64,000 bases of DNA from NCBI GenBank assembly GCA_964036045.1, contig OZ038385.1, positions 33,177,129 through 33,241,128 on the forward strand. Reading direction: 5' to 3'. Below, one piece after another: positions 1-64,000 of the stretch. Origin of the DNA: Eutreptiella sp. 'Long Island Sound 2002'. Its lineage: Eukaryota > Euglenozoa > Euglenophyceae > Eutreptiales > Eutreptiaceae. Position 1 is the stretch's first letter. Each line of letters opens with the position of its first letter. The position numbers were made by a program, and so were the translations under genes. Below the pieces are notes generated by a model. The model was not told where the DNA came from and ran no database searches. It was given only the letters and a program-made list of their open reading frames with translations.

Positions 1-28
1 TGCACAGCCGTCTGCTGTTGATACTTGG

Positions 29-89
<61 letters not shown>

Positions 90-1361
90 TTGCTGCTGTT
101 GCTGTTGCTGCTGCAGCAGCTTCTGTTGCTGCCTCTGCTGCAGATGCTGCTGATGTTGTTGTCTCTGGAGAGTGGAACTCGCTAGTAAGTTGGTATCATA
201 CACTAGATTTACAGCCCCGCCAATTGATTTCCGCAAAACATCATGAAATATCTCTGGAAATTTGTGGCACACGGGAACTTGCCGGCTCAGTAACTGGCGC
301 TGTGCAGGCTGTCCAGACAGCTGCTCGTCATACACTGTGCTACAGCGGTACTGGCCCATTGCATATGATGATTGGCCACGCACCTCCACTTTGTACCTAC
401 AGCTACCTTTGTCGGTGGTTTTGGTCAGGATCATTTGGCGGATTTTGGCAAGCGGCGGTAGCGGATTGCCGTTCGAGTCGTGGGGAACCGGTGGGACATA
501 CGGTGTGGTCTTCAGCAGGTGTCGCAGGAAGTCTCTGCCTGCGGGCTTGTGCTTTACGGGGGCAACGGGGCGGTCCACTCTGGAGAAGGTCGGCCTCGAA
601 GTGATGTACTTCAGCAGCCGTGGCTCCGAAACAGAGTGTGCTTTTGCGGGTGGGCCCCAAGGGGATGTTGCATACGGCTGATAGCGCCGGAAAAGGGCAC
701 GACGGCGGAGCTTGAACTCGTCCATCTGGAAGCAGTTCCGCTGGAAGTGCATGGCGTTCTGCAACGAGAAGACCTTCGGCGCGGGGTCCAGGCAGATGGA
801 CGTGCCTTGCTGCCCTGCTTGCATTGTGTCCAGAAGCTTGGCCACGAGCTCCGTTCGCTGCTCCAGGGTCAGGCCCTCATAGAGGGCGATATGTGCGAGA
901 ATATCGGCGTAGAGAGCCTCTGGGGCCATGGTGACTCGAATGACTTGCGAGTCGCCCACAGAGTCATACGCATTCGTGTTGCGGTGGTCATGAATCCGGA
1001 CATAGAATGCGCCTTCCCGCCAAATGATACTCGTGTGTTGCTCCAGTTCGTCTACAATGGATTTCTCCACAACCCCATCCCAAAGTTGGCGCAAGAACCG
1101 GTTTGCGACAACTGAATATGGCAGCTCCGCCATCAACTTTTCTTTCCCTTGCCTTTTGTTTTTGAACTGCAGTTTCTTGTCCTGTGGCTCATCCTTGACG
1201 CCAAGTCTGTCCATGGGCTTGGCGTGAAGCATCTGGATACGGTTGGGGTACAGACGGATTACAAGGGATAGTGGGGGCGGGCCTGAGTCGGCTCCCCCTT
1301 GTAAGGGCAGCCATGTCGAGTTCAGGTTGGTGCTGTCCTCCTCCTTCAGTTCTGCTTTCAT
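1..1361 (-). CDS. SPT20: SPT20-like SAGA complex subunit, 3' end beyond window
   Basis: SPT20 is a structural subunit of the nuclear SAGA transcription co-activator. The minus-strand frame is open from the ATG at 1361 to the left edge (about 453 codons, no stop). Seen: residues 31-39 (LSLVIRLYP) resemble the N-terminal strand of plant SPT20; residues 117-127 (GAFYVRIHDHR) match the family's 'DG-x-x-V-x-I-x-D-Y/H-R' core; 143-155 match the 'L-x-P-x-x-E-x-L-x-A-D-I' helix; 188-193 (SICLDP) followed by an Asn and a basic segment match the 'LCLDP' motif. From about residue 396 the protein becomes almost pure Gln, as in many SPT20 proteins. An in-frame TGA lies about 130 bases upstream of the chosen ATG; a second in-frame Met is at residue 50. 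No intron is needed. The identification rests on motif pattern, not a search. The polyQ length and C-terminus cannot be judged here. Confidence 0.75.
30..170. repeat. CTG/CAG trinucleotide repeat (polyGln codons)
   Basis: Nearly uninterrupted CTG triplets on the plus strand with scattered TTG. On the minus strand they read as CAG and CAA codons in the SPT20-like frame, so this is a coding polyglutamine tract. The CAA interruptions would be expected to stabilise it. Confidence 0.95.
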
Positions 1362-1499
1362 TGACAATGAGAGTTTATTTCGGGCATTACTCGACCCTGA
1401 TCTGGTACAAAGCGGGAAAACAGAGTTCAGGACCGCCCTGGCGGAGCACACACAGTGACTACCATTAGTGTTACAGAGTCGTTCAGAGGACTGTGTGCG

Positions 1500-4478
1500 T
1501 CATCGGGCTCCCTCTCTAACCCACTCCTTAAATTGCTGCTTCAGATACCTGGGTGTGCAAATGTCTCTCTACCCATCGGCGGCCTTGTCTACAGGATGTC
1601 CAGGAACCAAATCAATGTGGTACACCCATCTACGGTACCTTTGGAGACAACCGTACCTTGCACCCACAATGACATGCCTTCATGGCCAATGAGTCTGAAG
1701 AGCCGGAACAATCTCATACAATTGTCGATGGAACTGGGCAGCCTGTAAAAAAAAAAATAAGCTAACAAATTGCTCCCATATTTGACACTGTCCTTTGCAC
1801 AGTCACACCTGTTTACGTCGGTTGAATTGTACACACTTCTATCACAGAACATGGCCTCCCTAGCAGGGCATGTGGGCAGCTGCAACCATCAACACTGTAG
1901 GGATGAGGTCTCTTCAACACTGTAGGGATGAGGTCTCTGGACTGGAGGGCACCGTTGTTATATGCAAAATCCTGAGGCCATCCTGTCCCTGTCTACCCTT
2001 GGAGGTGGTGTCTATTCCCCCAAAGTTCACATTCTCTGAGGCACACAGTGTGTGCACTGTGTGCTGTGGTATATTCTGTGAGTGTACTTAATTCCCAAGA
2101 CTGTCTCGTACTGTTGCAGAACTGTTGCAGCTTCATCAAAAAAAAAGTGCATGGTGCACTGTGCACACCATGCGCAGTGCGATGACGGCACCCTCGGACA
2201 CTTGGTTTCCATATCCTCACCCTTTAACCCCTACGGTTTCAGCAATGATTGATTAGGCTCATAGCCACCCCAAAGGGTTTCGGGGCCACATCCACTGGCA
2301 TCCATTTTCAGCCAAAAGGGTTCAAGTTGAAAGTGCATGGATTGATTGCACCTTCCCATTTTGTTCAACAAGTTGGATCATGGAACCTTTGAGGATGTGC
2401 ACAACCGTCCCTGACACCTGCCCGCCCTCCTCACAGAGAGGAGGAATATGGTTTATGGTTCACCTGGTAATGCTTGTAATGCCTCCCTAGGGGCCACTTC
2501 TGCTTGACTACTGGAAATGGGGTGCAGTGGGTTCACTGGTTGCTACTCTTTAGAGCTTCCAGGGGCGCCACAAGCCTCCGCGCCATGTGCTCTGTCCGTT
2601 CCTACGATGTGTAGCCGTGGACATGTTCAGTGTTCTGCATATGCAGGTGACACAGCATCTCTGCTGCCGGATGCATGAGTGGAGGCACCGCAGGCGCTTC
2701 CACACAAACGGATACTGTTGTCCTTCCGCTACTACCATCTTTGCATTCTCCACCATTTTGGGGTTTGTGGTATTAGGGGGCTGCTGGACCAAATGGCAGG
2801 CCCTCGCAAATGTTGCCTTCCATTGCCGCATGCAGGCCTAGATGCACGCCGCTTGAAGTCCAGCCCACCGTAGGTAGTTGACAATCACACTTTCTTCCCT
2901 GAGTCTTCTTGTGGTGTTTTCCCATTGTGTGTACTCCCTCTCCACTTGTCGAAGCTAGGTCCTAACCGGCCTGTCTCTTGTATTCTTGTACCACCTCCAG
3001 CCCCGCCTAGTGTGCACCTTCGGCCCTAGTGTAGGCTCCCGCCAACACTGCTTGAGGGCACCCAGCACGTAGACCCTCCACGTGGAGTCCCCCTCCGAAG
3101 CAGTTAGCCGGACATCTTCATGCCCCACTACATGTATCGTTACCTCTTGAGTGTCAAACAGCAATACGACTCGCAAAGACGTTACTGGATGGGACAACAG
3201 TTCCTCATAGCGCCTCTAGTGTGTGGTGCATTGCATTGTAGCCACGAACTGTGCCATTCCTTCCCTATGTGGTGCCCTCACCTGTGGCTTCTCCACGTCC
3301 AGGACCCTGTCCCTACATTGCGTCCACAGATCGTGATTGCTGATCTTGGGTTGCACTACACGTCGCCTTAGCACCATGCCCCACATGGAGTCCAACTAGT
3401 GTCTCTTGCCCTGAGGCGACTCACTAGTCGGCGGCGTGGGCAATGTGCCTCTCAGGTGCTGTATAGTGATTAACATCATTTACTGGTACTCTGCTGCCCA
3501 ACGGCACAATTGTCTATGGTCTTTGAGTGGGATAGCCTCTATCAGAGTGTGTGGGATACGCAAGCTAGCCGCATGAGATCTTCTTCCGATGCCATATCCC
3601 ACCACGTTTGCACATGTCCTTCCCATTCGCCTCATGTGCTACAAACCTCGCGCCGAAAGTGGTGGCACCACACTGGACATTGGATCAATCTGGCTTGCAC
3701 AAATCTAGGGTGCTCACTGCCACATAGTGTGCAAGAGGTCTTTGTCATGAACCCGGGGGTATCACACCCTGCCCAAGCGACATTTCTCCACAGCCATTGG
3801 GTCCCCAGTTGGCGTCATATCCCTTGCAATGGCATGCCTGTCACTCAGTGCCCACCGAGCACCTCGTGTTGGCGGCGGGTTTCAGAATCCACCTTCTAGC
3901 CGGTGTTGGCGCTTCGCCCCCCGCAATGTGGATGCTAGCAAGGGTAAAAGGATGTCTTGCGGGGCCAGTTTCGCCGCTTGTTTGGCCATACCGTCCGTGA
4001 TGTTGTTGTACTGGATGTCGTATTTGTCTTCTTTGTCCTTTGCCTCCCTTTCTTTGCGGTGCCTTTTGATCCATTCAGCCTATATAACTGTTTCTGGCGC
4101 ATGGTGTTAGCTAGCGGAAGTCTGAGGTCCACATCCGATTCTTCCCTTGTGGGCTCACTAGCTGCTACCTTGGTGACCGCTTGGTTGTCCAGTTTTGCCA
4201 CCTATCTGGGGGTTGCAAGATGGCCAGTGAGGTATGGTCCCTACATTTCCGTCCTGTATAACTACTGTTCTCCCGACAAACGGGTCAAAATCCGGGTGTC
4301 TCCGACCGCAGTTTGTTGGCTTAGGGGGCGTCCTTGCACCACGCACACACTGCGCGCTAGACAGTTGCAAGCTACCCTCCCTGCCCATACGATATCATAC
4401 ACAATGGTAAAAGCCATGAAGGGCGATGGTCGTCACGGCCATGGCCAAGGCCATGGTATTGGTTAGGAATATAGGACA
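1500..4478. other. no supported gene
   Basis: Short overlapping open frames in all six phases, none with a recognisable motif. The 1870-1930 segment holds a short direct repeat (a 'gtagggatgaggtctct' pair). The right part may be the decayed 3' body of the LINE whose endonuclease starts at 5291, but I found no reverse transcriptase motif in it. Confidence 0.6.
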
Positions 4479-5291
4479 CTAGATGTCTGGAGACGCAAGG
4501 GTTTCCATGGCCTTGTGGTCTGATGCCACCGCCGACGTGTTATACGCGCCTTGGACATACTCCCGCGAAGATGATGCTACGTGCACCCTATCCAATCTGC
4601 GTGGCCTCCACCGATTTCCCGGCTTCTAGTTCCATGCAAAAGTGAACCCACTCGGCCCATCTTCGCTCTCCCCGTATACCACATCCCATGCATCATGCAG
4701 TCCCCATTTTTCAATCACCGCAACTTCCTATTGTTGCGCCTGATCTGACAGTTGAACCTTCAGCTTGCTTTCTCGTAGTCCTTCGCTGTCTGCTCCCGGC
4801 AGTACATGCGAGTGGTGATCACACAAAGTGATCAGGGGCACGCTTGTGCCCGTCAATTTTTGCCCTAGCTGTTCCCATTGCTTTTGTCTCACTGGTGCAT
4901 CATGATGGAGATGTCCTGCCAGCACTTTGACTGTATCCCTGGTCACATGCATCAAATCTGCCAGTATCAGCTTGTGCCCTATGTACTCTACCGAACTCAG
5001 CTTCCATGTTGGCGATTGCCACATCAGCAGCACCCCACCTCGCATTTGCACTGGTGTCGGGACTGCCGCCAGGCGTTCTGCCCAGATTTTTTGTGACTGC
5101 AGGACTGATTCTGACGTGATGTGGAGCTCTTGCACTGCCGCAATGCCCACTTTATGCTCGCGGAGCATTCTCATCAACAGCACTTTTCTCATCTCCAATT
5201 TTCCCGGTGGTTTGGCTGCCCACCCGTTTATGTTTGTTGTTGCCACCGCCCAGCGGCGGCTCATTAGCGAAAAGGAGATCATCTTTTCCAT
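4479..5291 (-). pseudogene. LINE A: APE-type endonuclease, interrupted by TAG codons
   Basis: N-terminal endonuclease domain of a non-LTR retrotransposon, which nicks target DNA to prime reverse transcription. Seen in one minus-strand frame: 'TTNINGW' near the start, 'VQELHI' with the catalytic Glu, 'AGHLHHD', then after a TAG the motifs 'W-G-L-x-D-A-W' and 'GFTFAW', and after a second TAG 'RRLDRVHV' and 'SDHKAM', the classic C-terminal Asp and Ser-Asp-His of the APE/EEP family. TAG codons begin at 4730, 4628 and 4481, all in the same frame. The last may be a real end or further decay. No reverse transcriptase follows, so this copy is truncated or scrambled downstream. The two ORF1-like genes at 5468-6773 lie upstream on the same strand. 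Confidence 0.8.
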
Positions 5292-5467
5292 TTATGGAAT
5301 TTCAACTCCGCGTCACAGTCCATAGGTATCGCTGACGTCGATGACGATGCATATCCGGACGTGGCCACTGAGCTGTAATTGCGGCTTGAAACCACCGACG
5401 CTCTGCTCGAGGGGGTTGAGCCTTTGCCTCCTCCTTTACCCCCTCCTCCTTTGGGGTTTCCTCTGTC

Positions 5468-6223
5468 TCAACGTGCAGCATATTCAGGTTGCGAGATGAC
5501 TTGCATCAGGACGTCTTGTGCTCCTCTAAAGACTGACCCCACTAGTTTGGGAACATCTCCACTTGGGATGCATATTTTCAATGTTAGTGTGCGAATTTCA
5601 CCTACAGACCACCTCATCCTCTTTACTAGCAGATTTTCCACCTCCGACGCACGAAGAATTTCTGTAATTGATTTTTCACCCCACCACGGGGGCACGTTTA
5701 TCAAGAACAAATAATCATCTGGACCCCACTCTGATGGTGGTTGAATGTAAGTGTCCCCTGATGTGTTGACAAATTCTCCAGAGCCTTGATCCTTGAATTT
5801 CAATCCATATTTGGCTGCATACACATCAATCATGTCCACTAGCGTTTTGTGAGCCTCATCGGACAGTCCCAGTCGTATTTTGTTGTATCCCACGATCTGG
5901 ATGGCCACACCTGACTGTGTTGTCAGAATCCCATCTGGCGTCAAATCCCAAAAGATCGACAGCAAGTAAGCGAACATAAACGGTACGTGCTTCTGTCGGA
6001 CCTCCACGCTCACGTATACTTCGAATCGCGTGGGCAAGTCGTCCACACCATGTCCCTGGTACCATCGCAGCGGCATGATCCCAAAGCGTGGCCTTGTGCC
6101 ATACTGACGAACAAGCTCGTGCGCATGATCTAACGAGAGCTGACACAAGAGATACTTTGTGCCCTTTGGATCGCATCCTGGCACCAAAAACTGCCTCAGA
6201 CCTTTGTATGGATCAGCTGTCAA
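5468..6223 (-). CDS. LINE A ORF1-like protein, main part
   Basis: 251-codon open frame ending in TGA, 177 bases upstream of the endonuclease start on the same strand. No domain I can name. It has an even, globular composition, for example 'GPDDYLFLINVPPWWGEK' and 'LTLKICIPSGDVPKLVGSV', unlike the low-complexity shadows nearby. By position it is the first ORF of LINE A, which in this group usually encodes a nucleic-acid-binding protein. It shows no zinc knuckle. A separate upstream frame (6486-6773) probably belongs to the same protein, broken by a frame change between 6223 and 6486. Function inferred from context only. Confidence 0.55.
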   Translation of the reverse strand: MTADPYKGLRQFLVPGCDPKGTKYLLCQLSLDHAHELVRQYGTRPRFGIMPLRWYQGHGVDDLPTRFEVYVSVEVRQKHVPFMFAYLLSIFWDLTPDGILTTQSGVAIQIVGYNKIRLGLSDEAHKTLVDMIDVYAAKYGLKFKDQGSGEFVNTSGDTYIQPPSEWGPDDYLFLINVPPWWGEKSITEILRASEVENLLVKRMRWSVGEIRTLTLKICIPSGDVPKLVGSVFRGAQDVLMQVISQPEYAAR

Positions 6224-6485
6224 ACGGCTCTTGCTCCCGGTGGGTATGGTATTGTATCACCATCATTTTTTCTTCTTCCTTTGGTACTACCAACACTATG
6301 ATGTTTGGATCCTCTCCTGGCGCCAACATTCGGGCTTGTTTGAACTTGGGCTGTGGCCTCGTCGTCCTGCTGGATTCCGTGGTATGCACCACCCATACTG
6401 AGTATTGCTCCTTTCGCTTTGCTAGTGTCAGAGGCCTGTCGGCGAGCTGAGTTACTGCCCACGTGTTCTCCTTTATCGCCGGCGC

Positions 6486-6773
6486 TCAATTCAGAAACGG
6501 TCCTGGATCATCTTGGATGTCTTCCAGCAATACGACTGTGATTTTCCCAATGTCTGGCAGCGCCTCAGTGAGTCTTTGAACCACAGCATTAGTGACACCA
6601 ATCTCTGCCATTGACGCGCATATAACAACATACGGCTTGCGGCCGCGAAATGTCCTTTCGATTGTCTGTGTGTCCCACTTCTCAAAGCTTGTCAATCGGA
6701 ATGACGGCGCCGTCTTAGTGATGCTGGTCCCATTTCTTAGTACGAATTCGTTTTGCAAGAAGTAATCGCGCAT
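6486..6773 (-). CDS. LINE A ORF1-like protein, upstream fragment
   Basis: 95 codons ending in TGA, with well-formed secondary-structure composition ('RKPYVVICASMAEIGV', 'ITVVLLEDIQDDPG') and no known motif. It sits in a different frame from the 5468-6223 ORF and just upstream of it, so it is best read as the N-terminal part of the same decayed ORF1 or as a small separate ORF. Confidence 0.4.
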   Translation of the reverse strand: MRDYFLQNEFVLRNGTSITKTAPSFRLTSFEKWDTQTIERTFRGRKPYVVICASMAEIGVTNAVVQRLTEALPDIGKITVVLLEDIQDDPGPFLN

Positions 6774-6960
6774 CTTCGGTCCCAGTTAACATTGACATTT
6801 GCTTGCTGTCCGCTGGCACCAGTACGTCATCCCCACTTGTGTTGTCCATCGCCCGCGTGTCGGCACTGCTGTGGCCTGTGGACCCTGGCTGGCGTTTCGG
6901 GACGGTTGATGATTTCATTGACCACTGGTGGGGCTGTCCATGGCAGAAATACAACAACCG

Positions 6961-6997
6961 AAAAAAAATAGACACTTTCTGGGTGTCTATTTTTTTT
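6961..6997. repeat. perfect hairpin with A/T-rich arms
   Basis: Arms of 14-15 bases (aaaaaaatagacac and its complement) around a 7-base loop. It lies between LINE A ORF1 and the 3' end of LINE B, so it may mark the 3' tail of LINE B or the 5' edge of LINE A. A related T7/GTGTCC motif lies at 10888-10917 upstream of LINE B ORF1. Confidence 0.8.
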
Positions 6998-7354
6998 GCC
7001 CGCCAGTGGAGGCAGCATGCGACCCCCTTCTTGTTGTCCACTCAAGAGCCACTGTCTGTCCCCCCCATCTCCGGAAGTCAGTACTAGCTCTAGGCGTCGA
7101 CCTTTGGGGTCCCACTGGACCGAATCCAACCCCCATGGTTCCAACTAGGCCGAATCCCGTGGAAAACCATGCCTTTTTTGGGCACAACCTGCAAAGCTTA
7201 CTCGCTGCTATGAAAAGCGGCGCCGGTCGGCATCCCAGCGGTGCATCTCGCACCCCGCCTAACCCCCTGGCACTCCACCCTCTTCAGGGACACAAATTCC
7301 AACACATACTACGCGCCCAGCCTGATCAGAGCGGGCATCTGAACCATCCGGTAG

Positions 7355-10261
7355 CTAATGGATATGGGGGGCCACCTGGACTTCCTCCCCCGCCGCTGGG
7401 CGCCCGTCTACAAGGATCTGGCCCCAAAACTCCTGCACCCCCCCCCCCCTTAGGAGAAACGTGCGCGGCCGGGGCAGGTTGTTCCCTCCCACGGATGGGG
7501 GTGACTCTAGGATAGGCAGGGTCAGGCCCCAGCTACTTATCTTGAGTGCTGTTTTGTAGACCACAGCCAATTGTGCCACCACCTGGTCGGTTGGGAAGTA
7601 TGCCCTGGCCGGGAAAATGAAGAGGGGTGGGACCCACTCTTGGAAGAGTGCGATGCGCTCACTGAAAGTTATGGAGAGTAGCCGCATAAAGGCTGCCCTA
7701 TTGGCTGCGCGTGAAAATATCGGGACGAAGGCCTCTTCCGAGGACACATGCCCAATGAGGATGCCCAGGTACTTGACCTTGGTCCTTACCTCTACCCCAA
7801 ACGGCCGCAACCTCTCCCGCAGCCGCTCGTGCCAATGCCCCTTGACGAGGAAGGCTGACTTGTCTAGGTTGATTTTCAGACCTACGTTACATCCATAGAC
7901 TTTGATCACATCAAATACTTTGGCTAGCATGGGTATCACCTGAGCCGGGGGGAGGGGGGTGTAGATCAAGAGGTCATCTGCATAAAACAGCACATGTATA
8001 TAAGGGGAGATTTTGTAATGTGGGGATCAGGACTGAGCATACCATGACCAAGATCGCCGGGGACAGGGGTTCTCCCTGTTTGATCCCGGACCCCGGATGG
8101 AGTGGCACCTCGGGGACAATGCCCCTTCCCACTTAGAAGACGAGTGGCGCTTTGAACATGGAGATCAAGAGTGCTTTCATTGCTACGGGGAGGGCAATAT
8201 AGCGCAAAAATGCCTTGAGGTAGCTGTGCAACACATTGTCATATGCCTTGGAGAAGTCTATTGATAGGAACACAGCTTGGTTTACTGCCTCCCACGCCCC
8301 TCTTACATTCGAGATGTGGTCGAAAATGAAGCGACATTTTATGAACGCTTTCTATTGGGGGCGGGGGCTGGCGAAGGCCACAACGTCCTCCGTCGTCAGC
8401 AGGATGATAGCCCAAGCCCATTTAAAAATGACATTTTGAAGGCAGATGGGTCTCAGGGTTTGGACTGAGATGGAACCTTGGTCTTTGGGGATGGGGTTTA
8501 TGACGCCCAGTGCGCACGCCACTGGGATGGCACCTTGTGCCAGGAAGTTGGACATGGCATCATACATCGGGGCTACAAACACTGAGGGCATGCTCATGAA
8601 AACCTCAGCCGGGATGCTGTCAACGCCCGGGGCTGAGCCACGTTTCATCTTTTCCAGGGCAATCTGCACCAGATAGGTGGAGAGTGGCCGCATCAGTAGG
8701 GCGGCGTAGTTGCGTAGTGTGCGGGGGAGGGGCAGTGAATCCAGGAAGTCCATGCCTTCCTTGACCCTTTTGGGGCCTTCCTTCATATAGTTGGATCAAT
8801 GGTCCTGCAGGGCCCTTGCAATGCTGATAGGTTCAGTCAGGAGTGTGCCCGCCTTATCCCGTAGCTGTGACAGCTTTCTGCGTTGCTGCAGTTCTCTAGT
8901 CATGCAGGTGATTTGGCTTTTCCTCTGTTGCTTCTCGTACGGGGAGACTGGTTCCTCATTAAGCACAGAATTCAATTTGGATAGCCCCGTTGTGCCTGCT
9001 CTGTCTGCCTGTTCTGCCTCTACCAAGGAGTGCAGCATCGCGTATGCCTTGGCGGGCGTGGAAGGGTGAAAGTCCCATTGGGCCAGGAAACGCTCTGCGT
9101 CTTGGGGGGGGGGGGGGTGAGTGTGGAGTCATGGAGTAGTGTAGTCACCTCCGGGATTCCTTGGGGCCTGTGTTTTTTTTCCAACTGAAAGGCCGTCCTC
9201 CGGACTTCCGTGATCACCGTGTCCCGACAGTTCTCATCAGGGTAGGGCACGGAGCACAACATGTGGGCAAGGAGTTCCATGGTGTCCGCACATTTCATGA
9301 ATGACGTGGGCAGCCGGGCCCTACGTTGGACAGTGTCCGTTGGGGGGTGGGGGAGATCTGCGATAACGGCCCGATGGTCAGAATGGGCGAGCCTGTGTGT
9401 GAAGCATCTGCTCAGTGTGGGGACTAGGGAGGCTGAGATGTGTATTCTATCGATCCTACGTCTGTGTGGGGATGGGGCTGGTTTATCTTCTGTCTCTCCT
9501 TGGTCGTGCACCACCCGGTCGGGCGGCACCATGTGTGCCCCCCAGGTCTTGGTCACGTGGTGTTCATTGGGGTCCACGGACGGGGAGTAGGCACAAAGCT
9601 AGGCATCCTGGACCTCCGGGGAGTTCAGTATTGCCGCCTCCTCTTCACGTGCTGTTACCACCGGGGGGACGGTGTCCTTGACTCATATTGTTTCAGTGTC
9701 TATGCCCGGGACCATGATTGAGTTATGGTCCGCGGGGACCAACGCGTGGTCATGCGGTGGGAGGTTGGGAAGGGTGTCTGATAGGATCTGCATTTGTGTG
9801 TAACACAATCCTTCTTTGTGGTGGAAATGCGCTGCCAGGACTGTAACCTGTAGGCCGTCCACCTTCTGCAGGTTAGCCAGCATGATGCGGGGGGACGGGG
9901 AACAGGACCAAGTGGCTTCCCATTGGTTGTTCGAGAACAGTGCACCCCCTCTGAGTCCATCTATGGTGAGCTGGGACATCATGCTGTACCCCTTCCGTTT
10001 GGTTGTCTCGTGCACTTGCTATGCCTGTGGGCCTTGTGCGTCCGTGCAGGGTTGTGTGGGGGTTGGGAGGTGGGGTTCTTGCAGCGCAAAAATTTGGACC
10101 CCTGTGTATTTCAAATAGAATAACATCGGTTGTATGTGTTTGCGTTTTTTCTTTCCCTCCTCCCCTGAGGTGAGGGCTTCATTACATTTGAATGTGGCGA
10201 ACCGTACGTTCATTCCAAGCTGTAGCCGCTGTACAGATCTCTGTGATGGGGCTGGATTCAT
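7355..10261 (-). pseudogene. LINE B: APE endonuclease plus reverse transcriptase, decayed
   Basis: Main polyprotein of a non-LTR retrotransposon. Endonuclease (10261 to about 9100), one frame: 'VQIFALQEPHLP', 'AAHFHHKEG', 'VPADHNSIM', 'RRRIDRIHI', 'AHSDHRAVIADL'. Stops at 10021 (TAG), 9685 (TGA) and 9601 (TAG) interrupt it without changing frame. A 14-base G/C run at 9104-9117 shifts the frame. Reverse transcriptase: 'KMKRGSAPGVDSIPAEVF', 'GVINPIPKD', a TAG at 8354 in the 'Q-x-A-F' motif, 'FLSIDFSKAYDNV' (catalytic Asp), a TAA at 8135, 'GIKQGEPLSP', then after another frame change 'LFYADDLLIY' (catalytic YADD) and 'VKYLGILIGHVSS'. Domain order and motifs are those of LINE ORF2. No RNase H was recognised. 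Confidence 0.88.
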
Positions 10262-10306
10262 TGTTACCTGCTCGTGGCCGTTTGCCTCTCATACTGTCGA
10301 TGTCCA

Positions 10307-10603
10307 TCATGCCATCATGCGGGGGGCTGTGGGCTGGGGGGTTTGCGCCTGGGACATAACGGCTTGCATATAGTTTAGGTTGTGCTGGGTGAGCGGGGCC
10401 GTTCTTTGGTACAGGGGGTGGGGGTGGGCAGGTGGGCTCAGGGTGATCGGCAGCATTGTGACTGCCTGCATAGGGTTAGCTTGGAAACGGGGGGAGGTTG
10501 GTGTTTGTGGGAGCAGGGAGTTCGGCTTGCGTCGCAGAATCTGGGCCGGGGTCATCTGCCCCGGTTGCTCAGAGGGCTTGGCCTTATTTTTTTTTCTCGC
10601 CAT
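10307..10603 (-). CDS. LINE B ORF1-like protein
   Basis: 98 codons from a true ATG to TGA, 46 bases upstream of the endonuclease frame. Lys-rich N-terminus ('MARKKNKAKPSEQPGQ') and a Pro/Gln-rich remainder; no zinc knuckle or coiled coil. By position it is the short basic ORF1 of LINE B, a presumed RNA-binding protein. It could also be the N-terminus of a longer ORF1 fused by frameshift. Confidence 0.45.
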   Translation of the reverse strand: MARKKNKAKPSEQPGQMTPAQILRRKPNSLLPQTPTSPRFQANPMQAVTMLPITLSPPAHPHPLYQRTAPLTQHNLNYMQAVMSQAQTPQPTAPRMMA

Positions 10604-11410
10604 ATTTGCCAGCCCGTGAAACCCTCTGTGTCCCAGTGTTGTTGGGTTTTAGGTTCCTTCGGATGTCCCGCTGGACTCGGCGTCTATGTAGGTTGGGGTG
10701 TCGGTACGGATGGCTTGTAGAATATGGAATAGGGCGTCCCGCTGCTCAGCAAGGCCCAAGCATTCGAAGGCGGTAATAGTCGTCAGTAAGCGGTGCCACA
10801 CCAATGGCCGACGTGGCGTCAGCATGCGCCTTGGGGTTTCAAAGCTCTGGGGCATGTTCCCCGGTGAGCTCATAGTTGGAAAGCATCGCAAAAAAAGGAC
10901 ACGAAAAAAATGGACACTCGGAAAGTACATGTGCTTGGTCACGGGAGACGGGTAGGTCTCCGCACTGTGCGCACAATGCTTCAAATGCTCCCCCATTTTG
11001 TTCATATGTAAGCAACATATGCCCAATTCCCCCCCAAAAAATTGCCCCAAAAGAGGTACTTCAAGTTTTCCACTTGTACACATGGATAGCACAGCTATGG
11101 GTATAAAGTCTGAAGTCTGAAGTCTGATTTGGCATCTCGTGTCAAGGACATAAAACAGAACACATCTCAGCAAAAGTCTGATAAAAGTGTGGTACCCGCC
11201 CCCTCCCTTCCTTCCTTCCTGTCAGAAAGGGACAAGAAAAAGTCTGGCACTCCCCCTCCCCCAACACAACCACCCACCACAAAAAAAACCATCATGAAAA
11301 TTGAAAGTTGGGAAGAATGGGAGTCCATGGAACACAGGGGAACACCCCCCCCCAAAAGAAAAAAAAGGGTGGAGAATGGGGCATTGGGGAAAATGGGAGG
11401 CTGGGAAAAA
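10604..11410. other. LINE B upstream region and spacer
   Basis: A 174-codon minus-strand frame (10649-11173) has no motif; its last third might be a host or LINE 5' fragment, but I cannot support a call. The motif 'aagtctgaagtctgaagt' at 11107-11126 recurs at 19967-19984. Confidence 0.4.
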
Positions 11411-11590
11411 TATTCCACTGAGGTGGTGTACCCCCCCCCCCTATGGATTAATATTCCATTGAGGTGGTGTACCTCCTCCTCTAGATAAATATTCCACTGA
11501 AGTGGTGTACCCCCCCCCCTGTGGATAAATATTCCACTGAGGTGGTGTACACCCCCCCTCTGGATAGATATTCCACTGAGGTGGTGCACC
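11411..11590. repeat. about 40-bp tandem repeat, five copies
   Basis: The phrase 'tattccactgaggtggtgta' recurs at about 11411, 11452, 11490, 11530 and 11569, each time followed by a C-run of varying length. Only the C-run varies much, which points to slippage. Confidence 0.85.
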
Positions 11591-11596
11591 CCCGTG

Positions 11597-11782
11597 CTAT
11601 GCGCCAATTCCTATGGGGGTCTGGACCCCCAAAATAATTGACGCGACCCTATGCGTCAATTCCTATGGGGGTCTAGACCCCCAAAATAATTGACGCCACC
11701 TTATGTTGCAATTCCTAGGGGGGTCCAGACCCCCAAAATAATTGACGCGACCCTATGCGCCAATTCCTACGGGGGTCTGGAG
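11597..11782. repeat. 52-bp tandem repeat with palindromic core, about 3.5 copies
   Basis: Unit starts ('ctatgcgccaattcc' and variants) at 11597, 11649, about 11701 and 11753. Each unit contains the near-perfect palindrome 'gggggtctggaccccc' followed by 'aaaataattgacgc'. The last copy runs straight into the large satellite; its 'ctggaggggggtaaataatt' looks like a hybrid of the two repeats. Confidence 0.85.
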
Positions 11783-14700
11783 GGGGGTAAATAATTCACG
11801 GAGGGGTAAAATGATTCACGGAGGGGGGTAAACAATTCACGGAGGGGTGAAATAATTCACGGAGGGGGGTAAACAATTCACGGAGGGGTAAAATAATTCA
11901 CGGAGGGGGGTAAATAATTCACGGAGGGGTCAAATAATTCACCGAGGGGGGTAAACAATTCACGGAGGGGTAAAATAATTCACGGAGGGGGGTAAACAAT
12001 TCACGGAGGGGCAAAATAATTCACGGAGGGGGGTAAACAATTCACGGAGGGGTAAAAAAATTCACGGAGGGGGGTAAATAATTCACGGAGGGCTAAAATA
12101 ATTCACGGAGGGGCGTAAATAATTCACGGAGGCGTCAAATAATTCTCGGAGGGGGGTAAACAATTCACGGAGGGGTAAAATAATTCACAGAGGGGGGTAA
12201 ACAATTCACGGAGGGGTAAAATAATTCACGGAGGGGGGTAAACAATTCACGGAGGGGTAAAATAATTCACGGAGGGGTAAAATAATTCACGGAGGGGGGT
12301 AAAGGATTCACGGAGGGGTAAAATAATTCACGGAGGGGGGTAAACAATTCACGGAGGGGTCAAATAATTCGCGGAGGGGGGTAAACAATTCACGGAGGGG
12401 TAAAATAATTCACAGAGGGGGGTAAACAATTCACGGAGGGGTAAAATAATTCACGGAGGGGGGTAAACAATTCACGGAGGGGTAAAATAATTCACGGAGT
12501 GGTAAAATAATTCACGGAGGGGGGTAAATAATTCACGGAGGGGTAAAATAATTCACGAAGGGGGGTAAACAATTCACGGAGGGGTCAAATAATTCACGGA
12601 GGGGGGTAAACAATTCACGGAGGGGTCAAATAATTCACGGAGGGGGGTAAAAAATTCACGGAGGGGTAAAATAATTCACGGAGGGGGGTAAATAATTCAC
12701 AGAGGGGTCAAACAATTCACGGAGGGGGGTAAACAATTCACGGAGGGTTAAAATAATTCACGGAGGGATGAAATGATTCACGGAGGGGTCAAATAATTCA
12801 CGGAGGGGGGTAAATAATTCACGGAGGGGTAAAATAATTCACGGAGGAGGGTAAACAATTCACAGAGGGGTAAAATAATTCACGGAGGGGGGTAAATAAT
12901 TCACGGAGGGGTCAAAGAATTCACGGAGGGGGGTAAATAATTCACGGAGGGGTGAAAGAATTCACGGAGGGGGGTAAACAATTCACGGAGGGGTGAAATA
13001 ATTCACGGAGGGGGGTAAATAATTCACGGAGGGGTGAAATAATTCACGGAGGGGGGTAAACAATTCACGGAGGGGTGAAATAATTCACGGAGGGGGGTAA
13101 ATAATTCACGGAGGGGTGAAAAAGTTCACGGAGGGGGGTAAACAATTCACGGAGGGGTGAAATAATTCACGGAGGGGGGTAGATAATTCACGGAGGGGTA
13201 AAATAATTCACGGAGGGGGGTAAATAATTCACGGAGGGGTAAGAAAATTCACGGAGGGGGGTAAATAATTCACGGAGGGGGGTAAATAATTCACGGAGGG
13301 GGGTAAATAATTCACGGAGGGGTAAAATAATTCACGGAGGGGGGTAAACAATTCACGGAGGGGTCAAATAATTCACGGAGGGGGGTAAATGATTCACGGA
13401 GGGGTGAAATAATTCACGGAGGGGGGTAAACAATTCACGCAGGGGTAAAATAATTCACGGAGGGGGGTAAATAATTCACGGAGGGGTAAAATAATTCACG
13501 GAGGGGGGTAAATAATTCACGGAGGGGTGAAATAATTCACGGAGGGGGGTAAACAATTCACAGAGGGGTCAAATGATTCACGGAGGGGGGTAAATAATTC
13601 ACGGAGGGGTCAAATAATTCACGGAGGGGGGTAAATAATTCACGGAGGGGTGAAATAATTCACGGAGGGGGGTAAATAATTCACGGAGGGGTAAAATAAT
13701 TCACGGAGGGGGGTAAATAATTCACGGAGGGGTAAAATAATTCACGGAGGGGGGTAAATAAATCACGGAGGGGTAAAATAATTCACGGAGGGGGGTAAAT
13801 AATTCACGGAGGGGTAAAATAATTCACGGAGGGGGGTAAAATAATTCACGGAGGGGTAAAATAATTCACGGAGGGGGGTAAATAATTAGCGGAGGGGTAA
13901 AATAATTCACGGAGGGGGGTAAATAATTCACGGAGGGGTAAAATAATTCACGGAGGGGGGTAAACAATTCACGGAGGGGTGAAATAATTCACAGAGGGGG
14001 GTAAATAATTCACGGAGGGGTTAAATAATTCACGGAGGGGGGTAAATAATTCACGGAGTGGTAAAATAATTCACGGAGGGGGGTAAATAATTCACGGAGG
14101 GGTAAAATAATTCACGGAGGGGGGTAAATAATTCACGGAGGGGTCAAATAATTCACGGAGGGGGGTAAACAATTCACGGAGGGGTAAAATAATTCACAGA
14201 GGGGGGTAAATAATTCACAGAGGGGTCAAATAATTCACGGAGGGGGGTAAACAATTCACGGAGGGGTAAAATAATTCACGGAGGGGTGAAATATTTCACG
14301 GAGGGGTCAAATAATTCACGGAGGGGGGTAAATAATTCACGGAGGGGTGAAATAATTCACGGAGGGGGGTAAATAATTCACGGAGGGGTAAAATAATTCA
14401 CGGAGGGGGGTAAATAATTCACGGAGGGGTAAAATAATTCACGGAGGGGGGTAAATAATTCACGGAGGGGTAAAATAATTCACGGAGGGGGGTAAATAAT
14501 TCACGGAGGGGTAAAATAATTCACGGAGGGGGGTAAACAATTCACGGAGGGGTAAAATAATTCACGGAGGGGGGTAAATAATTCACGGAGGGGTAAAATA
14601 ATTCACGGAGGGGGGTAAATAATTCACAGAGGGGTAAAATAATTCACGGAGGGGGGTAAATAATTCACGGAGGGGTAAAATAATTCGCGGAGGGGGGTAA

Positions 14701-16885
14701 ATAATTCACGGAGGGGTGAAATAATTCACGGAGGGGGGTAAACAATTCACGGAGGGGTAAAATAATTCACGGAGGGGGGTGAACAATTCACGGAGGGGTA
14801 AAATAATTCACGGAGGGGGGTAAACAATTCACGGGGGGATCGAATAATTCACGGAGGGGGGTAAATAATTCACGGAGGGGTCAAATAATTCACGGAGGGG
14901 GGTAAATAATTCACGGAGGGGTAAAATAATTCACGGAGGGGGGTAAATAATTCACGGAGGGGTAAAATAATTCACGGAGGGGGGTAAATAATTCACGGAG
15001 GGGTAAAATAATTCACGGAGGGGGGTAAACAATTTACGGAGGGGTCAAATCATTCACGGAGGGGGGTAAATAATTCACGGAGGGGTGAAATAATTCACGG
15101 AGGGGGGGTAAATAATTCACGGAGGGGTAAAATAATTCACGGAGGGGGGTAAATAATTCACGGAGGGGTCAAATAATTCACGGAGGGGGGTAAACAATTC
15201 ACGGAGGGGTAAAATAATTCACGGAGGGGGGTAAATAATTCACAGAGGGGTCAAATAATTCACGGAAGGGGGTAAACAATTCACGGAGGGGTAAAATAAT
15301 TCACGGAGGGGTGAAATATTTCACGGAGGGGTAAAATAATTCACGGAGGGGTGTAAATAATTCACGGAGGGGGGTAAATAATTCACGGAGGGGTCAAATC
15401 ATTCACGGAGGGGGGTAAATAATTCACGGAGGGGTAAAATAATTCACGGAGGGGGGTAAACAATTCACGGAGGGGTAAAATAATTCACGGAGGGGGGTAA
15501 ATAATTCACGGAGGGGTAAAATAATTCACGGAGGGGGGTAAATAATTCACGGAGGGGTAAAATAATTCACGGAGGGGGGTAACCAATTCACGGAGGGGTG
15601 AAATAATTCACGGAGGGGGGTAAATAATTCACGGAGGGGTAAAATAATTCACGGAGGGGGGTAAACAATTCACGGAGGGGTAAAAAAATTCACGGAGGGG
15701 GGTAAACAATTCACGGAGGGGTGAAATAATTCACGGAGGGGGGTAAATAATTCACGGAGGGGTAAAATAATTCACGGAGGGGGGTAAATAATTCACGGAG
15801 GGGTGAAATAATTCACGGAGGGGGGTAAACAATTCACGGAGGGGTAAAATAATTCACGGAGGGGGGTAAATAATTCACAGAGGGGTCAAGCAATTTACGG
15901 AGGGGGGTAAACAATTCACGGAGGGGTAAAATAATTCACGGAGGGGGGTAAATAATTCACAGAGGGGTCAAGCAATTTACGGAGGGGGGTAAACAATTCA
16001 CGGAGGGGTAAAATAATTCACGGAGGGGTGAAATATTTCACGGAGGGGTCAAATAATTCACGGAGGGGGGTAAATGATTCACGGAGGGGTGAAATAATTC
16101 ACGGAGGGGGGTAAACAATTCACGGAGGGGTAAAATAATTCACGGAGGGGGGTAAATAAGTCACGGAGGGGTAAAATAATTCACGGAGGGGGGTAAATAA
16201 TTCACGGAGGGGTAAAATAATTCACGGAGGGGGGTAAATAATTCACGGAGGGGTAAAATAATTCACGGAGGGGGGTAAACAATTCACGGAGGGGTAAAAT
16301 AATTCACGGAGGGGGGTAAATAATTCACGGAGGGGTAAAATAATTCACGGAGGGGGGTAAATAATTCACGGGGGGGTAAAATAATTCACGGAGGGGGGTA
16401 AACAATTCACGGAGGGGTGAAATAATTCACGGAGGGGGGTAAATAATTCACGGAGGGGTGAAATAATTCACGGAGGGGGGTAAACAATTCACGGAGGGGT
16501 AAAATAATTCACGGAGGGGGGTAAACAATTCACGGAGGGGTAAAATAATTCACGGAGGGGGGTAAACAATTCACGGGGGGATCAAATAATTCACGGAGGG
16601 GGGTAAATAATTCACGGAGGGGTAAAATAATTCACGGAGGGGGGTACATAATTCACGGAGGGGTCAAATAATTCACGGAGGGGGGTAAAAAATTCACGGA
16701 GGGGTAAAATAATTCACGGAGGGGGGTAAATAATTCACGGAGGGGTAAAATAATTCACGGAGGGGGGTAAATAATTCACGGAGGGGTAAAATAATTCACG
16801 GAGGAGGGTAAATAATTCACGGAGGGGTAAAACAATTCACGGAGGTGGGTAAATAATTCACGGAGGGGTAAAATAATTCACGGAG
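11779..16885. repeat. 5.1-kb G-rich minisatellite, dimeric about 41-bp unit
   Basis: Two monomers alternate almost without fail: one with five to six G then 'gtaaacaattcac' or 'gtaaataattcac', and a second with four G then 'taaaataattcac', 'tcaaata' or 'tgaaata'. Together they give a dimer of about 41 bp and roughly 120 copies. Stops in every frame on both strands exclude coding. The plus strand carries a regular series of G4/G6 runs every 20 bases. A rare variant ('gtgaaatatttcac') appears at about 14287, 15312 and 16028 in similar surroundings, showing that blocks of several hundred bases were duplicated inside the array. Confidence 0.97.
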
Positions 16886-17112
16886 GGGCCACGCGTAGCC
16901 CTTGCGGCTGTGGGGGTGTCCCAGTGCCGTGGGTGGCTAGGGGGGGGGGGGTCGGTCCTAACCCCTTCCTATCTCTTAGCAGCAGCAGGCAAGTCACGGA
17001 GGGGCCACGCATAGCCCTTGCGGCTGTGGGGGTGTCCCAGTGCCGTGGGTGGCTAGGGGGGGGGGGGGGTCGGTCCTAACCCCTTCCTATCTCTTAGCAG
17101 CAGCAGGCAAGT
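16886..17112. repeat. two 113-bp direct repeats at the satellite edge
   Basis: Two nearly identical copies (from 16886 and 16999) of a segment running from 'ggccacgc' through a G-run and 'tcggtcctaacc' to 'cagcagcaggcaagt'. The second copy is joined by the satellite phrase 'tcacggagggg', so the duplication took a satellite end with it. Confidence 0.9.
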
Positions 17113-17735
17113 AAGCAGGCAGTACCGGGGGTCATAACCCCGGGGTAACAGCAGCCGGGACTCAACGTGAGTCCTCTTAACCATCAACAACCCCAAATTC
17201 CGCCGGGGCTTAACTCCCGAACGAAACGGTATTTGGGGCCCCCGTGGGCCTTATAAGCCCGCGGAGTGTGCTGAGGCGTGGCTACCAGCACTTAAAGTCT
17301 CGCCTGCCATACCCATTGCTGGGCTCGCCTCAGCACGGCCGGTCGGGTCCGGCTCTGGGGGGTGCGCAAGAAACTAGCCCCGGGACAAGGGCCTTTTACC
17401 CGGTTAAGCATTAATTACAGCAGTAAGCACTATTTATTACGTTAGATGTTTACTAAGCGCATGCTTTTACCCCGCAGACATGCCCCTTCCAGTGGTGCGC
17501 TCACCTTTGGGGCTGCCGTTGGGGGGTCCGGGGCTTTCACCCGGACCTCCGGCCCTCCCTGGCTGTTGGCCGGAGGCGTACATTATACAATACTGTGGTT
17601 CTTTCAGTAACGTACCTACATTACTTGATACATACACATCTGGGGCCTGGGCGGGATGGCGCCCTTCCTTGGTTCCAAACAAATTCGTCTCCGGGGGGCC
17701 TCCCCTTGACCCATACACATCACATAGGTAACAGG
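17113..17735. other. GC-rich spacer, no supported gene
   Basis: Contains short inverted motifs around 'ggggtcataaccccgggg' (17129-17146) and GC-rich stretches. No coding frame with recognisable features. Frames open on both strands at 17467-17731 mirror each other and look like composition artefacts. Confidence 0.5.
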
Positions 17736-18110
17736 AGCTCCTGGAGGGGCTGGCGCCCCCCCTGGTAGGTCACTGGGGGGCCACCCCTTATTTCATGCAC
17801 CGCAATTCCAAAGAAGCTCCTGGGGGGGCTGGCGCCCCCCCTGGTCGGTCACTGGGGGGCCACCCCTGATTTCATGCACCGCAGTTCCGAAGAAGCTCCT
17901 AGGGGGGTTGGTACCCCCCCCGGTAGGTCACTGGGGGGCCACCCCTTATTTCATGTACCGCAGGTCCATAAAGCCCCTGGGGGGGTTGGCACCCCCCCTG
18001 GTCGATCTCTGGGGGGCCTCCCCTTATTTCATGCCACGCAGTGAATAGGAGCGCTCGGGGGGGCTGGCGCCCTCCCTGGGCGATCTCTGGGGGGCCTCCC
18101 CTTACTTCAC
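17736..18110. repeat. about 79-bp tandem repeat with GC hairpin, five copies
   Basis: Units begin near 17736, 17816, 17895, 17973 and 18051. Each contains 'ggggggctggcgcccccc' (or ttggcacc / ttggtacc variants, with the inverted arms kept) followed by 'ggtcactggggggcc' and 'tatttcatg'. In copies 3 and 4 both sides of the hairpin changed together (ggcgcc to ggtacc, ggcacc), suggesting the fold itself is maintained. Confidence 0.85.
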
Positions 18111-18651
18111 CTCTGTTCCACCCCCTGTTCCCCTTACTTCACTCTGTTCCTGTCACGTGCCAACGCACCCCAGGGGGGCCACCCCATGGTTCAGAGCTCT
18201 TCCTGGGAAGCCAGGCACCGAGGCTACAGGTAGGTGCCGTTACCCCGGCGCAGTGAGCACCGTAGCGGTAGGCGCCGGCCCTTGCCTCCGCCTCGGCGCT
18301 GACTCCCCTGTACTCCGTCGTACTCCGCTCCAGCCCCATGATGCACCTGTGCAGAACACAAGGTGGGGTGGGCTTGGCAAGGGGACGCACACGAGCCTTG
18401 GGGAGGGCTGGGTCACAGGGGGACCCGGGATACCCCCGCACACCGCCACCCCCCGGTGGAGCCCGCCCTGTGCCATCGTGACCTCCTCACGGTGGCCGGC
18501 GAGGGGTGGGGCGCGCTCCTGTGATCTGGCCGCCGCGGCTGGGCCGGGTCACCCCCAGGTTGCGTGTTAGCCCAGGGGACCCCCCCCCGGTTACCCCCCC
18601 ACACCACGGTGAGGTCACGCGCCCCTGGGCGGCAGTGGGGGAACACTGAAA
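18111..18651. other. GC-rich spacer with a motif shared with 44.4 kb
   Basis: No supported gene. Bases 18227-18275 ('aggtaggtgccgttacc' onward, including 'ggcgcagtgagcaccgt') closely match 44426-44480, in the same orientation 26 kb away. Confidence 0.5.
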
Positions 18652-18763
18652 TTACACTCACAGCACGTGCTGACACTCAAATGACACTCACAGCACGCGT
18701 CGACACTCAAATGACACTCACAGCACGCGCGAACCCTCAAATGACACTCACAGCACGCTCTCC
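18652..18763. repeat. 30-bp tandem repeat, four copies
   Basis: Four units of 'acactcacagcacg' plus a variable core and 'acactcaaatg'. The reverse strand reads as a Cys-rich frame, but that only reflects the repeat. Confidence 0.85.
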
Positions 18764-18909
18764 TGCACTCCCTATACCCCCCACACCTACACACACTAAT
18801 GTCGTTGTGGGAGAAGCCTACGGTCAATCTAACACCTACACCCTCCCAGGGTGTTGGGGGTTAACCTGTGAAGCGTGGAACAGGCTACGAGCCGAAGGCT
18901 CGTAGACAC

Positions 18910-19490
18910 TGGGCTAACTGGTGGACATACCAGGAACCACCAGCTAGCGCTTGGAAGGGAGGACCGCGAGCAGCACGTAAAAGAAAATTTGACGCACTGT
19001 GACGCAACGTGAGTACGTGTCGTTCATGGCGAAGTCGTTCTTCATCTTCTTCTGTGCTTCCCCATTTGTTTGATGTGATCTGCGCCCTTTTCGCTGGGCG
19101 AAAAATTGTGCTGTCGAAGACAGCGAAGTGCACCAATCACCCTGCCCTACACCACCTGAAACGTTCACATGCAGGCACGGTTTCGGGCTGAGGAACCTAA
19201 CCACCCTCGCCGTATTATACGGGTCTTCGAGTGGAAAATAATACGCTGTCCCGAAACAGGTCCTTCCAAGCAAGCAAGCTTAAGGAACTCCGCCCGTTCT
19301 CTTATAGAACGTAGGGCGGAGCCCCAGGGTAACCTAAACAAGGGTTTACCGAGCGCACCGCGCGTGGCCTACCCTTTAATGCGTCATGTGCATGCACAGG
19401 AGCCACAATCTCAAGACTCTACCAGGGGGTGGCCCCTCCTGGGCTTACTCACCTTACCTACCGCTGCAAGCGAAAGGAGAGCAAACATGC
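18910..19490 (+). repeat. LTR-like segment, related to the 60.4-61.0 kb copy (solo LTR candidate)
   Basis: Reads colinearly with the reverse complement of about 60400-60998. Shared landmarks in order: 'ggctaac.gg.ggac', 'gtgatc.gcgccc', 'gtgcaccaatcaccctg', 'gaggaacc.a.cca', 'cgtattatacg', 'aataca.gctgtcc', 'agcaag', a hairpin around 'gttctctta.agaacgta', 'gggtaacctaaacaagg', 'gtggcctaccctttaatgc' and 'ctcctgggct'. Both copies begin with TG at the outer edge. No pol gene adjoins this copy, so it is best read as a solo or truncated LTR. Identity is visibly only moderate, so the two insertions are old. A non-LTR dispersed repeat remains possible. Confidence 0.65.
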
Positions 19491-20587
19491 ACGCATATTT
19501 TCCCCAACCCACCATTTTCCTGAAGTGAAGTTCGTGTGTCTCTGTGGGGGGGGGGGGGTACTGCACTTTTATCCCCATTTTCCTGAAGTGAACTTCCTGT
19601 GTGTCTGGGGGGGGGGGGCTGCACTTTTATTATTCGAAACGGAGGGGGGGGGGGGTTACTATACCCAGGGTCCCTCACTTTCCCCCATGTTCCACATTTT
19701 CCCATTTTCCACTTGTTGCCACTAGGAGAAAAGCCTGATGGGGGGCCCACCAGCAAAACTGACCCTGTTGTTATTTACATACCTAGTTCATGCCTACAGT
19801 CATGGTCTGCAAAGGAAGCAAGGTGCAGAATTGGGCAAGAGAAAAAGGGGGGGGGGGCAAGTCTGATATGGGGGGCAAGGCACAAGTCTGATCTTGGGGG
19901 GGGGGGGGGCAAAGGTCTATCATGGGGGGCTTGGGGGGTTGGGGGTTGGTGGGGATGGTCCATAAAAGTCTGAAGTCTGAAGTTTGATAGCCCATTGGGT
20001 TACTATACCCATAGCTGGGATAGCAACACCCTTTCCATATGATTTGTTCACAACAGGGTGACAGTGCACCACACAGGTGGCACCATCTCCAGCCTCCTAG
20101 CCTCTCTAGGATCCTTGGAAAGCGCACCAATCTTGCAGGTGTGGACATCCCATATTAGTCATTGATCCACAACACCACATATCATTTAATGTGATTTCAC
20201 AATATGTGTAACATATGGTCAAGTGTGTGTGACTAGACCACATTTTTTTATAACCCCAACAACTACACGGTTGACACTCCACGTCAACCTGGGACCCCCT
20301 AGGCTCCTTTTGAGTCTGCAAAGCCTCAACAAAGTATTGAGCAACTGCAGCATGAGCATATTGCTGCCCCAGCACATGTTCTTCGAATGCACCAGAAGTC
20401 ACTCCGGTTCCATGACAAACATGGCACTAAAAATGCATCATGAGGCTTCCACAAAGATGTTTGTGCCAAATAATGTTTTGATGGGCAAATGTGTCACGCA
20501 TCACCACCGCCAATATCACAGGTTCTATACACCACTACAAGCTTTCATTGAGCCATGAAAAAAAATTTTCACACCTGCCAAATGAAC
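19491..20587. other. G-run-rich spacer, left flank of the split-repeat element
   Basis: Two copies of 'ccattttcctgaagtgaa' (19509, 19575) each followed by a G-run. A minus-strand frame at 20106-20402 has a Cys-rich, fairly protein-like composition ('EEHVLGQQYAHAAVAQYF') and could be a host exon, but shows no known motif. The last bases before the element are 'ccaaatgaac'. Confidence 0.4.
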
Positions 20588-20652
20588 TTTGCCAAGGGGG
20601 TAGGAACACACTGCACCAAAACAGGACGAATCATGTAACTCAGACTGGGTGT
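20588..20652 (-). repeat. split direct repeat B, outer copy (element 3' end)
   Basis: 65 bases starting 'tttgccaagggggtagg' on the plus strand and ending 'cagactgggtgt'; two mismatches to 21096-21160. Flanked outside by 'aatgaac'. Confidence 0.92.
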
Positions 20653-21037
20653 GCCAGACACCGACAGTGCCATAGGGGACAGCGCTGCCCATAGTGTCGC
20701 ACTCACCAGGGCCCGGAGGCGATAGTGACCGACATCTCCCCCCTAGGCGGGGGAAGACCAAACCAGACAAGCAGACGAATCCCGAACCCCCCGTGGGTGG
20801 GTGGGCGGGCAGACATACACTGTCAGGCAACTGTACAACCCCTGCTCGGGACATGAACCTGGACTGGGGGTTGGCTTGTCGACATGCACAATCTCCGGAA
20901 CCCCCGGGACCCGCCCAACCCAGCTCGATGGAGCAACACAACCTGCCATAGGCACCCATCATGCTGCCGACTCAGCCCCCCCCCCCCCCGGAACCCGGCC
21001 AGCCCCCAACAGTCCCCCCCGTGGGAGGGTGGGTGGG

Positions 21038-21160
21038 CGGACAGAAAACTGCCTGAGAATGAAAAGGCAAACAATTGTTTGAGCACAAACAAGGGTTTGC
21101 CAAGGGGGTAGGAACACACTGCACCAACACAGGACAAATCATGTAACTCAGACTGGGTGT
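21038..21160 (-). repeat. internal fused A and B split direct repeats
   Basis: A copy 21038-21097 ('cggacagaaaactgcctgag' to 'caagggtt') overlaps by two T with B copy 21096-21160. This joined unit is the template for the predicted circle junction, and its junction 'aagggtttgcc' is exactly what the two outer ends give when joined. Confidence 0.92.
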
Positions 21161-21399
21161 ACTACTCTCTAGATCGGCCAAGCGAGAAAACTGCCACGGC
21201 GCAGAGGCGTAGTACATCCCCAGAGGCATACCACACACAGGAACCCAAGCAATGCGCCCAAACAAAGCTCATATCCAACAAGGAAGGGGACCAACCCCCC
21301 CCCCCTCCGCATCCATGCACGCATCAAATGCCCAAAGCAGGCCCGGCAAAATTCAATCCAAAGATAAAGAAGCCGCCTCCTCCGTCGCGTCCACGGTGG

Positions 21400-21470
21400 G
21401 CATCGAACCTACGCCCTCCGGGACGAGACCCCCGTGCACTTCCAGTATGCTACAATATCCATGTGAAACC
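21400..21470 (-). repeat. tRNA-like segment (pol III A and B boxes)
   Basis: On the minus strand 'tagcatactgg' resembles an A box and 'gtaggttcgatgcccacc' a B box, about 40 bases apart. The acceptor ends do not pair, so it is not a functional tRNA. A degenerate partner of its first half lies at 21628-21655. It lies in the 3' non-coding part of the split-repeat element. Confidence 0.5.
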
Positions 21471-22079
21471 CATACCAAAACCACCAGCCCCAGGTCGCAG
21501 GCATACCGTCGGTAGGCGAACGACACGCTCCGACCCCGCACCAAGAACAACAACTGTTCATGGGGCTGCCTGCGCCCTCGCCTCCACGGTTCGCGACGGC
21601 TCGCGAGGACGAGCGCACTGCGCGGCCGGGCCCCCGTGCACTTTCAGGTATGCTCCTTCCCCAGCACAGACCCCAACCAAAATAATCCTCCTAGATGGTA
21701 CCCAAGTATTTATCGACTACAACACAAGAGCTACCCATAGCGGGCCGCCACAAGCCACTCGCTCCGGGCAGCGAACCCCCGCTCCCCGCCGCCGGGGCCG
21801 TGGATGATACCATTGTACTATACCGACGATACACAGCACCTGCCACGCAAAACATTCGGCACGCTCCCGCATCACAGAAACATCCATGGGGATATCTCCA
21901 AGTTCAATCCTATCCCCCCCCTGGCGCCTTTCCAGCAAACCCCGCAGGCACCACCACACCGCCTCAGACTCATTGCCTTGGCACAAGCACACGACCCCAC
22001 GGAACTCGACCTTACCAGGATGACGCGGTAGCTGCTCATACACAAGCCACGCCGTGCGCTCAGCCCTGATACGACCCCC

Positions 22080-22285
22080 CCTGAACCCCCCCTGGAGCCT
22101 CGACATCGGGTCCGCGGGCTGGAAACCCGACGGCACCCACAGAACCCGCACCACAGAAAGGAACAAACAAGGCGTCACGCCAAACCACGCAAGACCGTCT
22201 GCTGGGCACCCAGGACACTCTTGGCCCTCACCTGCAAAAGCTGGGCAATAGCCACCTCCGAATCACTCACCAAGGTCACCGTCGT
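22080..22285 (-). CDS. RNase H domain, C-terminal half (split-repeat element)
   Basis: Continues the RNase H begun at 24396-24791. 'VTLVSDSEVAIAQL' carries the third catalytic Asp, and 'LWVPSGFQPADPMSRL' is the typical 'P-A-D-x-x-S-R' end of retroelement RNase H. A TGA after 'VLRGLA' and a frame change near 22165 interrupt it. Removing the 22290-24395 insertion with one ATAT joins the two halves in frame. The whole domain would degrade the RNA of the RNA-DNA hybrid after reverse transcription. Confidence 0.7.
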
Positions 22286-22298
22286 ATATTCCTTTGGC

Positions 22299-22885
22299 TA
22301 CCATCTGTACGTTTCTGGCCGGAGGCGCGCTTTTGTGGCCCACGGTGTTACACGTAAGGTTTTGAAAACGCGTAGAGCACGCACAACGCGTACAACACGT
22401 ACAGACCAAGTAACACGCACAGAACGCTTAGCACGCCGGACACGTGCCTCCAGAGGCACGTGCAGAATTGGAATACCGGACCGCGCAGAACGCGCAGAAC
22501 GCGCAGCACGTCGCTTTGCACACGGGCTCACATCGAGGAGGGGCCGCGTCCTCACAGTTGGGTATCCAGCCTACGCGGTTGTCCCCCAGGGTTCGCACTG
22601 GTCCCATGGGTAGGGATAGCAGAGGCTCCGCCTCCATGATCGTCTCGTTCAAGCCCCCCATTCCACCACACTACTCCTCATCCTCCCCGTCCTCCTCGTC
22701 CTCCTCATCCTCCTCGTCCTCCTCGCCTTCCTCGTCCTCCTCGCCTTCCTCGTCCTCCTCGCCTTCCTCGTCCTCCTCATCCTCCTCGTCCTCCTCGTCC
22801 TCCTCGTCCTCCTTATCCTCCTCGTCCTCCCCATCCTCTTCGTCCTCCTCATGGTCCTCCTCCCACACCTCCTCGTCCTCCTCGT
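22299..22885. other. insertion left part: acidic GAG/GAC repeat and intron-like repeat block
   Basis: 22676-22860 is a near-perfect TCC/TCG triplet array (GAGGAC on the minus strand) just beyond the acidic gene's TAG; it may be its extension if the stop is recent. 22360-22520 repeats 'cgcagaacgcg', also seen in the third intron and at 23860-23960 and 24100-24200. Confidence 0.6.
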
Positions 22886-23806
22886 CTACCTCCATGTCCC
22901 GTGCGCCTTGCACACCTCCATCGCCATGTCCCATGCGGCCATGCGGGCAACCTCCAGGTGGGTGCTGTGGGGGGCGCGTTGGGCGAGGGAGGGCTCGTCC
23001 TCGTCCTTCACACTGGCAGCATCACTGCCCTCCTCGTCCTCCTCCTCCTCCGCCTCCTCTGCCTCCTCCGGCTCCTCTTCCGACTCCTCTTCCGACTCGT
23101 CCTCATCCGAACTCTCCGTGGTTCCCTCATCTTGGATCCACGTCCACAGCCGGTCGCGCGGAATCTGTAGAACATGCAGAACATGCAAGACACATGGAGG
23201 CAACCCCAGAGGCAATACCAGAGGAAGAACGCAGAGCGCCGAGAACGCGCAAAACGCATAACACACAACCAGAGGCAGATCCAGAGGCAACGGAAAAGGG
23301 AACGGATAAAACGCGCAGAACGCATAAAACACCTTTTTGTATTTCAAGTAGCCATCCTTCTTGTTGCGGACGTCCTGCACCACATGTGGCGCACGTGGCT
23401 TGCCCTTCGGGGCCTTGACCTGTGAAAGGGTGCATCAGGCGGTAGGGGACAACAGGCAGCGCAAAATAGTGGTCACATGAACCGCAAACCCGTGAACGTG
23501 GTACACCTGATACGTTGTGAGGTTCGTCAACCAAAATTCTTGCTCCTGCTTGTCCTTGGCCCCTTTCTTCTTCCGATTGACCCATCCGGCATGCCACCCC
23601 GCTGCGACACAAGGGGGTGAGGAGGACAGCGGTGCAAAGCGAGAAGCGAGACGAAAACGGAGACACACACACATACTCGTGGCTTGTTTAATTTGAAAGA
23701 CAACGAAGGCGTCGTGCTTCAGTTTCTCCGGATGCTTCAACTGTCCCAGCTTCCCACCCTTCCGCAACCATTGAGAATGTGTGGCGGGGTACAGGGGTGC
23801 AGGCAT
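22886..23806 (-). CDS. four-exon gene with acidic C-terminus inside the insertion
   Basis: Exons 23806-23677, 23601-23507, 23419-23333 and 23164-22886, about 196 residues. Introns of 75, 87 and 168 bases all begin GT (GTATGT, GTGTAC, GTGTTT) and end CAG. Phases agree at every junction, and the open frame holds across all four exons. N-terminal half is basic and aromatic ('PAPLYPATHSQWLRKGGK', 'WVNRKKKGAKDKQEQEFW', 'RNKKDGYLKYKK'); the last exon is strongly acidic (Asp/Glu/Ser-rich) and ends in TAG. An acceptor-like 'gtgcag' six bases before the ATG suggests an upstream exon; a diverged copy of the first-exon start lies near 24070-24010 ('LAPVYCATHLHWFP'). I do not recognise the protein. A basic domain plus acidic tail would suit a chromatin or nucleic-acid-binding protein, but that is only inference. 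Confidence 0.6.
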
Positions 23807-24395
23807 GGCTCCTGCACCATAAAAGCAGAGCGGCCTATGAATGTTGGGACAAAAACATGCTGCAGAGCACGTAGCACGCGTAGAACGGCTCCAGAGGCAA
23901 CGTCAGAAGCAAAAAACGACAACACACAAAACACCCAACACACGTGGGCAATGTAGCACCAAGGCAAAGGCATAGGCAGAAGGCAATTGTCGTTGGAATA
24001 CGCACGTTTCAGTTCCATTGGGAACCAGTGCAGGTGTGTGGCACAGTACACGGGTGCAAGCATGGGAAAAAAAAATCGGGTGTGGTATGATAGGTGTGAA
24101 GCACTTAGCCCCTGCAGAACGCGTAGAACGCGTAGGAAGACTTCCATAGGCAGACTCAGAGGCACCGGACCGAAACACGCAGGACGCGCAACACACGCAG
24201 CCCGCGTAGCACCAAGACAAAGGCAGAGGCAGGAGGCAATTGTGCTTCTCTCCTCGAAAATGGTTGAATTGAGCTAAACGGATATTTCCATTGCGTCGGG
24301 CACCCTCGAAAACCCCCCGGAAGCACAAAACAATCATAAAAGCAAAAACGCGACAAAATTTCGTACTATGCGTTCTACGCGTGGTAGCCAAAGGA

Positions 24396-25938
24396 ATATC
24401 CCAGAGCCACCGCCAGCCTGACCTCCCAAAACAGGGATTGCACCTCAACAAGCTGCTGGCTCTGTGCCCGCAACCGACGCGCAATGTAGGACCGGACCCC
24501 CAGGAATTCCGAGAAACCCCCCATCCTCCACGAGGGCCCATCATGGGCGCCACCAACAAAAAGCACCAGCCCAGGCCCCTCCCACCACCGACCCAGCAGG
24601 ACAGGGGCAGCCCGCTGAAGCCCCAGCTCCATACACATGGTTTGGATTTGGGCCACTAGAGCACGCCAAGGCTCAGCTGCGATCATCTGTAATGCCACCA
24701 GGGATTCAAGGACTGCCAATGGAGTGTGCCCCCCCCCCCCCCTCCTCCCGGAGCAAACAATAGGCCCCCGCTGCGAAGGGGCACGCCACACCCCCAGGCC
24801 GAACCTGCCAATGAAAGAACCCCAAAAATGATTGCATGAGCCTCCTTTGGGACCGCCAAACCGCCAACCGGAGGGCTACCTCATGCGACCACACCATCCG
24901 TACCAGGAGGTCCAGCCACTTGCCCAAAAAAACCAACTGGGTGGGAGGTTCCAGGACACTCTCCGGGCTGACAAGGAACCCCTCCCAACCCAGGGCAAGG
25001 ACTGTGTTACCCGTATGATCCCGGAAATACCTCTTATCATGATGAATCCACAGAAAATCATCCAGGTAATGCACCAGGAGAATATCGGGGGGCAGCACCC
25101 TCCCCAGGATCCGCGCTAGCGTTTGCTGGCAAATCAAGGGGCTATATTTCCAGCCAAGAGGCAGCCTGCCCAACCCCACCACCCTCCCACTAGGACCGGA
25201 CCGCAGGCGAAAAACCGTGCGAGCCGACTCCGGCAGCACAAAACTCCAAAAGGCATTCTTTAAATCAATATGGGTGCCACACAAGGGCACCCCCGGGTAG
25301 AACGTGACCAGCAGTTTGCTTAACGGCTCCCATGACCGTAGCGAAAATCTCGGGGGGGTGCCTCCATCCAATCCATTTTGTTTAACGCAACTGAGTATTA
25401 CAGAAACCTTCTCGGATGTTTTGGGAATGATGAAGGGCCAACAGGTCGGGGGTAGGTCCTCCGACAAGTCATACAGCAGCCACTGGCGTTTCAACACCCC
25501 AACGAACTTGGTGACCTCATCCGAAACCCAAGGGGGGGCCCCCGGCCGGGCGTTACCCCGACCGTCGATCCAGGGGGTCTCCACATCGAAGTCCCGCAAC
25601 CCCTGCCCATAGAAACCTGGTGGCACCGCTTGCGCCCAAATATCCTCGGGGATGACGTGGCTGCCCACCGGACCCAAGCCATTTAGCAGGATATCCGGGT
25701 TCACCTTAGCAGCCCTTGGGGTGGGGGAGGTGGTGACGTGCAGTAGACCTCTCGAGTCCTCCCGCCTCAGGCCCTGGACAGCCTTAACGAGGGTGCGAGC
25801 CGCCGAAGGCAGGCGGAAATCCTCTGCTGTGCCGAAGACACAATCCACAAACAAGGTAAGCCGCTTAACAAGCACCCACGGGGTAACGCGCAGCTCTGCC
25901 AACAGCCATCCCAGGTGGGGGGTGCAGGCCCTAAGGAA
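24396..25938 (-). CDS. reverse transcriptase and start of RNase H (split-repeat element)
   Basis: Copies element RNA into DNA. The frame follows the recombinase frame directly, separated only by a TAG at 25941-25939. Counting from the Leu at 25902: 'WPFIIPKTSEKVSVIL' (155-170), 'HIDLKNAFWSF' with catalytic Asp at 213, 'LGRLPLGWKYSPLICQ' (fingers/primer region) and 'HYLDDFLWI' (catalytic DD at 281-282). A C14 run at 24729-24742 (G14 in coding sense) ends this frame at a TGA (24708); the next frame continues as RNase H ('LVLFVGGAHDG', where the usual first Asp is Gly, and 'QQLVEVQSLFWEVRLAVALG' with the Glu) up to the insertion at 24395. The RT type, with YLDD and an RNase H after it, fits the DIRS group. 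Confidence 0.85.
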
Positions 25939-27693
25939 CTACAAAAACAGGGGGTCGTCCGAATCCCCACACCCCCCCCCATCCCACAACTCAGGCTGTG
26001 TGATAGGGTCACGGGGGGGGGGGGGGTCGAACAAGTCCTCCGGACCTGGCAGCAGGTCAGCCAAGCTGGGGGCCGGCGGGCCCGTCTCCTGCGCGACCTT
26101 CGGGCCAACACGCCGACGCCTCGCTGGCGCTCCAGCCTGGGCACCGGCTCTGGCCACTCCAACGGTCCCAGCCACACCGCCCCCGCTGGCATGAGCCCGT
26201 CCCCTCTCCATTGAAGGACCCAGCCCCAGCGGCGCACGAGCCGGGCGCGTCTGTAGACACAGGGGACCGCCCACCACTCCAGAGGGCCCCCGCCGTGCTT
26301 GGAGAACCGGGCGTGCGTCCGTCCGCCTCCCCATGTGACCCCCTTGACGCCAGCGTCCCTGGAATTTGGAGCGGGGCGTAGGGGCTCCGACGGAAGGGCC
26401 GAGGGCAAAGGCGGACCCTTGCTTCGCAAGGTCAATCCGGCTGACCCCCCCCCCATCCTCACACCCGGAGCTGTCACAGGAGTCGACCGTAACGAAGGCT
26501 CCACGCACTCCCCTGGATCCGGGGGGGGTCGGGGGGGGAACACCAGGGGCGGGAGCTGCCGAGGAGGATCCGGCGGCTCGCGTTCTTCCCGATAATCCCC
26601 CCTCCCCCCTGCGGCTTTGCGTGCAGCGGGGGGGGGGGGGTCCAACATGTCCTCCGGCCAAGCTGGGGGGTGGAATGCCGCCGTCGGAAGGGGCTCGGCC
26701 TCCGATGGGAACATGTTGGGGGCCCAGACCTCCAGGTGGGAAAGAACCCCGGTTGCCCCCCCCCCCCCCCGAGCCGGGCCCCGTAGGCAGTCGAAGAGGG
26801 CCCACGACTGCTGCGTCCTGGAACGCCGTCGCATACCGCAGAGCGGTCCCGACACTGCGCCAACGTCCCCACCAGAGGAAGAACTGCATCTGGGGGTGGC
26901 GAGCGTAACACGCAGCGCTGCCACCCCTGCGCAGAGAATGCCAACGGCAGTGCCTCCAAGGCGTAGGGCCCAAGACTTCCAGGAACTTGTGCTCCAGCCA
27001 TGCACTGCCCCCAGGCAACAAGTGGTCATTCGGCCGCAGGCCCTTGGCCTCTGCCCAGTGAAGCAGGGCCTCACGATATCCATCCGCCCAGGGCGAGATA
27101 GGGCGAGACTGCCAGCCCTCTTCACCAGTTTTGCAATTCCAGAACCGGAGCCACGGCGGGACTGGCACATCCCCCATGCGGAGCCTAGACACCTCACCAA
27201 CCCGCAGCCAAAGAACCCAGCTAAGCACTGCCACGCAAGCCATAGGCAATGCACCAGGTTGAAGCTCAGCCCTCTCGACGAGGACGCACAAACCCTCTGG
27301 GGGTAGGTAGGGTTGCAAACCCACCTTAGATGCAGCTTGGGCAATGCGCTTGTGCAGTTGCTGTACCGTCGGCCCGATCCAGCCGAGGTCCTCAGCGGCC
27401 CGCAGTGCCGCATTATACCCTCGCAATGTGGATTGCCTCTCTCCCGCCTCCGCTCTAGTCGCCAAGAACCCTGCCAGTATCCCAGCCAACGACGCCTCTC
27501 CAGAGGCCTCCTAGAATTCCGCGATCCTGGCCAACTTCTGCGCATACGCTCTGCGGGTCCCAGCCCGCCACGATCGGGCGGCCCAAGCATCAGGACCGCT
27601 GGGCTCGTCCTCGGTCCCCAGCATGCACCAACGCAACCAGATCCAGCGGAAGGAGCGCGTAACCCCCCCCCCGCTGCGCCGACCTGGCCTCCA
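25939..27693 (-). CDS. tyrosine recombinase (split-repeat element)
   Basis: Integrates the circular DNA intermediate. Seen: an N-terminal SAM-like region ('WAARSWRAGTRRAYAQKLA', then an in-frame TAG at 27513, then 'TRAEAGERQSTLRGYNAALR'); catalytic Arg in 'LWLRVGEVSRL' (about 27204); 'HSLRRGGSAACY' with the H-x-x-R pair (about 26940); 'WWGRWRSVGTALRY' with the active-site Tyr (about 26835). The complete R...HxxR...W...Y set is present. After it comes about 290 residues of Gly/Pro-rich linker to the TAG at 25941, after which reverse transcriptase starts in the same frame. Upstream, a C10 run at 27663-27672 separates this frame from one that leads back towards the gag-like ORF. Placement before the reverse transcriptase is unusual for the group. 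Confidence 0.85.
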
Positions 27694-27755
27694 TCACCGG
27701 CTCCTGTGGGCTCGTAGGGCGGATCACCGGGAAATCCGCCCACCACGGTCGGTGT

Positions 27756-28387
27756 TTAGCTCCAATGGGGACACTGGAAGTGCCAGTGTCGTGCCGGCAT
27801 TGCCGCTCCCTTCTGCGTGCACCTCCTGCAATTCGCCGACGGCTCCGACTCCACCGGGATCCATTCTCCCGCGCGTGTGTGCCAGCTCAGGACTCCGCCG
27901 ACCTCTCTGAATCTCACATTCTTCCAGTGGAAATCGGTCCCCAGGGTGCCCCTGGCTTCCTCCGGCGAGGCATACGGCGACCTACCCTTAGGCTCCTGAC
28001 CCGATGTGGCATTGTACCGCGTCATGTACGCCGTGTGCGACTTGCAGAGCACTTCCCAGATACGGTACGCCAGGACATGATCACAAGGGGGGGGGGAGCC
28101 CCCTGCTCATTGGCCCCTTCATGATTCAGCGGAAGCTGCAGAGGCAGATCGGCGTGCTCGAGGAATTCTTTAAGGGCTCCCACACACAGGCGCATCCATT
28201 GCGTCACCCGTTCTTCCTGGACGAACTCGTCCAAAGCTCCCGGCGTCAGCTCCGGGATGCTCTCCTTCTGCTTGATGCTGGTCTGTTGCAGCTCCATCCG
28301 CAAGTGCTCGATCTCCTGCGCCTGCTGTCTCATGGCAGCTGCCATTGTCTGTACGTCTGCTGATCCCCCATTGTCCGAGTCTCCCAT
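27756..28387 (-). CDS. gag-like protein with zinc-binding motif (split-repeat element)
   Basis: First gene of the element, from an ATG 44 bases inside repeat A. N-terminal half has a short coiled-coil-like stretch ('MRQQAQEIEHLRMELQQTS') and an acidic/aliphatic helix region. A 10-base C/G run at 28087-28096 changes the frame; the second frame continues 'DHVLAYRIWEVLCKSHTAYM' and ends with 'CRRCTQKGAAMPARHWHFQC', a C-x2-C...H-x4-C arrangement like an extended zinc knuckle, then TAA. This combination (helical region plus zinc knuckle, first in the element) is typical of nucleocapsid-type gag proteins. The frame change is either decay or slippage. Confidence 0.6.
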
Positions 28388-28430
28388 CCTGATTGGTGCT
28401 CACACACACACCCCACACAAAAAACAAAAA

Positions 28431-28490
28431 CGGACAGAAAGCTGCCTGAGAATGAAAAGGCAAACAATTGTTTGAGCACAAACAAGGGTT
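28431..28490 (-). repeat. split direct repeat A, outer copy (element 5' end)
   Basis: 60 bases, one mismatch to 21038-21097, ending 'caagggtt' followed by flanking 'ctcacaatgc'. The gag-like ATG lies 44 bases inside it. Confidence 0.92.
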
Positions 28491-29497
28491 CTCACAATGC
28501 AATACTGGACAATGTCCCTAATAGACTATTGTAGTTTGGAGGCCAGTTCATGGTGGATGATGCATAACAGCAACCCAAAACCTGTGCAATGGCTTGGAAC
28601 TAATCTTGGGTAGTATGTAGAACTTGCACTACCACGGTTATGTTAACCACAGACCTGTCCATTGGTATGTGACTTCAATGCAGGTGTTGTACATAGCTTT
28701 GGTTGTTAAAGTTGGCCACCAAGCCCAACAATTTGTCATGGATGCCATAGCTGTGATGACTTGTGATCAAAGCCCCCTAAAAAGTGCAGATAGCATCCGG
28801 TGATAAAATCACACATCTCTTCTCAAAAATGAATGCAGTAAACATGCCGTCTGAACATCCTTGGATGTTTGGTGTTTCTTGCGTCTCAGTGGGTACTTTT
28901 TCTATTTAAGCAAGCCACAAAATTTTGAGGCACAAAATTTAGTGCATAATCCATGATGTTCCAAATGGTTGTTTTCTTTTAACCACAGGGGGTGGGGGTA
29001 ATTTCAGGGACCCACCACCCCAGAATTTTGGCAAACCCACAAACCCACAAATGTCCCACCCCAAAGGGCTTTGGGCTTTGGGTTGATCTTCCCTTGTCCG
29101 AAGAGGGCCTTATGGGCCCACGGATTGCTGCTTTGGGGAAGCCGGGCAAGGCACACCTCACACACCCCACAACCGCGCAGATGTAGGGCGGGGCACACGC
29201 CTCCTAGTGCGGTCGTGCATGTGCTGAGGGGCGTGAAGGCCATGCGGCCCACCATGCGGCTGTTGGTGCTTGGTGGTGCCGCTCTAGGGGGTGGTGGTAG
29301 AGAAGGGGGGACCACCTGCCAGGTACCTTCGGGGTCGTTCCCCTGGTAGGCAATGTCAAGTCCTCCCCCATCATCCGGGGGAGGATGCTCCCCTAGAAAG
29401 AAAGAGTTACAGAGCAAGGACAAAACACAGGGGGCAGGAGGCGAGCTGGGAAAGAGGAGGGAGGGGGATAGCACCGTCTGATCGCCGCCTGGCGGGA
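28491..29497. other. spacer, right flank of the split-repeat element
   Basis: No supported gene. 28575-28745 is a diverged copy of 34005-34180 (shared 'gtccattggtatgtgactt', 'ttgtacat.gct', 'ccaccaagcc'). 29280-29395 resembles 29660-29775 (accaccagc... 'gttccatgtc'... 'ccc.gggg.agga'). Confidence 0.5.
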
Positions 29498-29573
29498 GAG
29501 GAAGATTTCAACCCACGACCTGTCACACGGTGGCACCTAGGGTTATCGCTAGGCCACACGGCCAGCGAAGGAC
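29498..29573 (-). repeat. tRNA-like segment (SINE head candidate)
   Basis: Minus strand: 'gtggcctagcgataaccc' fits an A box (tRNA-Arg-like) and 'gtgggttgaaatc' a B box. Acceptor stem not complementary, so not a working tRNA. Confidence 0.5.
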
Positions 29574-30599
29574 AGGGAAGGTCATAGGCATAGGGTTGTT
29601 GCAGGGGGAGGAGTGGAGGTGGTTTACTATGCTGCAGAGGGGGGGAAGGGGGGGAGCAAGGGGTTAGAGAAGGGAGGACCACCAGCAGGGAACCTACGGG
29701 GTTCCGGAGTTCCATGTCGGCGTTGTTGCACCCTCCCCTGTTACCCGGGGTAGGACACTGCTGTTGCCTGAGGAAGGAAAGGGCGGGGAGAGGAAACGAA
29801 AGGGAGGGGGCCATGAGGCAACGGAAACTGGGCTCGCATACGCCCCCGTGTCACAAGCGGATGGTCATAACCATATTGTTCAGTGCCTTGCTTGCTGCAC
29901 TGCAGCGCACACCAGTTCTGTACCACACCAGGTGGTTGCTGATTGTGCATTGGCTCCGGTCCTTTGGACACTGAGGTCAGCTCGCACCCACCACCCACCC
30001 ACAGTGCCGGTTAGTGTCTAACCCTTGCCCTGCAGGTCGTGCCCCTGTCATGCACTTGCTCCCTGGCACGTGAGGACGTGTCGTACTCGAGCCTCGGGGG
30101 CGCAAAGGCGCCTTTGGTGGCGCAAAGGCGTCTCAACATTTCAGCAAGTGCTCTGGCTGTCAGGCGACTCAACAGATTGTTGCTGTACTGTGTGTGGCGC
30201 ATACCATTTCAGCTCCACACCATGCATGCGCATGCTGCCCACATATTCATGCCTACTTGCTTCCGTCTTCCTCACATGGGCCGCACTCTCGCAGCCCCTG
30301 TCATGCTTCGGCCTTTCAACACGTAACGACGTGTCGAGCCTGTGGCTTAGGGGCACAATGGCGCCCTGTTATTTCACCATTAGACTGTTCTGTGCTGTCT
30401 TGGCGTCCCATACACCCTCGTCAGCTCAAACCCACCACCCTCCCTTTGCGCCGGTTAGCCCCCGACTCTTGTTGTGTGGGTCTCTCTCCCACTCTCTCCC
30501 TCCCATTCTCTCCTGCTCTCTCTCTCCTGCGCCCCACTCTCTCTCTCTCTCCTCTCTGTTGCTCCTCTCGGTTCCTTTCCCACAGTTCCTTTCCCAAAG
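29574..30599. other. spacer with dispersed duplication
   Basis: No supported gene. 30045-30135 and 30297-30375 share 'cctgtcatgc', 'cgacgtgtcgagcct' and 'ggcgcc' in the same order. CT-rich stretch 30480-30590. Confidence 0.5.
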
Positions 30600-32470
30600 G
30601 GAGGGGGGGGGGGGCAGCACCGCCGGATCGCCGACATCGTGCTGGGAGGGAGGAGAGGGAGGGACAGCACAGCCGGATCGCTGACCATCGTGCTGAGAGG
30701 GAGGTGAGGGAGGGACGGCACTGCTAGATCGCCGGCGGGCGTGCTGGGGAGGAGAAGGGTTTGGTGGCGGAGAGGGAGCGTGCACGGCAAAGGGTGGTCA
30801 GCTGGGTGGGTTGTTGTTGGGGGGAGGGGGGGCGGGCTGCACAGGGGAAGGGTGGGGAGTGGGGGGTGAGAGAAGGGTGGACCACTAGCTGGGTAGGTTG
30901 TGCTAGCGCCTGCGGAAAGAAACGGAGGTGGGGAGGACAAGTGTGCCGTGACTTAGGAGGGGGGAGGATAGCACTGTCAGATCGCCGCCGGACGTGCTGG
31001 GGTTGAGGAGGGTTTGGTGCGGGAGAGGGGGCGTGCACGGTGATGGGTGGTGGGCGGGGCAGGTTCAGCTGCCTCGTGTGGGAAGAAATGGATGGGGAGA
31101 GAGAAAAATAGGGAGGTGGGGAGGACAAGTGTGCCGGGAATCGGGAGGGGGGAGGACAGCACCATCGGATCGCCGGCGGATGTGCTGGGACTGAGGAGGA
31201 CTTGGTGGGGCAGGGGGGACGCGCACGGCGACGGGTGGTGGGCTGGGTGGGCGGTGTTGCCGCATGCGGAAAGAAACGGAGGGGGAGAGAGAATGAGAGG
31301 GAGTTGGTGAGGACAAGCGTATCGGGTACGAGGAGGAGGGAGGACTGCACTGTCGGATCACCGGCGGACGTGCTAGGTCGGTGAAGAGTTTGGTGGGAGA
31401 GAGGGGGCGTGCATGGTGATGGGTCGTGAGTTGGGTGGGCTCCGCTGCCACCTGTGGGTGGAAACAGAAGGGGAGAGAGAAAAATAGGGTGGTGGGGAAG
31501 ACAAGTTTGCTGTGAATGAGGAGGGGGGAGGCCAGTACCGTCAAATCGACGGCAAACGTGCTGGGACTGAGGAGGGTTTGGTGGGGAAGAGGGCGTGTGC
31601 AAAGTGATGGGTGGTGGGCTGGGTGGGCTCTGCTGTACGCCTGTGGGTAGAAACGGAGGGGGAGAGAGAAAGAAAGGGAGGTGGGGAGGACGAGTGTGCC
31701 GGGAATGAGGAGGGGGGGGGGCAGCACCGTCAAATCGCCGGCAGAAGTGCTGGGACTGAGGAGGGTTTGGTGGGGGAGAGGGGGTGTGCAAAGTGATCGG
31801 TGGTGGGCTGGGCGGGTTTGGCAGCCGCTTATGGGTAGAAACGGAGGGGAAGAGAGAAAGAAAGGGAGGTGGGGAGGACAAGTGTGCCAGGAATAATGAA
31901 GGGGGAGGACAACACCGTCGGATGGCCGACGGATGTGCTGGGACTAAGGAGGGTTTCGTGGAGTGAGGGGGCGTGCAAGCTGATTGGTGGTGGGCTGGGC
32001 GGGTTCGGCAGCCGCTTGTGAGTAGAAACGGAGGGGGAGAGAGAAAGAAAGGGAGGTGGGGAGGACAAGTGTGCCGGGAATGAGGAGGGGGGAGGACAGC
32101 ACCGTCAAATCGCCAGCGGACGTGCTAGGACTGAGGAGGGTTTGGTGGGAGAGGGGGTTTGCAAGCTGATTGGTGGTGGGCTTCGCGGGTTCGGCTGCCG
32201 CCTGTGGGTAGAAACAGAGGGGGACAGAGAAAAATAGGGAGGTGGGGAGGACAAGTGTGCCGGGAATGAGGAGGGGGGAGGACAACACCGTCCAATCGCC
32301 GGCGGACGTGCTGGGATTGAAGAGGGTTTGGTGGGGGAGAGGGGGCGCCTACGATGATGGGTGGTGGGCTAGGCAGGTTCATCTACCGCCTGTGGGAAGA
32401 AACGGATGGGGAGAGAGAAAAATAGGGAGGTGGGGAGGACAAGTGTGCCAGGAATGAGGAGGGCCAGGGG
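30600..32470. repeat. tandem array, 187-bp unit (about eight copies) plus a short 55-bp leader array
   Basis: Landmark 'gtgtgccgggaatgagg' and variants recurs near 30946, 31128, 31315, 31505, 31694, 31880, 32068, 32255 and 32443 (steps of 182-190). Each unit also holds 'gatcgccggcgga.gtgctgg', 'gtgggctgggcgg' and a GA-rich stretch. The first part (30600-30760) repeats a shorter 'ggatcgc.gac..cgtgctg' unit. Because the unit is not a multiple of three yet few stops occur, very long Pro-rich minus-strand frames arise, including one of 385 codons; these are artefacts. Confidence 0.92.
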
Positions 32471-32679
32471 TGCAGGGGTTTGGGGGGAGGGGTGCCTCGG
32501 ATGTCGTGCTGTGGAGGAGCAGTGGGAGGGGCGGCCGTGGGAACGCCCACTAGTATCACGGGATCAGGAGGGCGCATGTGCCGGGGGGAGGGCGGGGTAG
32601 GTGCACACCTGAGTGTTGGTCCGTGGGGCCAAATAAAATCGCTTAAACACCCTATTTTTGACCATGATGGGGAGTTCAC
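32471..32679. other. array edge, no gene
   Basis: Nothing recognisable; G-rich transition out of the 187-bp array. Confidence 0.5.
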
Positions 32680-32760
32680 ACAGGTGGGAGGGGTTGGCAT
32701 CGAACCCTAGGACGCCACATGGCAATCCATGGGTCCAGCCACTCGGCCACTCGATCGGCG
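32680..32760 (-). repeat. tRNA-like segment (SINE head candidate)
   Basis: Minus strand 'gtggccgagtggctgga' matches the A box consensus exactly and 'tagggttcgatgcc' the B box. It looks Ser/Leu-like, but the anticodon stem is irregular and the acceptor does not pair. Confidence 0.55.
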
Positions 32761-33500
32761 GTACTAGGGTGGTAGCGGCTGTGGCACAGGGAGGGGGCAG
32801 GGAGTCAGGGGCATGGCTGGAGGGCAATAGGGAGTGGGTGTAGGCCTGGGTGGGACACCGATCCCCCAATTGTTCTTACGGCTCGCACACAGCTACAATG
32901 GCTGCTCGCGCAGCCATCAACAGCGTCAGATCTGTTGAGCAATTAGGCGAGCAAGGGTGAGAGGGTCAGGGCAGGGTTGTGTGGGGGCCAGGGCCTGGTT
33001 GCAAGGGGGGGGGGGGGGGCATGAGGAGGAGAGGCACGGTGGCTGCACCGTCGGATTGTCAACAGACGTGGGGAGGGAGAGGAGGTGGTGTGTAAGCACC
33101 ACTGGATCACCAACCAGCATGCGTTGAGGGGGGAACAGGCCACTAGGGCTCGTGCTTGCATTTGTACACCCCTTCCCCTTAGGACGCCTAAGGTTCACTC
33201 GCCATCTCATAGGCGGCAGGGCACTGCCTAGCGGAGCAGGCAACAACTGACAGTCCCACCCCAAAGGGGTGGGGGGTGGGGGGGCTCTTAGACACCCACC
33301 CACCCACCCACCCACCCACCCACCCACCCAACTATCACAGGCAAAATGCCTTACCACAGGCAAAATGCCTTGACCAAGGCCTTCGGTGCTGACCCAAAGT
33401 CCCCCACAATGGCCTATCCTCCGGGAGGGGGGGGGGACCCACCAACCCAGAAATTCTAACAAACCCAACACCCCCCCCCCCACAGGACACACACTAAGAA
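32761..33500. other. spacer with a CCCA run
   Basis: No supported gene. 33292-33330 is a (CCCA)n run; 33340-33370 has a short duplicate 'acaggcaaaatgcctt'. Confidence 0.6.
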
Positions 33501-36500
33501 AAACCGTGGATTGGTTGAAACGTTCGTTTGATGGTGTTGGGGTGGCCCATACAATTTCTCTTGTGATCCATTGGTGCACCGCATGTAAATCTCCATTTGG
33601 TTGTGTGTACATTGCAGAGGCATCACACTGGGCACTTCTCCACGCAAATCGTCGCTCACGGCAATCAACATGGCTATCCGCTCAACCAGTGTAGCACTAG
33701 AAGCCTCAGAGCCTGTAGAGGCTATAGAAATCCAACACGAGCAGCCGTGCAATGCATGTTTGCGGAAGAACGTTGCGGTGGTGGGGAGCTCATAAAGTCA
33801 AATATGACATATATTTGCTCAAAGGCTGCTGCGATGTCTGCGTCGAGGAAATATGGGATTGTTGTCCCTATGCTTGGTCTTGTCCTTTGTGCATGGATGG
33901 TGTTGGTTGGTGTTCCTGGTATTTGGAGCATGGTATGGTACCCGGTATGATACCTTAGTAAAATGCCTACGACGCCCTTTTAGGCAACCCTAAATCTATG
34001 CAACACCTTGGAACTATGTCCAAGCTTTGTAATATGTGGTGCATGCACTACCACGGATATGCAAACCACACACTTGTCCATTGGTATGTGACTTGAGTGC
34101 AGGTGCTGTTCTTGTACATGGCTTTTGTTGTTACATTCAGCCACCAAGCCTTAACAATTTTTCATGCATCCACAAAGGTCATCACCAAAGAGCAGTGCTA
34201 CTTGGAGGCCCAATGCAGCTCACCTTATGTGCCTCCCAACATTGGCCAAACAATTTGATGGCACACTTGCCTAGGGGCAAGGGAGCAGAGGGCATGCAAA
34301 AAAACACCATACACAATTTGCAGTGGAGAATGTAGGAATACCTCTTCCCCTATGGTACTGCCATGGGGCTATGACTCTTACTTCTAAGTGGGTGGGGGGG
34401 GGGCTGCGATAGGGGGGGGGGATTCTTCGTTCCTGGTGGGGGGGGGGGCAGTGACATGTGCAGAGGGGGAGGTCTCGAAACATCATGTAAATGTCGCAAA
34501 TGTGGTTACCATTGTGGGTTTTTGTGCCTGGGTATTGCATACACTGTGACCATGTGTGTCCTCAGGTTTTCCAGTTTTTTGCCCACAAAAGTAAGCACAA
34601 GCACGCAAAAAGCACCACTGAAATGCTCTCAAAATGTTTCCGCAAACCACTGCAGGTGCCTGTTGAAATTCACATCCGCAAAAGCCATGAAATACCTTGA
34701 CACACTTCTACACATCAAGCACCACCCCTTTATAAGCAAACTGCCCCCCCCCCCCTTGTATAAGCTACGCCAAAATCCGAAATTAATACGGTCCCTACGC
34801 CTACTGTAGCTTGGACACGGGTGTAGCTTGGTGTAGCTTGCGCGCGACACGTACGACTACCGACGCTGGGCGCCCAGGTTTAAAAGAGAGGATTGCATGG
34901 TGAGCTGGTGCAAGCAAGGGGAATACAATGCACAAATATTCCCAAAATCAGAGGTATGTGGGTTCAAGTGGGCAAACACTCACAGCAAATGTGTCCATGA
35001 CTCTATGTGACCAGCAAATTCGTCACCAAATCCATGTCCCATGTGGCTGCACTGTGTTTGGTACCGAATTAAAATTAGGTCCCAAATTAATACGGTCCCT
35101 ACGCCTACTGTAGCTTGGACTGAGGCGTAGCTTCTACAAAGGGGGGGGGGGGTAGTGTAGTATATTTCTCTCATGCTTCGTTGCATGCAGGCAATATTGC
35201 ATGATTTTTTATGGGGGGGTTCAGACTAAGCTGAGCTGGCGTAGGCTGCTCACTTCACAGCACTCAAGATAACCTCTCAGAATAAGGCAATACCGCATGA
35301 TTTAAAGCGGTTTTGTTGTTGCTGGTTTGTATCACTAACTCCTCTTTGGCAGCTCCTGCGGGCCACTTTGGCAACTCCTTAATCCCCGCCCCGCAAGAAC
35401 AACACCCTTGGGAGAACAACAGCAGGTGTTGTTTCCATCAAACGCAGTGCTTTTACCGTTGTTCTCGCAAAGGGGGGGGGGTGCTCACAAAGCTATGATC
35501 TTGCTGCTTTTTGGTCAGCCTCCTGCCCCCCCCCCCCCATGTCATTGCCCCCCATCTATGGCCCCCACCCAGATGAAAGAACCACCCCCCCCCCCTGAGG
35601 GGGGTTTCCTGGAAATCAAAATTGTTCTCCACTTTTTGCGTTGTTTATGTGCCAAAAATGCCACCTCAGTGTTAACTCATCAAGCGTTTTGAGGGGGAAA
35701 ATAACACGTGAAATTGTCACCGTGGAGGAGCCAATGATTCTTCCTATTGCATCAGGGTCTGCAAGGCAGAGCAGAGTGGGCTAGCCCTGGACAGAGCCGT
35801 CCAGGAGTGTTTAGGCCTACAAGTTGATGCTCCCTTTCCGTCCCTTTTTTGCAGCAATGACCGAAACCCAGATATCCAATGTCAAAGTTGTTGGGGTGAC
35901 AAGAAGGACCAAAACTCAAGAGATTAACAAGCAACCCTTGGACAAGTGAGAAATACTGGTACCCCATATCGCCAAGAAACAGTGGATTGGTTGGCCAAAG
36001 AGTACACTTGGTCAGAGATGTATCGGTACACGGTGGATGCTTCAATCTGTCTTTGCGGTGTTTCAACAGGCTGTGCTCTGCTCTTGGAGTCGTTGTGGGA
36101 CCAACAATGTCTGTCGACCACAGCCCAGATCAAGGAAAACGACGGTCATTCGGAGATTCTATGCTCAGCCAAGGCCGTGCTTCTGCACAGCTCACAGGCA
36201 AGCGGTTCTTGGGGGGTTTGTGACGCATTACAACAACATTCCTCAAAATCACGCGAATAGAATAGAGCGAAGGCCAGAAGCAGAATGCTGTTATGAGCAG
36301 AAACAACTGTCACACGACATGGCCCAGGTCCTCTTTCCCACCACCACTGGCCCGCATGCATGCCATCTTGCATCCTTGACTACAAAGCTGCCGTCAGAAA
36401 AACGACGGTCAGACGGGGGGTCCCCTGCTTTGACAGGGCTGCAGCAGCGGAAGGGGATGGGGGTGTAGAACCCGCAGCTGCCGGAAGGGCTGCAAGACAT

Positions 36501-38269
36501 GCCCTGTCCTTAAACTCTCTGGTTGGCCCAGCGAAAATCGGTGGGCTAGGCAAACAGTGAGTTGCTGTCACAGCGCCGCGCCCCATGCGGAGCATGTGAG
36601 GGAGCCACCACTGGTGCTCCCAACGCTGGGATGCTGGAACACAGCCCAGGGACACGTGCAGCAATACACTGCGCACGCACCTTAATGAAGACTGGATATT
36701 GGAATTGAGCCGGCGGGGCAGGAGTCTACACACTGCATACTGTGCGATCTGCGATTCTGGCCGATTTTCAAGGCGTTGGGCGCTTTTCGATGGGCCAAAG
36801 TGCGCTAAAACGAGGTTTACACCAACCAAATAAACGATCAATCATCAAGCAATCCTTCTGGCTTCATGAGGAGCCTCGGTGGCCTGCACTAAAATAGATT
36901 CGACCCGCATTCGACAAATTGGCCTTGTCAAGGCATTTTGAAAGTTTACAGGGAGAGAACTCGCCAAGAAGAGCCGTTCACAGCCAAAAAGCACCACTTC
37001 TACCATCCTAGGTGGTCACCCATCAGTTGTGGAAAAATCCTTCTTGTCCCCAGTGATCCCCAGTAGCCGTTCCCCTAGCAGTGTCATTTTTGGCCATTTC
37101 GGTCACCAACAGTGCGAGTGCGGACGAAACAAAATGGGTGAAAAAGGTCAGGAAATCTCTTTTCCTTTCGTTTGGGATAGTGCCAATGCACGTGGCCCCA
37201 TCATAGACGTGCTGCATACCAGAAAGTCCTCAAAAAGGGCAATTGTTGGCCATTTTTCGACACTTTTGGAACCAGGCCCCTCAACTTCCTTGCTGCAAGC
37301 TTGCTTGCTGGATCCCCTTATCCACCCTAGACCCTAAAAACGGGCTGCAAAACCTTGCAGCCAAACCTGCAGAACAGCCCGTGCACCAGACCAAAATACA
37401 CGAAAGTTGACCCTTCGCTTGAAAAGATCGTTGAAACGGAGAGGAAGCACATAATGAGCATAGCTCATGGGCTTGGTGTTGGCAACTGCCCCTCTTGCCA
37501 GCCTGCAAGATCGGTTCAAAGAGAGAGGGCCCTATCTTGCTGTTAGAGTGACAGGCTCGTGTCATTGGGGTTCATGTTGGTTTTGAGGAAGCATGGCCGT
37601 GCTCATGCCCAACCTGATGCCCATCAGGTATGTCAAGATCTCCTGCCTGCATCCTGTGCATGCTATGAACACAGAAACCACCGCTGAAAACGCCCCTTGG
37701 GACCTCCTCTTCTCATGCACGTTGGTGCGGCAACAAACGCAGCAGCCTGGCCTCGACCCCACCACCTGTATTGGGGTACAGGGGCTGCATCTCAACACCC
37801 AAAACCTTCTTCCACAACCCGTTTGATGAGATGTTCACAGTTCCGTCCTTCCGATCTCTCTTTGGAACAGCCACGCATGCGGCGCGCACAAAATTTCGGT
37901 ATTGTGGCATGGGTGGCATGGATGAGAGACAACTTGGGTATAGAATGGGCACAGATTGGGCATGACTGAAGTGTTGCTCAGGCAAGATTGGCCTCACTTC
38001 ATATGGAGGAGCAAAGAGGTGAGAGGTGCAAGGGGCTCCATGGGGGTTAATTGTTCAGGTGGGGCTCTAACCCCTTCACACACGCGCGCGCGTGCGCGTT
38101 GAACGCATTCCCGCTTCAGTGGCATTGAAGCAAACTGAACACTTTGTGCACCGAATCCGATGTTACCTAAACTCTGCCCCGGGCAAAATGCAACGATGCT
38201 TTGAATTGGCATAACCCTGATGTCCCCCAAGAGACATGACTTGGAGGCAAGTGTTCAAACGCCGGGCCA
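33501..38269. other. spacer and dispersed repeats, no supported gene
   Basis: Only short frames without motifs. 34005-34180 pairs with 28575-28745. A 37-base segment ('aaattaatacggtccctacg' onward to 'gtagcttggac') occurs at about 34779 and 35079. CG alternation 'acacacgcgcgcgcgtgcgcg' near 38078. Several G- and C-runs. Confidence 0.5.
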
Positions 38270-40009
38270 CTAGATGAACTGGAACTCGTCCTGAAATTGG
38301 GTTGGGTCTTTGGAATGGGACTTTTCCACAAGATCATATCGGTTCATGACCGCGAACGTGGACCGCAGGACGTCCCACATAACGGCTGAGGAGTGAGTGC
38401 TGCTCTGGCTGCAGTTGGGCACATTGGCCTGCTGCATGTGGATGGCTTGCAGAAAAGCCTTGGCAGCCTCCTGGTGTTGGCTCAGATTGCTGAACGCAAT
38501 GCCAAGATTGTATTGTGCTCTTACAAACCCTGGGTTGAGATCGAGAGCGCGATTGTAAGCCACGATGGCATCCTCACTGCGGCGACTGTTTGCCAGCGTG
38601 GCTCCCAACTTGTTCCACAGCCGGGCATCATTGGGGCGCTGCTGCAGCGCGCCTTGGAAACAGGTTACGGCGTCGTCAAAGCTATGGACCATGTGGTGCA
38701 TAACCCCCATGGCAATGTACACGTCGGCATCAGGAGTCGCCGTAGGACCTGCCGCCTGCCGGAACATGTTCAACACCCGAGCATGCAATTTGGGTTGCGT
38801 CACAAAGATATCATAGTCTTCGGCATCGGGGGTGTCCACGGTTGGAGCCTGAGCCATGCCCTTATATTTTGGGTTGCACTGGATCCACTTCTCAAGAGAC
38901 TGCAAGGAATCATCGTGGCGGTTCTCATTCGTGTAGCTTGTGGCAATGGCGAGCAACGCAACGAGATTTTCAGGGTCCAGCCGCAGGCACTCCTGCAGCG
39001 CTAACACAGCACTGGAGTCTTGCTCGTTTTCAGCCTGGGTGGTACCAAGGTACTGCCATGCTGCCACATGGCTGGAGTCCCTCTTCACAGCCGCCTCGAA
39101 GCACAGTATGGCCTCCGATAAGTTGCCAGCTTCAAGAAGTTTCAGGCCCTGCTCGAAAGGCTCTTCACTGTAGTCGTACGCGTTGTTCTCCTGCATAGCG
39201 TAGGTCTTCTGTGTCATGTCGCGGAATTGATTGAGCCAAGCCTCGGCCATACTCTCGGAACCCTCGTCGTGCATGGCCATAGCCTTTTGAAAGGCCGCAG
39301 ACCAGTCCTCCTGATCGAACGCATCACCCAAAACATCACCAAAGACCTGATTCTGCATGTCTGAGGCAATGTCGTGGTCAAGCCAACTTCTTTGCTCGGC
39401 CCCTGACTGCTCCTGCTCCTCCAGCTCCTTCTGCAGCTCCTCAGGCCAGGACCCATCCGCCTGCCTCTCGTACATGTTCTTGCCCGCCAGCCGAATCTCA
39501 TCCGATTTGACTTTCTCAGTGAAAGCAAAAAATTTTGAGGCCGCCTTCTTGTCCTCATACGACTGCTCGTTATCACCAAGCACCATGGCCTGCCCCGAGG
39601 GTAGTGCACATGGGCGAATTTGCTGGTGATTCAGCATCTGCGGTGGACGGGCTGCCATGGGCATGAATGGGGTGGGGGTGAAGATAGGCACCATAGGTCT
39701 AGTGCACACTGGGACAGCGGCTGAGGAGGAAGATGACGAGGACGATGATGATGCCACTGTGCTGTGTTCTGGCAGTTGGGTAGGCATTCCGGAATGTGAC
39801 ATCGGGGGCTGTACGCCGAAGGTGGCAAACTCGGCGTCCCACTTGTGGCCAGCCAGGATGTCCCTGTCTGTGACGGGCATCGCAGCTCCTTGCTGCATGC
39901 CACGCGGCTGTGCAAATGCACTTGCACCCATGGCATTGAAGAGCTGGCCCATGGGGTTGGCCCCCCCTTCACATCCCTCAGCACCCACCATGTTTCCAAG
40001 GAAACTCAT
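38270..40009 (-). CDS. PEX5: peroxisomal targeting signal 1 receptor PEX5
   Basis: PEX5 shuttles between cytosol and peroxisome membrane, binding SKL-type C-termini through its TPR domain. The 579-residue frame is intact and intronless. The ATG at 40009 is preferred because the frame's only earlier start is a non-ATG codon. Seen: Cys13 in the N-terminal 'GAEGCEGG' context, matching the conserved Cys that is ubiquitinated for recycling; three W-x-x-x-F motifs (WDAEF at 57-61, WSAAF, WLNQF), the PEX14/PEX13 docking sites; a ten-Ser run; then TPRs from about residue 280 ('EQGLKLLEAGNLSEAILCFE', 'AWQYLGTTQAENEQDSSAV', 'LWNKLGATLANSRRSEDAIV', 'AQYNLGIAFSNLSQHQEAA'). The C-terminus 'QDEFQFI' ends where PEX5 proteins usually end. 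The stop is TAG, with a TGA five codons later. No close neighbours, so no operon-like context. Confidence 0.95.
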   Translation of the reverse strand: MSFLGNMVGAEGCEGGANPMGQLFNAMGASAFAQPRGMQQGAAMPVTDRDILAGHKWDAEFATFGVQPPMSHSGMPTQLPEHSTVASSSSSSSSSSAAVPVCTRPMVPIFTPTPFMPMAARPPQMLNHQQIRPCALPSGQAMVLGDNEQSYEDKKAASKFFAFTEKVKSDEIRLAGKNMYERQADGSWPEELQKELEEQEQSGAEQRSWLDHDIASDMQNQVFGDVLGDAFDQEDWSAAFQKAMAMHDEGSESMAEAWLNQFRDMTQKTYAMQENNAYDYSEEPFEQGLKLLEAGNLSEAILCFEAAVKRDSSHVAAWQYLGTTQAENEQDSSAVLALQECLRLDPENLVALLAIATSYTNENRHDDSLQSLEKWIQCNPKYKGMAQAPTVDTPDAEDYDIFVTQPKLHARVLNMFRQAAGPTATPDADVYIAMGVMHHMVHSFDDAVTCFQGALQQRPNDARLWNKLGATLANSRRSEDAIVAYNRALDLNPGFVRAQYNLGIAFSNLSQHQEAAKAFLQAIHMQQANVPNCSQSSTHSSAVMWDVLRSTFAVMNRYDLVEKSHSKDPTQFQDEFQFI

Positions 40010-42000
40010 AGCAAAAAGGGTCACACCTGTGAGAGAACGGCGGATGACCTTGAACTTATGTCATGCAGCCCGAACTTTAAAATCCGAGGCACCTTATTTG
40101 GATACGCGGAGTTGCGTTGATCTGGTTTTTAAAATGCACTGTGTGGAATGGCTGAATTGAATGGAGCTCTTCCCCTCTTCCCCTCAGGATTGCCACAATT
40201 CAGCATCACAGGTGGCACGTCACATGATCTCAGCAAATATACAACCTGTGCACACTTCCGTGCTGGCAAACATTTTGACTTGGACGTGTGGTGCGGCACA
40301 CGTGCATGTGTCAAACGCAATGCGAAAAGTAATGAGCAAAGGCTCAACAGTGCCAGAACCACATGATCTGTGTGCAACAGTCAAATGCATGTCCTGGATT
40401 ACTCCCATAGAAAGGCCTCAAAGTGTCTTTCGACGGCCTCTTGATTAGGACAGACTGTCTTTATGCATGTTGTCTTGATTGTCACCCTGCGGTTCACCTT
40501 GACCCTTAGCAAACAAATGGCACGTATGTGTGTGGGGGTGGGGTGGGGGGGCGCCCAATCATTTGAAACAACTTCATGACATACATCACCACTATACAGC
40601 TCTGTTCACACTGCAGCAACGTTTGCTTGATCCACCCCTTGCAGCCATTCCTCCCTCTTTGCATAGCAAGACTATGCACAAATCATGCATCCCTACTGTA
40701 CCCTCCATACCCATGCTCATGCGCCAACCCCTGTGCAAGGGCCCCCTGCAAAGCAAGCTTACAACAGCACACGGAATGACGTACGAGGCACAAGACCATA
40801 GAGACGGCTCCACAGTTTGATTGACCAGCAGGCTTTAGGCGCCCACCCTGGCGGTGCTCTATCCAGCTGGGGCACTGGCGTTCGCCAGCCCGGTGGCCAA
40901 GGAGGAGTTGACATGGGCAGGTCCCATAGGGACCAGCTTGAGGAAGGCAAATATGGTGTAATGTCTATTTCGTGATGCAAGATGGGAACGCCTGAACCAC
41001 GAGAAGACAGAGGTGTCAATGTCCTCATCCCTCGGTAAACCGACAACTTGGGTCAATGTCGATGGTTGCTTCCTTTCTGAAGTAGGGTAGGCCTCTTTTG
41101 CTAGAGGACAGCGCGGCGTCAACAAACTGTGCCAGAGTTCGCCATTCAAACCTATGGGCTGCCAATAGCCAGGGGTGAGCACAGGATTTTCACCCCCACC
41201 TGGAACACATTAGTCAACTTTGAGTATTGTTTGGGCAGTTGTGTATGATTCAAGGTATCTAGTGCACACGGAGGCAGAGATGCTCTCTAGGATGTGATGC
41301 CCCTATTGGTGTGGCTTTGAGATTGTGGAGGACATGCAACCACGATGCACAATTATTTTGGGTGTGGTGGCCACAAACCCCAAGGGAGACACAGCCATAA
41401 TCAACACCAATTTGGGTGTGGCCCTGAGATGGCAAGAGATACGGAGCTACAACCCCCACTGTGAGACCGGACAAGCCACGTTTTCTCTGGCTCCTTATAG
41501 ATCTCAATCTGAAGACTGTCTGCAAGGGCTTTGCAGCACTTCACACACCACGTCGTTGTTGGGAGATGGTGCATAGGCCAGAGTGCATGGACGAGCCCAC
41601 AGCACCAAGCACGACACGCCAATGCCCCCCCCCCCCACACACACAGCCACAGCACGACACGACACAACCCTACTTGTGTACTTCTATGACCGCGCTGTGT
41701 TGGCCTATTTCGGCCTTCCCTGTCTCCCGCGCCTCATCAATCTAAATGGGCAACGCCTGCGATTCAAGAGTGGTCTTATCCTTGATCATCTTCAACATCG
41801 GGAGCCCAGGGAAGTGGCCCGGCACCACCTCGACAGGTACGCCGGCGACACTACCACCACATTCTTGACCGTTGCATCCAAATCCATTGCAAAAGTCCCA
41901 CAACATGTCTGTCAAGTCAAATGTAGACACTAAGTTCTATTGCTTGTTGACAAGGCACCTCGAAGAGGGATGGGGCAGCTGGGTGCTAATATCTATTGTG
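40010..42000. other. PEX5 5' flank and spacer
   Basis: No supported gene. A minus-strand frame at 41742-41930 ('LWDFCNGFGCNGQECGGS') is protein-like but has no known motif. PEX5 transcription must start in the first few hundred bases here; no TATA box is obvious. Confidence 0.4.
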
Positions 42001-42009
42001 CTTCGTGCA

Positions 42010-42790
42010 ATGCACATAACTAGCACCCTCCAAACACCCAAATAGGGTGAATATGACATGAAGAGGGTCTGAACCATGCTTTACGTAGGATGTTTGTTCA
42101 TTGTGAATGGTCAAAATATCAAAAACATTGGGTTCAAAAACTTCCAGTTTTGAGCTGCATAGGGTGGAAAACTTCATAAGCAATTTGTTCCCCAACCCCT
42201 TGAGAGCCCCCCCTCCCCTCTCAACACCCAAATGGGGCGAAAAAAACATAAAGAGGGGCTAACACATACATAGAATAATTGATCATTGTGAATATTGAAA
42301 AAATCGGGTTCGGAAATTTCCATTTTTTGAGCTGCTGAGGGTGGTAAATTGCCTTTGCCAATGCAGTTTGTGCGCACATTAGGTGCCTCTGAACAGCCTA
42401 CAAACAGCTATGTTGGGGGTTTTTGGGGGGGGGCATGGCCCTGGCCAATACATGGGCCGGTACCCATGGGTGCTCCACGACCTATATTGTCACCAAATGA
42501 TCACCCAAACCCATCCCAGGGGAAAAAAAGAATTTTGAAAAATTAGTAGGTGGCACCAAACAACTTAAACAACAGCAATTTTGGGGGCTTTCGGGGGGCC
42601 CATGGTGTGGGCTACATGGGCCTAGCGGCTACGACGTGGGTCCCTATGGGTGCTCAAGTACAGGTATTGCCACCAAATGATCACCCAAAGCCATCCTCGG
42701 GGCGAAAGAAGGGTTTTCGAAAAAGTCGAGTTCTGAAATTTTTGAAGGTGACACCAAACAACCTGAACTACCACAATTTTGGGTACGACT
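42010..42790. repeat. two neighbouring diverged tandem duplications (about 190 and 180 bp)
   Basis: First pair: 42035-42200 and 42225-42360 share 'cacccaaat.gggg.gaa', 'attgtgaat', 'ttttgagctgc..agggtgg'. Second set: 42410-42540, 42575-42720 and a partial copy at 42740-42785 share 'gggtgctc.a', 'tcaccaaatgatcacccaaa', 'accaaacaac.t'. Confidence 0.7.
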
Positions 42791-43180
42791 CCTTTTAACG
42801 TCCTTAGGCCTATGTACACAGGAAGAGGAGTGGAGGAGGGGGCTGGTAAGAGTTCAAGCACCCCCCTCCTCCATACAGGCTCCCCTCCTATGGAGTACGG
42901 CAGCTGAGAGGGGCGAGCTGGTAAGGAGTACTGGCACCCCCATCCAGGAGGGGGACGAAGATGTGGAGGAGGATCATGAAGGGGGGGGGGGGCTTCTGGC
43001 CCCAAGTGGGACGGGCGGCCAGCGCTCGCGATATGCTTGAAAAAACCTGCGGCAGCAAGGCTGCTACACTACCCACCTTGGGTGGGGGGGCTGCTTGCCA
43101 GCTGGGCCGGAGTCTAAAGGAGAGGGGACGCCTGCCGCGGGCGCAGGAGGGGGGGGGTCGAGGCGGCGCACCGTCATCAG
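42791..43180. other. GC-rich spacer
   Basis: No supported gene. Contains a G9 run and several 'gaggaggggg' stretches. Confidence 0.5.
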
Positions 43181-43840
43181 TCACCGCACCACAGTCACAG
43201 AAACCATCCCTGTCACAGGCACAGTCACAGTCACGGTCACAGTTACAGTCACAATTACGGTAACTGATATAGTCACAGTCACTGGCACAGTTGCAATCAC
43301 AGTCACTGCCAATGTCATTGTCATGGTCACTTTCACAGTCATCGCCACTGTCGGTGTCACTGCCAGAGTCACAGTCACAGTTGCAGCCATAGTCACAGTG
43401 GCTGACACTGTCATGGTCACACAGTGACAGTCACAGTCAGAATGACAGTCGCTCTCACAGTCCCTGTCGCGGTCGCAGTCACTACCCTTGTCACTGTCAC
43501 AGTTGCTGACACTGTCACAGTCAGAGTCACACGGACACTGTCACCAACACTGTCACTTATCACAGTCACAGTCACAGTCACAGTCACAGTCACAGTCACA
43601 TTCACAGCCACAGTGACGGTCACAAACAAAGTGAGAGGTACACGCACAGTCGCCACCACAGTCACAGTCACAGTGACAGTCACTGTCACTGTCACCGTCA
43701 CTGTCACAGTCACTGTCACAGTCACAGTCACAGTCACTGTCACTGTCACTGTCACAGTCATAGTTACTGTCACTGTCACTGTCACTATCACAGTCACTGT
43801 CACAGTCAGAATCACAGTCACTGTCAACAATCGCCGAAAC
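43181..43840. repeat. degenerate GTCACA/GTCACT hexamer array
   Basis: About 110 hexamers of 'gtcaca' and 'gtcact' with point changes, densest at 43550-43830. Both strands read Val-Thr repeats in one frame (GTC ACA / GTG ACT), and another minus frame reads Asp-Ser/Asp-Cys repeats, so long open frames on both strands come from the repeat alone. Confidence 0.93.
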
Positions 43841-45134
43841 AAAGCATGAAGCACCATGGCCCAAAGCATGTACTCAAGGACCTGTTGGAATTGCACTTCA
43901 GCAGGAAAGATCAGCAAAGAGCAGGAAAAATAAGAAAGCCAATATGACCAACACAATGTACGTGCACTTACAAAAAAACCGCGGTACACTGCCACACACG
44001 TAGGCTTCCCAATTGAGGCACAATGACGGTACGCGGAAAAAGACAGCGGTGTGAAGACCAGTGTGAACACCGACAACAAGAACAACATTCGTACCATCCC
44101 CCCTCCATGTCAATGGCCCGGGCTGTGTTTCTTCTTTCGAGAGGGGGGGGGGGATTCGCAAGGGGGGCCATGTTTCTTCTTTCGAAGGGGGGGGTACATT
44201 GACACGGGCATGCGGGGCCATTGACTCAAATTCTCATCAAAAATCCAAAAAAAATTCTTCATGTACGCATTTTCTAGCTTGTGCCATCGGTGTAAACGTG
44301 GTGGGGACCAATGCTTGGTACCTCTTGCATCTTTGTGGTGGTTGTGGAGCTCACATTGGACCGACTCAGACAGGCAAACCCTGACCCGCTCACCTCTGGT
44401 TGGGGGCTTTTTCCTGCTGGGCAGCACGAGGTAGGCACCATTGCCGCGGCGCAGTGAGCACCGTGGCGGTGGGCTCTGGCTCCATCCTCGGCTGCAGTGT
44501 CTGGGGTGTTCGGGGGGGGGAGGGGGAAAAGGCGAGCGAGTCGAGCTGCCGTCTCTGTAGGTCAATGCAACCAGAAACACATCACAAATTAGATCCCCAT
44601 CATCGGCTCAAAGAGGTAGACCTTTATGCACTGTCCAACACACAATTCATGGGTGCTGTGTCCGTGGTTGTACCCGTCCTGCCCCGTCAACAGCCGCGAA
44701 GGCCAGAGGGACAATCTGGGTACATGTGTGGGGTGCTGTCTGTGGATGTGTGCATGTGGTGCTGTGTCAGAGGTAGACCTGTATTCACCGTCCAACCCTG
44801 GCAATTCTGGTATGTGGAACAGATATGGTGTGTTCTGAAATTATGTGTTCAGTCATTGTGTGGTCATCACGAACACGGTGGGCGCCGCAGCTGCTCCACG
44901 GCGCTTGCACGTAGCCCAGTCGCGTCCCCATAGGGGTGTCCGCTGCACGGTGGAGATAATTTTCTAAAACAGGACATTTTGGGGCTGCCTCAGGACTGGC
45001 CAACCCACCCACCCACCCAAGCTGACCCACCCACCCACCCACCCAGACCCCAGTAGGGGGGGGGTTATTTCATCCTGCATCATATGTCCATTGCATACTG
45101 AAAATTTTGACAAAGGGTTAGGGACCTAAAATTC
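43841..45134. other. spacer with short repeats
   Basis: No supported gene. 44426-44480 matches 18227-18275. 'tgtttcttctttcgagaggg' occurs at 44128, near 44169 (variant) and at 46738. (CCCA)n at 45001-45045. Confidence 0.5.
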
Positions 45135-45450
45135 AAAATTGCAAGAACCTGGGTTTGAACCCACGCCTGCACATCTGCAGCGCAGGGTCCTGCACATCTG
45201 CAGCGCAGGGTACAAACCACTGGACCAGCAGCCGTCACAGCAGCACACTGCTCAAGTACTGTGTAGAGCCTGCCATCTGATTTTTTTATCAGAAAAAAAT
45301 GTCTCTGCACCTGGAAACGCAAGAAACAGCAACACAACTTGCATGCACGGTGTGAACCACTGGACCATCTGCTGTCATCCCAAAGATCCAGTACTGTGCA
45401 CAACCTGAAATTCGGTTTTTTTTGGAAAAAAGGTCTGTGCGATGATAAAC
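45135..45450 (-). repeat. two tRNA-derived SINE-like copies
   Basis: Minus strand of 45135-45240 has an A box ('tggtccagtggttt'), a duplicated 24-base anticodon-arm-like segment ('gcgctgcagatgtgcagg') and a B box ('gtgggttcaaaccc'). Upstream, 45228-45320 and 45352-45440 are two diverged copies of the same body ('ccactggacca', 'gtactgtg', T-run then A-run, 'gtctctgc'/'gtctgtgc'), each headed by the A-box sequence. This is the layout of a tRNA-headed SINE repeated head to tail. Confidence 0.6.
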
Positions 45451-46824
45451 ACAACAAAACAGCAACACAAATCAAATGCATCACAGTGTCACATTCAGGT
45501 GGACAGCGAGCAGCATGTATAAAAAGTCGTACGGTCGTAAGAAAAAAGAGAGATAACTTGCTGCCCTCGGAGCCAGAGGTGGGGCAGATGCCACAGGCAC
45601 CCTGAAACATCCCCTGCAGGTGGCCGCTGATGCGTGCTCTGTGATACCCTGGTGGCAACGCAGCTCTGCCTGAGAGGGCTGCACAGGGGTTAACCTGTGC
45701 TGCCACCAGGGTACCCACCTGCAGGAGGGTGGATGCTGTGGGGGTGCAGCATCCAGCGTCGGGCACAAGAAAAAAAAGACGCTGCCCGTGTTTCTCTGAT
45801 ACCCCCCCAATCTCTCTGACAACGACGACTCATTCACAAGCAAGGAAGCATGACTGACTGGAGGCCATAACTAGAACTGGCCCAACAGACACCAAAAAAA
45901 AACAGAGCGAAGCAAACCATTTGAAGCATCAGAGAGAGCCCGAGATGGGACAAGCAAAGCACCTGTCACTGTCAACCAACTGAACCAACCCACCTTCCCA
46001 CCCACGACTGCAGGTCAAACAGGCATAACTTAGTGTCGGCTCCTTTTTGCTGCACAGGGAATGGGCAGAGAGGGGCATGCATCGTGGGGGATGCACCGTG
46101 ACCTCCTTGAAGTGAGGGGCGGCCTCTGGCAGCATCGCTGGACCAGAAGCCTGCACAGGATACAGCAAAATGTCTGGTCCATCCTGGCTACCCGGATAGT
46201 TTGGGAGAGTCAAGCCCTACCCAGCCCCTACCCAGTTGCCCACCCACCCACCCACCCACCCAGACCCCACCCACCCCCGGGGGGGGGGAGTAGGCACGTT
46301 GGGCCAAATTGCCCAAAACCAAACTAACCCACCCACCCACAGGCCACGGATCCCCCCCCCCAGTCCAGTGGGACCACCCTTAAGCAAAGGTCTGGAAGGC
46401 AACCAACGAATGCACTTTTAGGCAACATGATCAGGCAACGGCACATGCAAAAGGGGGGGGGCACCCTTCACTGACCGTGACCCCGAAAGAAAAGGGGTTA
46501 CGCACCAAGAAAAGTGGAAGGCAACGGGGTTCCAGACCAGCACACCCAGAGCAGTGGCACCGTAGCAGTAGTGTGTGGGCCCTTCACCCGGCTGCAACAT
46601 GGTGTGGGGATGTGGTCCGATCAGAGCGCCAACACAAAAATGTCGTGTGCCCATCACATGCCATTGCACACTCAAGAAATTGGCAAGAAAAGGCAATTCG
46701 TGTGCGATTTGGTGAAAAATCTCGGGGGGGGGGGGCATGTTTCTTCTTTCGAGAGGGGGAGGGCATTGGCATGGGGGGTCCATTGGCGGGGGGGGGGGGT
46801 AACCGATTCGGGTCATGACCGGGC
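45451..46824. other. spacer
   Basis: No supported gene. CCCA runs at 46240-46262 and 46330-46342, several G-runs. A 228-codon minus frame at 45080-45766 overlaps the SINE copies and is rejected as a gene. Confidence 0.5.
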
Positions 46825-47721
46825 TTGGGTATCACCCCACCCAATCGGGTTGCACTCCCCCGCACGGTGGTGATCCACACGCGTGCAACCCGTTGTGTGA
46901 GGGGTTGGATGGCCCACTGTGTGTTCGCCCTTGGAGAGAGCAAGGCATGCGGTGACTACTCTAAAGGGTTTTCTGAGACGGAGCTCGTGCAAGAGCTGAG
47001 CACGATTCGTCTGCACGACGTGTCTGCGAAGCACAAAGTCTGCGTGGGCGAGGCGGTGTGGCTAGTGGGCATTGGACGACTACCGTTGTGACGATTGCCC
47101 TTCTGACCGCACGCATGTCGTGTTGGATGCTCCCTGAAGGCAAGCCGGTGGCGGCGAGGGTCTCGGTTTCAGCTTCGCAGCAATGCCCACCAACGACACA
47201 GGCAAAAGGGCGCGAAAAGGCTGCAATTCAGCAAGTCAGATGCCTCACCGAAGGTGGTTTGCGCAAATCCCCCCGTGCACGACACTGCGACTCAGTTCTG
47301 TTCATGGTGTCCCTGCGGTGTGCCTGGGGCGGTCCTTCGGGGCCAGAAGTTTGGCCAATTGGTTTGCATCGGGCGACAAAACGGGGGGCGGGTCGCATTG
47401 CAAGCGTATACATATGACACTGAACACACACCAGTGCAAACACACCACAGTACTACGCAACCGCACCACAAGCCACAACCCAGAACTGGCACCACAGCTA
47501 CACCACGCCAAACCGCGCTCCGGTCCGGACAAAAGGTCAACACGCTGCCACTGAAGATGACGTCGTACAGCATCCCTCGTAACTCTGAAGGCGGCTCATT
47601 CGCGAAGTCTCCACACCATGTGCGGAGGTGGTTTAATTTTCTTGTCCAAAACGGCAACCATTTTATTGGAGATATCAACTGCCGTGATGCTGCTGCAGTG
47701 GTCTGCGAGTCACTTACCTGA
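46825..47721 (+). other. possible host exons, unrecognised
   Basis: Two plus-strand stretches look more protein-like than the surroundings: 46870-47091 ('CVFALGESKACGDYSKGFSE', 'ELVQELSTIRLHDVSAKHKV') and 47560-47721 ('MTSYSIPRNSEGGSFAKS', 'VRRWFNFLVQNGNHFIGDIN'). No known motif, no proven splice sites linking them. They may be exons of one gene or chance. Confidence 0.25.
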
Positions 47722-48209
47722 CACACATCTCATGCCTAAAATATTTCTGAAAATTCATTTCTCGTCTTACCAAGTGAGTGCGTTATGAGCAGCTGCCCAC
47801 GGGCTGTGATCAAGAAATGTTTGGACTGACAGTAGGTTGGGGAGCAATCCCCCTCCGGCCACCCCAATCGTGCCCCTGAACCCCCCCCCCCTTCGGCCTA
47901 GTTTACCTGGGAGGCAGAATTGACTAGGCTGCCCAAGAAATATTTGATAACTGCAGCTGCAGTGAACTCAAGGTAACATTCGGAACTGTCTGATGAACTA
48001 TGATTGTATACCTGTGTCCCGGGGGTATGTGGAAGCTAAGTATCCGGCGCTTCATTCCCCTTCCACCTAGTTTCCTTCCATGGCCGAAGGAGTGCCAGGG
48101 AAAGCCGCCAGAAGTGGAGTAGGTTGTCGTCCAGTATAAAGACAGTGAGTATACGGGAACACTGTCCCTTTCTCTCATGTGATATGTGACAAGTCTCCTA
48201 AGTATTTTG
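47722..48209. other. spacer
   Basis: Nothing recognisable except a C-run at 47880-47890. Confidence 0.5.
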
Positions 48210-48394
48210 GTAAGCAGAGAATGGGCCAATAATTATAGGATCTCATCCAGTAGGGTCCGTGCACTAGACACCCCTAAAATGGCGCTAAACGTGCTCAAAA
48301 GCTCACTTGTGGGATTTGGCGCCATTTTGGGGGTGTCTAGTGCACATACCCTGGTGGATGAGATCCAATACTTATTTGCCCATTCTCTGCTTAC
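48210..48394. mobile_element. 185-bp MITE-like inverted repeat
   Basis: The first and last about 76 bases are inverted copies ('gtaagcagagaatgggc', 'ggatctcatcca', 'gtgcactagacacccc', 'aaaatggcgc' on one side and their complements on the other), roughly 85 percent matched, with a central loop of about 30 bases. The outer 17 bases pair perfectly. No coding capacity. Layout and size are those of a foldback MITE. A target duplication is not clear. Confidence 0.85.
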
Positions 48395-49993
48395 TCAAAG
48401 TTCTTCGGTGGGCACTCGCCCAAGCCTCGACTTAGTCCCCCCACAAGCATCTGCACTCTGGCGCGGGTTACACTGTCGATTGACCCGGCTCCTCAACTGA
48501 GCCCCCCAGCGCTAAGGGGAACTGCTTTCCACTTTCCTGCTTTCCCTGACCTTGCCAACCCCTCCCCCCATCCCAACATGGCTTCAGAAAAATTCATTTG
48601 CAGGGGGGGGGGGGGCGGGGGTCACCCAAGCACCTTTTGCCAACCCCCCCCCCCCAAAAAAAGGGGGCTCCTGTGACTGAGCCTATTTCCCAGGGGGCAG
48701 AAGCCCCCAAAAAGACCCTTGTCTGGGCCAACGCTTTTCACAGGGTGGTGTGATGCACATTCATGACGCATAATGTTTTCCTAGTCCATGGACAACACTT
48801 AACACTGGTGCCAATAGTGGTGGTATTTTTGTTGAAGAGCACATGGCCCCCAGTCCTTCTGGCCAAAAATTTTTGGCGCCCCAGCCTAGTCTCCCATTGT
48901 CTTCATGTGCTGTGTCCTCCGGGTCTGGTACTTCTGGTGCCATTGCTTGAAGTTCCAGCAGTGAGACTTCCACGTCTGCAAAGTATTCATTGGAATCCTC
49001 TTCTCGTTCGGGGTGATTCCTCACATTCAGACTCCAGTAGTGTGTATGAGATGTCAGGGTGGTACCATAAGAGAAGAAATGGTGCCAATTGGTGCCATAA
49101 GCAGGATCCTTGAAGCGGTTTCTAGGTCCTGAAGCAGAAAATGAACCAGGGGTGGGTAAGCCGAAGCTAGGGTGCGTTGTGCCCTAGTGGGAGGGGATGA
49201 AATGCACAGAGAGGGGTTTATTTCAGTGCAGTCTCCACCACACTCTCTCACACACCCTGTGAGTGCTATGGCGTCGTCTCGCACTTCCCCTTCTGGGTGA
49301 AGAAGCCCTCCCCTCTTACCGTAGCACTCAGCCAACAGAATGCACCGTGTAATAGAAGGAAAGGAAAATTGGGGAAAGGAAAGGAAAGGAAAATTTCAGA
49401 AAAGGTGCAATCTGTGGCCCCCCTTGTTTAACATGTACTATTATGGTTCGTTAAACAAATTCTGGATGTCTCGGGCACGGGGTCAAGAGCGTGGGGAGGC
49501 AATGAGAAAAAAGAAGTGGACCAAACAAAGTGGGTCGCCCCAATAAAGGGGGGACCTCAAAGAGAGGGGCAGTCACAAATGCAAAGGTGTTCTCCAAAGC
49601 AGACCTGGTTGGAAGGGAGGGGGGGGGGATGGCATTCTGTGAAAGTGAAGCAAGGGGCAGAATGATAGCCTATGACTTGCCCCTGACTGTCACGGACACT
49701 TGTAGGCTGATTGAATTCCTTGCTGGTCTGTTCACAAAAAATCCATTAAAAATGCATGCATGGTACGTTTTCTTGCAGCTGTGAAGACCACTTGATCGGG
49801 CTGCTGGGATGAGGGGCGGCAGCCTGTCATGTGGTTGTTGGATGACCACTGAGCGCTTGGTGCCTGCTTGTCAAACCAAAAATTTCGAGAGGGGCTGCTG
49901 ATTTCAGGTCCCCACAACTTTTAGGGGTTAGCACAAACATGGCACACCTGATCTTCTTCCATCAAAATTTGTAATTGGTGAATCTCGCTCTTC
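48395..49993. other. spacer
   Basis: No supported gene. Poly-G at 48604-48616, a 'ggaaaggaaa' repeat at 49358-49392. Confidence 0.5.
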
Positions 49994-50227
49994 TCAGTGC
50001 CAGTCTACACAAAATGATAACTCATCCATGTGGTAAGGAGAATGTTCCAAATGCTTCACAATCTCAAGGTGGCCATTGTGGCTGGCAATCTTAAAACATG
50101 ATGCCCCTTGCTCCGCTGCAACCAAATCGAATCTTGAAGTAGCTGCCAACACACAAAGCAACGCTCCCCATTCCGTAGCCTTGTCTTGCACAAGCCGGAA
50201 GAAAGTCTTTCGCACGTAAAGTGACAA
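49994..50227 (-). CDS. possible ankyrin-repeat exon
   Basis: 77-codon frame with 'GASCFKIASHNGHLEIVKHL', which matches the second half of an ankyrin repeat (A-x-x-N/H-G-H-L-E-I-V-K-x-L). Only one repeat is visible, and the frame's first codon is not ATG, so this would be an internal or terminal exon. Flanking frames show no further ankyrin repeats. It may be a gene fragment. Confidence 0.4.
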   Translation of the reverse strand: MSLYVRKTFFRLVQDKATEWGALLCVLAATSRFDLVAAEQGASCFKIASHNGHLEIVKHLEHSPYHMDELSFCVDWH

Positions 50228-50520
50228 TTGTGGTGTGTCTCGAAACTATCCGAAAGACCTGTGGAGAGTTTTTGACCACAGTTGGCCTGAATTGCACCGC
50301 TCTCTCCCTTGTCCTCAGTCTTTCAATCCCACAAACGGCACTGACATGGGTGAACGGCAGGACAATTCCCATCTTCCGCGATTTCAAAAAATGGAGCTAA
50401 CGAAAGAACATACGTACACGAAATTGGATGCTACATTCGACAAGACGGTGAAAAATGGACCACCGCAGATCTCCACCGCAAAGCATACCACGCTACTGCA
50501 GGGGAACTCAACTGGCAAAG
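50228..50520. other. spacer
   Basis: Nothing supported. Confidence 0.4.
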
Positions 50521-51132
50521 CTACCGCCGCAGTGCTCTGCAGTAGTGTGCCTGTGCACGCTTGTCCACTGCCAGCAGCCTTTCCCGCACGGCCGAGCGGT
50601 TGATCTCCGCGTGTTCTTCTGCGTAGGGGTAGCTTCGCGGGGGCAAGGGGAGGGCCTGAGGAGGACAGTCCCCGAGAGGACGGCCAAGGCGGGCCTGCAG
50701 CACGCAGTAGCCATGTCGCAGGGAGAGGGTGGCCTGTCGGAAGTAGCGCTTGAGGTGCTTGGGGCGGTCGATGAAGTGCTGGGAGAAGTACTGCACACGC
50801 TCCGGGCCCATAAATGGGGCGTATGGGTACGGGACATGCAACACGGGAAAGGCGTGGCGCAGGCAGGCGTGGGTGGCTAGTGCCGCAGGGCTGGACCGGG
50901 GGAGGTCCTCCACCGGGGGGCAAGGGTGGAACACTGCGGGTGGGTTGGGCTGAAGCTGCAGCGCATGGCCCATGAGATCGAACTGCGAAAACCAGCGCCA
51001 TTGCCCGAGCGCCTCATTGAAGGGCCGGGCCCAATGCAGAGCGACTGCTTGGCGCACAGTCTGACGAACACAGGTGAGATGGACTGTGGCTGCTTGTTGG
51101 GCGTTGATGTTGGCTGCCTGAGGGGGCGCCAT
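50521..51132 (-). CDS. unrecognised 203-residue protein
   Basis: ATG at 51132 to TAG. Composition is that of a real globular protein, with regular charged helices ('RPKHLKRYFRQATLSLRHGY', 'AEEHAEINRSAVRERLLA') and aromatic Pro loops ('VPYPYAPFMGPERVQYF'). The frame stays open 60 bases upstream of the ATG as far as a C-run, so an upstream exon is possible. I recognise no family. It lies on the same strand as the glycosyltransferase-like gene 1.1 kb upstream. Confidence 0.5.
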   Translation of the reverse strand: MAPPQAANINAQQAATVHLTCVRQTVRQAVALHWARPFNEALGQWRWFSQFDLMGHALQLQPNPPAVFHPCPPVEDLPRSSPAALATHACLRHAFPVLHVPYPYAPFMGPERVQYFSQHFIDRPKHLKRYFRQATLSLRHGYCVLQARLGRPLGDCPPQALPLPPRSYPYAEEHAEINRSAVRERLLAVDKRAQAHYCRALRR

Positions 51133-51730
51133 CGGCGCCTTGGAGCATTTGGGTGTGTCAAGATGCAGCCAAAGGATCCCCCTGTCGTCTTAAAACGCCC
51201 CCCCCCCCCCCGTGCGACACACTACAGCCCCCCGTGCCCTGCCTGCTCCCCCCCCAGGCGTACACCAGCAATTGCTGCGCGTGAGAGGGGGGCACAGCGA
51301 GGCCGAAGGCTGAGGGGGTTAACTCATATGGGTTGCAACGAAGTGGTGGCGGCAGGGCCCCTCTGATGGGGGATACAGGGACAAGGAAGGCGCTGCGCCG
51401 GGCGCTGCGCCATACTGTGCAATGCCACAGGCGGCATTGGAGGGCGGCAGTGAAAGGGGGATTCGGGGAGACAGAGGTAACAATAGCAGGAACGGCAGAT
51501 GGAGCAGAGCAGGGCTGGGGCTGGGGCTCAGGCTGGCGCCAGGGCCCGCAGGGCTGGGGCTGGGGCTGGGACTCGGGCCTGCAACACACGCAGAACCGGC
51601 GGGGGTGACAACGGCCCGAACCATCCAAAACTAAGATCGGGCCATGTCTCGGGCCCCGCGACTTGGAAGTCCGAGCGCACGCAGTTCACTCGCAGCCGCC
51701 CGCGTGTTCTGGTTTACACTCCTCAACACG
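51133..51730. other. GC-rich spacer with GGGGCT repeats
   Basis: 51515-51580 repeats 'ggggctggggctc'. Opposing Pro/Gly-rich frames here are composition artefacts. Confidence 0.5.
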
Positions 51731-52283
51731 GGTCACACGCACGCCGAGACCCACGTACCGTCGTGCCCTTGCCCTAGTGAACGCGGTGGTGGGCGGTGGC
51801 GGGGGGGGGGGGGGGGCACAAAGGCTGAACGGGTACTGCCGGGTGTACACACGTGTTCGCCTTTTGAGGAGGGAATCCTCAACTCAGGGATGGGGTCGGT
51901 CGGTTGCCCAGCCATTGAGTTGGGGCTGAAGAAGGGATTCATAACAGGAAAAATGAACTGCGAGTGGTGGACAGCCTGCAAACAGGAGGAAAGCCACAGC
52001 CTGGAGGAAAGACGGATCGTGTACCTAGGCAGAGACGCAGTGTTGTGAAACTGCATCTATCGCAATCCTCATTGTATTCCCAGGACCAACCACCATGACC
52101 TGTCCCCAGCCACCCATGCGGTACCATGGGCCATGCGCTGGACGTTTCTCTCCCAGCAGCGACGGCGCAATCTTTCCCCTCTTCCCGGTAGATGCAATGG
52201 GCGCGGGAGCTGAATAGCGTGAGGCTGCCGACAGGAAAGCCCACAGAGGAGGGAGATGGACAGCAGTAAGACAGATGCCAAAC

Positions 52284-53346
52284 CTGCAGAATCCGTAACG
52301 GCACTACCAGCGGGAAATATGCCATGAAGTTCCTATCGGAGGATGCATTGAACAGGGCTCGCGAAGCCGCTGCCCATGGGGCGGTCGTCGTGTGCGTCCA
52401 ATACCACCACATCGCCCGTCCCTCATGGTCGAACAGGGTCTGGCAGGTCACAGGGAACGTAAACGCCGTGTCGCTGTCGAGCATAAGCGCGTACTCGGCT
52501 GTCGAGAAATTGTCGGCCCACAACAGCGACCACTGCCCTGCGTCCTTGGACCACGCTGTCCGGTGCCGCCACTCGCACAACTCCAGTGGAAACGTCAAGG
52601 GGTGGACCTGGAGACCAGATAGCACTGTCGGCCGGGGCAGCAGCCCCGTTACAGCGGGAAGCTCTCCCGCTGGGAGCAACACGTGGAATTGCCCCCAACA
52701 GGGCATGAAATGCAAGAAAGAGGAGAACAGCAACGGCAGAATGGGCCCGTCCTTGGCGCCCGTGAACAAGAAGATGTCAAGGTTGCGGAATGGGCACGCG
52801 TCTGTGGAGAAATGGATGGGATAGAGTAGAGGGAATTGCCGTCGGTGGCTTTGGTAGCAGTGTGTAGCAAAAGACAAGGAGGCACTTCGGCTTCGGCTTC
52901 ACACGCAGAGGCAAAACATGGAGGAAGATTGGGAGAATTTTTTTGCACCATCAAATGGTGGAGCGTAACTTGAACAAAGGTCTTGAAGGCGAAAATACTA
53001 TCACTTCTCTTTCACGCTTGGTCAATTTTGGCATGTGGATCAGCAAAACGATGTGTGACGCATGCGTTGTGGGAAAACATGCACCTGTATACAGCCCGTG
53101 CGCACCCTTGGCAAAGGGGACATAGTACTCGGCAGTGACCCGGTCACGACAACGGAAAAGTGCTGGAGCAGTTGCGTTGTACACGCTCTGCAACATGGGT
53201 CCCGGGCAACGCACGGGCGGAGGGCGGCGGTGGAGTTGTCGGCGGCAATGAGCAGCCCGCTGTACGGCCACTGGGGAGTGATTGGAGGCAACAATATGAA
53301 GCAGCGATGCGACAAAAAGCAACGCGGAGAAGACGGCAGCGGTCAT
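52284..53346 (-). CDS. type II membrane glycosyltransferase-like gene, first two exons
   Basis: Exon 1 (53346-53106): ATG followed at once by a hydrophobic anchor ('AAVFSALLFVASLLHIVA') and a basic stem, typical of Golgi type II enzymes. Intron 53105-52802 (GT...CAG, phase 1). Exon 2 (52801-52284): 'FRNLDIFLFTGAKDGPILP', 'WADNFSTAEYALMLDSDTAF' with the metal-binding DxD (DSD, codons at 52470-52478), and 'NFMAYFPLVVPLRILQ'. It ends at a good donor (CAG|GTTTGG), phase 0. Splicing joins '...YYVPFAK' to 'DACPFRNLDI' in frame. Downstream exons are likely between 52280 and about 51730, but I could not choose among frames. The DxD and layout fit a nucleotide-sugar glycosyltransferase; the sugar and family are unknown. 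Confidence 0.6.
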
Positions 53347-54330
53347 GTGGAAGTTGTGCACGGCTTGTGCCCAAAATAGCGATTGAGGCTGGGGCCCAGG
53401 GACGGCCACAACGACATGTTTGGTCTTCTAAGATTGTCAAGGTTGCAAAGCTGCGCCACCTACTACGCCCGCCTCAACGAAAAACCTAGCGGTTTCACCA
53501 CACAATGCCACTCGAGTTTGCGTTACCCTTTATGCACGTTCTCATGGTTTTGAGGATATCACGAATCAGCAAGTGAAGCCAGGGTTGAAAAACTGATCAA
53601 GACTGGGCACACGAACAAAAGGGCCGATGTTTAACGTCCAGCGCGCCTCCACCATAGTTGCAAGCGTGCCAGTCGAAAAACCTAAAGGTGAACCTCCCAC
53701 CTCAACCAACCGCTATGGAGCCACAGTCACATAGAACATGCCAAATGCACGTCTTCCCTTACTGTAAACGTCCCATGACCATAGACGGACTTGATTAAGA
53801 ACACATGTTATGTTCACACTCCACAGCCTTGCGTTGCTACAAAAGTGCACAAAAGCAACAGGTTTCGGCTGCAAATGTGGGAGAGTTGGAGGAGATTAAA
53901 CACCAACAATCCAACAAATTGGAATTCCTCGTATGCGTTGCGCGATGCCTTCTTTCATATTGCTTCATGATTCAAATCACCACACCCCCGTTGCCAGTGG
54001 TCACACAACAATCAAAAGTTTGTTGGCGAACGAAAAAACTGCTGCAAACAGATTCACCCTAATCCACGACGCATGCATCAACCACCAAAAACAGGCACGC
54101 ACGACGATGAAGGGTGCTTTCAACGGTTTACATAAGGACCCGTCTTTTTTTCAAATCCTGAAGCTGTAGCTTCACAAGTCCAAGACCCCCCCCCCCTCCA
54201 GGTGAAGCCGCCCGACCAAATCTGGTTGCTTACCAGCTTTGCCTATTCCTTTAATAACCAATGTTGGAACGCCCTCCCTCTTGGAACCCACAAAGCACCT
54301 TGGTTTTCACGATGAACTTGTGCATATGTG
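53347..54330. other. spacer
   Basis: No supported gene. The glycosyltransferase-like gene's promoter would lie in the first part; no clear element seen. Confidence 0.5.
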
Positions 54331-54815
54331 ACAAAAGGCAAAAAGGCTGTCGGACCATGGATTTGTGTGGAAATGTGAAACAACTCATAGCGCAAGGCTC
54401 CCAGCACCTCTACAACCAAAACTAAAGCAAGGGCATGCCTTCGTACCACAAATGAACAGCTTTGGACCACATTACAAGCCACTAGCGAACACTGTTGACG
54501 TCGTCGTTTTGACATGCACTGCAAATCTAATTGTATCATCTGCTGCGTAATACACAGGTATGAAACCACTCCTTGTGCGAGGCTCCTACGACCTCTACAA
54601 CCAAAAGTGAAGCAAAGGCGCACCTTCGTACAATCAATAAACACCCTTCGTTTGTGGTGGACCCGGGTCGCACGGTTGACGTCGCCCATTTTAGATGCCG
54701 CAGTAATCTAACGGAAATTGGAATCCAACAAAATTTCAAGGCACAGTGGAAGGCTTCTAGGACGTCTACACCCAAAATTAAACCAAGAGCTGTACGTTCA
54801 TACACACAATAAACA
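54331..54815. repeat. about 185-bp diverged tandem repeat, three copies
   Basis: Shared phrases ('gaaac.ac', 'aggctcc.a..acctctacaacc', 'aaa.taaa.caa', 'gtac...caaataa') recur at about 54378, 54560 and 54745, with heavy divergence. A similar pair on a smaller scale lies at 54850-54985 ('ttgtgtggcactc.catg'). Confidence 0.65.
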
Positions 54816-55429
54816 CAGTTGCACTTCACAACAAATCAACACAAATCATGCAACTTGAGACAATTGTGCGTTGTGTGGCACTCGCATGGTGAATGCTATT
54901 GCAGCTCACAACACAGCAAGGCATCTCTTGCAGATTCAGACAGGTGTGGATTGTGTGGCACTCACATGAGTCATGTTGCAGTGCATCCACCCAATCGTAC
55001 CTCAACAACGATGCGCCTACCTCAGTTGCCTCCTAGTCCACTCCTCTTCCACTCGGGCTCCTCCGGCTTCAAGGGACTCGTGATCCCCCATACACGTAGG
55101 CGTGGCAGATGCCGAAGCAAATGCGCCCATTAACATGTACCAATCCCTTTTTACGGGGCCTGCCGGTGTGGGCGGAGGCACCACACCAGGGTTTAGCCAG
55201 ATCAGAATTCCGGGCCTTCTATCATCCACCGGAGTCACCCTTGTTTCCGAATCGTGTGCTAATTGGCAACTGGATAGAACTAACACTATCAGCATCGATG
55301 CTAAGGCCGTCGATGGGCGCAAGTGTTCTCCGGAGAAGTGCGTTTTCTCAGGATAAGCCCTTATCCTGAGAATTGCGGCGCACAGCCGCCAGAATGGCGA
55401 TCCCCAGGGGAATGGCTATGCTAAGGTTC
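54816..55429. other. spacer with hairpin
   Basis: A plus frame at 55102-55356 (84 codons, 'PINMYQSLFTGPAGVGGGTT') is unrecognised and may be a fragment. 55347-55370 is a perfect 11-bp-arm hairpin (ctcaggataag and complement) with a 2-base loop. Confidence 0.45.
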
Positions 55430-58400
55430 GTTCGTTGTCGTCGTTTGTCGTCGTCTTCGTCGTCGTTCATCATACCCAAAAAATTAATATATTCAATTGT
55501 GGTATGGACGTTCGTTCGTTCGTTCGTTGTCGTTCGTCATACCCAAAAAATCCTCCCAATTGTGCACGCCGCGGCTGGCGCGCGCGCGTGCCCGTCAAAT
55601 GGCATCTGGCGGATTTGCGATTTCGATTTCTGGCACGAGAAATGGATCTGAAATCATGGAATCATTTGTTCCGAAAATCTGGATGTACTGTACAATCGAT
55701 TATCCGGGTATCTGCACGAATAATCCCGCCTGTTGACTTTTGGCGATTTTAGCCAACAGGCAGCTGTGGCAACAGTTCTCTCGCTTATAGAGTACGGGAT
55801 ATGATGTTTGAGACATGAGTCATGAGGTACGGGATACGAGGTACGGGATATGCGGTATGTTGTACACAGGGTGAGGTATGGGTGATGTGTTTGGAAATAT
55901 GGATTATGCGAATCGCGGTGTCAAATGTGCTATCAGAGTACAGTTTAGGAGGGGTAAGTTTCACTCATAGAGTACGGGATATGATGTTTGAGACATGAGT
56001 CAGGTGGCACGGGATGTGAGGTACGGGACATGAGGTGTGTTGTATTGGGTACGTGAAATGCGGTGCGGTGTGAGATATGGTGCTATGGTGATATAGTGAT
56101 ATGGTCCGCGCTTCAAGCGCGGGCATTCGCACTAGTTAATATATTTAATTGTGGTAAGGTTCGTTCGTTGTCGTCGTTTGTCGTCGTCGTCGTTGTCGTT
56201 CGTCATACCCAAAAAATCCTCCCAATTGTGCACGCTGCTGGTGGCGCGCGCGCGTGCCCGTCAAATGGTATCTGGCGGATTTGCGATTTTGATTTCTGGC
56301 ACGACAAATCGATCTGAAATCATGGAATCATGTGTTTTGAAAACCTGTATGTACTGTACAATCGATTATCCGGGTTTCCGCACGAATCATCCCGCCTGTT
56401 GACTTTTGGCGATTTTAGCCAACACGCAGCAGTGGCGACAGCTCTCTCGCTTATAGAGTACGGGATATGAGGTTCGAGACATGAGTCATGGTATGGGATA
56501 CGAGGTACGGGATATGCGGTATGTTGTACATAGTGTGAGGTATGGGTGATGTGTTTGGAAATATGGATTATGCGAATCGCGGTGTCAAATGTGGTGTCAA
56601 AGTACAGTTTAGGAGGGGTAACTTTCACTCATAGAATACAGGATAGGATGTGTGAGTGAGGTACGGGATACCAGGTACGGGATATGCGGTATGTTGTACA
56701 CAGGGTGAGGCATTGGTGATGTGTTTGGAAATATGGATTATGCGAATCGCGGTGTGAAATGTGGTGTCAGAGTACAGTTTAGGAGGGGTAAATTTCACTC
56801 ATAGAGTACGGGATATGATGTTTGATAGAGTACGGGATATGAGGTTTGAGACATGAGTCATGAGGAACAGGGATACGAGGTACGGGATATGCGGTATGTT
56901 GTACACAGTGTGAGGTATGGGTGATGTGTTTGGAAATATGGATTATGCGAATTGCGGTGTCAAATGTTGTGTCAGAGTACAGTTTAGGAGGGGTACATTT
57001 CACTCATAGAGTACGGGATATGATGTTTGAGACATGAGTCATGTGGCACGGGATATGAGGTACAGGACATGAGGTGTGTTGTATTGGGTTTCCGAAATAC
57101 GGTGCGGTGTGCGATATGGTGCCATGGTGATATGGTGATATGGCCCGCGCTTCAAGCGCGGGCATTCGCACTAGTTAGTATATTTAATTGTGGTAAGGTT
57201 CGTTCGTCGTCGTCGTCGTCGTCGTAGTTCGTCATACCATATCCAAAAAGTCCTCCCAATTGTGCACGCTGCGGCTGGCGCGCGTGCGTGCCCGTCAAAT
57301 GGCATCTGGCGGATTTGCGATTTCGATTTCTGGCACGAGAAATATCGTGCCAGAAAAATCGCACTATTAAATCATGGAATCATGTGTTTCAAAAATCTGG
57401 ATGTACTGTACAATCGATTATCCGGGTATCTGCACGAATAATCCCGCCTGTTGACTTTTGGCGATTTTAGCCAACAGGCAGCAGTGGCGACAGTTTTCTC
57501 GCTTATAGAGTACGGGATATGAGGTTTGAGACATGAGTCATGAGGTACGGGATACGAGGTACGGGATATGCGGTATGTTGTACACAGGGTGAGGTATGGG
57601 TGATGTGTTTGGAAATATAGATTATGCGAATCGCGGTGTCAAATGTGGTGTCAGAGTACAGTTTAGGAGGGGTAAGTTTCACTCATAGAGTACGGGATAT
57701 GATGTTTGAGACATGAGTCAGGTGGCACGGGATATGAGGTACGGGACATGAGGTGTGTTGTATTGGGTATGCGAAATGCGGTGCGGTGTGAGATATGGTG
57801 CTATGGTGATATGGTGATATGGCCCGCGCTTCAAGCGCGGGCATTCGCACTATGAAATCATGGAATCATGTGTTTTAAAAATCTGGATGTACTGTAGAAT
57901 TGATTATCCGGGTATGTGCACGAATAATCCCGCCTATTGACTTTTGGCGATTTGAGCCAACAGGCAGCAGTGGCGACAGTTCTCTCGCTTATAGAGTACG
58001 GGATATGAAGTTTGAGACATGAGTCATGAGGTACGGGATACGAGGTACGGGATATGCGGTATGTTGTACACAGTGTGAGGTATGGGTGATGTGTTTGGAA
58101 ATATAGATTATGCGAATCGCGGTGTCAAATGTGGTGTCAGAGTACAGTTTAGGAGGGGTAAATTTCACTCATAGAGTACGGGATATGAGGTTTGAGACAT
58201 GAGTCAGGTGGCACGGGAAATGGGGTACGGGACATGAGGTATGCTGTATTGGGTACGTGAAACGCGGTGCGGTGTGAGATATGGTGCTATGGTGATATAG
58301 TGATATGGTCCGCGCTTCAAGCGAGGGCATTCGCACTAGTTAATATATTTAATTGTGGTAAGGTCCGTTCGTCGTCGTCGTCGTCGTCGTAGTTCGTCAT

Positions 58401-58620
58401 ACCATATCCAAAAAGTCCTCCCAATTGTGCACCCTGCTGCTGGCGCGCGCGCGTGCCCGACAAATGGCATCTGGCGGATTTGCGATTTTGATTTCTAGCA
58501 CGAGAAATATCGTGCCAGAAATATCGCACTATAAAATCATGGAATCATGTGTTTTAAAAATCTGGATGTACTGTAAGAAAGATGTCCTTGATTTATGCCC
58601 TAGATATTTTGATGAAATCC
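55430..58620. repeat. complex satellite: interleaved blocks in 4-6 copies
   Basis: Block 1: CGT triplets plus 'gcgcgcgtgcccgtcaaatgg' type sequence (55576, 56243, 57278, 58443). Block 2: 'ttgacttttggcgatttt' (55733, 56399, 57450, 57937). Block 3: 'tacgggatatg' units with 'cagtttaggaggggta' (55945, 56609, 56777, 56985, 57660, 58147). Block 4: 'gtgatatggtgatatgg' followed by a GC palindrome (56104, 57143, 57822, 58308). The blocks follow the same order but some copies lack parts. No coding function; mirrored short frames come from the repeat. Confidence 0.85.
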
Positions 58621-59519
58621 TGCAGGTTTTGTAGTTGAAAACCCAAACCAAAGCAGCAAGTAGAGCAAGAACAGGATGTGGATCGAATCAATGATTGGTT
58701 TTGGAATCCAGTGTAACACAGAAGGGCTGCAGATAGACAAAGCACTTTTATACACAAAGATTCAATCACAAATGGATAATACAAAAGATTTTATATGAAA
58801 ATTGGTCTGACTCTTGCCTCAGAGATAGCATTAGGCACTTCATGTGCACTCTTTTGGGTGAAATGGTGCTGGTTAGGAATCTGGGGCATAGATGTCAGGA
58901 CCACACAGAAGATGACTTGGCCAAGCAACTGAATTCAGAAACAGTTACAAAGTAGGACCACAATAAGTGGTAGAAACAATTGAGTATAGGGGTCTTGGGG
59001 TGGGAGACCACTAGGCTTAACCTCCAAGGCCTAAAGCATGAAATGCCTATTTTATTTCGGTATATCCTCCATGAAGGAAGGTACCTCCGCTCAGTTGAGT
59101 GGTAGGAGTGAACTTCATGGAGGGCTAGGGTCACAACCCTAGTTACTTTGAGAAAGTGTACTTTAGGCAACAAAAGAGAGATAAAAACACTTAAGTTTGT
59201 CTTAGCATCAACAAAAGGGTTTTAAGGGGGGCTTGGCCTGGATCAAGCCCTCCAAGAAAGACATGGCAGTGACTTTTTCTTACTCCCCCCTGGAGTACTA
59301 GTTAGCTAAGCTAGTAGGACCATGGAAAAAGGCTCAAATATTCCCAAAATTACCTCAGAAAATGCATTAAACTTACCAAAAACATCCTCATCAGTTCATA
59401 GAAGCCTATCACACTGTAGGTACCCTTGAAAAACAGTGTAATGTACCGTGAATGATGTCCCTTCGATGGAACATTCCTCAAAAGTCGCCGGCGTGCGACG
59501 AAAACTTTTGGTAAAATTA
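58621..59519. other. AT-richer spacer
   Basis: Base composition differs from the GC-rich remainder. No supported gene. Confidence 0.5.
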
Positions 59520-59605
59520 TGGGGGTTGTGGGGTTTGAACCCAGGACTCCCTCCCTAGAGCACATGTGCTTGCCCTCTAGGGTACAGTCGAACGCTCTAA
59601 TGCGG
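59520..59605 (-). repeat. tRNA-like segment (SINE head candidate)
   Basis: Minus strand: 'ttagagcgttcgactgta' resembles an A box and 'ctgggttcaaacccc' is a good B box. Acceptor halves do not pair. Confidence 0.5.
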
Positions 59606-60399
59606 ACGGCTATTGCTGTATAAACAGCGTTTTAGTAAACGTCCTGACCAAGGGCCAGGGCGGAGCAATACTCCCAATGGAGGACACAAATCTCCAGGAG
59701 CCGGAAAAAATGGAAAATGTGACCGACAGGGAGTGATTCCTGCGGTTTAGCGGAAGGGGTTGCGATTTAGCAAGTGAAATCGTTAAAAATCGACGCAACC
59801 ACGCGGCAAATTGTCATTTTTACACATAACTCAAAGTCGCAGACAAGCGCAAAGGAAGCGGAATCCAAGAAAAGTGTTGCGCAAGCGTAAACGGCTTTTG
59901 AAAAAGAAGGTATGAGCCGTAGTTTTTAGAGTTCTAAAGGAAATTTTTGCACAGTTGCATCAAAATTTTGATAAACTTCAGAGAAAAGTATTCAAATTCA
60001 ACCCACACCACAGAGCAGGTCAACAACCCGCCTCCCAGGTATGTCAGTGTCATCTCACACGCACGCAATGCGTTCGTGTTGGTTGTTTTGTCAAAACGTT
60101 AGGGTTGTCAACGCTGTGCTCGTCGGGGGGTCGGGTGTTCCTCTCTCGTGCTCTGCATAGGTCAAAACAGGAATGAAAGGTATGCGATGCGAATGGAGCG
60201 CGCAGCGCGCACGTAGGGTTAGAATATGCGCTGTGCTCGCGATGCATGTGCCTAATCGAGGCATTCACACGCTGTGACGCTTTCCCTGTACCCCAAATTC
60301 ACCCTTGTTTTCTTCTTCACAGGTAAGTAAAGAAAGTGTTTGTCCGTGTGTGGCCGTGGCGTTAAAGTAGGGTTGCTTAAAACGTTTAGGCTTGTTTTG
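59606..60399. other. spacer with a splice-like site
   Basis: No supported gene. At 60305-60330 a pyrimidine tract and 'ttcacag' run directly into 'gtaagtaaag' on the plus strand. Confidence 0.5.
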
Positions 60400-60998
60400 T
60401 GTTCGCTTCATTGGGCATTCGCACGATGCATGGTGAGTAAGGTAGGTTAGCCCAGGAGGAGCTCACCTCCTGGTTGAGTCAGTGTGGAAACGGTTCTGCC
60501 TCCCTTCCCTGCGTGCACATGATGCATTAAAGGGTAGGCCACGCGAATTGCGCACGGTAAACCTTGTTTAGGTTACCCAGGGGCTCCTCGGTACGTTCTT
60601 TAAGAGAACCTGAGGAGTCTCTTAACGCTTACTTGCTTGACAGGGGAGCTGAATTTCAGCGTGTTTGCGGACAGTGTATTATAGGTCACACTGAGAAGCG
60701 TATAATACGTGGAGTGTGGCTTGGTTCCTCCGCCGCAAACACCCCTTCATTTGCCTCTGTTGTACAGGTGGGAGAGGTTCAGGGTGATTGGTGCACGCAG
60801 CAGCTGCCTCCGGCGGCTACCCATTTTTCTGCCCCAGCAAAACAGGGGCGCTGATCACAAATCAATTGACTGTGCCTCTGCCAGGAGTGGCTAGGGCAGT
60901 TCGACTTCATCGACATCCGCGCCGTGCACACAACAAGAGCACCCCTTCCCTCCCAGCCCTAGCAGGGGAAACGCGTTGTGGCGTCCCCTGTTAGGCCA
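60400..60998 (-). repeat. LTR-like segment, probable 3' LTR of the gypsy element
   Basis: Read on the minus strand it starts TGGCCTAAC at 60998 and is colinear with the segment at 18910-19490. It lies 1 kb downstream of the gypsy pol stop on the same strand, where a 3' LTR is expected. The inner end at about 60400 is uncertain. A hairpin around 'gttctttaagagaac' (60595-60609) is conserved in both copies. Confidence 0.6.
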
Positions 60999-62005
60999 CA
61001 GTTGCTTAGCAGTGCTGTGTTCTCTTGTCTTCTTCACAAGAGGGTCATTAGGACCTGAGTGATCTTCGACAGCAGCACCCAGTAGCGTGTGTAGGGGTTA
61101 GGGTCAGCAGGCCTGGCAGGAGTTGAGTGCAAGTGATGAGTGCTCACCCTGCCTTCGAAGGCCGGTGCTGGCGTTAGTGAGTGTAGTGTAGTGGTGTCTC
61201 CTGTCTCGCGTGCTTTTCCTCGTGGGCAGGGGAGTGCGTTAGCTTTTGGCCTGTAGCAAAAATGGGCGTTTTGTATGCCCTTAGCACACTTGGCCACCCC
61301 TCCCCTCTAGTAGGTAGGGCTTTTGCCGTCTTCCCCCAAGGATAGGCGCCAGCACATAAATTGGGCGCCAAAGGAGTGGTAATAGTACCTGATTAGGACC
61401 TTCGGTCCGACGTCAGCGAAGCCCGGTCTCCGGAAGCCACGCCGGGGAGAGAAGTGAGACACACACAGACATACGTAGCACACATAGGGGTATGGTAAAC
61501 CCTGTAAAGAAGGGTAGAACCCCATGGGTCTGGACCAGTCAGGGGTCCTAACTGTGGGCTCGCTTGTCCCCAAGGAGGGAAGACACACCTTGCCTCACAC
61601 CTCATAACACCTTGCTTGTCATTCCCCCCTGGTGTAGTAAGCCACCGTTCTTCGTTGGCTCTCCAAGGTCATTACATTAGGGCAGTCCCCATGCAACACA
61701 TGGTCAACAAGGCATACACTCGCTGGGTGGCTGCAATCCTGATAAGCGGCCACCTGGCTCACGCTTGAAACCATAGGCATGGGTCTGCAGGGCACAGACA
61801 GGGTCAGTGCAGTGCGCAGTAAGCAGTAGTCTGTGAAAAAACCAATGGCCTTCGGCCAGGGAGTGGTTGTCACGGGGGGCTAACGGTCCTGTCCTGCGAT
61901 GCAATGCGGGGCAACTGTGACAACTGCTCTTACACCCATACACAGGCACGTCTGCAGAAGAGTGCTCACTGCACCTGTCAGTAGACTGACACAAGGAAAT
62001 TAGTT
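60999..62005. other. gypsy 3' non-coding region
   Basis: No open frame of note between pol and the LTR-like segment; no polypurine tract could be fixed with confidence. Confidence 0.45.
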
Positions 62006-63919
62006 TCACTTCTTACGGTGGGACATAGTCTCAGCACGGGTTAGGAGCTGCCCCTCGTTGTTCTCAACGAGGTAAGTGCGGAAGATGGGGTTGATACTCC
62101 CATCTGGTTGTATGAAGGCTGACATAGGTTCCCAGGTCGCCTCAGATAGCCCATAGCCATCCCACAGGGTTAGGAATTTCCAGCCCTGTTTATACTCGTG
62201 GCGAGCAATACCTGCAACCACGTAGTAACCATCGACTGCCATTTCATTGGCAGTCATCTCTTCGAGTTTGTCTGCCTCCTCTGGACTGGCAGCGTTCTCT
62301 AGGTCTATACGCTCGACCTCACTGTCGCTGAGGCGCCACTCATCCCAAGACAAGTTGTCAGGGGAGTGATAGTGCCTCAACTGCTTAGGTGCACACAGCA
62401 GTTCACCACCTAGACGTGGACTGCACCTGACATGGTTCCTGGATCCATCTATCCTGATGATACCATAGGGTCCAAAGTAAGGGTCCTGTAGGCAGTTACG
62501 TGGCAAGGAGGGTAGGCGTGAATGGTGTACCAAAACAAGGTCACCAACCTTGAAGCTGGCAGGTTGCCGTAGGCGGTTCCGTCGGCTCTGTTCACGGTCA
62601 CGAATGTGTCTCAGGTTAGTACCAGCCTGGTTAGCCAGAGACTGCCTGTGTTCCAGCCAATCTCCCACAGGGCTCTTGAAGTCCTCAGGAAAGGGGGTTT
62701 TGAAGAACCAAGCAGGTCGTCCTCCATGGAACAGTTCGTGGGGGGTGAAACCCGTAGAAGAGCTCCGCTGTGAGTTCATGGTGAGCACTGCCCAGGGCAC
62801 TAGGCGTACCCAGTTTTTGGTGCGCTCCTGTTTCATCAGGATTCTTAGGTTTTGCTCCACCACACGGTTCTGTCTCTCACAGAGAGGGTTAGACGTGTGG
62901 GTATAGGGCACACCTGTGGTTACCTCCACGTTGAGGGCATTTAGTACTCGTTTGTACCACCCAGTGTCACGGCGGATGCGTACATCTTCATCAGAGTGCA
63001 CCTGCTTAGGTGCTCCATAGGGTTCGAACCATTGTTCGACCAACATTTTCACAGTCTGCTCACCTGTGATTTTCTTATTGCAAGGGAACACACGGGTGAA
63101 GCGAGATAGACCACAGGTGACCACGAGGCAACTATCATAGCCGCCAAAGCTTGGTAGGCCGTGGATGAAATCCACGTAGAGAAGAGAGTTAGCACAATAG
63201 GGTATGGGTAAGCTGGAGATCAGGCCCCTATCCCTACTGTCCCTCTGCTTGCTGGCATGACAGCCACAAGCATCCACAATGGTCTGCATACGCGACCTCA
63301 GTTCAGTCAGGGTTAGACTAGAGTAGAAACACTCACGGAAGAAGTCCACTGAGCGATTAGCGCCAGTGTGACCAGAGCTGAGATGGGACCACTGTAGGCA
63401 CCCATCCAGTCGTGCCTCAGGCACCACCATTCGGTCCTCGTAGAAGAGGTACTGATTGTTTTTATACCACTGGTGCCCGTCAATGACACCGGGTTCGAGA
63501 CCAGTGCTGAGGGTTTGGAGAATTTCTTCATACTCTGACTGATAGTCGGTTAGACTCCAACCCTCCAGGATTCCAGCAGTGCGCATGGACAGGTAAAGCT
63601 GGACATCCATACGCTGGAAAACCTCTCTGGCAAGCGCCTCAGAGCTCTCACCAATAAGTGCATCGAAGTTGTTGCGCGATATATAGTCAGACAGTTCATT
63701 CTTTATCCCGCGGATATGATGCACTGTCAGCCTGAACTGGCTCAGGTAAGTCCACCACCGTTTTAGCTTTGCTTTCTCTGGTGGTGGGCCCTTCTGAAAA
63801 GACTTCACAGACTCTTGGTCACACAGCCAGACAATAGGGTTAGATCCCAGTGAAGCATTTTCGGCGGGGGTGATGTCCGTGCGTCCACAGAAAAATTGGA
63901 AAAATTGAAAATCCTTCAA
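62006..63919 (-). CDS. Ty3/gypsy chromovirus-type pol: RNase H end, integrase, chromodomain
   Basis: 637-codon frame ending in TGA. Residues about 53-82 ('WWTYLSQFRLTVHHIRGIKN', then 'ELSDYISR') are the end of RNase H or its connection. Integrase: zinc-binding His179/His184 and Cys218/Cys220 (CxC here, usually CxxC), then catalytic Asp250 ('YVDFIHGLP'), Asp310 ('VHSDEDV') and Glu348 ('NPLCERQNR'). Later 'PASFKVGDLVLVHHSRL' is the GPY/F-like C-terminal segment, and the last 70 residues form a chromodomain ('HEYKQGWKFLTLWDGYGLSE', 'ATWEPMSAF'), which targets integration to marked chromatin. An in-frame TAG about 25 bases upstream of the frame start, close to the window edge, means the reverse transcriptase lies in another frame or beyond 64000. 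The integrase reading frame itself is intact. Confidence 0.92.
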   Translation of the reverse strand: MKDFQFFQFFCGRTDITPAENASLGSNPIVWLCDQESVKSFQKGPPPEKAKLKRWWTYLSQFRLTVHHIRGIKNELSDYISRNNFDALIGESSEALAREVFQRMDVQLYLSMRTAGILEGWSLTDYQSEYEEILQTLSTGLEPGVIDGHQWYKNNQYLFYEDRMVVPEARLDGCLQWSHLSSGHTGANRSVDFFRECFYSSLTLTELRSRMQTIVDACGCHASKQRDSRDRGLISSLPIPYCANSLLYVDFIHGLPSFGGYDSCLVVTCGLSRFTRVFPCNKKITGEQTVKMLVEQWFEPYGAPKQVHSDEDVRIRRDTGWYKRVLNALNVEVTTGVPYTHTSNPLCERQNRVVEQNLRILMKQERTKNWVRLVPWAVLTMNSQRSSSTGFTPHELFHGGRPAWFFKTPFPEDFKSPVGDWLEHRQSLANQAGTNLRHIRDREQSRRNRLRQPASFKVGDLVLVHHSRLPSLPRNCLQDPYFGPYGIIRIDGSRNHVRCSPRLGGELLCAPKQLRHYHSPDNLSWDEWRLSDSEVERIDLENAASPEEADKLEEMTANEMAVDGYYVVAGIARHEYKQGWKFLTLWDGYGLSEATWEPMSAFIQPDGSINPIFRTYLVENNEGQLLTRAETMSHRKK

Positions 63920-64000
63920 CCCATCACCCCAACCTCTCCAAGTACTACATAAAGTCTATTCCAAACTTCGATTCCATTGGAGTTGCGTAAATGGTCTTGG

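Follow-up and report, generated by a model that had tools for sequence, protein, structure and literature searches.

A broken copy of a multi-copy tyrosine-recombinase retrotransposon from a photosynthetic euglenid, built like VIPER and TATE

Results

Split direct repeats and gene order of the element

The window (the whole 64-kb stretch of DNA analysed) contains a copy, old and broken, of a tyrosine-recombinase (YR) retrotransposon that is present many times in its genome. Our preferred reading is that it belongs to a photosynthetic euglenid and is built like the VIPER and TATE elements (probability about 0.72); the likeness is one of layout, and VIPER and TATE are compared by description. 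The element spans positions 28490-20588 on the minus strand in the order A1, gag, YR, reverse transcriptase (RT), RNase H, B1A2, spacer, B2. The preliminary description had noted neither that the coding strand is the minus strand nor that a nested transposon interrupts the RNase H gene.

The features, from the 5′ end of the element, are:

28431..28490, minus strand: A1, 5′ terminal repeat, 60 nt, outer end AACCC
27756..28387, minus strand: gag-like gene, split by a frameshift over two overlapping frames, with a CCHC-like motif; supported by the codon-position test
26820..27720, minus strand: tyrosine recombinase region with catalytic R, H, R, W and Y, borders approximate
25939..26819, minus strand: stretch rich in proline and glycine that lies between YR and RT and continues the YR frame, no known domain
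24706..25938, minus strand: reverse transcriptase with YLDD (Pfam RVT_1)
24397..24720, minus strand: RNase H, first part, in a frame different from RT, first conserved aspartate replaced
22289..24396, no strand assigned: nested transposon of about 2.1 kb with inverted ends TTCCTTTGGCTACCA and a TA duplication, foreign to the retrotransposon
21717..22288, minus strand: RNase H, last part (..SDSEVA.., ..PADPMSR..) and in-frame continuation, no methyltransferase hit
21096..21160, minus strand: B1, inner copy of the 3′ repeat, 65 nt, from repeat comparison
21038..21097, minus strand: A2, inner copy of the 5′ repeat, 60 nt; B1A2 would be a copy of the circle junction
20653..21037, minus strand: spacer between A2 and B2, 385 nt
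20588..20652, minus strand: B2, 3′ terminal repeat, 65 nt, end GGCAAA

The repeats are direct, not inverted. One pair is 65 nt long (20588-20652 and 21096-21160, 97% identity) and the other 60 nt (21038-21097 and 28431-28490, 98% identity). Because the inner A and B copies overlap by 2 nt (TT), the outer ends, once joined, recreate the inner junction GGCAAACCC (coding strand), just as the preliminary description had proposed. Its split-direct-repeat layout was borne out by the two repeat pairs and the inner junction, and its assignment to the YR retrotransposons by these repeats together with RT and YR in one element. The order it gave (gag, recombinase, RT, RNase H) was correct, with YR upstream of RT.

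Downstream of RNase H we observed two 34-nt repeats with 76% identity (21412-21445 and 21614-21647), one of which adjoins GGTTCGATGCCC, which resembles a tRNA B-box; the tRNA scan made no call there. Scans of the 64-kb window for tRNAs and Rfam families gave no match.

Coding regions

The three genes (gag, YR and RT-RNase H) are under constraint, each with a third-codon-position excess in the codon-position test. RT matched Pfam RVT_1 (E = 5e-9). For RNase H, the RVT_3 match was under the Pfam cut-off, and the motifs were visible in relatives. The YR region consists of part of an open reading frame (ORF) at 25939-27510 and an N-terminal part in other frames. Its identity comes from the conserved residues, the codon pattern and the fold; Pfam yielded a weak SAM-like match below the cut-off, and the sequence had no match in the PDB at E values up to 10. 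The predicted YR structure matched Cre and lambda integrase. The earliest model, built on nine closely related rows, was poor (pLDDT 37.8). A Pfam scan found no methyltransferase in the RT/RNase H relatives or downstream of RNase H, and no Dnmt3 domain in the element.

Copies in the host genome

We searched the host assembly (2.28 Gb, 2,205 contigs), in which the window lies on an 80.6-Mb contig (C8). The 573-nt tail of the element had at least 43 matches; scoring covered 40 of 662 candidates, which makes this a lower bound. For comparison, we fetched 20 loci of about 9.9 kb each. The copies aligned to the window in collinear pieces with about 78-95% identity, and the gene order is thus the same in the other fetched copies; among them we found the same ends and order, and no differing gene order. 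The seven uninterrupted copies measured 5,793-5,827 bp; the others were longer by insertions or, once, shorter. The right end was absent in L025, and its last bases were altered in L024. Three copies stood outside the end counts (L021, L023 and L028; 5′ end not found, and L028 also lacked the inner junction). The 5′ end of L013 and L020 was absent from the fetched stretch.

These copies bear on whether the gene order is peculiar to a single locus, where nested insertion or misassembly would have joined two elements into a mosaic. The window copy does hold an unrelated nested transposon and broken genes. We give a mosaic practically no credence, since 14 other fetched copies at sites elsewhere have the two ends and the inner junction, as the window does, and run collinear with it, and seven copies are uninterrupted. 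This recurrence also shows that the repeat layout is more than chance.

Decay of the window copy

The RNase H gene is cut by the nested transposon at 22289-24396, and the gag and YR frames are shifted. The preliminary description had called the element complete; this applies to its ends, not to its genes, because the frames are broken and the RNase H gene is interrupted. Interrupted frames also occur in the other listed copies. The nested transposon was missing from all 18 other fetched copies that span its site (18/18), and the uninterrupted RNase H site was read in 13 copies (12 clean; L027 somewhat different).

The nested element looks like a Tc1/mariner-type or similar DNA transposon, with no recognised transposase. 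Its inverted ends are 15 bp long; a motif like ACGCGTTCTACGCGT recurs in it many times, and a stretch of acidic (GAG/GAC) repeats lies at 22629-22943. Inserts of 1.6-2.4 kb were observed in three other copies (L009, L011 and L013) at one C-run followed by GCTGCACCC (matching the window at about 26617-26630), with about 12-14 bp of target repeated. Those of L009 and L011 had a common 3′ end and differed in 5′ length, as would 5′-truncated LINEs with a C-run target. By eye only, the L009 insert contained an RNase H-like motif.

Ends and insertion

Among the 16 copies with a 5′ end, the left end read AACCC in 8, ATCCC in 6 and otherwise in 2. All six ATCCC copies carried AACCC at their own inner junction, which makes the target the most likely source of the T. 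Next to the right end GGCAAA, the flanking base was C in 33 of 35 copies (tested against the C frequency of the window, P = 9e-18), a count that leaves out L024 and L025 and is not of fully independent flanks, because L020, L022 and L023 have one flank in common. The exceptions were the window copy (G) and L032 (T). The common right flank of L020, L022 and L023 reads CCACAAAA(A/C)GTGGG, and its identity implies that the same repeat was hit or that one insertion was duplicated.

The ends and flanks fit a common A(A/T)C core, and insertion may make no target duplication; VIPER and TATE are described as making none (PMC12278014). The letters at the ends and flanks fit a strand exchange between the junction GGCA-AAC-CC and a target A(A/T)C. 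The flanking C could also simply be the last base of the element itself.

A cycle of the following kind would account for these observations. The RNA would be reverse-transcribed, and the inner B1A2 copy would serve as the template that completes and fuses the ends. We infer, after the published model for such repeats, that the fused ends would form a closed circle with the junction GGCA-AAC-CC. The YR would then exchange strands between this junction and a target A(A/T)C without target duplication. The end letters, the homogenised repeats and one short insertion made up of A2-B2 alone fit such circle integration by the YR.

Repeat homogenisation and short A2-B2 forms

Repeats were more similar within copies than between copies. 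For A1 and A2 (16 copies), the within-copy sum was 40 compared to 109.7 expected (reached by 1 of 20,000 permutations), a contrast that is inflated because two copies carry an indel. Without these two, the sum was 30 compared to 37.2 expected (105 of 20,000 permutations). For B1 and B2 (18 copies), it was 51 compared to 67.8 expected (14 of 20,000 permutations). Single copies ran against the trend (L024, L015 and L023 for B1/B2; L019 for A1/A2). Homogenisation of this kind is expected if a single template is used in each cycle to rewrite the two repeats.

The preliminary description had named repeats occurring without the genes as evidence against its reading. We found one 506-bp element consisting of A2, spacer and B2 (L046), with different flanks and the same ends as the full element (AT|CCC ... 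GGCAAA|c), and one tandem array with three inner junctions spaced 504 bp apart (L047). We do not take the short element as a refutation, because it shares the ends of the full element and parallels SIRE of VIPER; in Trypanosoma cruzi, SIRE is described as the A2-B2 region of VIPER (PMC6681497, section 6). Two junction copies in one circle could recombine and release a small A2-B2 circle, of which the 506-bp element and the 504-bp array may be leftovers.

Relatives of the RT and the YR

We detected at least 51 proteins related to the RT and at least 28 related to the YR, and at least 60 by YR profile (about 8,000 candidates scored each time). A tree of 41 RT cores, which left out 12 of 53 rows as too short, fell into seven groups, of which one consists of a lone long branch. 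YR precedes RT in one further family, where a single gene model (P0101) holds a YR followed by a linker and RT start in common with P0037 (43% identity over 343 residues). In another family, the tail of a YR protein (P0096) overlaps the head of an RT protein (P0008) in 25 of 27 residues. Two further YR-RT pairings (P0107/P0015 and P0056/P0006) are weak, resting on contigs of equal size. One scan of viral_contigs found no relative of the element.

Among the matches found, gag, YR and RT had no close named relatives, as would be expected of a wholly new order of retroelements whose gene order is shared by no described relative. We consider a new order very improbable, because the layout, the gene order and the short A2-B2 form are all published for VIPER/TATE (PMC12278014, PMC6681497).

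The host

We used ATP synthase genes of the assembly to place the host. An exon of the mitochondrial alpha subunit (L056) had its best match in chain 6tdu (336.8 bits, 11 differences in 167 residues), followed by 6f5d and 8ap6 (288) and then bovine-type chains (235). A beta subunit exon (L057) gave the same chain order (263, 251, then 225). We take 6tdu and 6tdy to be Euglena gracilis, and 6f5d and 8ap6 to be Trypanosoma brucei. Plastid-type atpA and atpB genes, assigned by eye, are present in the assembly. From these sequence comparisons we conclude that the host is a photosynthetic euglenid near E. gracilis but distinct from it. A small contig carries a bacterial-looking ATPase (L048), so part of the assembly may be foreign. 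Comparison of the window's PEX5 gene failed to tell kinetoplastid relatives from animal ones. A green alga or a dinoflagellate had been considered as host at first; the dinoflagellate spliced-leader pattern had 0 matches in the window, and the ATP synthase exons pointed to a euglenid.

Other features were observed in the window and the assembly. PEX5 (peroxisomal targeting signal 1 receptor) is an intact 596-aa ORF at 38270-40060 on the minus strand. The ORF at 62006-63955 encodes an integrase core (rve) and an end that resembles a chromodomain by eye; it is probably a Gypsy-type LTR retrotransposon. Positions 11779-16888 hold a 41-bp unit repeated in tandem about 125 times, and the array is strongly strand-skewed. 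Elsewhere in the assembly (L055, G000:C6:11515500-11518600), a 694-aa ORF resembles, by eye, a bacterial-type Rho termination factor; it has an N-terminal hydrophobic segment and is possibly plastid-targeted.

Discussion

In our reading, the element is a euglenid representative of the VIPER type, and its relatives fall into seven RT groups; the comparison with VIPER is by description. VIPER and TATE are described with a gag-like gene, YR and RT/RNase H in this order, with A1 at the 5′ end and B1A2 and B2 at the 3′ end (PMC12278014), as in the element. A short A2-B2 form exists for VIPER too (SIRE of T. cruzi; PMC6681497). In some species the VIPER gag has a CH-box (PMC12278014, PMC6681497), and the gag of the element has its CCHC-like motif. 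The element is built like a VIPER-like element and probably works like one.

The two differ in dimensions and host. The repeats are 60 and 65 nt in the euglenid element compared to 173 and 219 nt in VIPER/SIRE of T. cruzi, and the A2-B2 spacer is 385 nt compared to about 30 bp (PMC6681497). The gag is about 206 aa (read in copy L025) compared to 492 aa described for VIPER. The host is a euglenid here, whereas VIPER and TATE are found in kinetoplastids.

The preliminary description had also suggested that the gene order could mark an undescribed lineage; it had named DIRS, Ngaro, PAT and kangaroo for comparison and had left VIPER out. This suggestion fell, because the order gag, YR, RT/RNase H is already published for VIPER and TATE (PMC12278014), as is a swap in the DIRS elements of Symbiodinium, whose integrase and Pol ORFs are described in shuffled order (PMC5890265). 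The element is not a new kind. What makes it valuable is the group to which its host belongs, together with the related families, the short forms and ends that can be read.

Other YR retrotransposons share part of this layout. The Symbiodinium DIRS-Dnmt3 elements have A-coding-B-A-B repeats and two forms differing in integrase/Pol order, but their Pol includes a Dnmt3 domain, for which the euglenid element has no match (PMC5890265). Ngaro resembles the element in its A1-ORFs-B1A2B2 repeats and in having no methyltransferase, but YR is its last gene, with the inner repeats downstream, whereas YR precedes RT here (PMC4157794, PMC8547959). PAT, Toc3 and kangaroo have split direct repeats, and kangaroo and Toc3 are algal; they are described with a methyltransferase, for which the element gave no match (PMC4157794). 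In kangaroo, YR is inverted and the inner repeats lie between the methyltransferase and YR, whereas in the euglenid element YR is in sense and the inner repeats follow RNase H (PMC4157794). DIRS1-like elements have inverted terminal repeats, in contrast to the direct repeats here.

The element could by descent belong to PAT/Toc/kangaroo, Ngaro or DIRS, with YR moved before RT independently and the likeness to VIPER convergent. Homoplasy of such features is described (PMC4157794), as are the shuffled YR/Pol order of Symbiodinium DIRS (PMC5890265) and the Ngaro repeats of the same type (PMC8547959). We regard such convergence as unlikely, though it is the most serious rival: the host and the kinetoplastids are related, YR lies before RT in other families too, and no methyltransferase was matched, whereas DIRS and PAT are described with one (PMC4157794).

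Taking the VIPER-type reading further, we tentatively suggest that the euglenid elements and VIPER/TATE share a euglenozoan YR-before-RT ancestor in which the inner B1A2 is a resolution site. The YR would split circles into a coding circle and a self-integrating A2-B2 circle, giving SIRE-like short forms and arrays in both host groups. This extension is possible, and we hold it with clearly less confidence than the layout comparison.

Euglenids are related to kinetoplastids, and VIPER elements have been described as confined to the latter (PMC3783388, 2013). Among the matches listed (titles and abstract starts, with subscription literature mostly outside), there was no description of YR retrotransposons or VIPER in a euglenid. 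In the portions of PMC8101967 available, E. gracilis is named for Merlin DNA transposons, and VIPER is named only for T. cruzi. The same build in a euglenid would move the VIPER-type retrotransposon back towards the euglenozoan ancestor. Unclassified repeats are given as 32.73% in an E. gracilis assembly (PMC11252322), and the element could help sort this part of euglenid repeats. The copies suggest a concrete origin for SIRE-like short elements, and many copies with readable ends are material for testing split direct repeats, circles and recombinase together.
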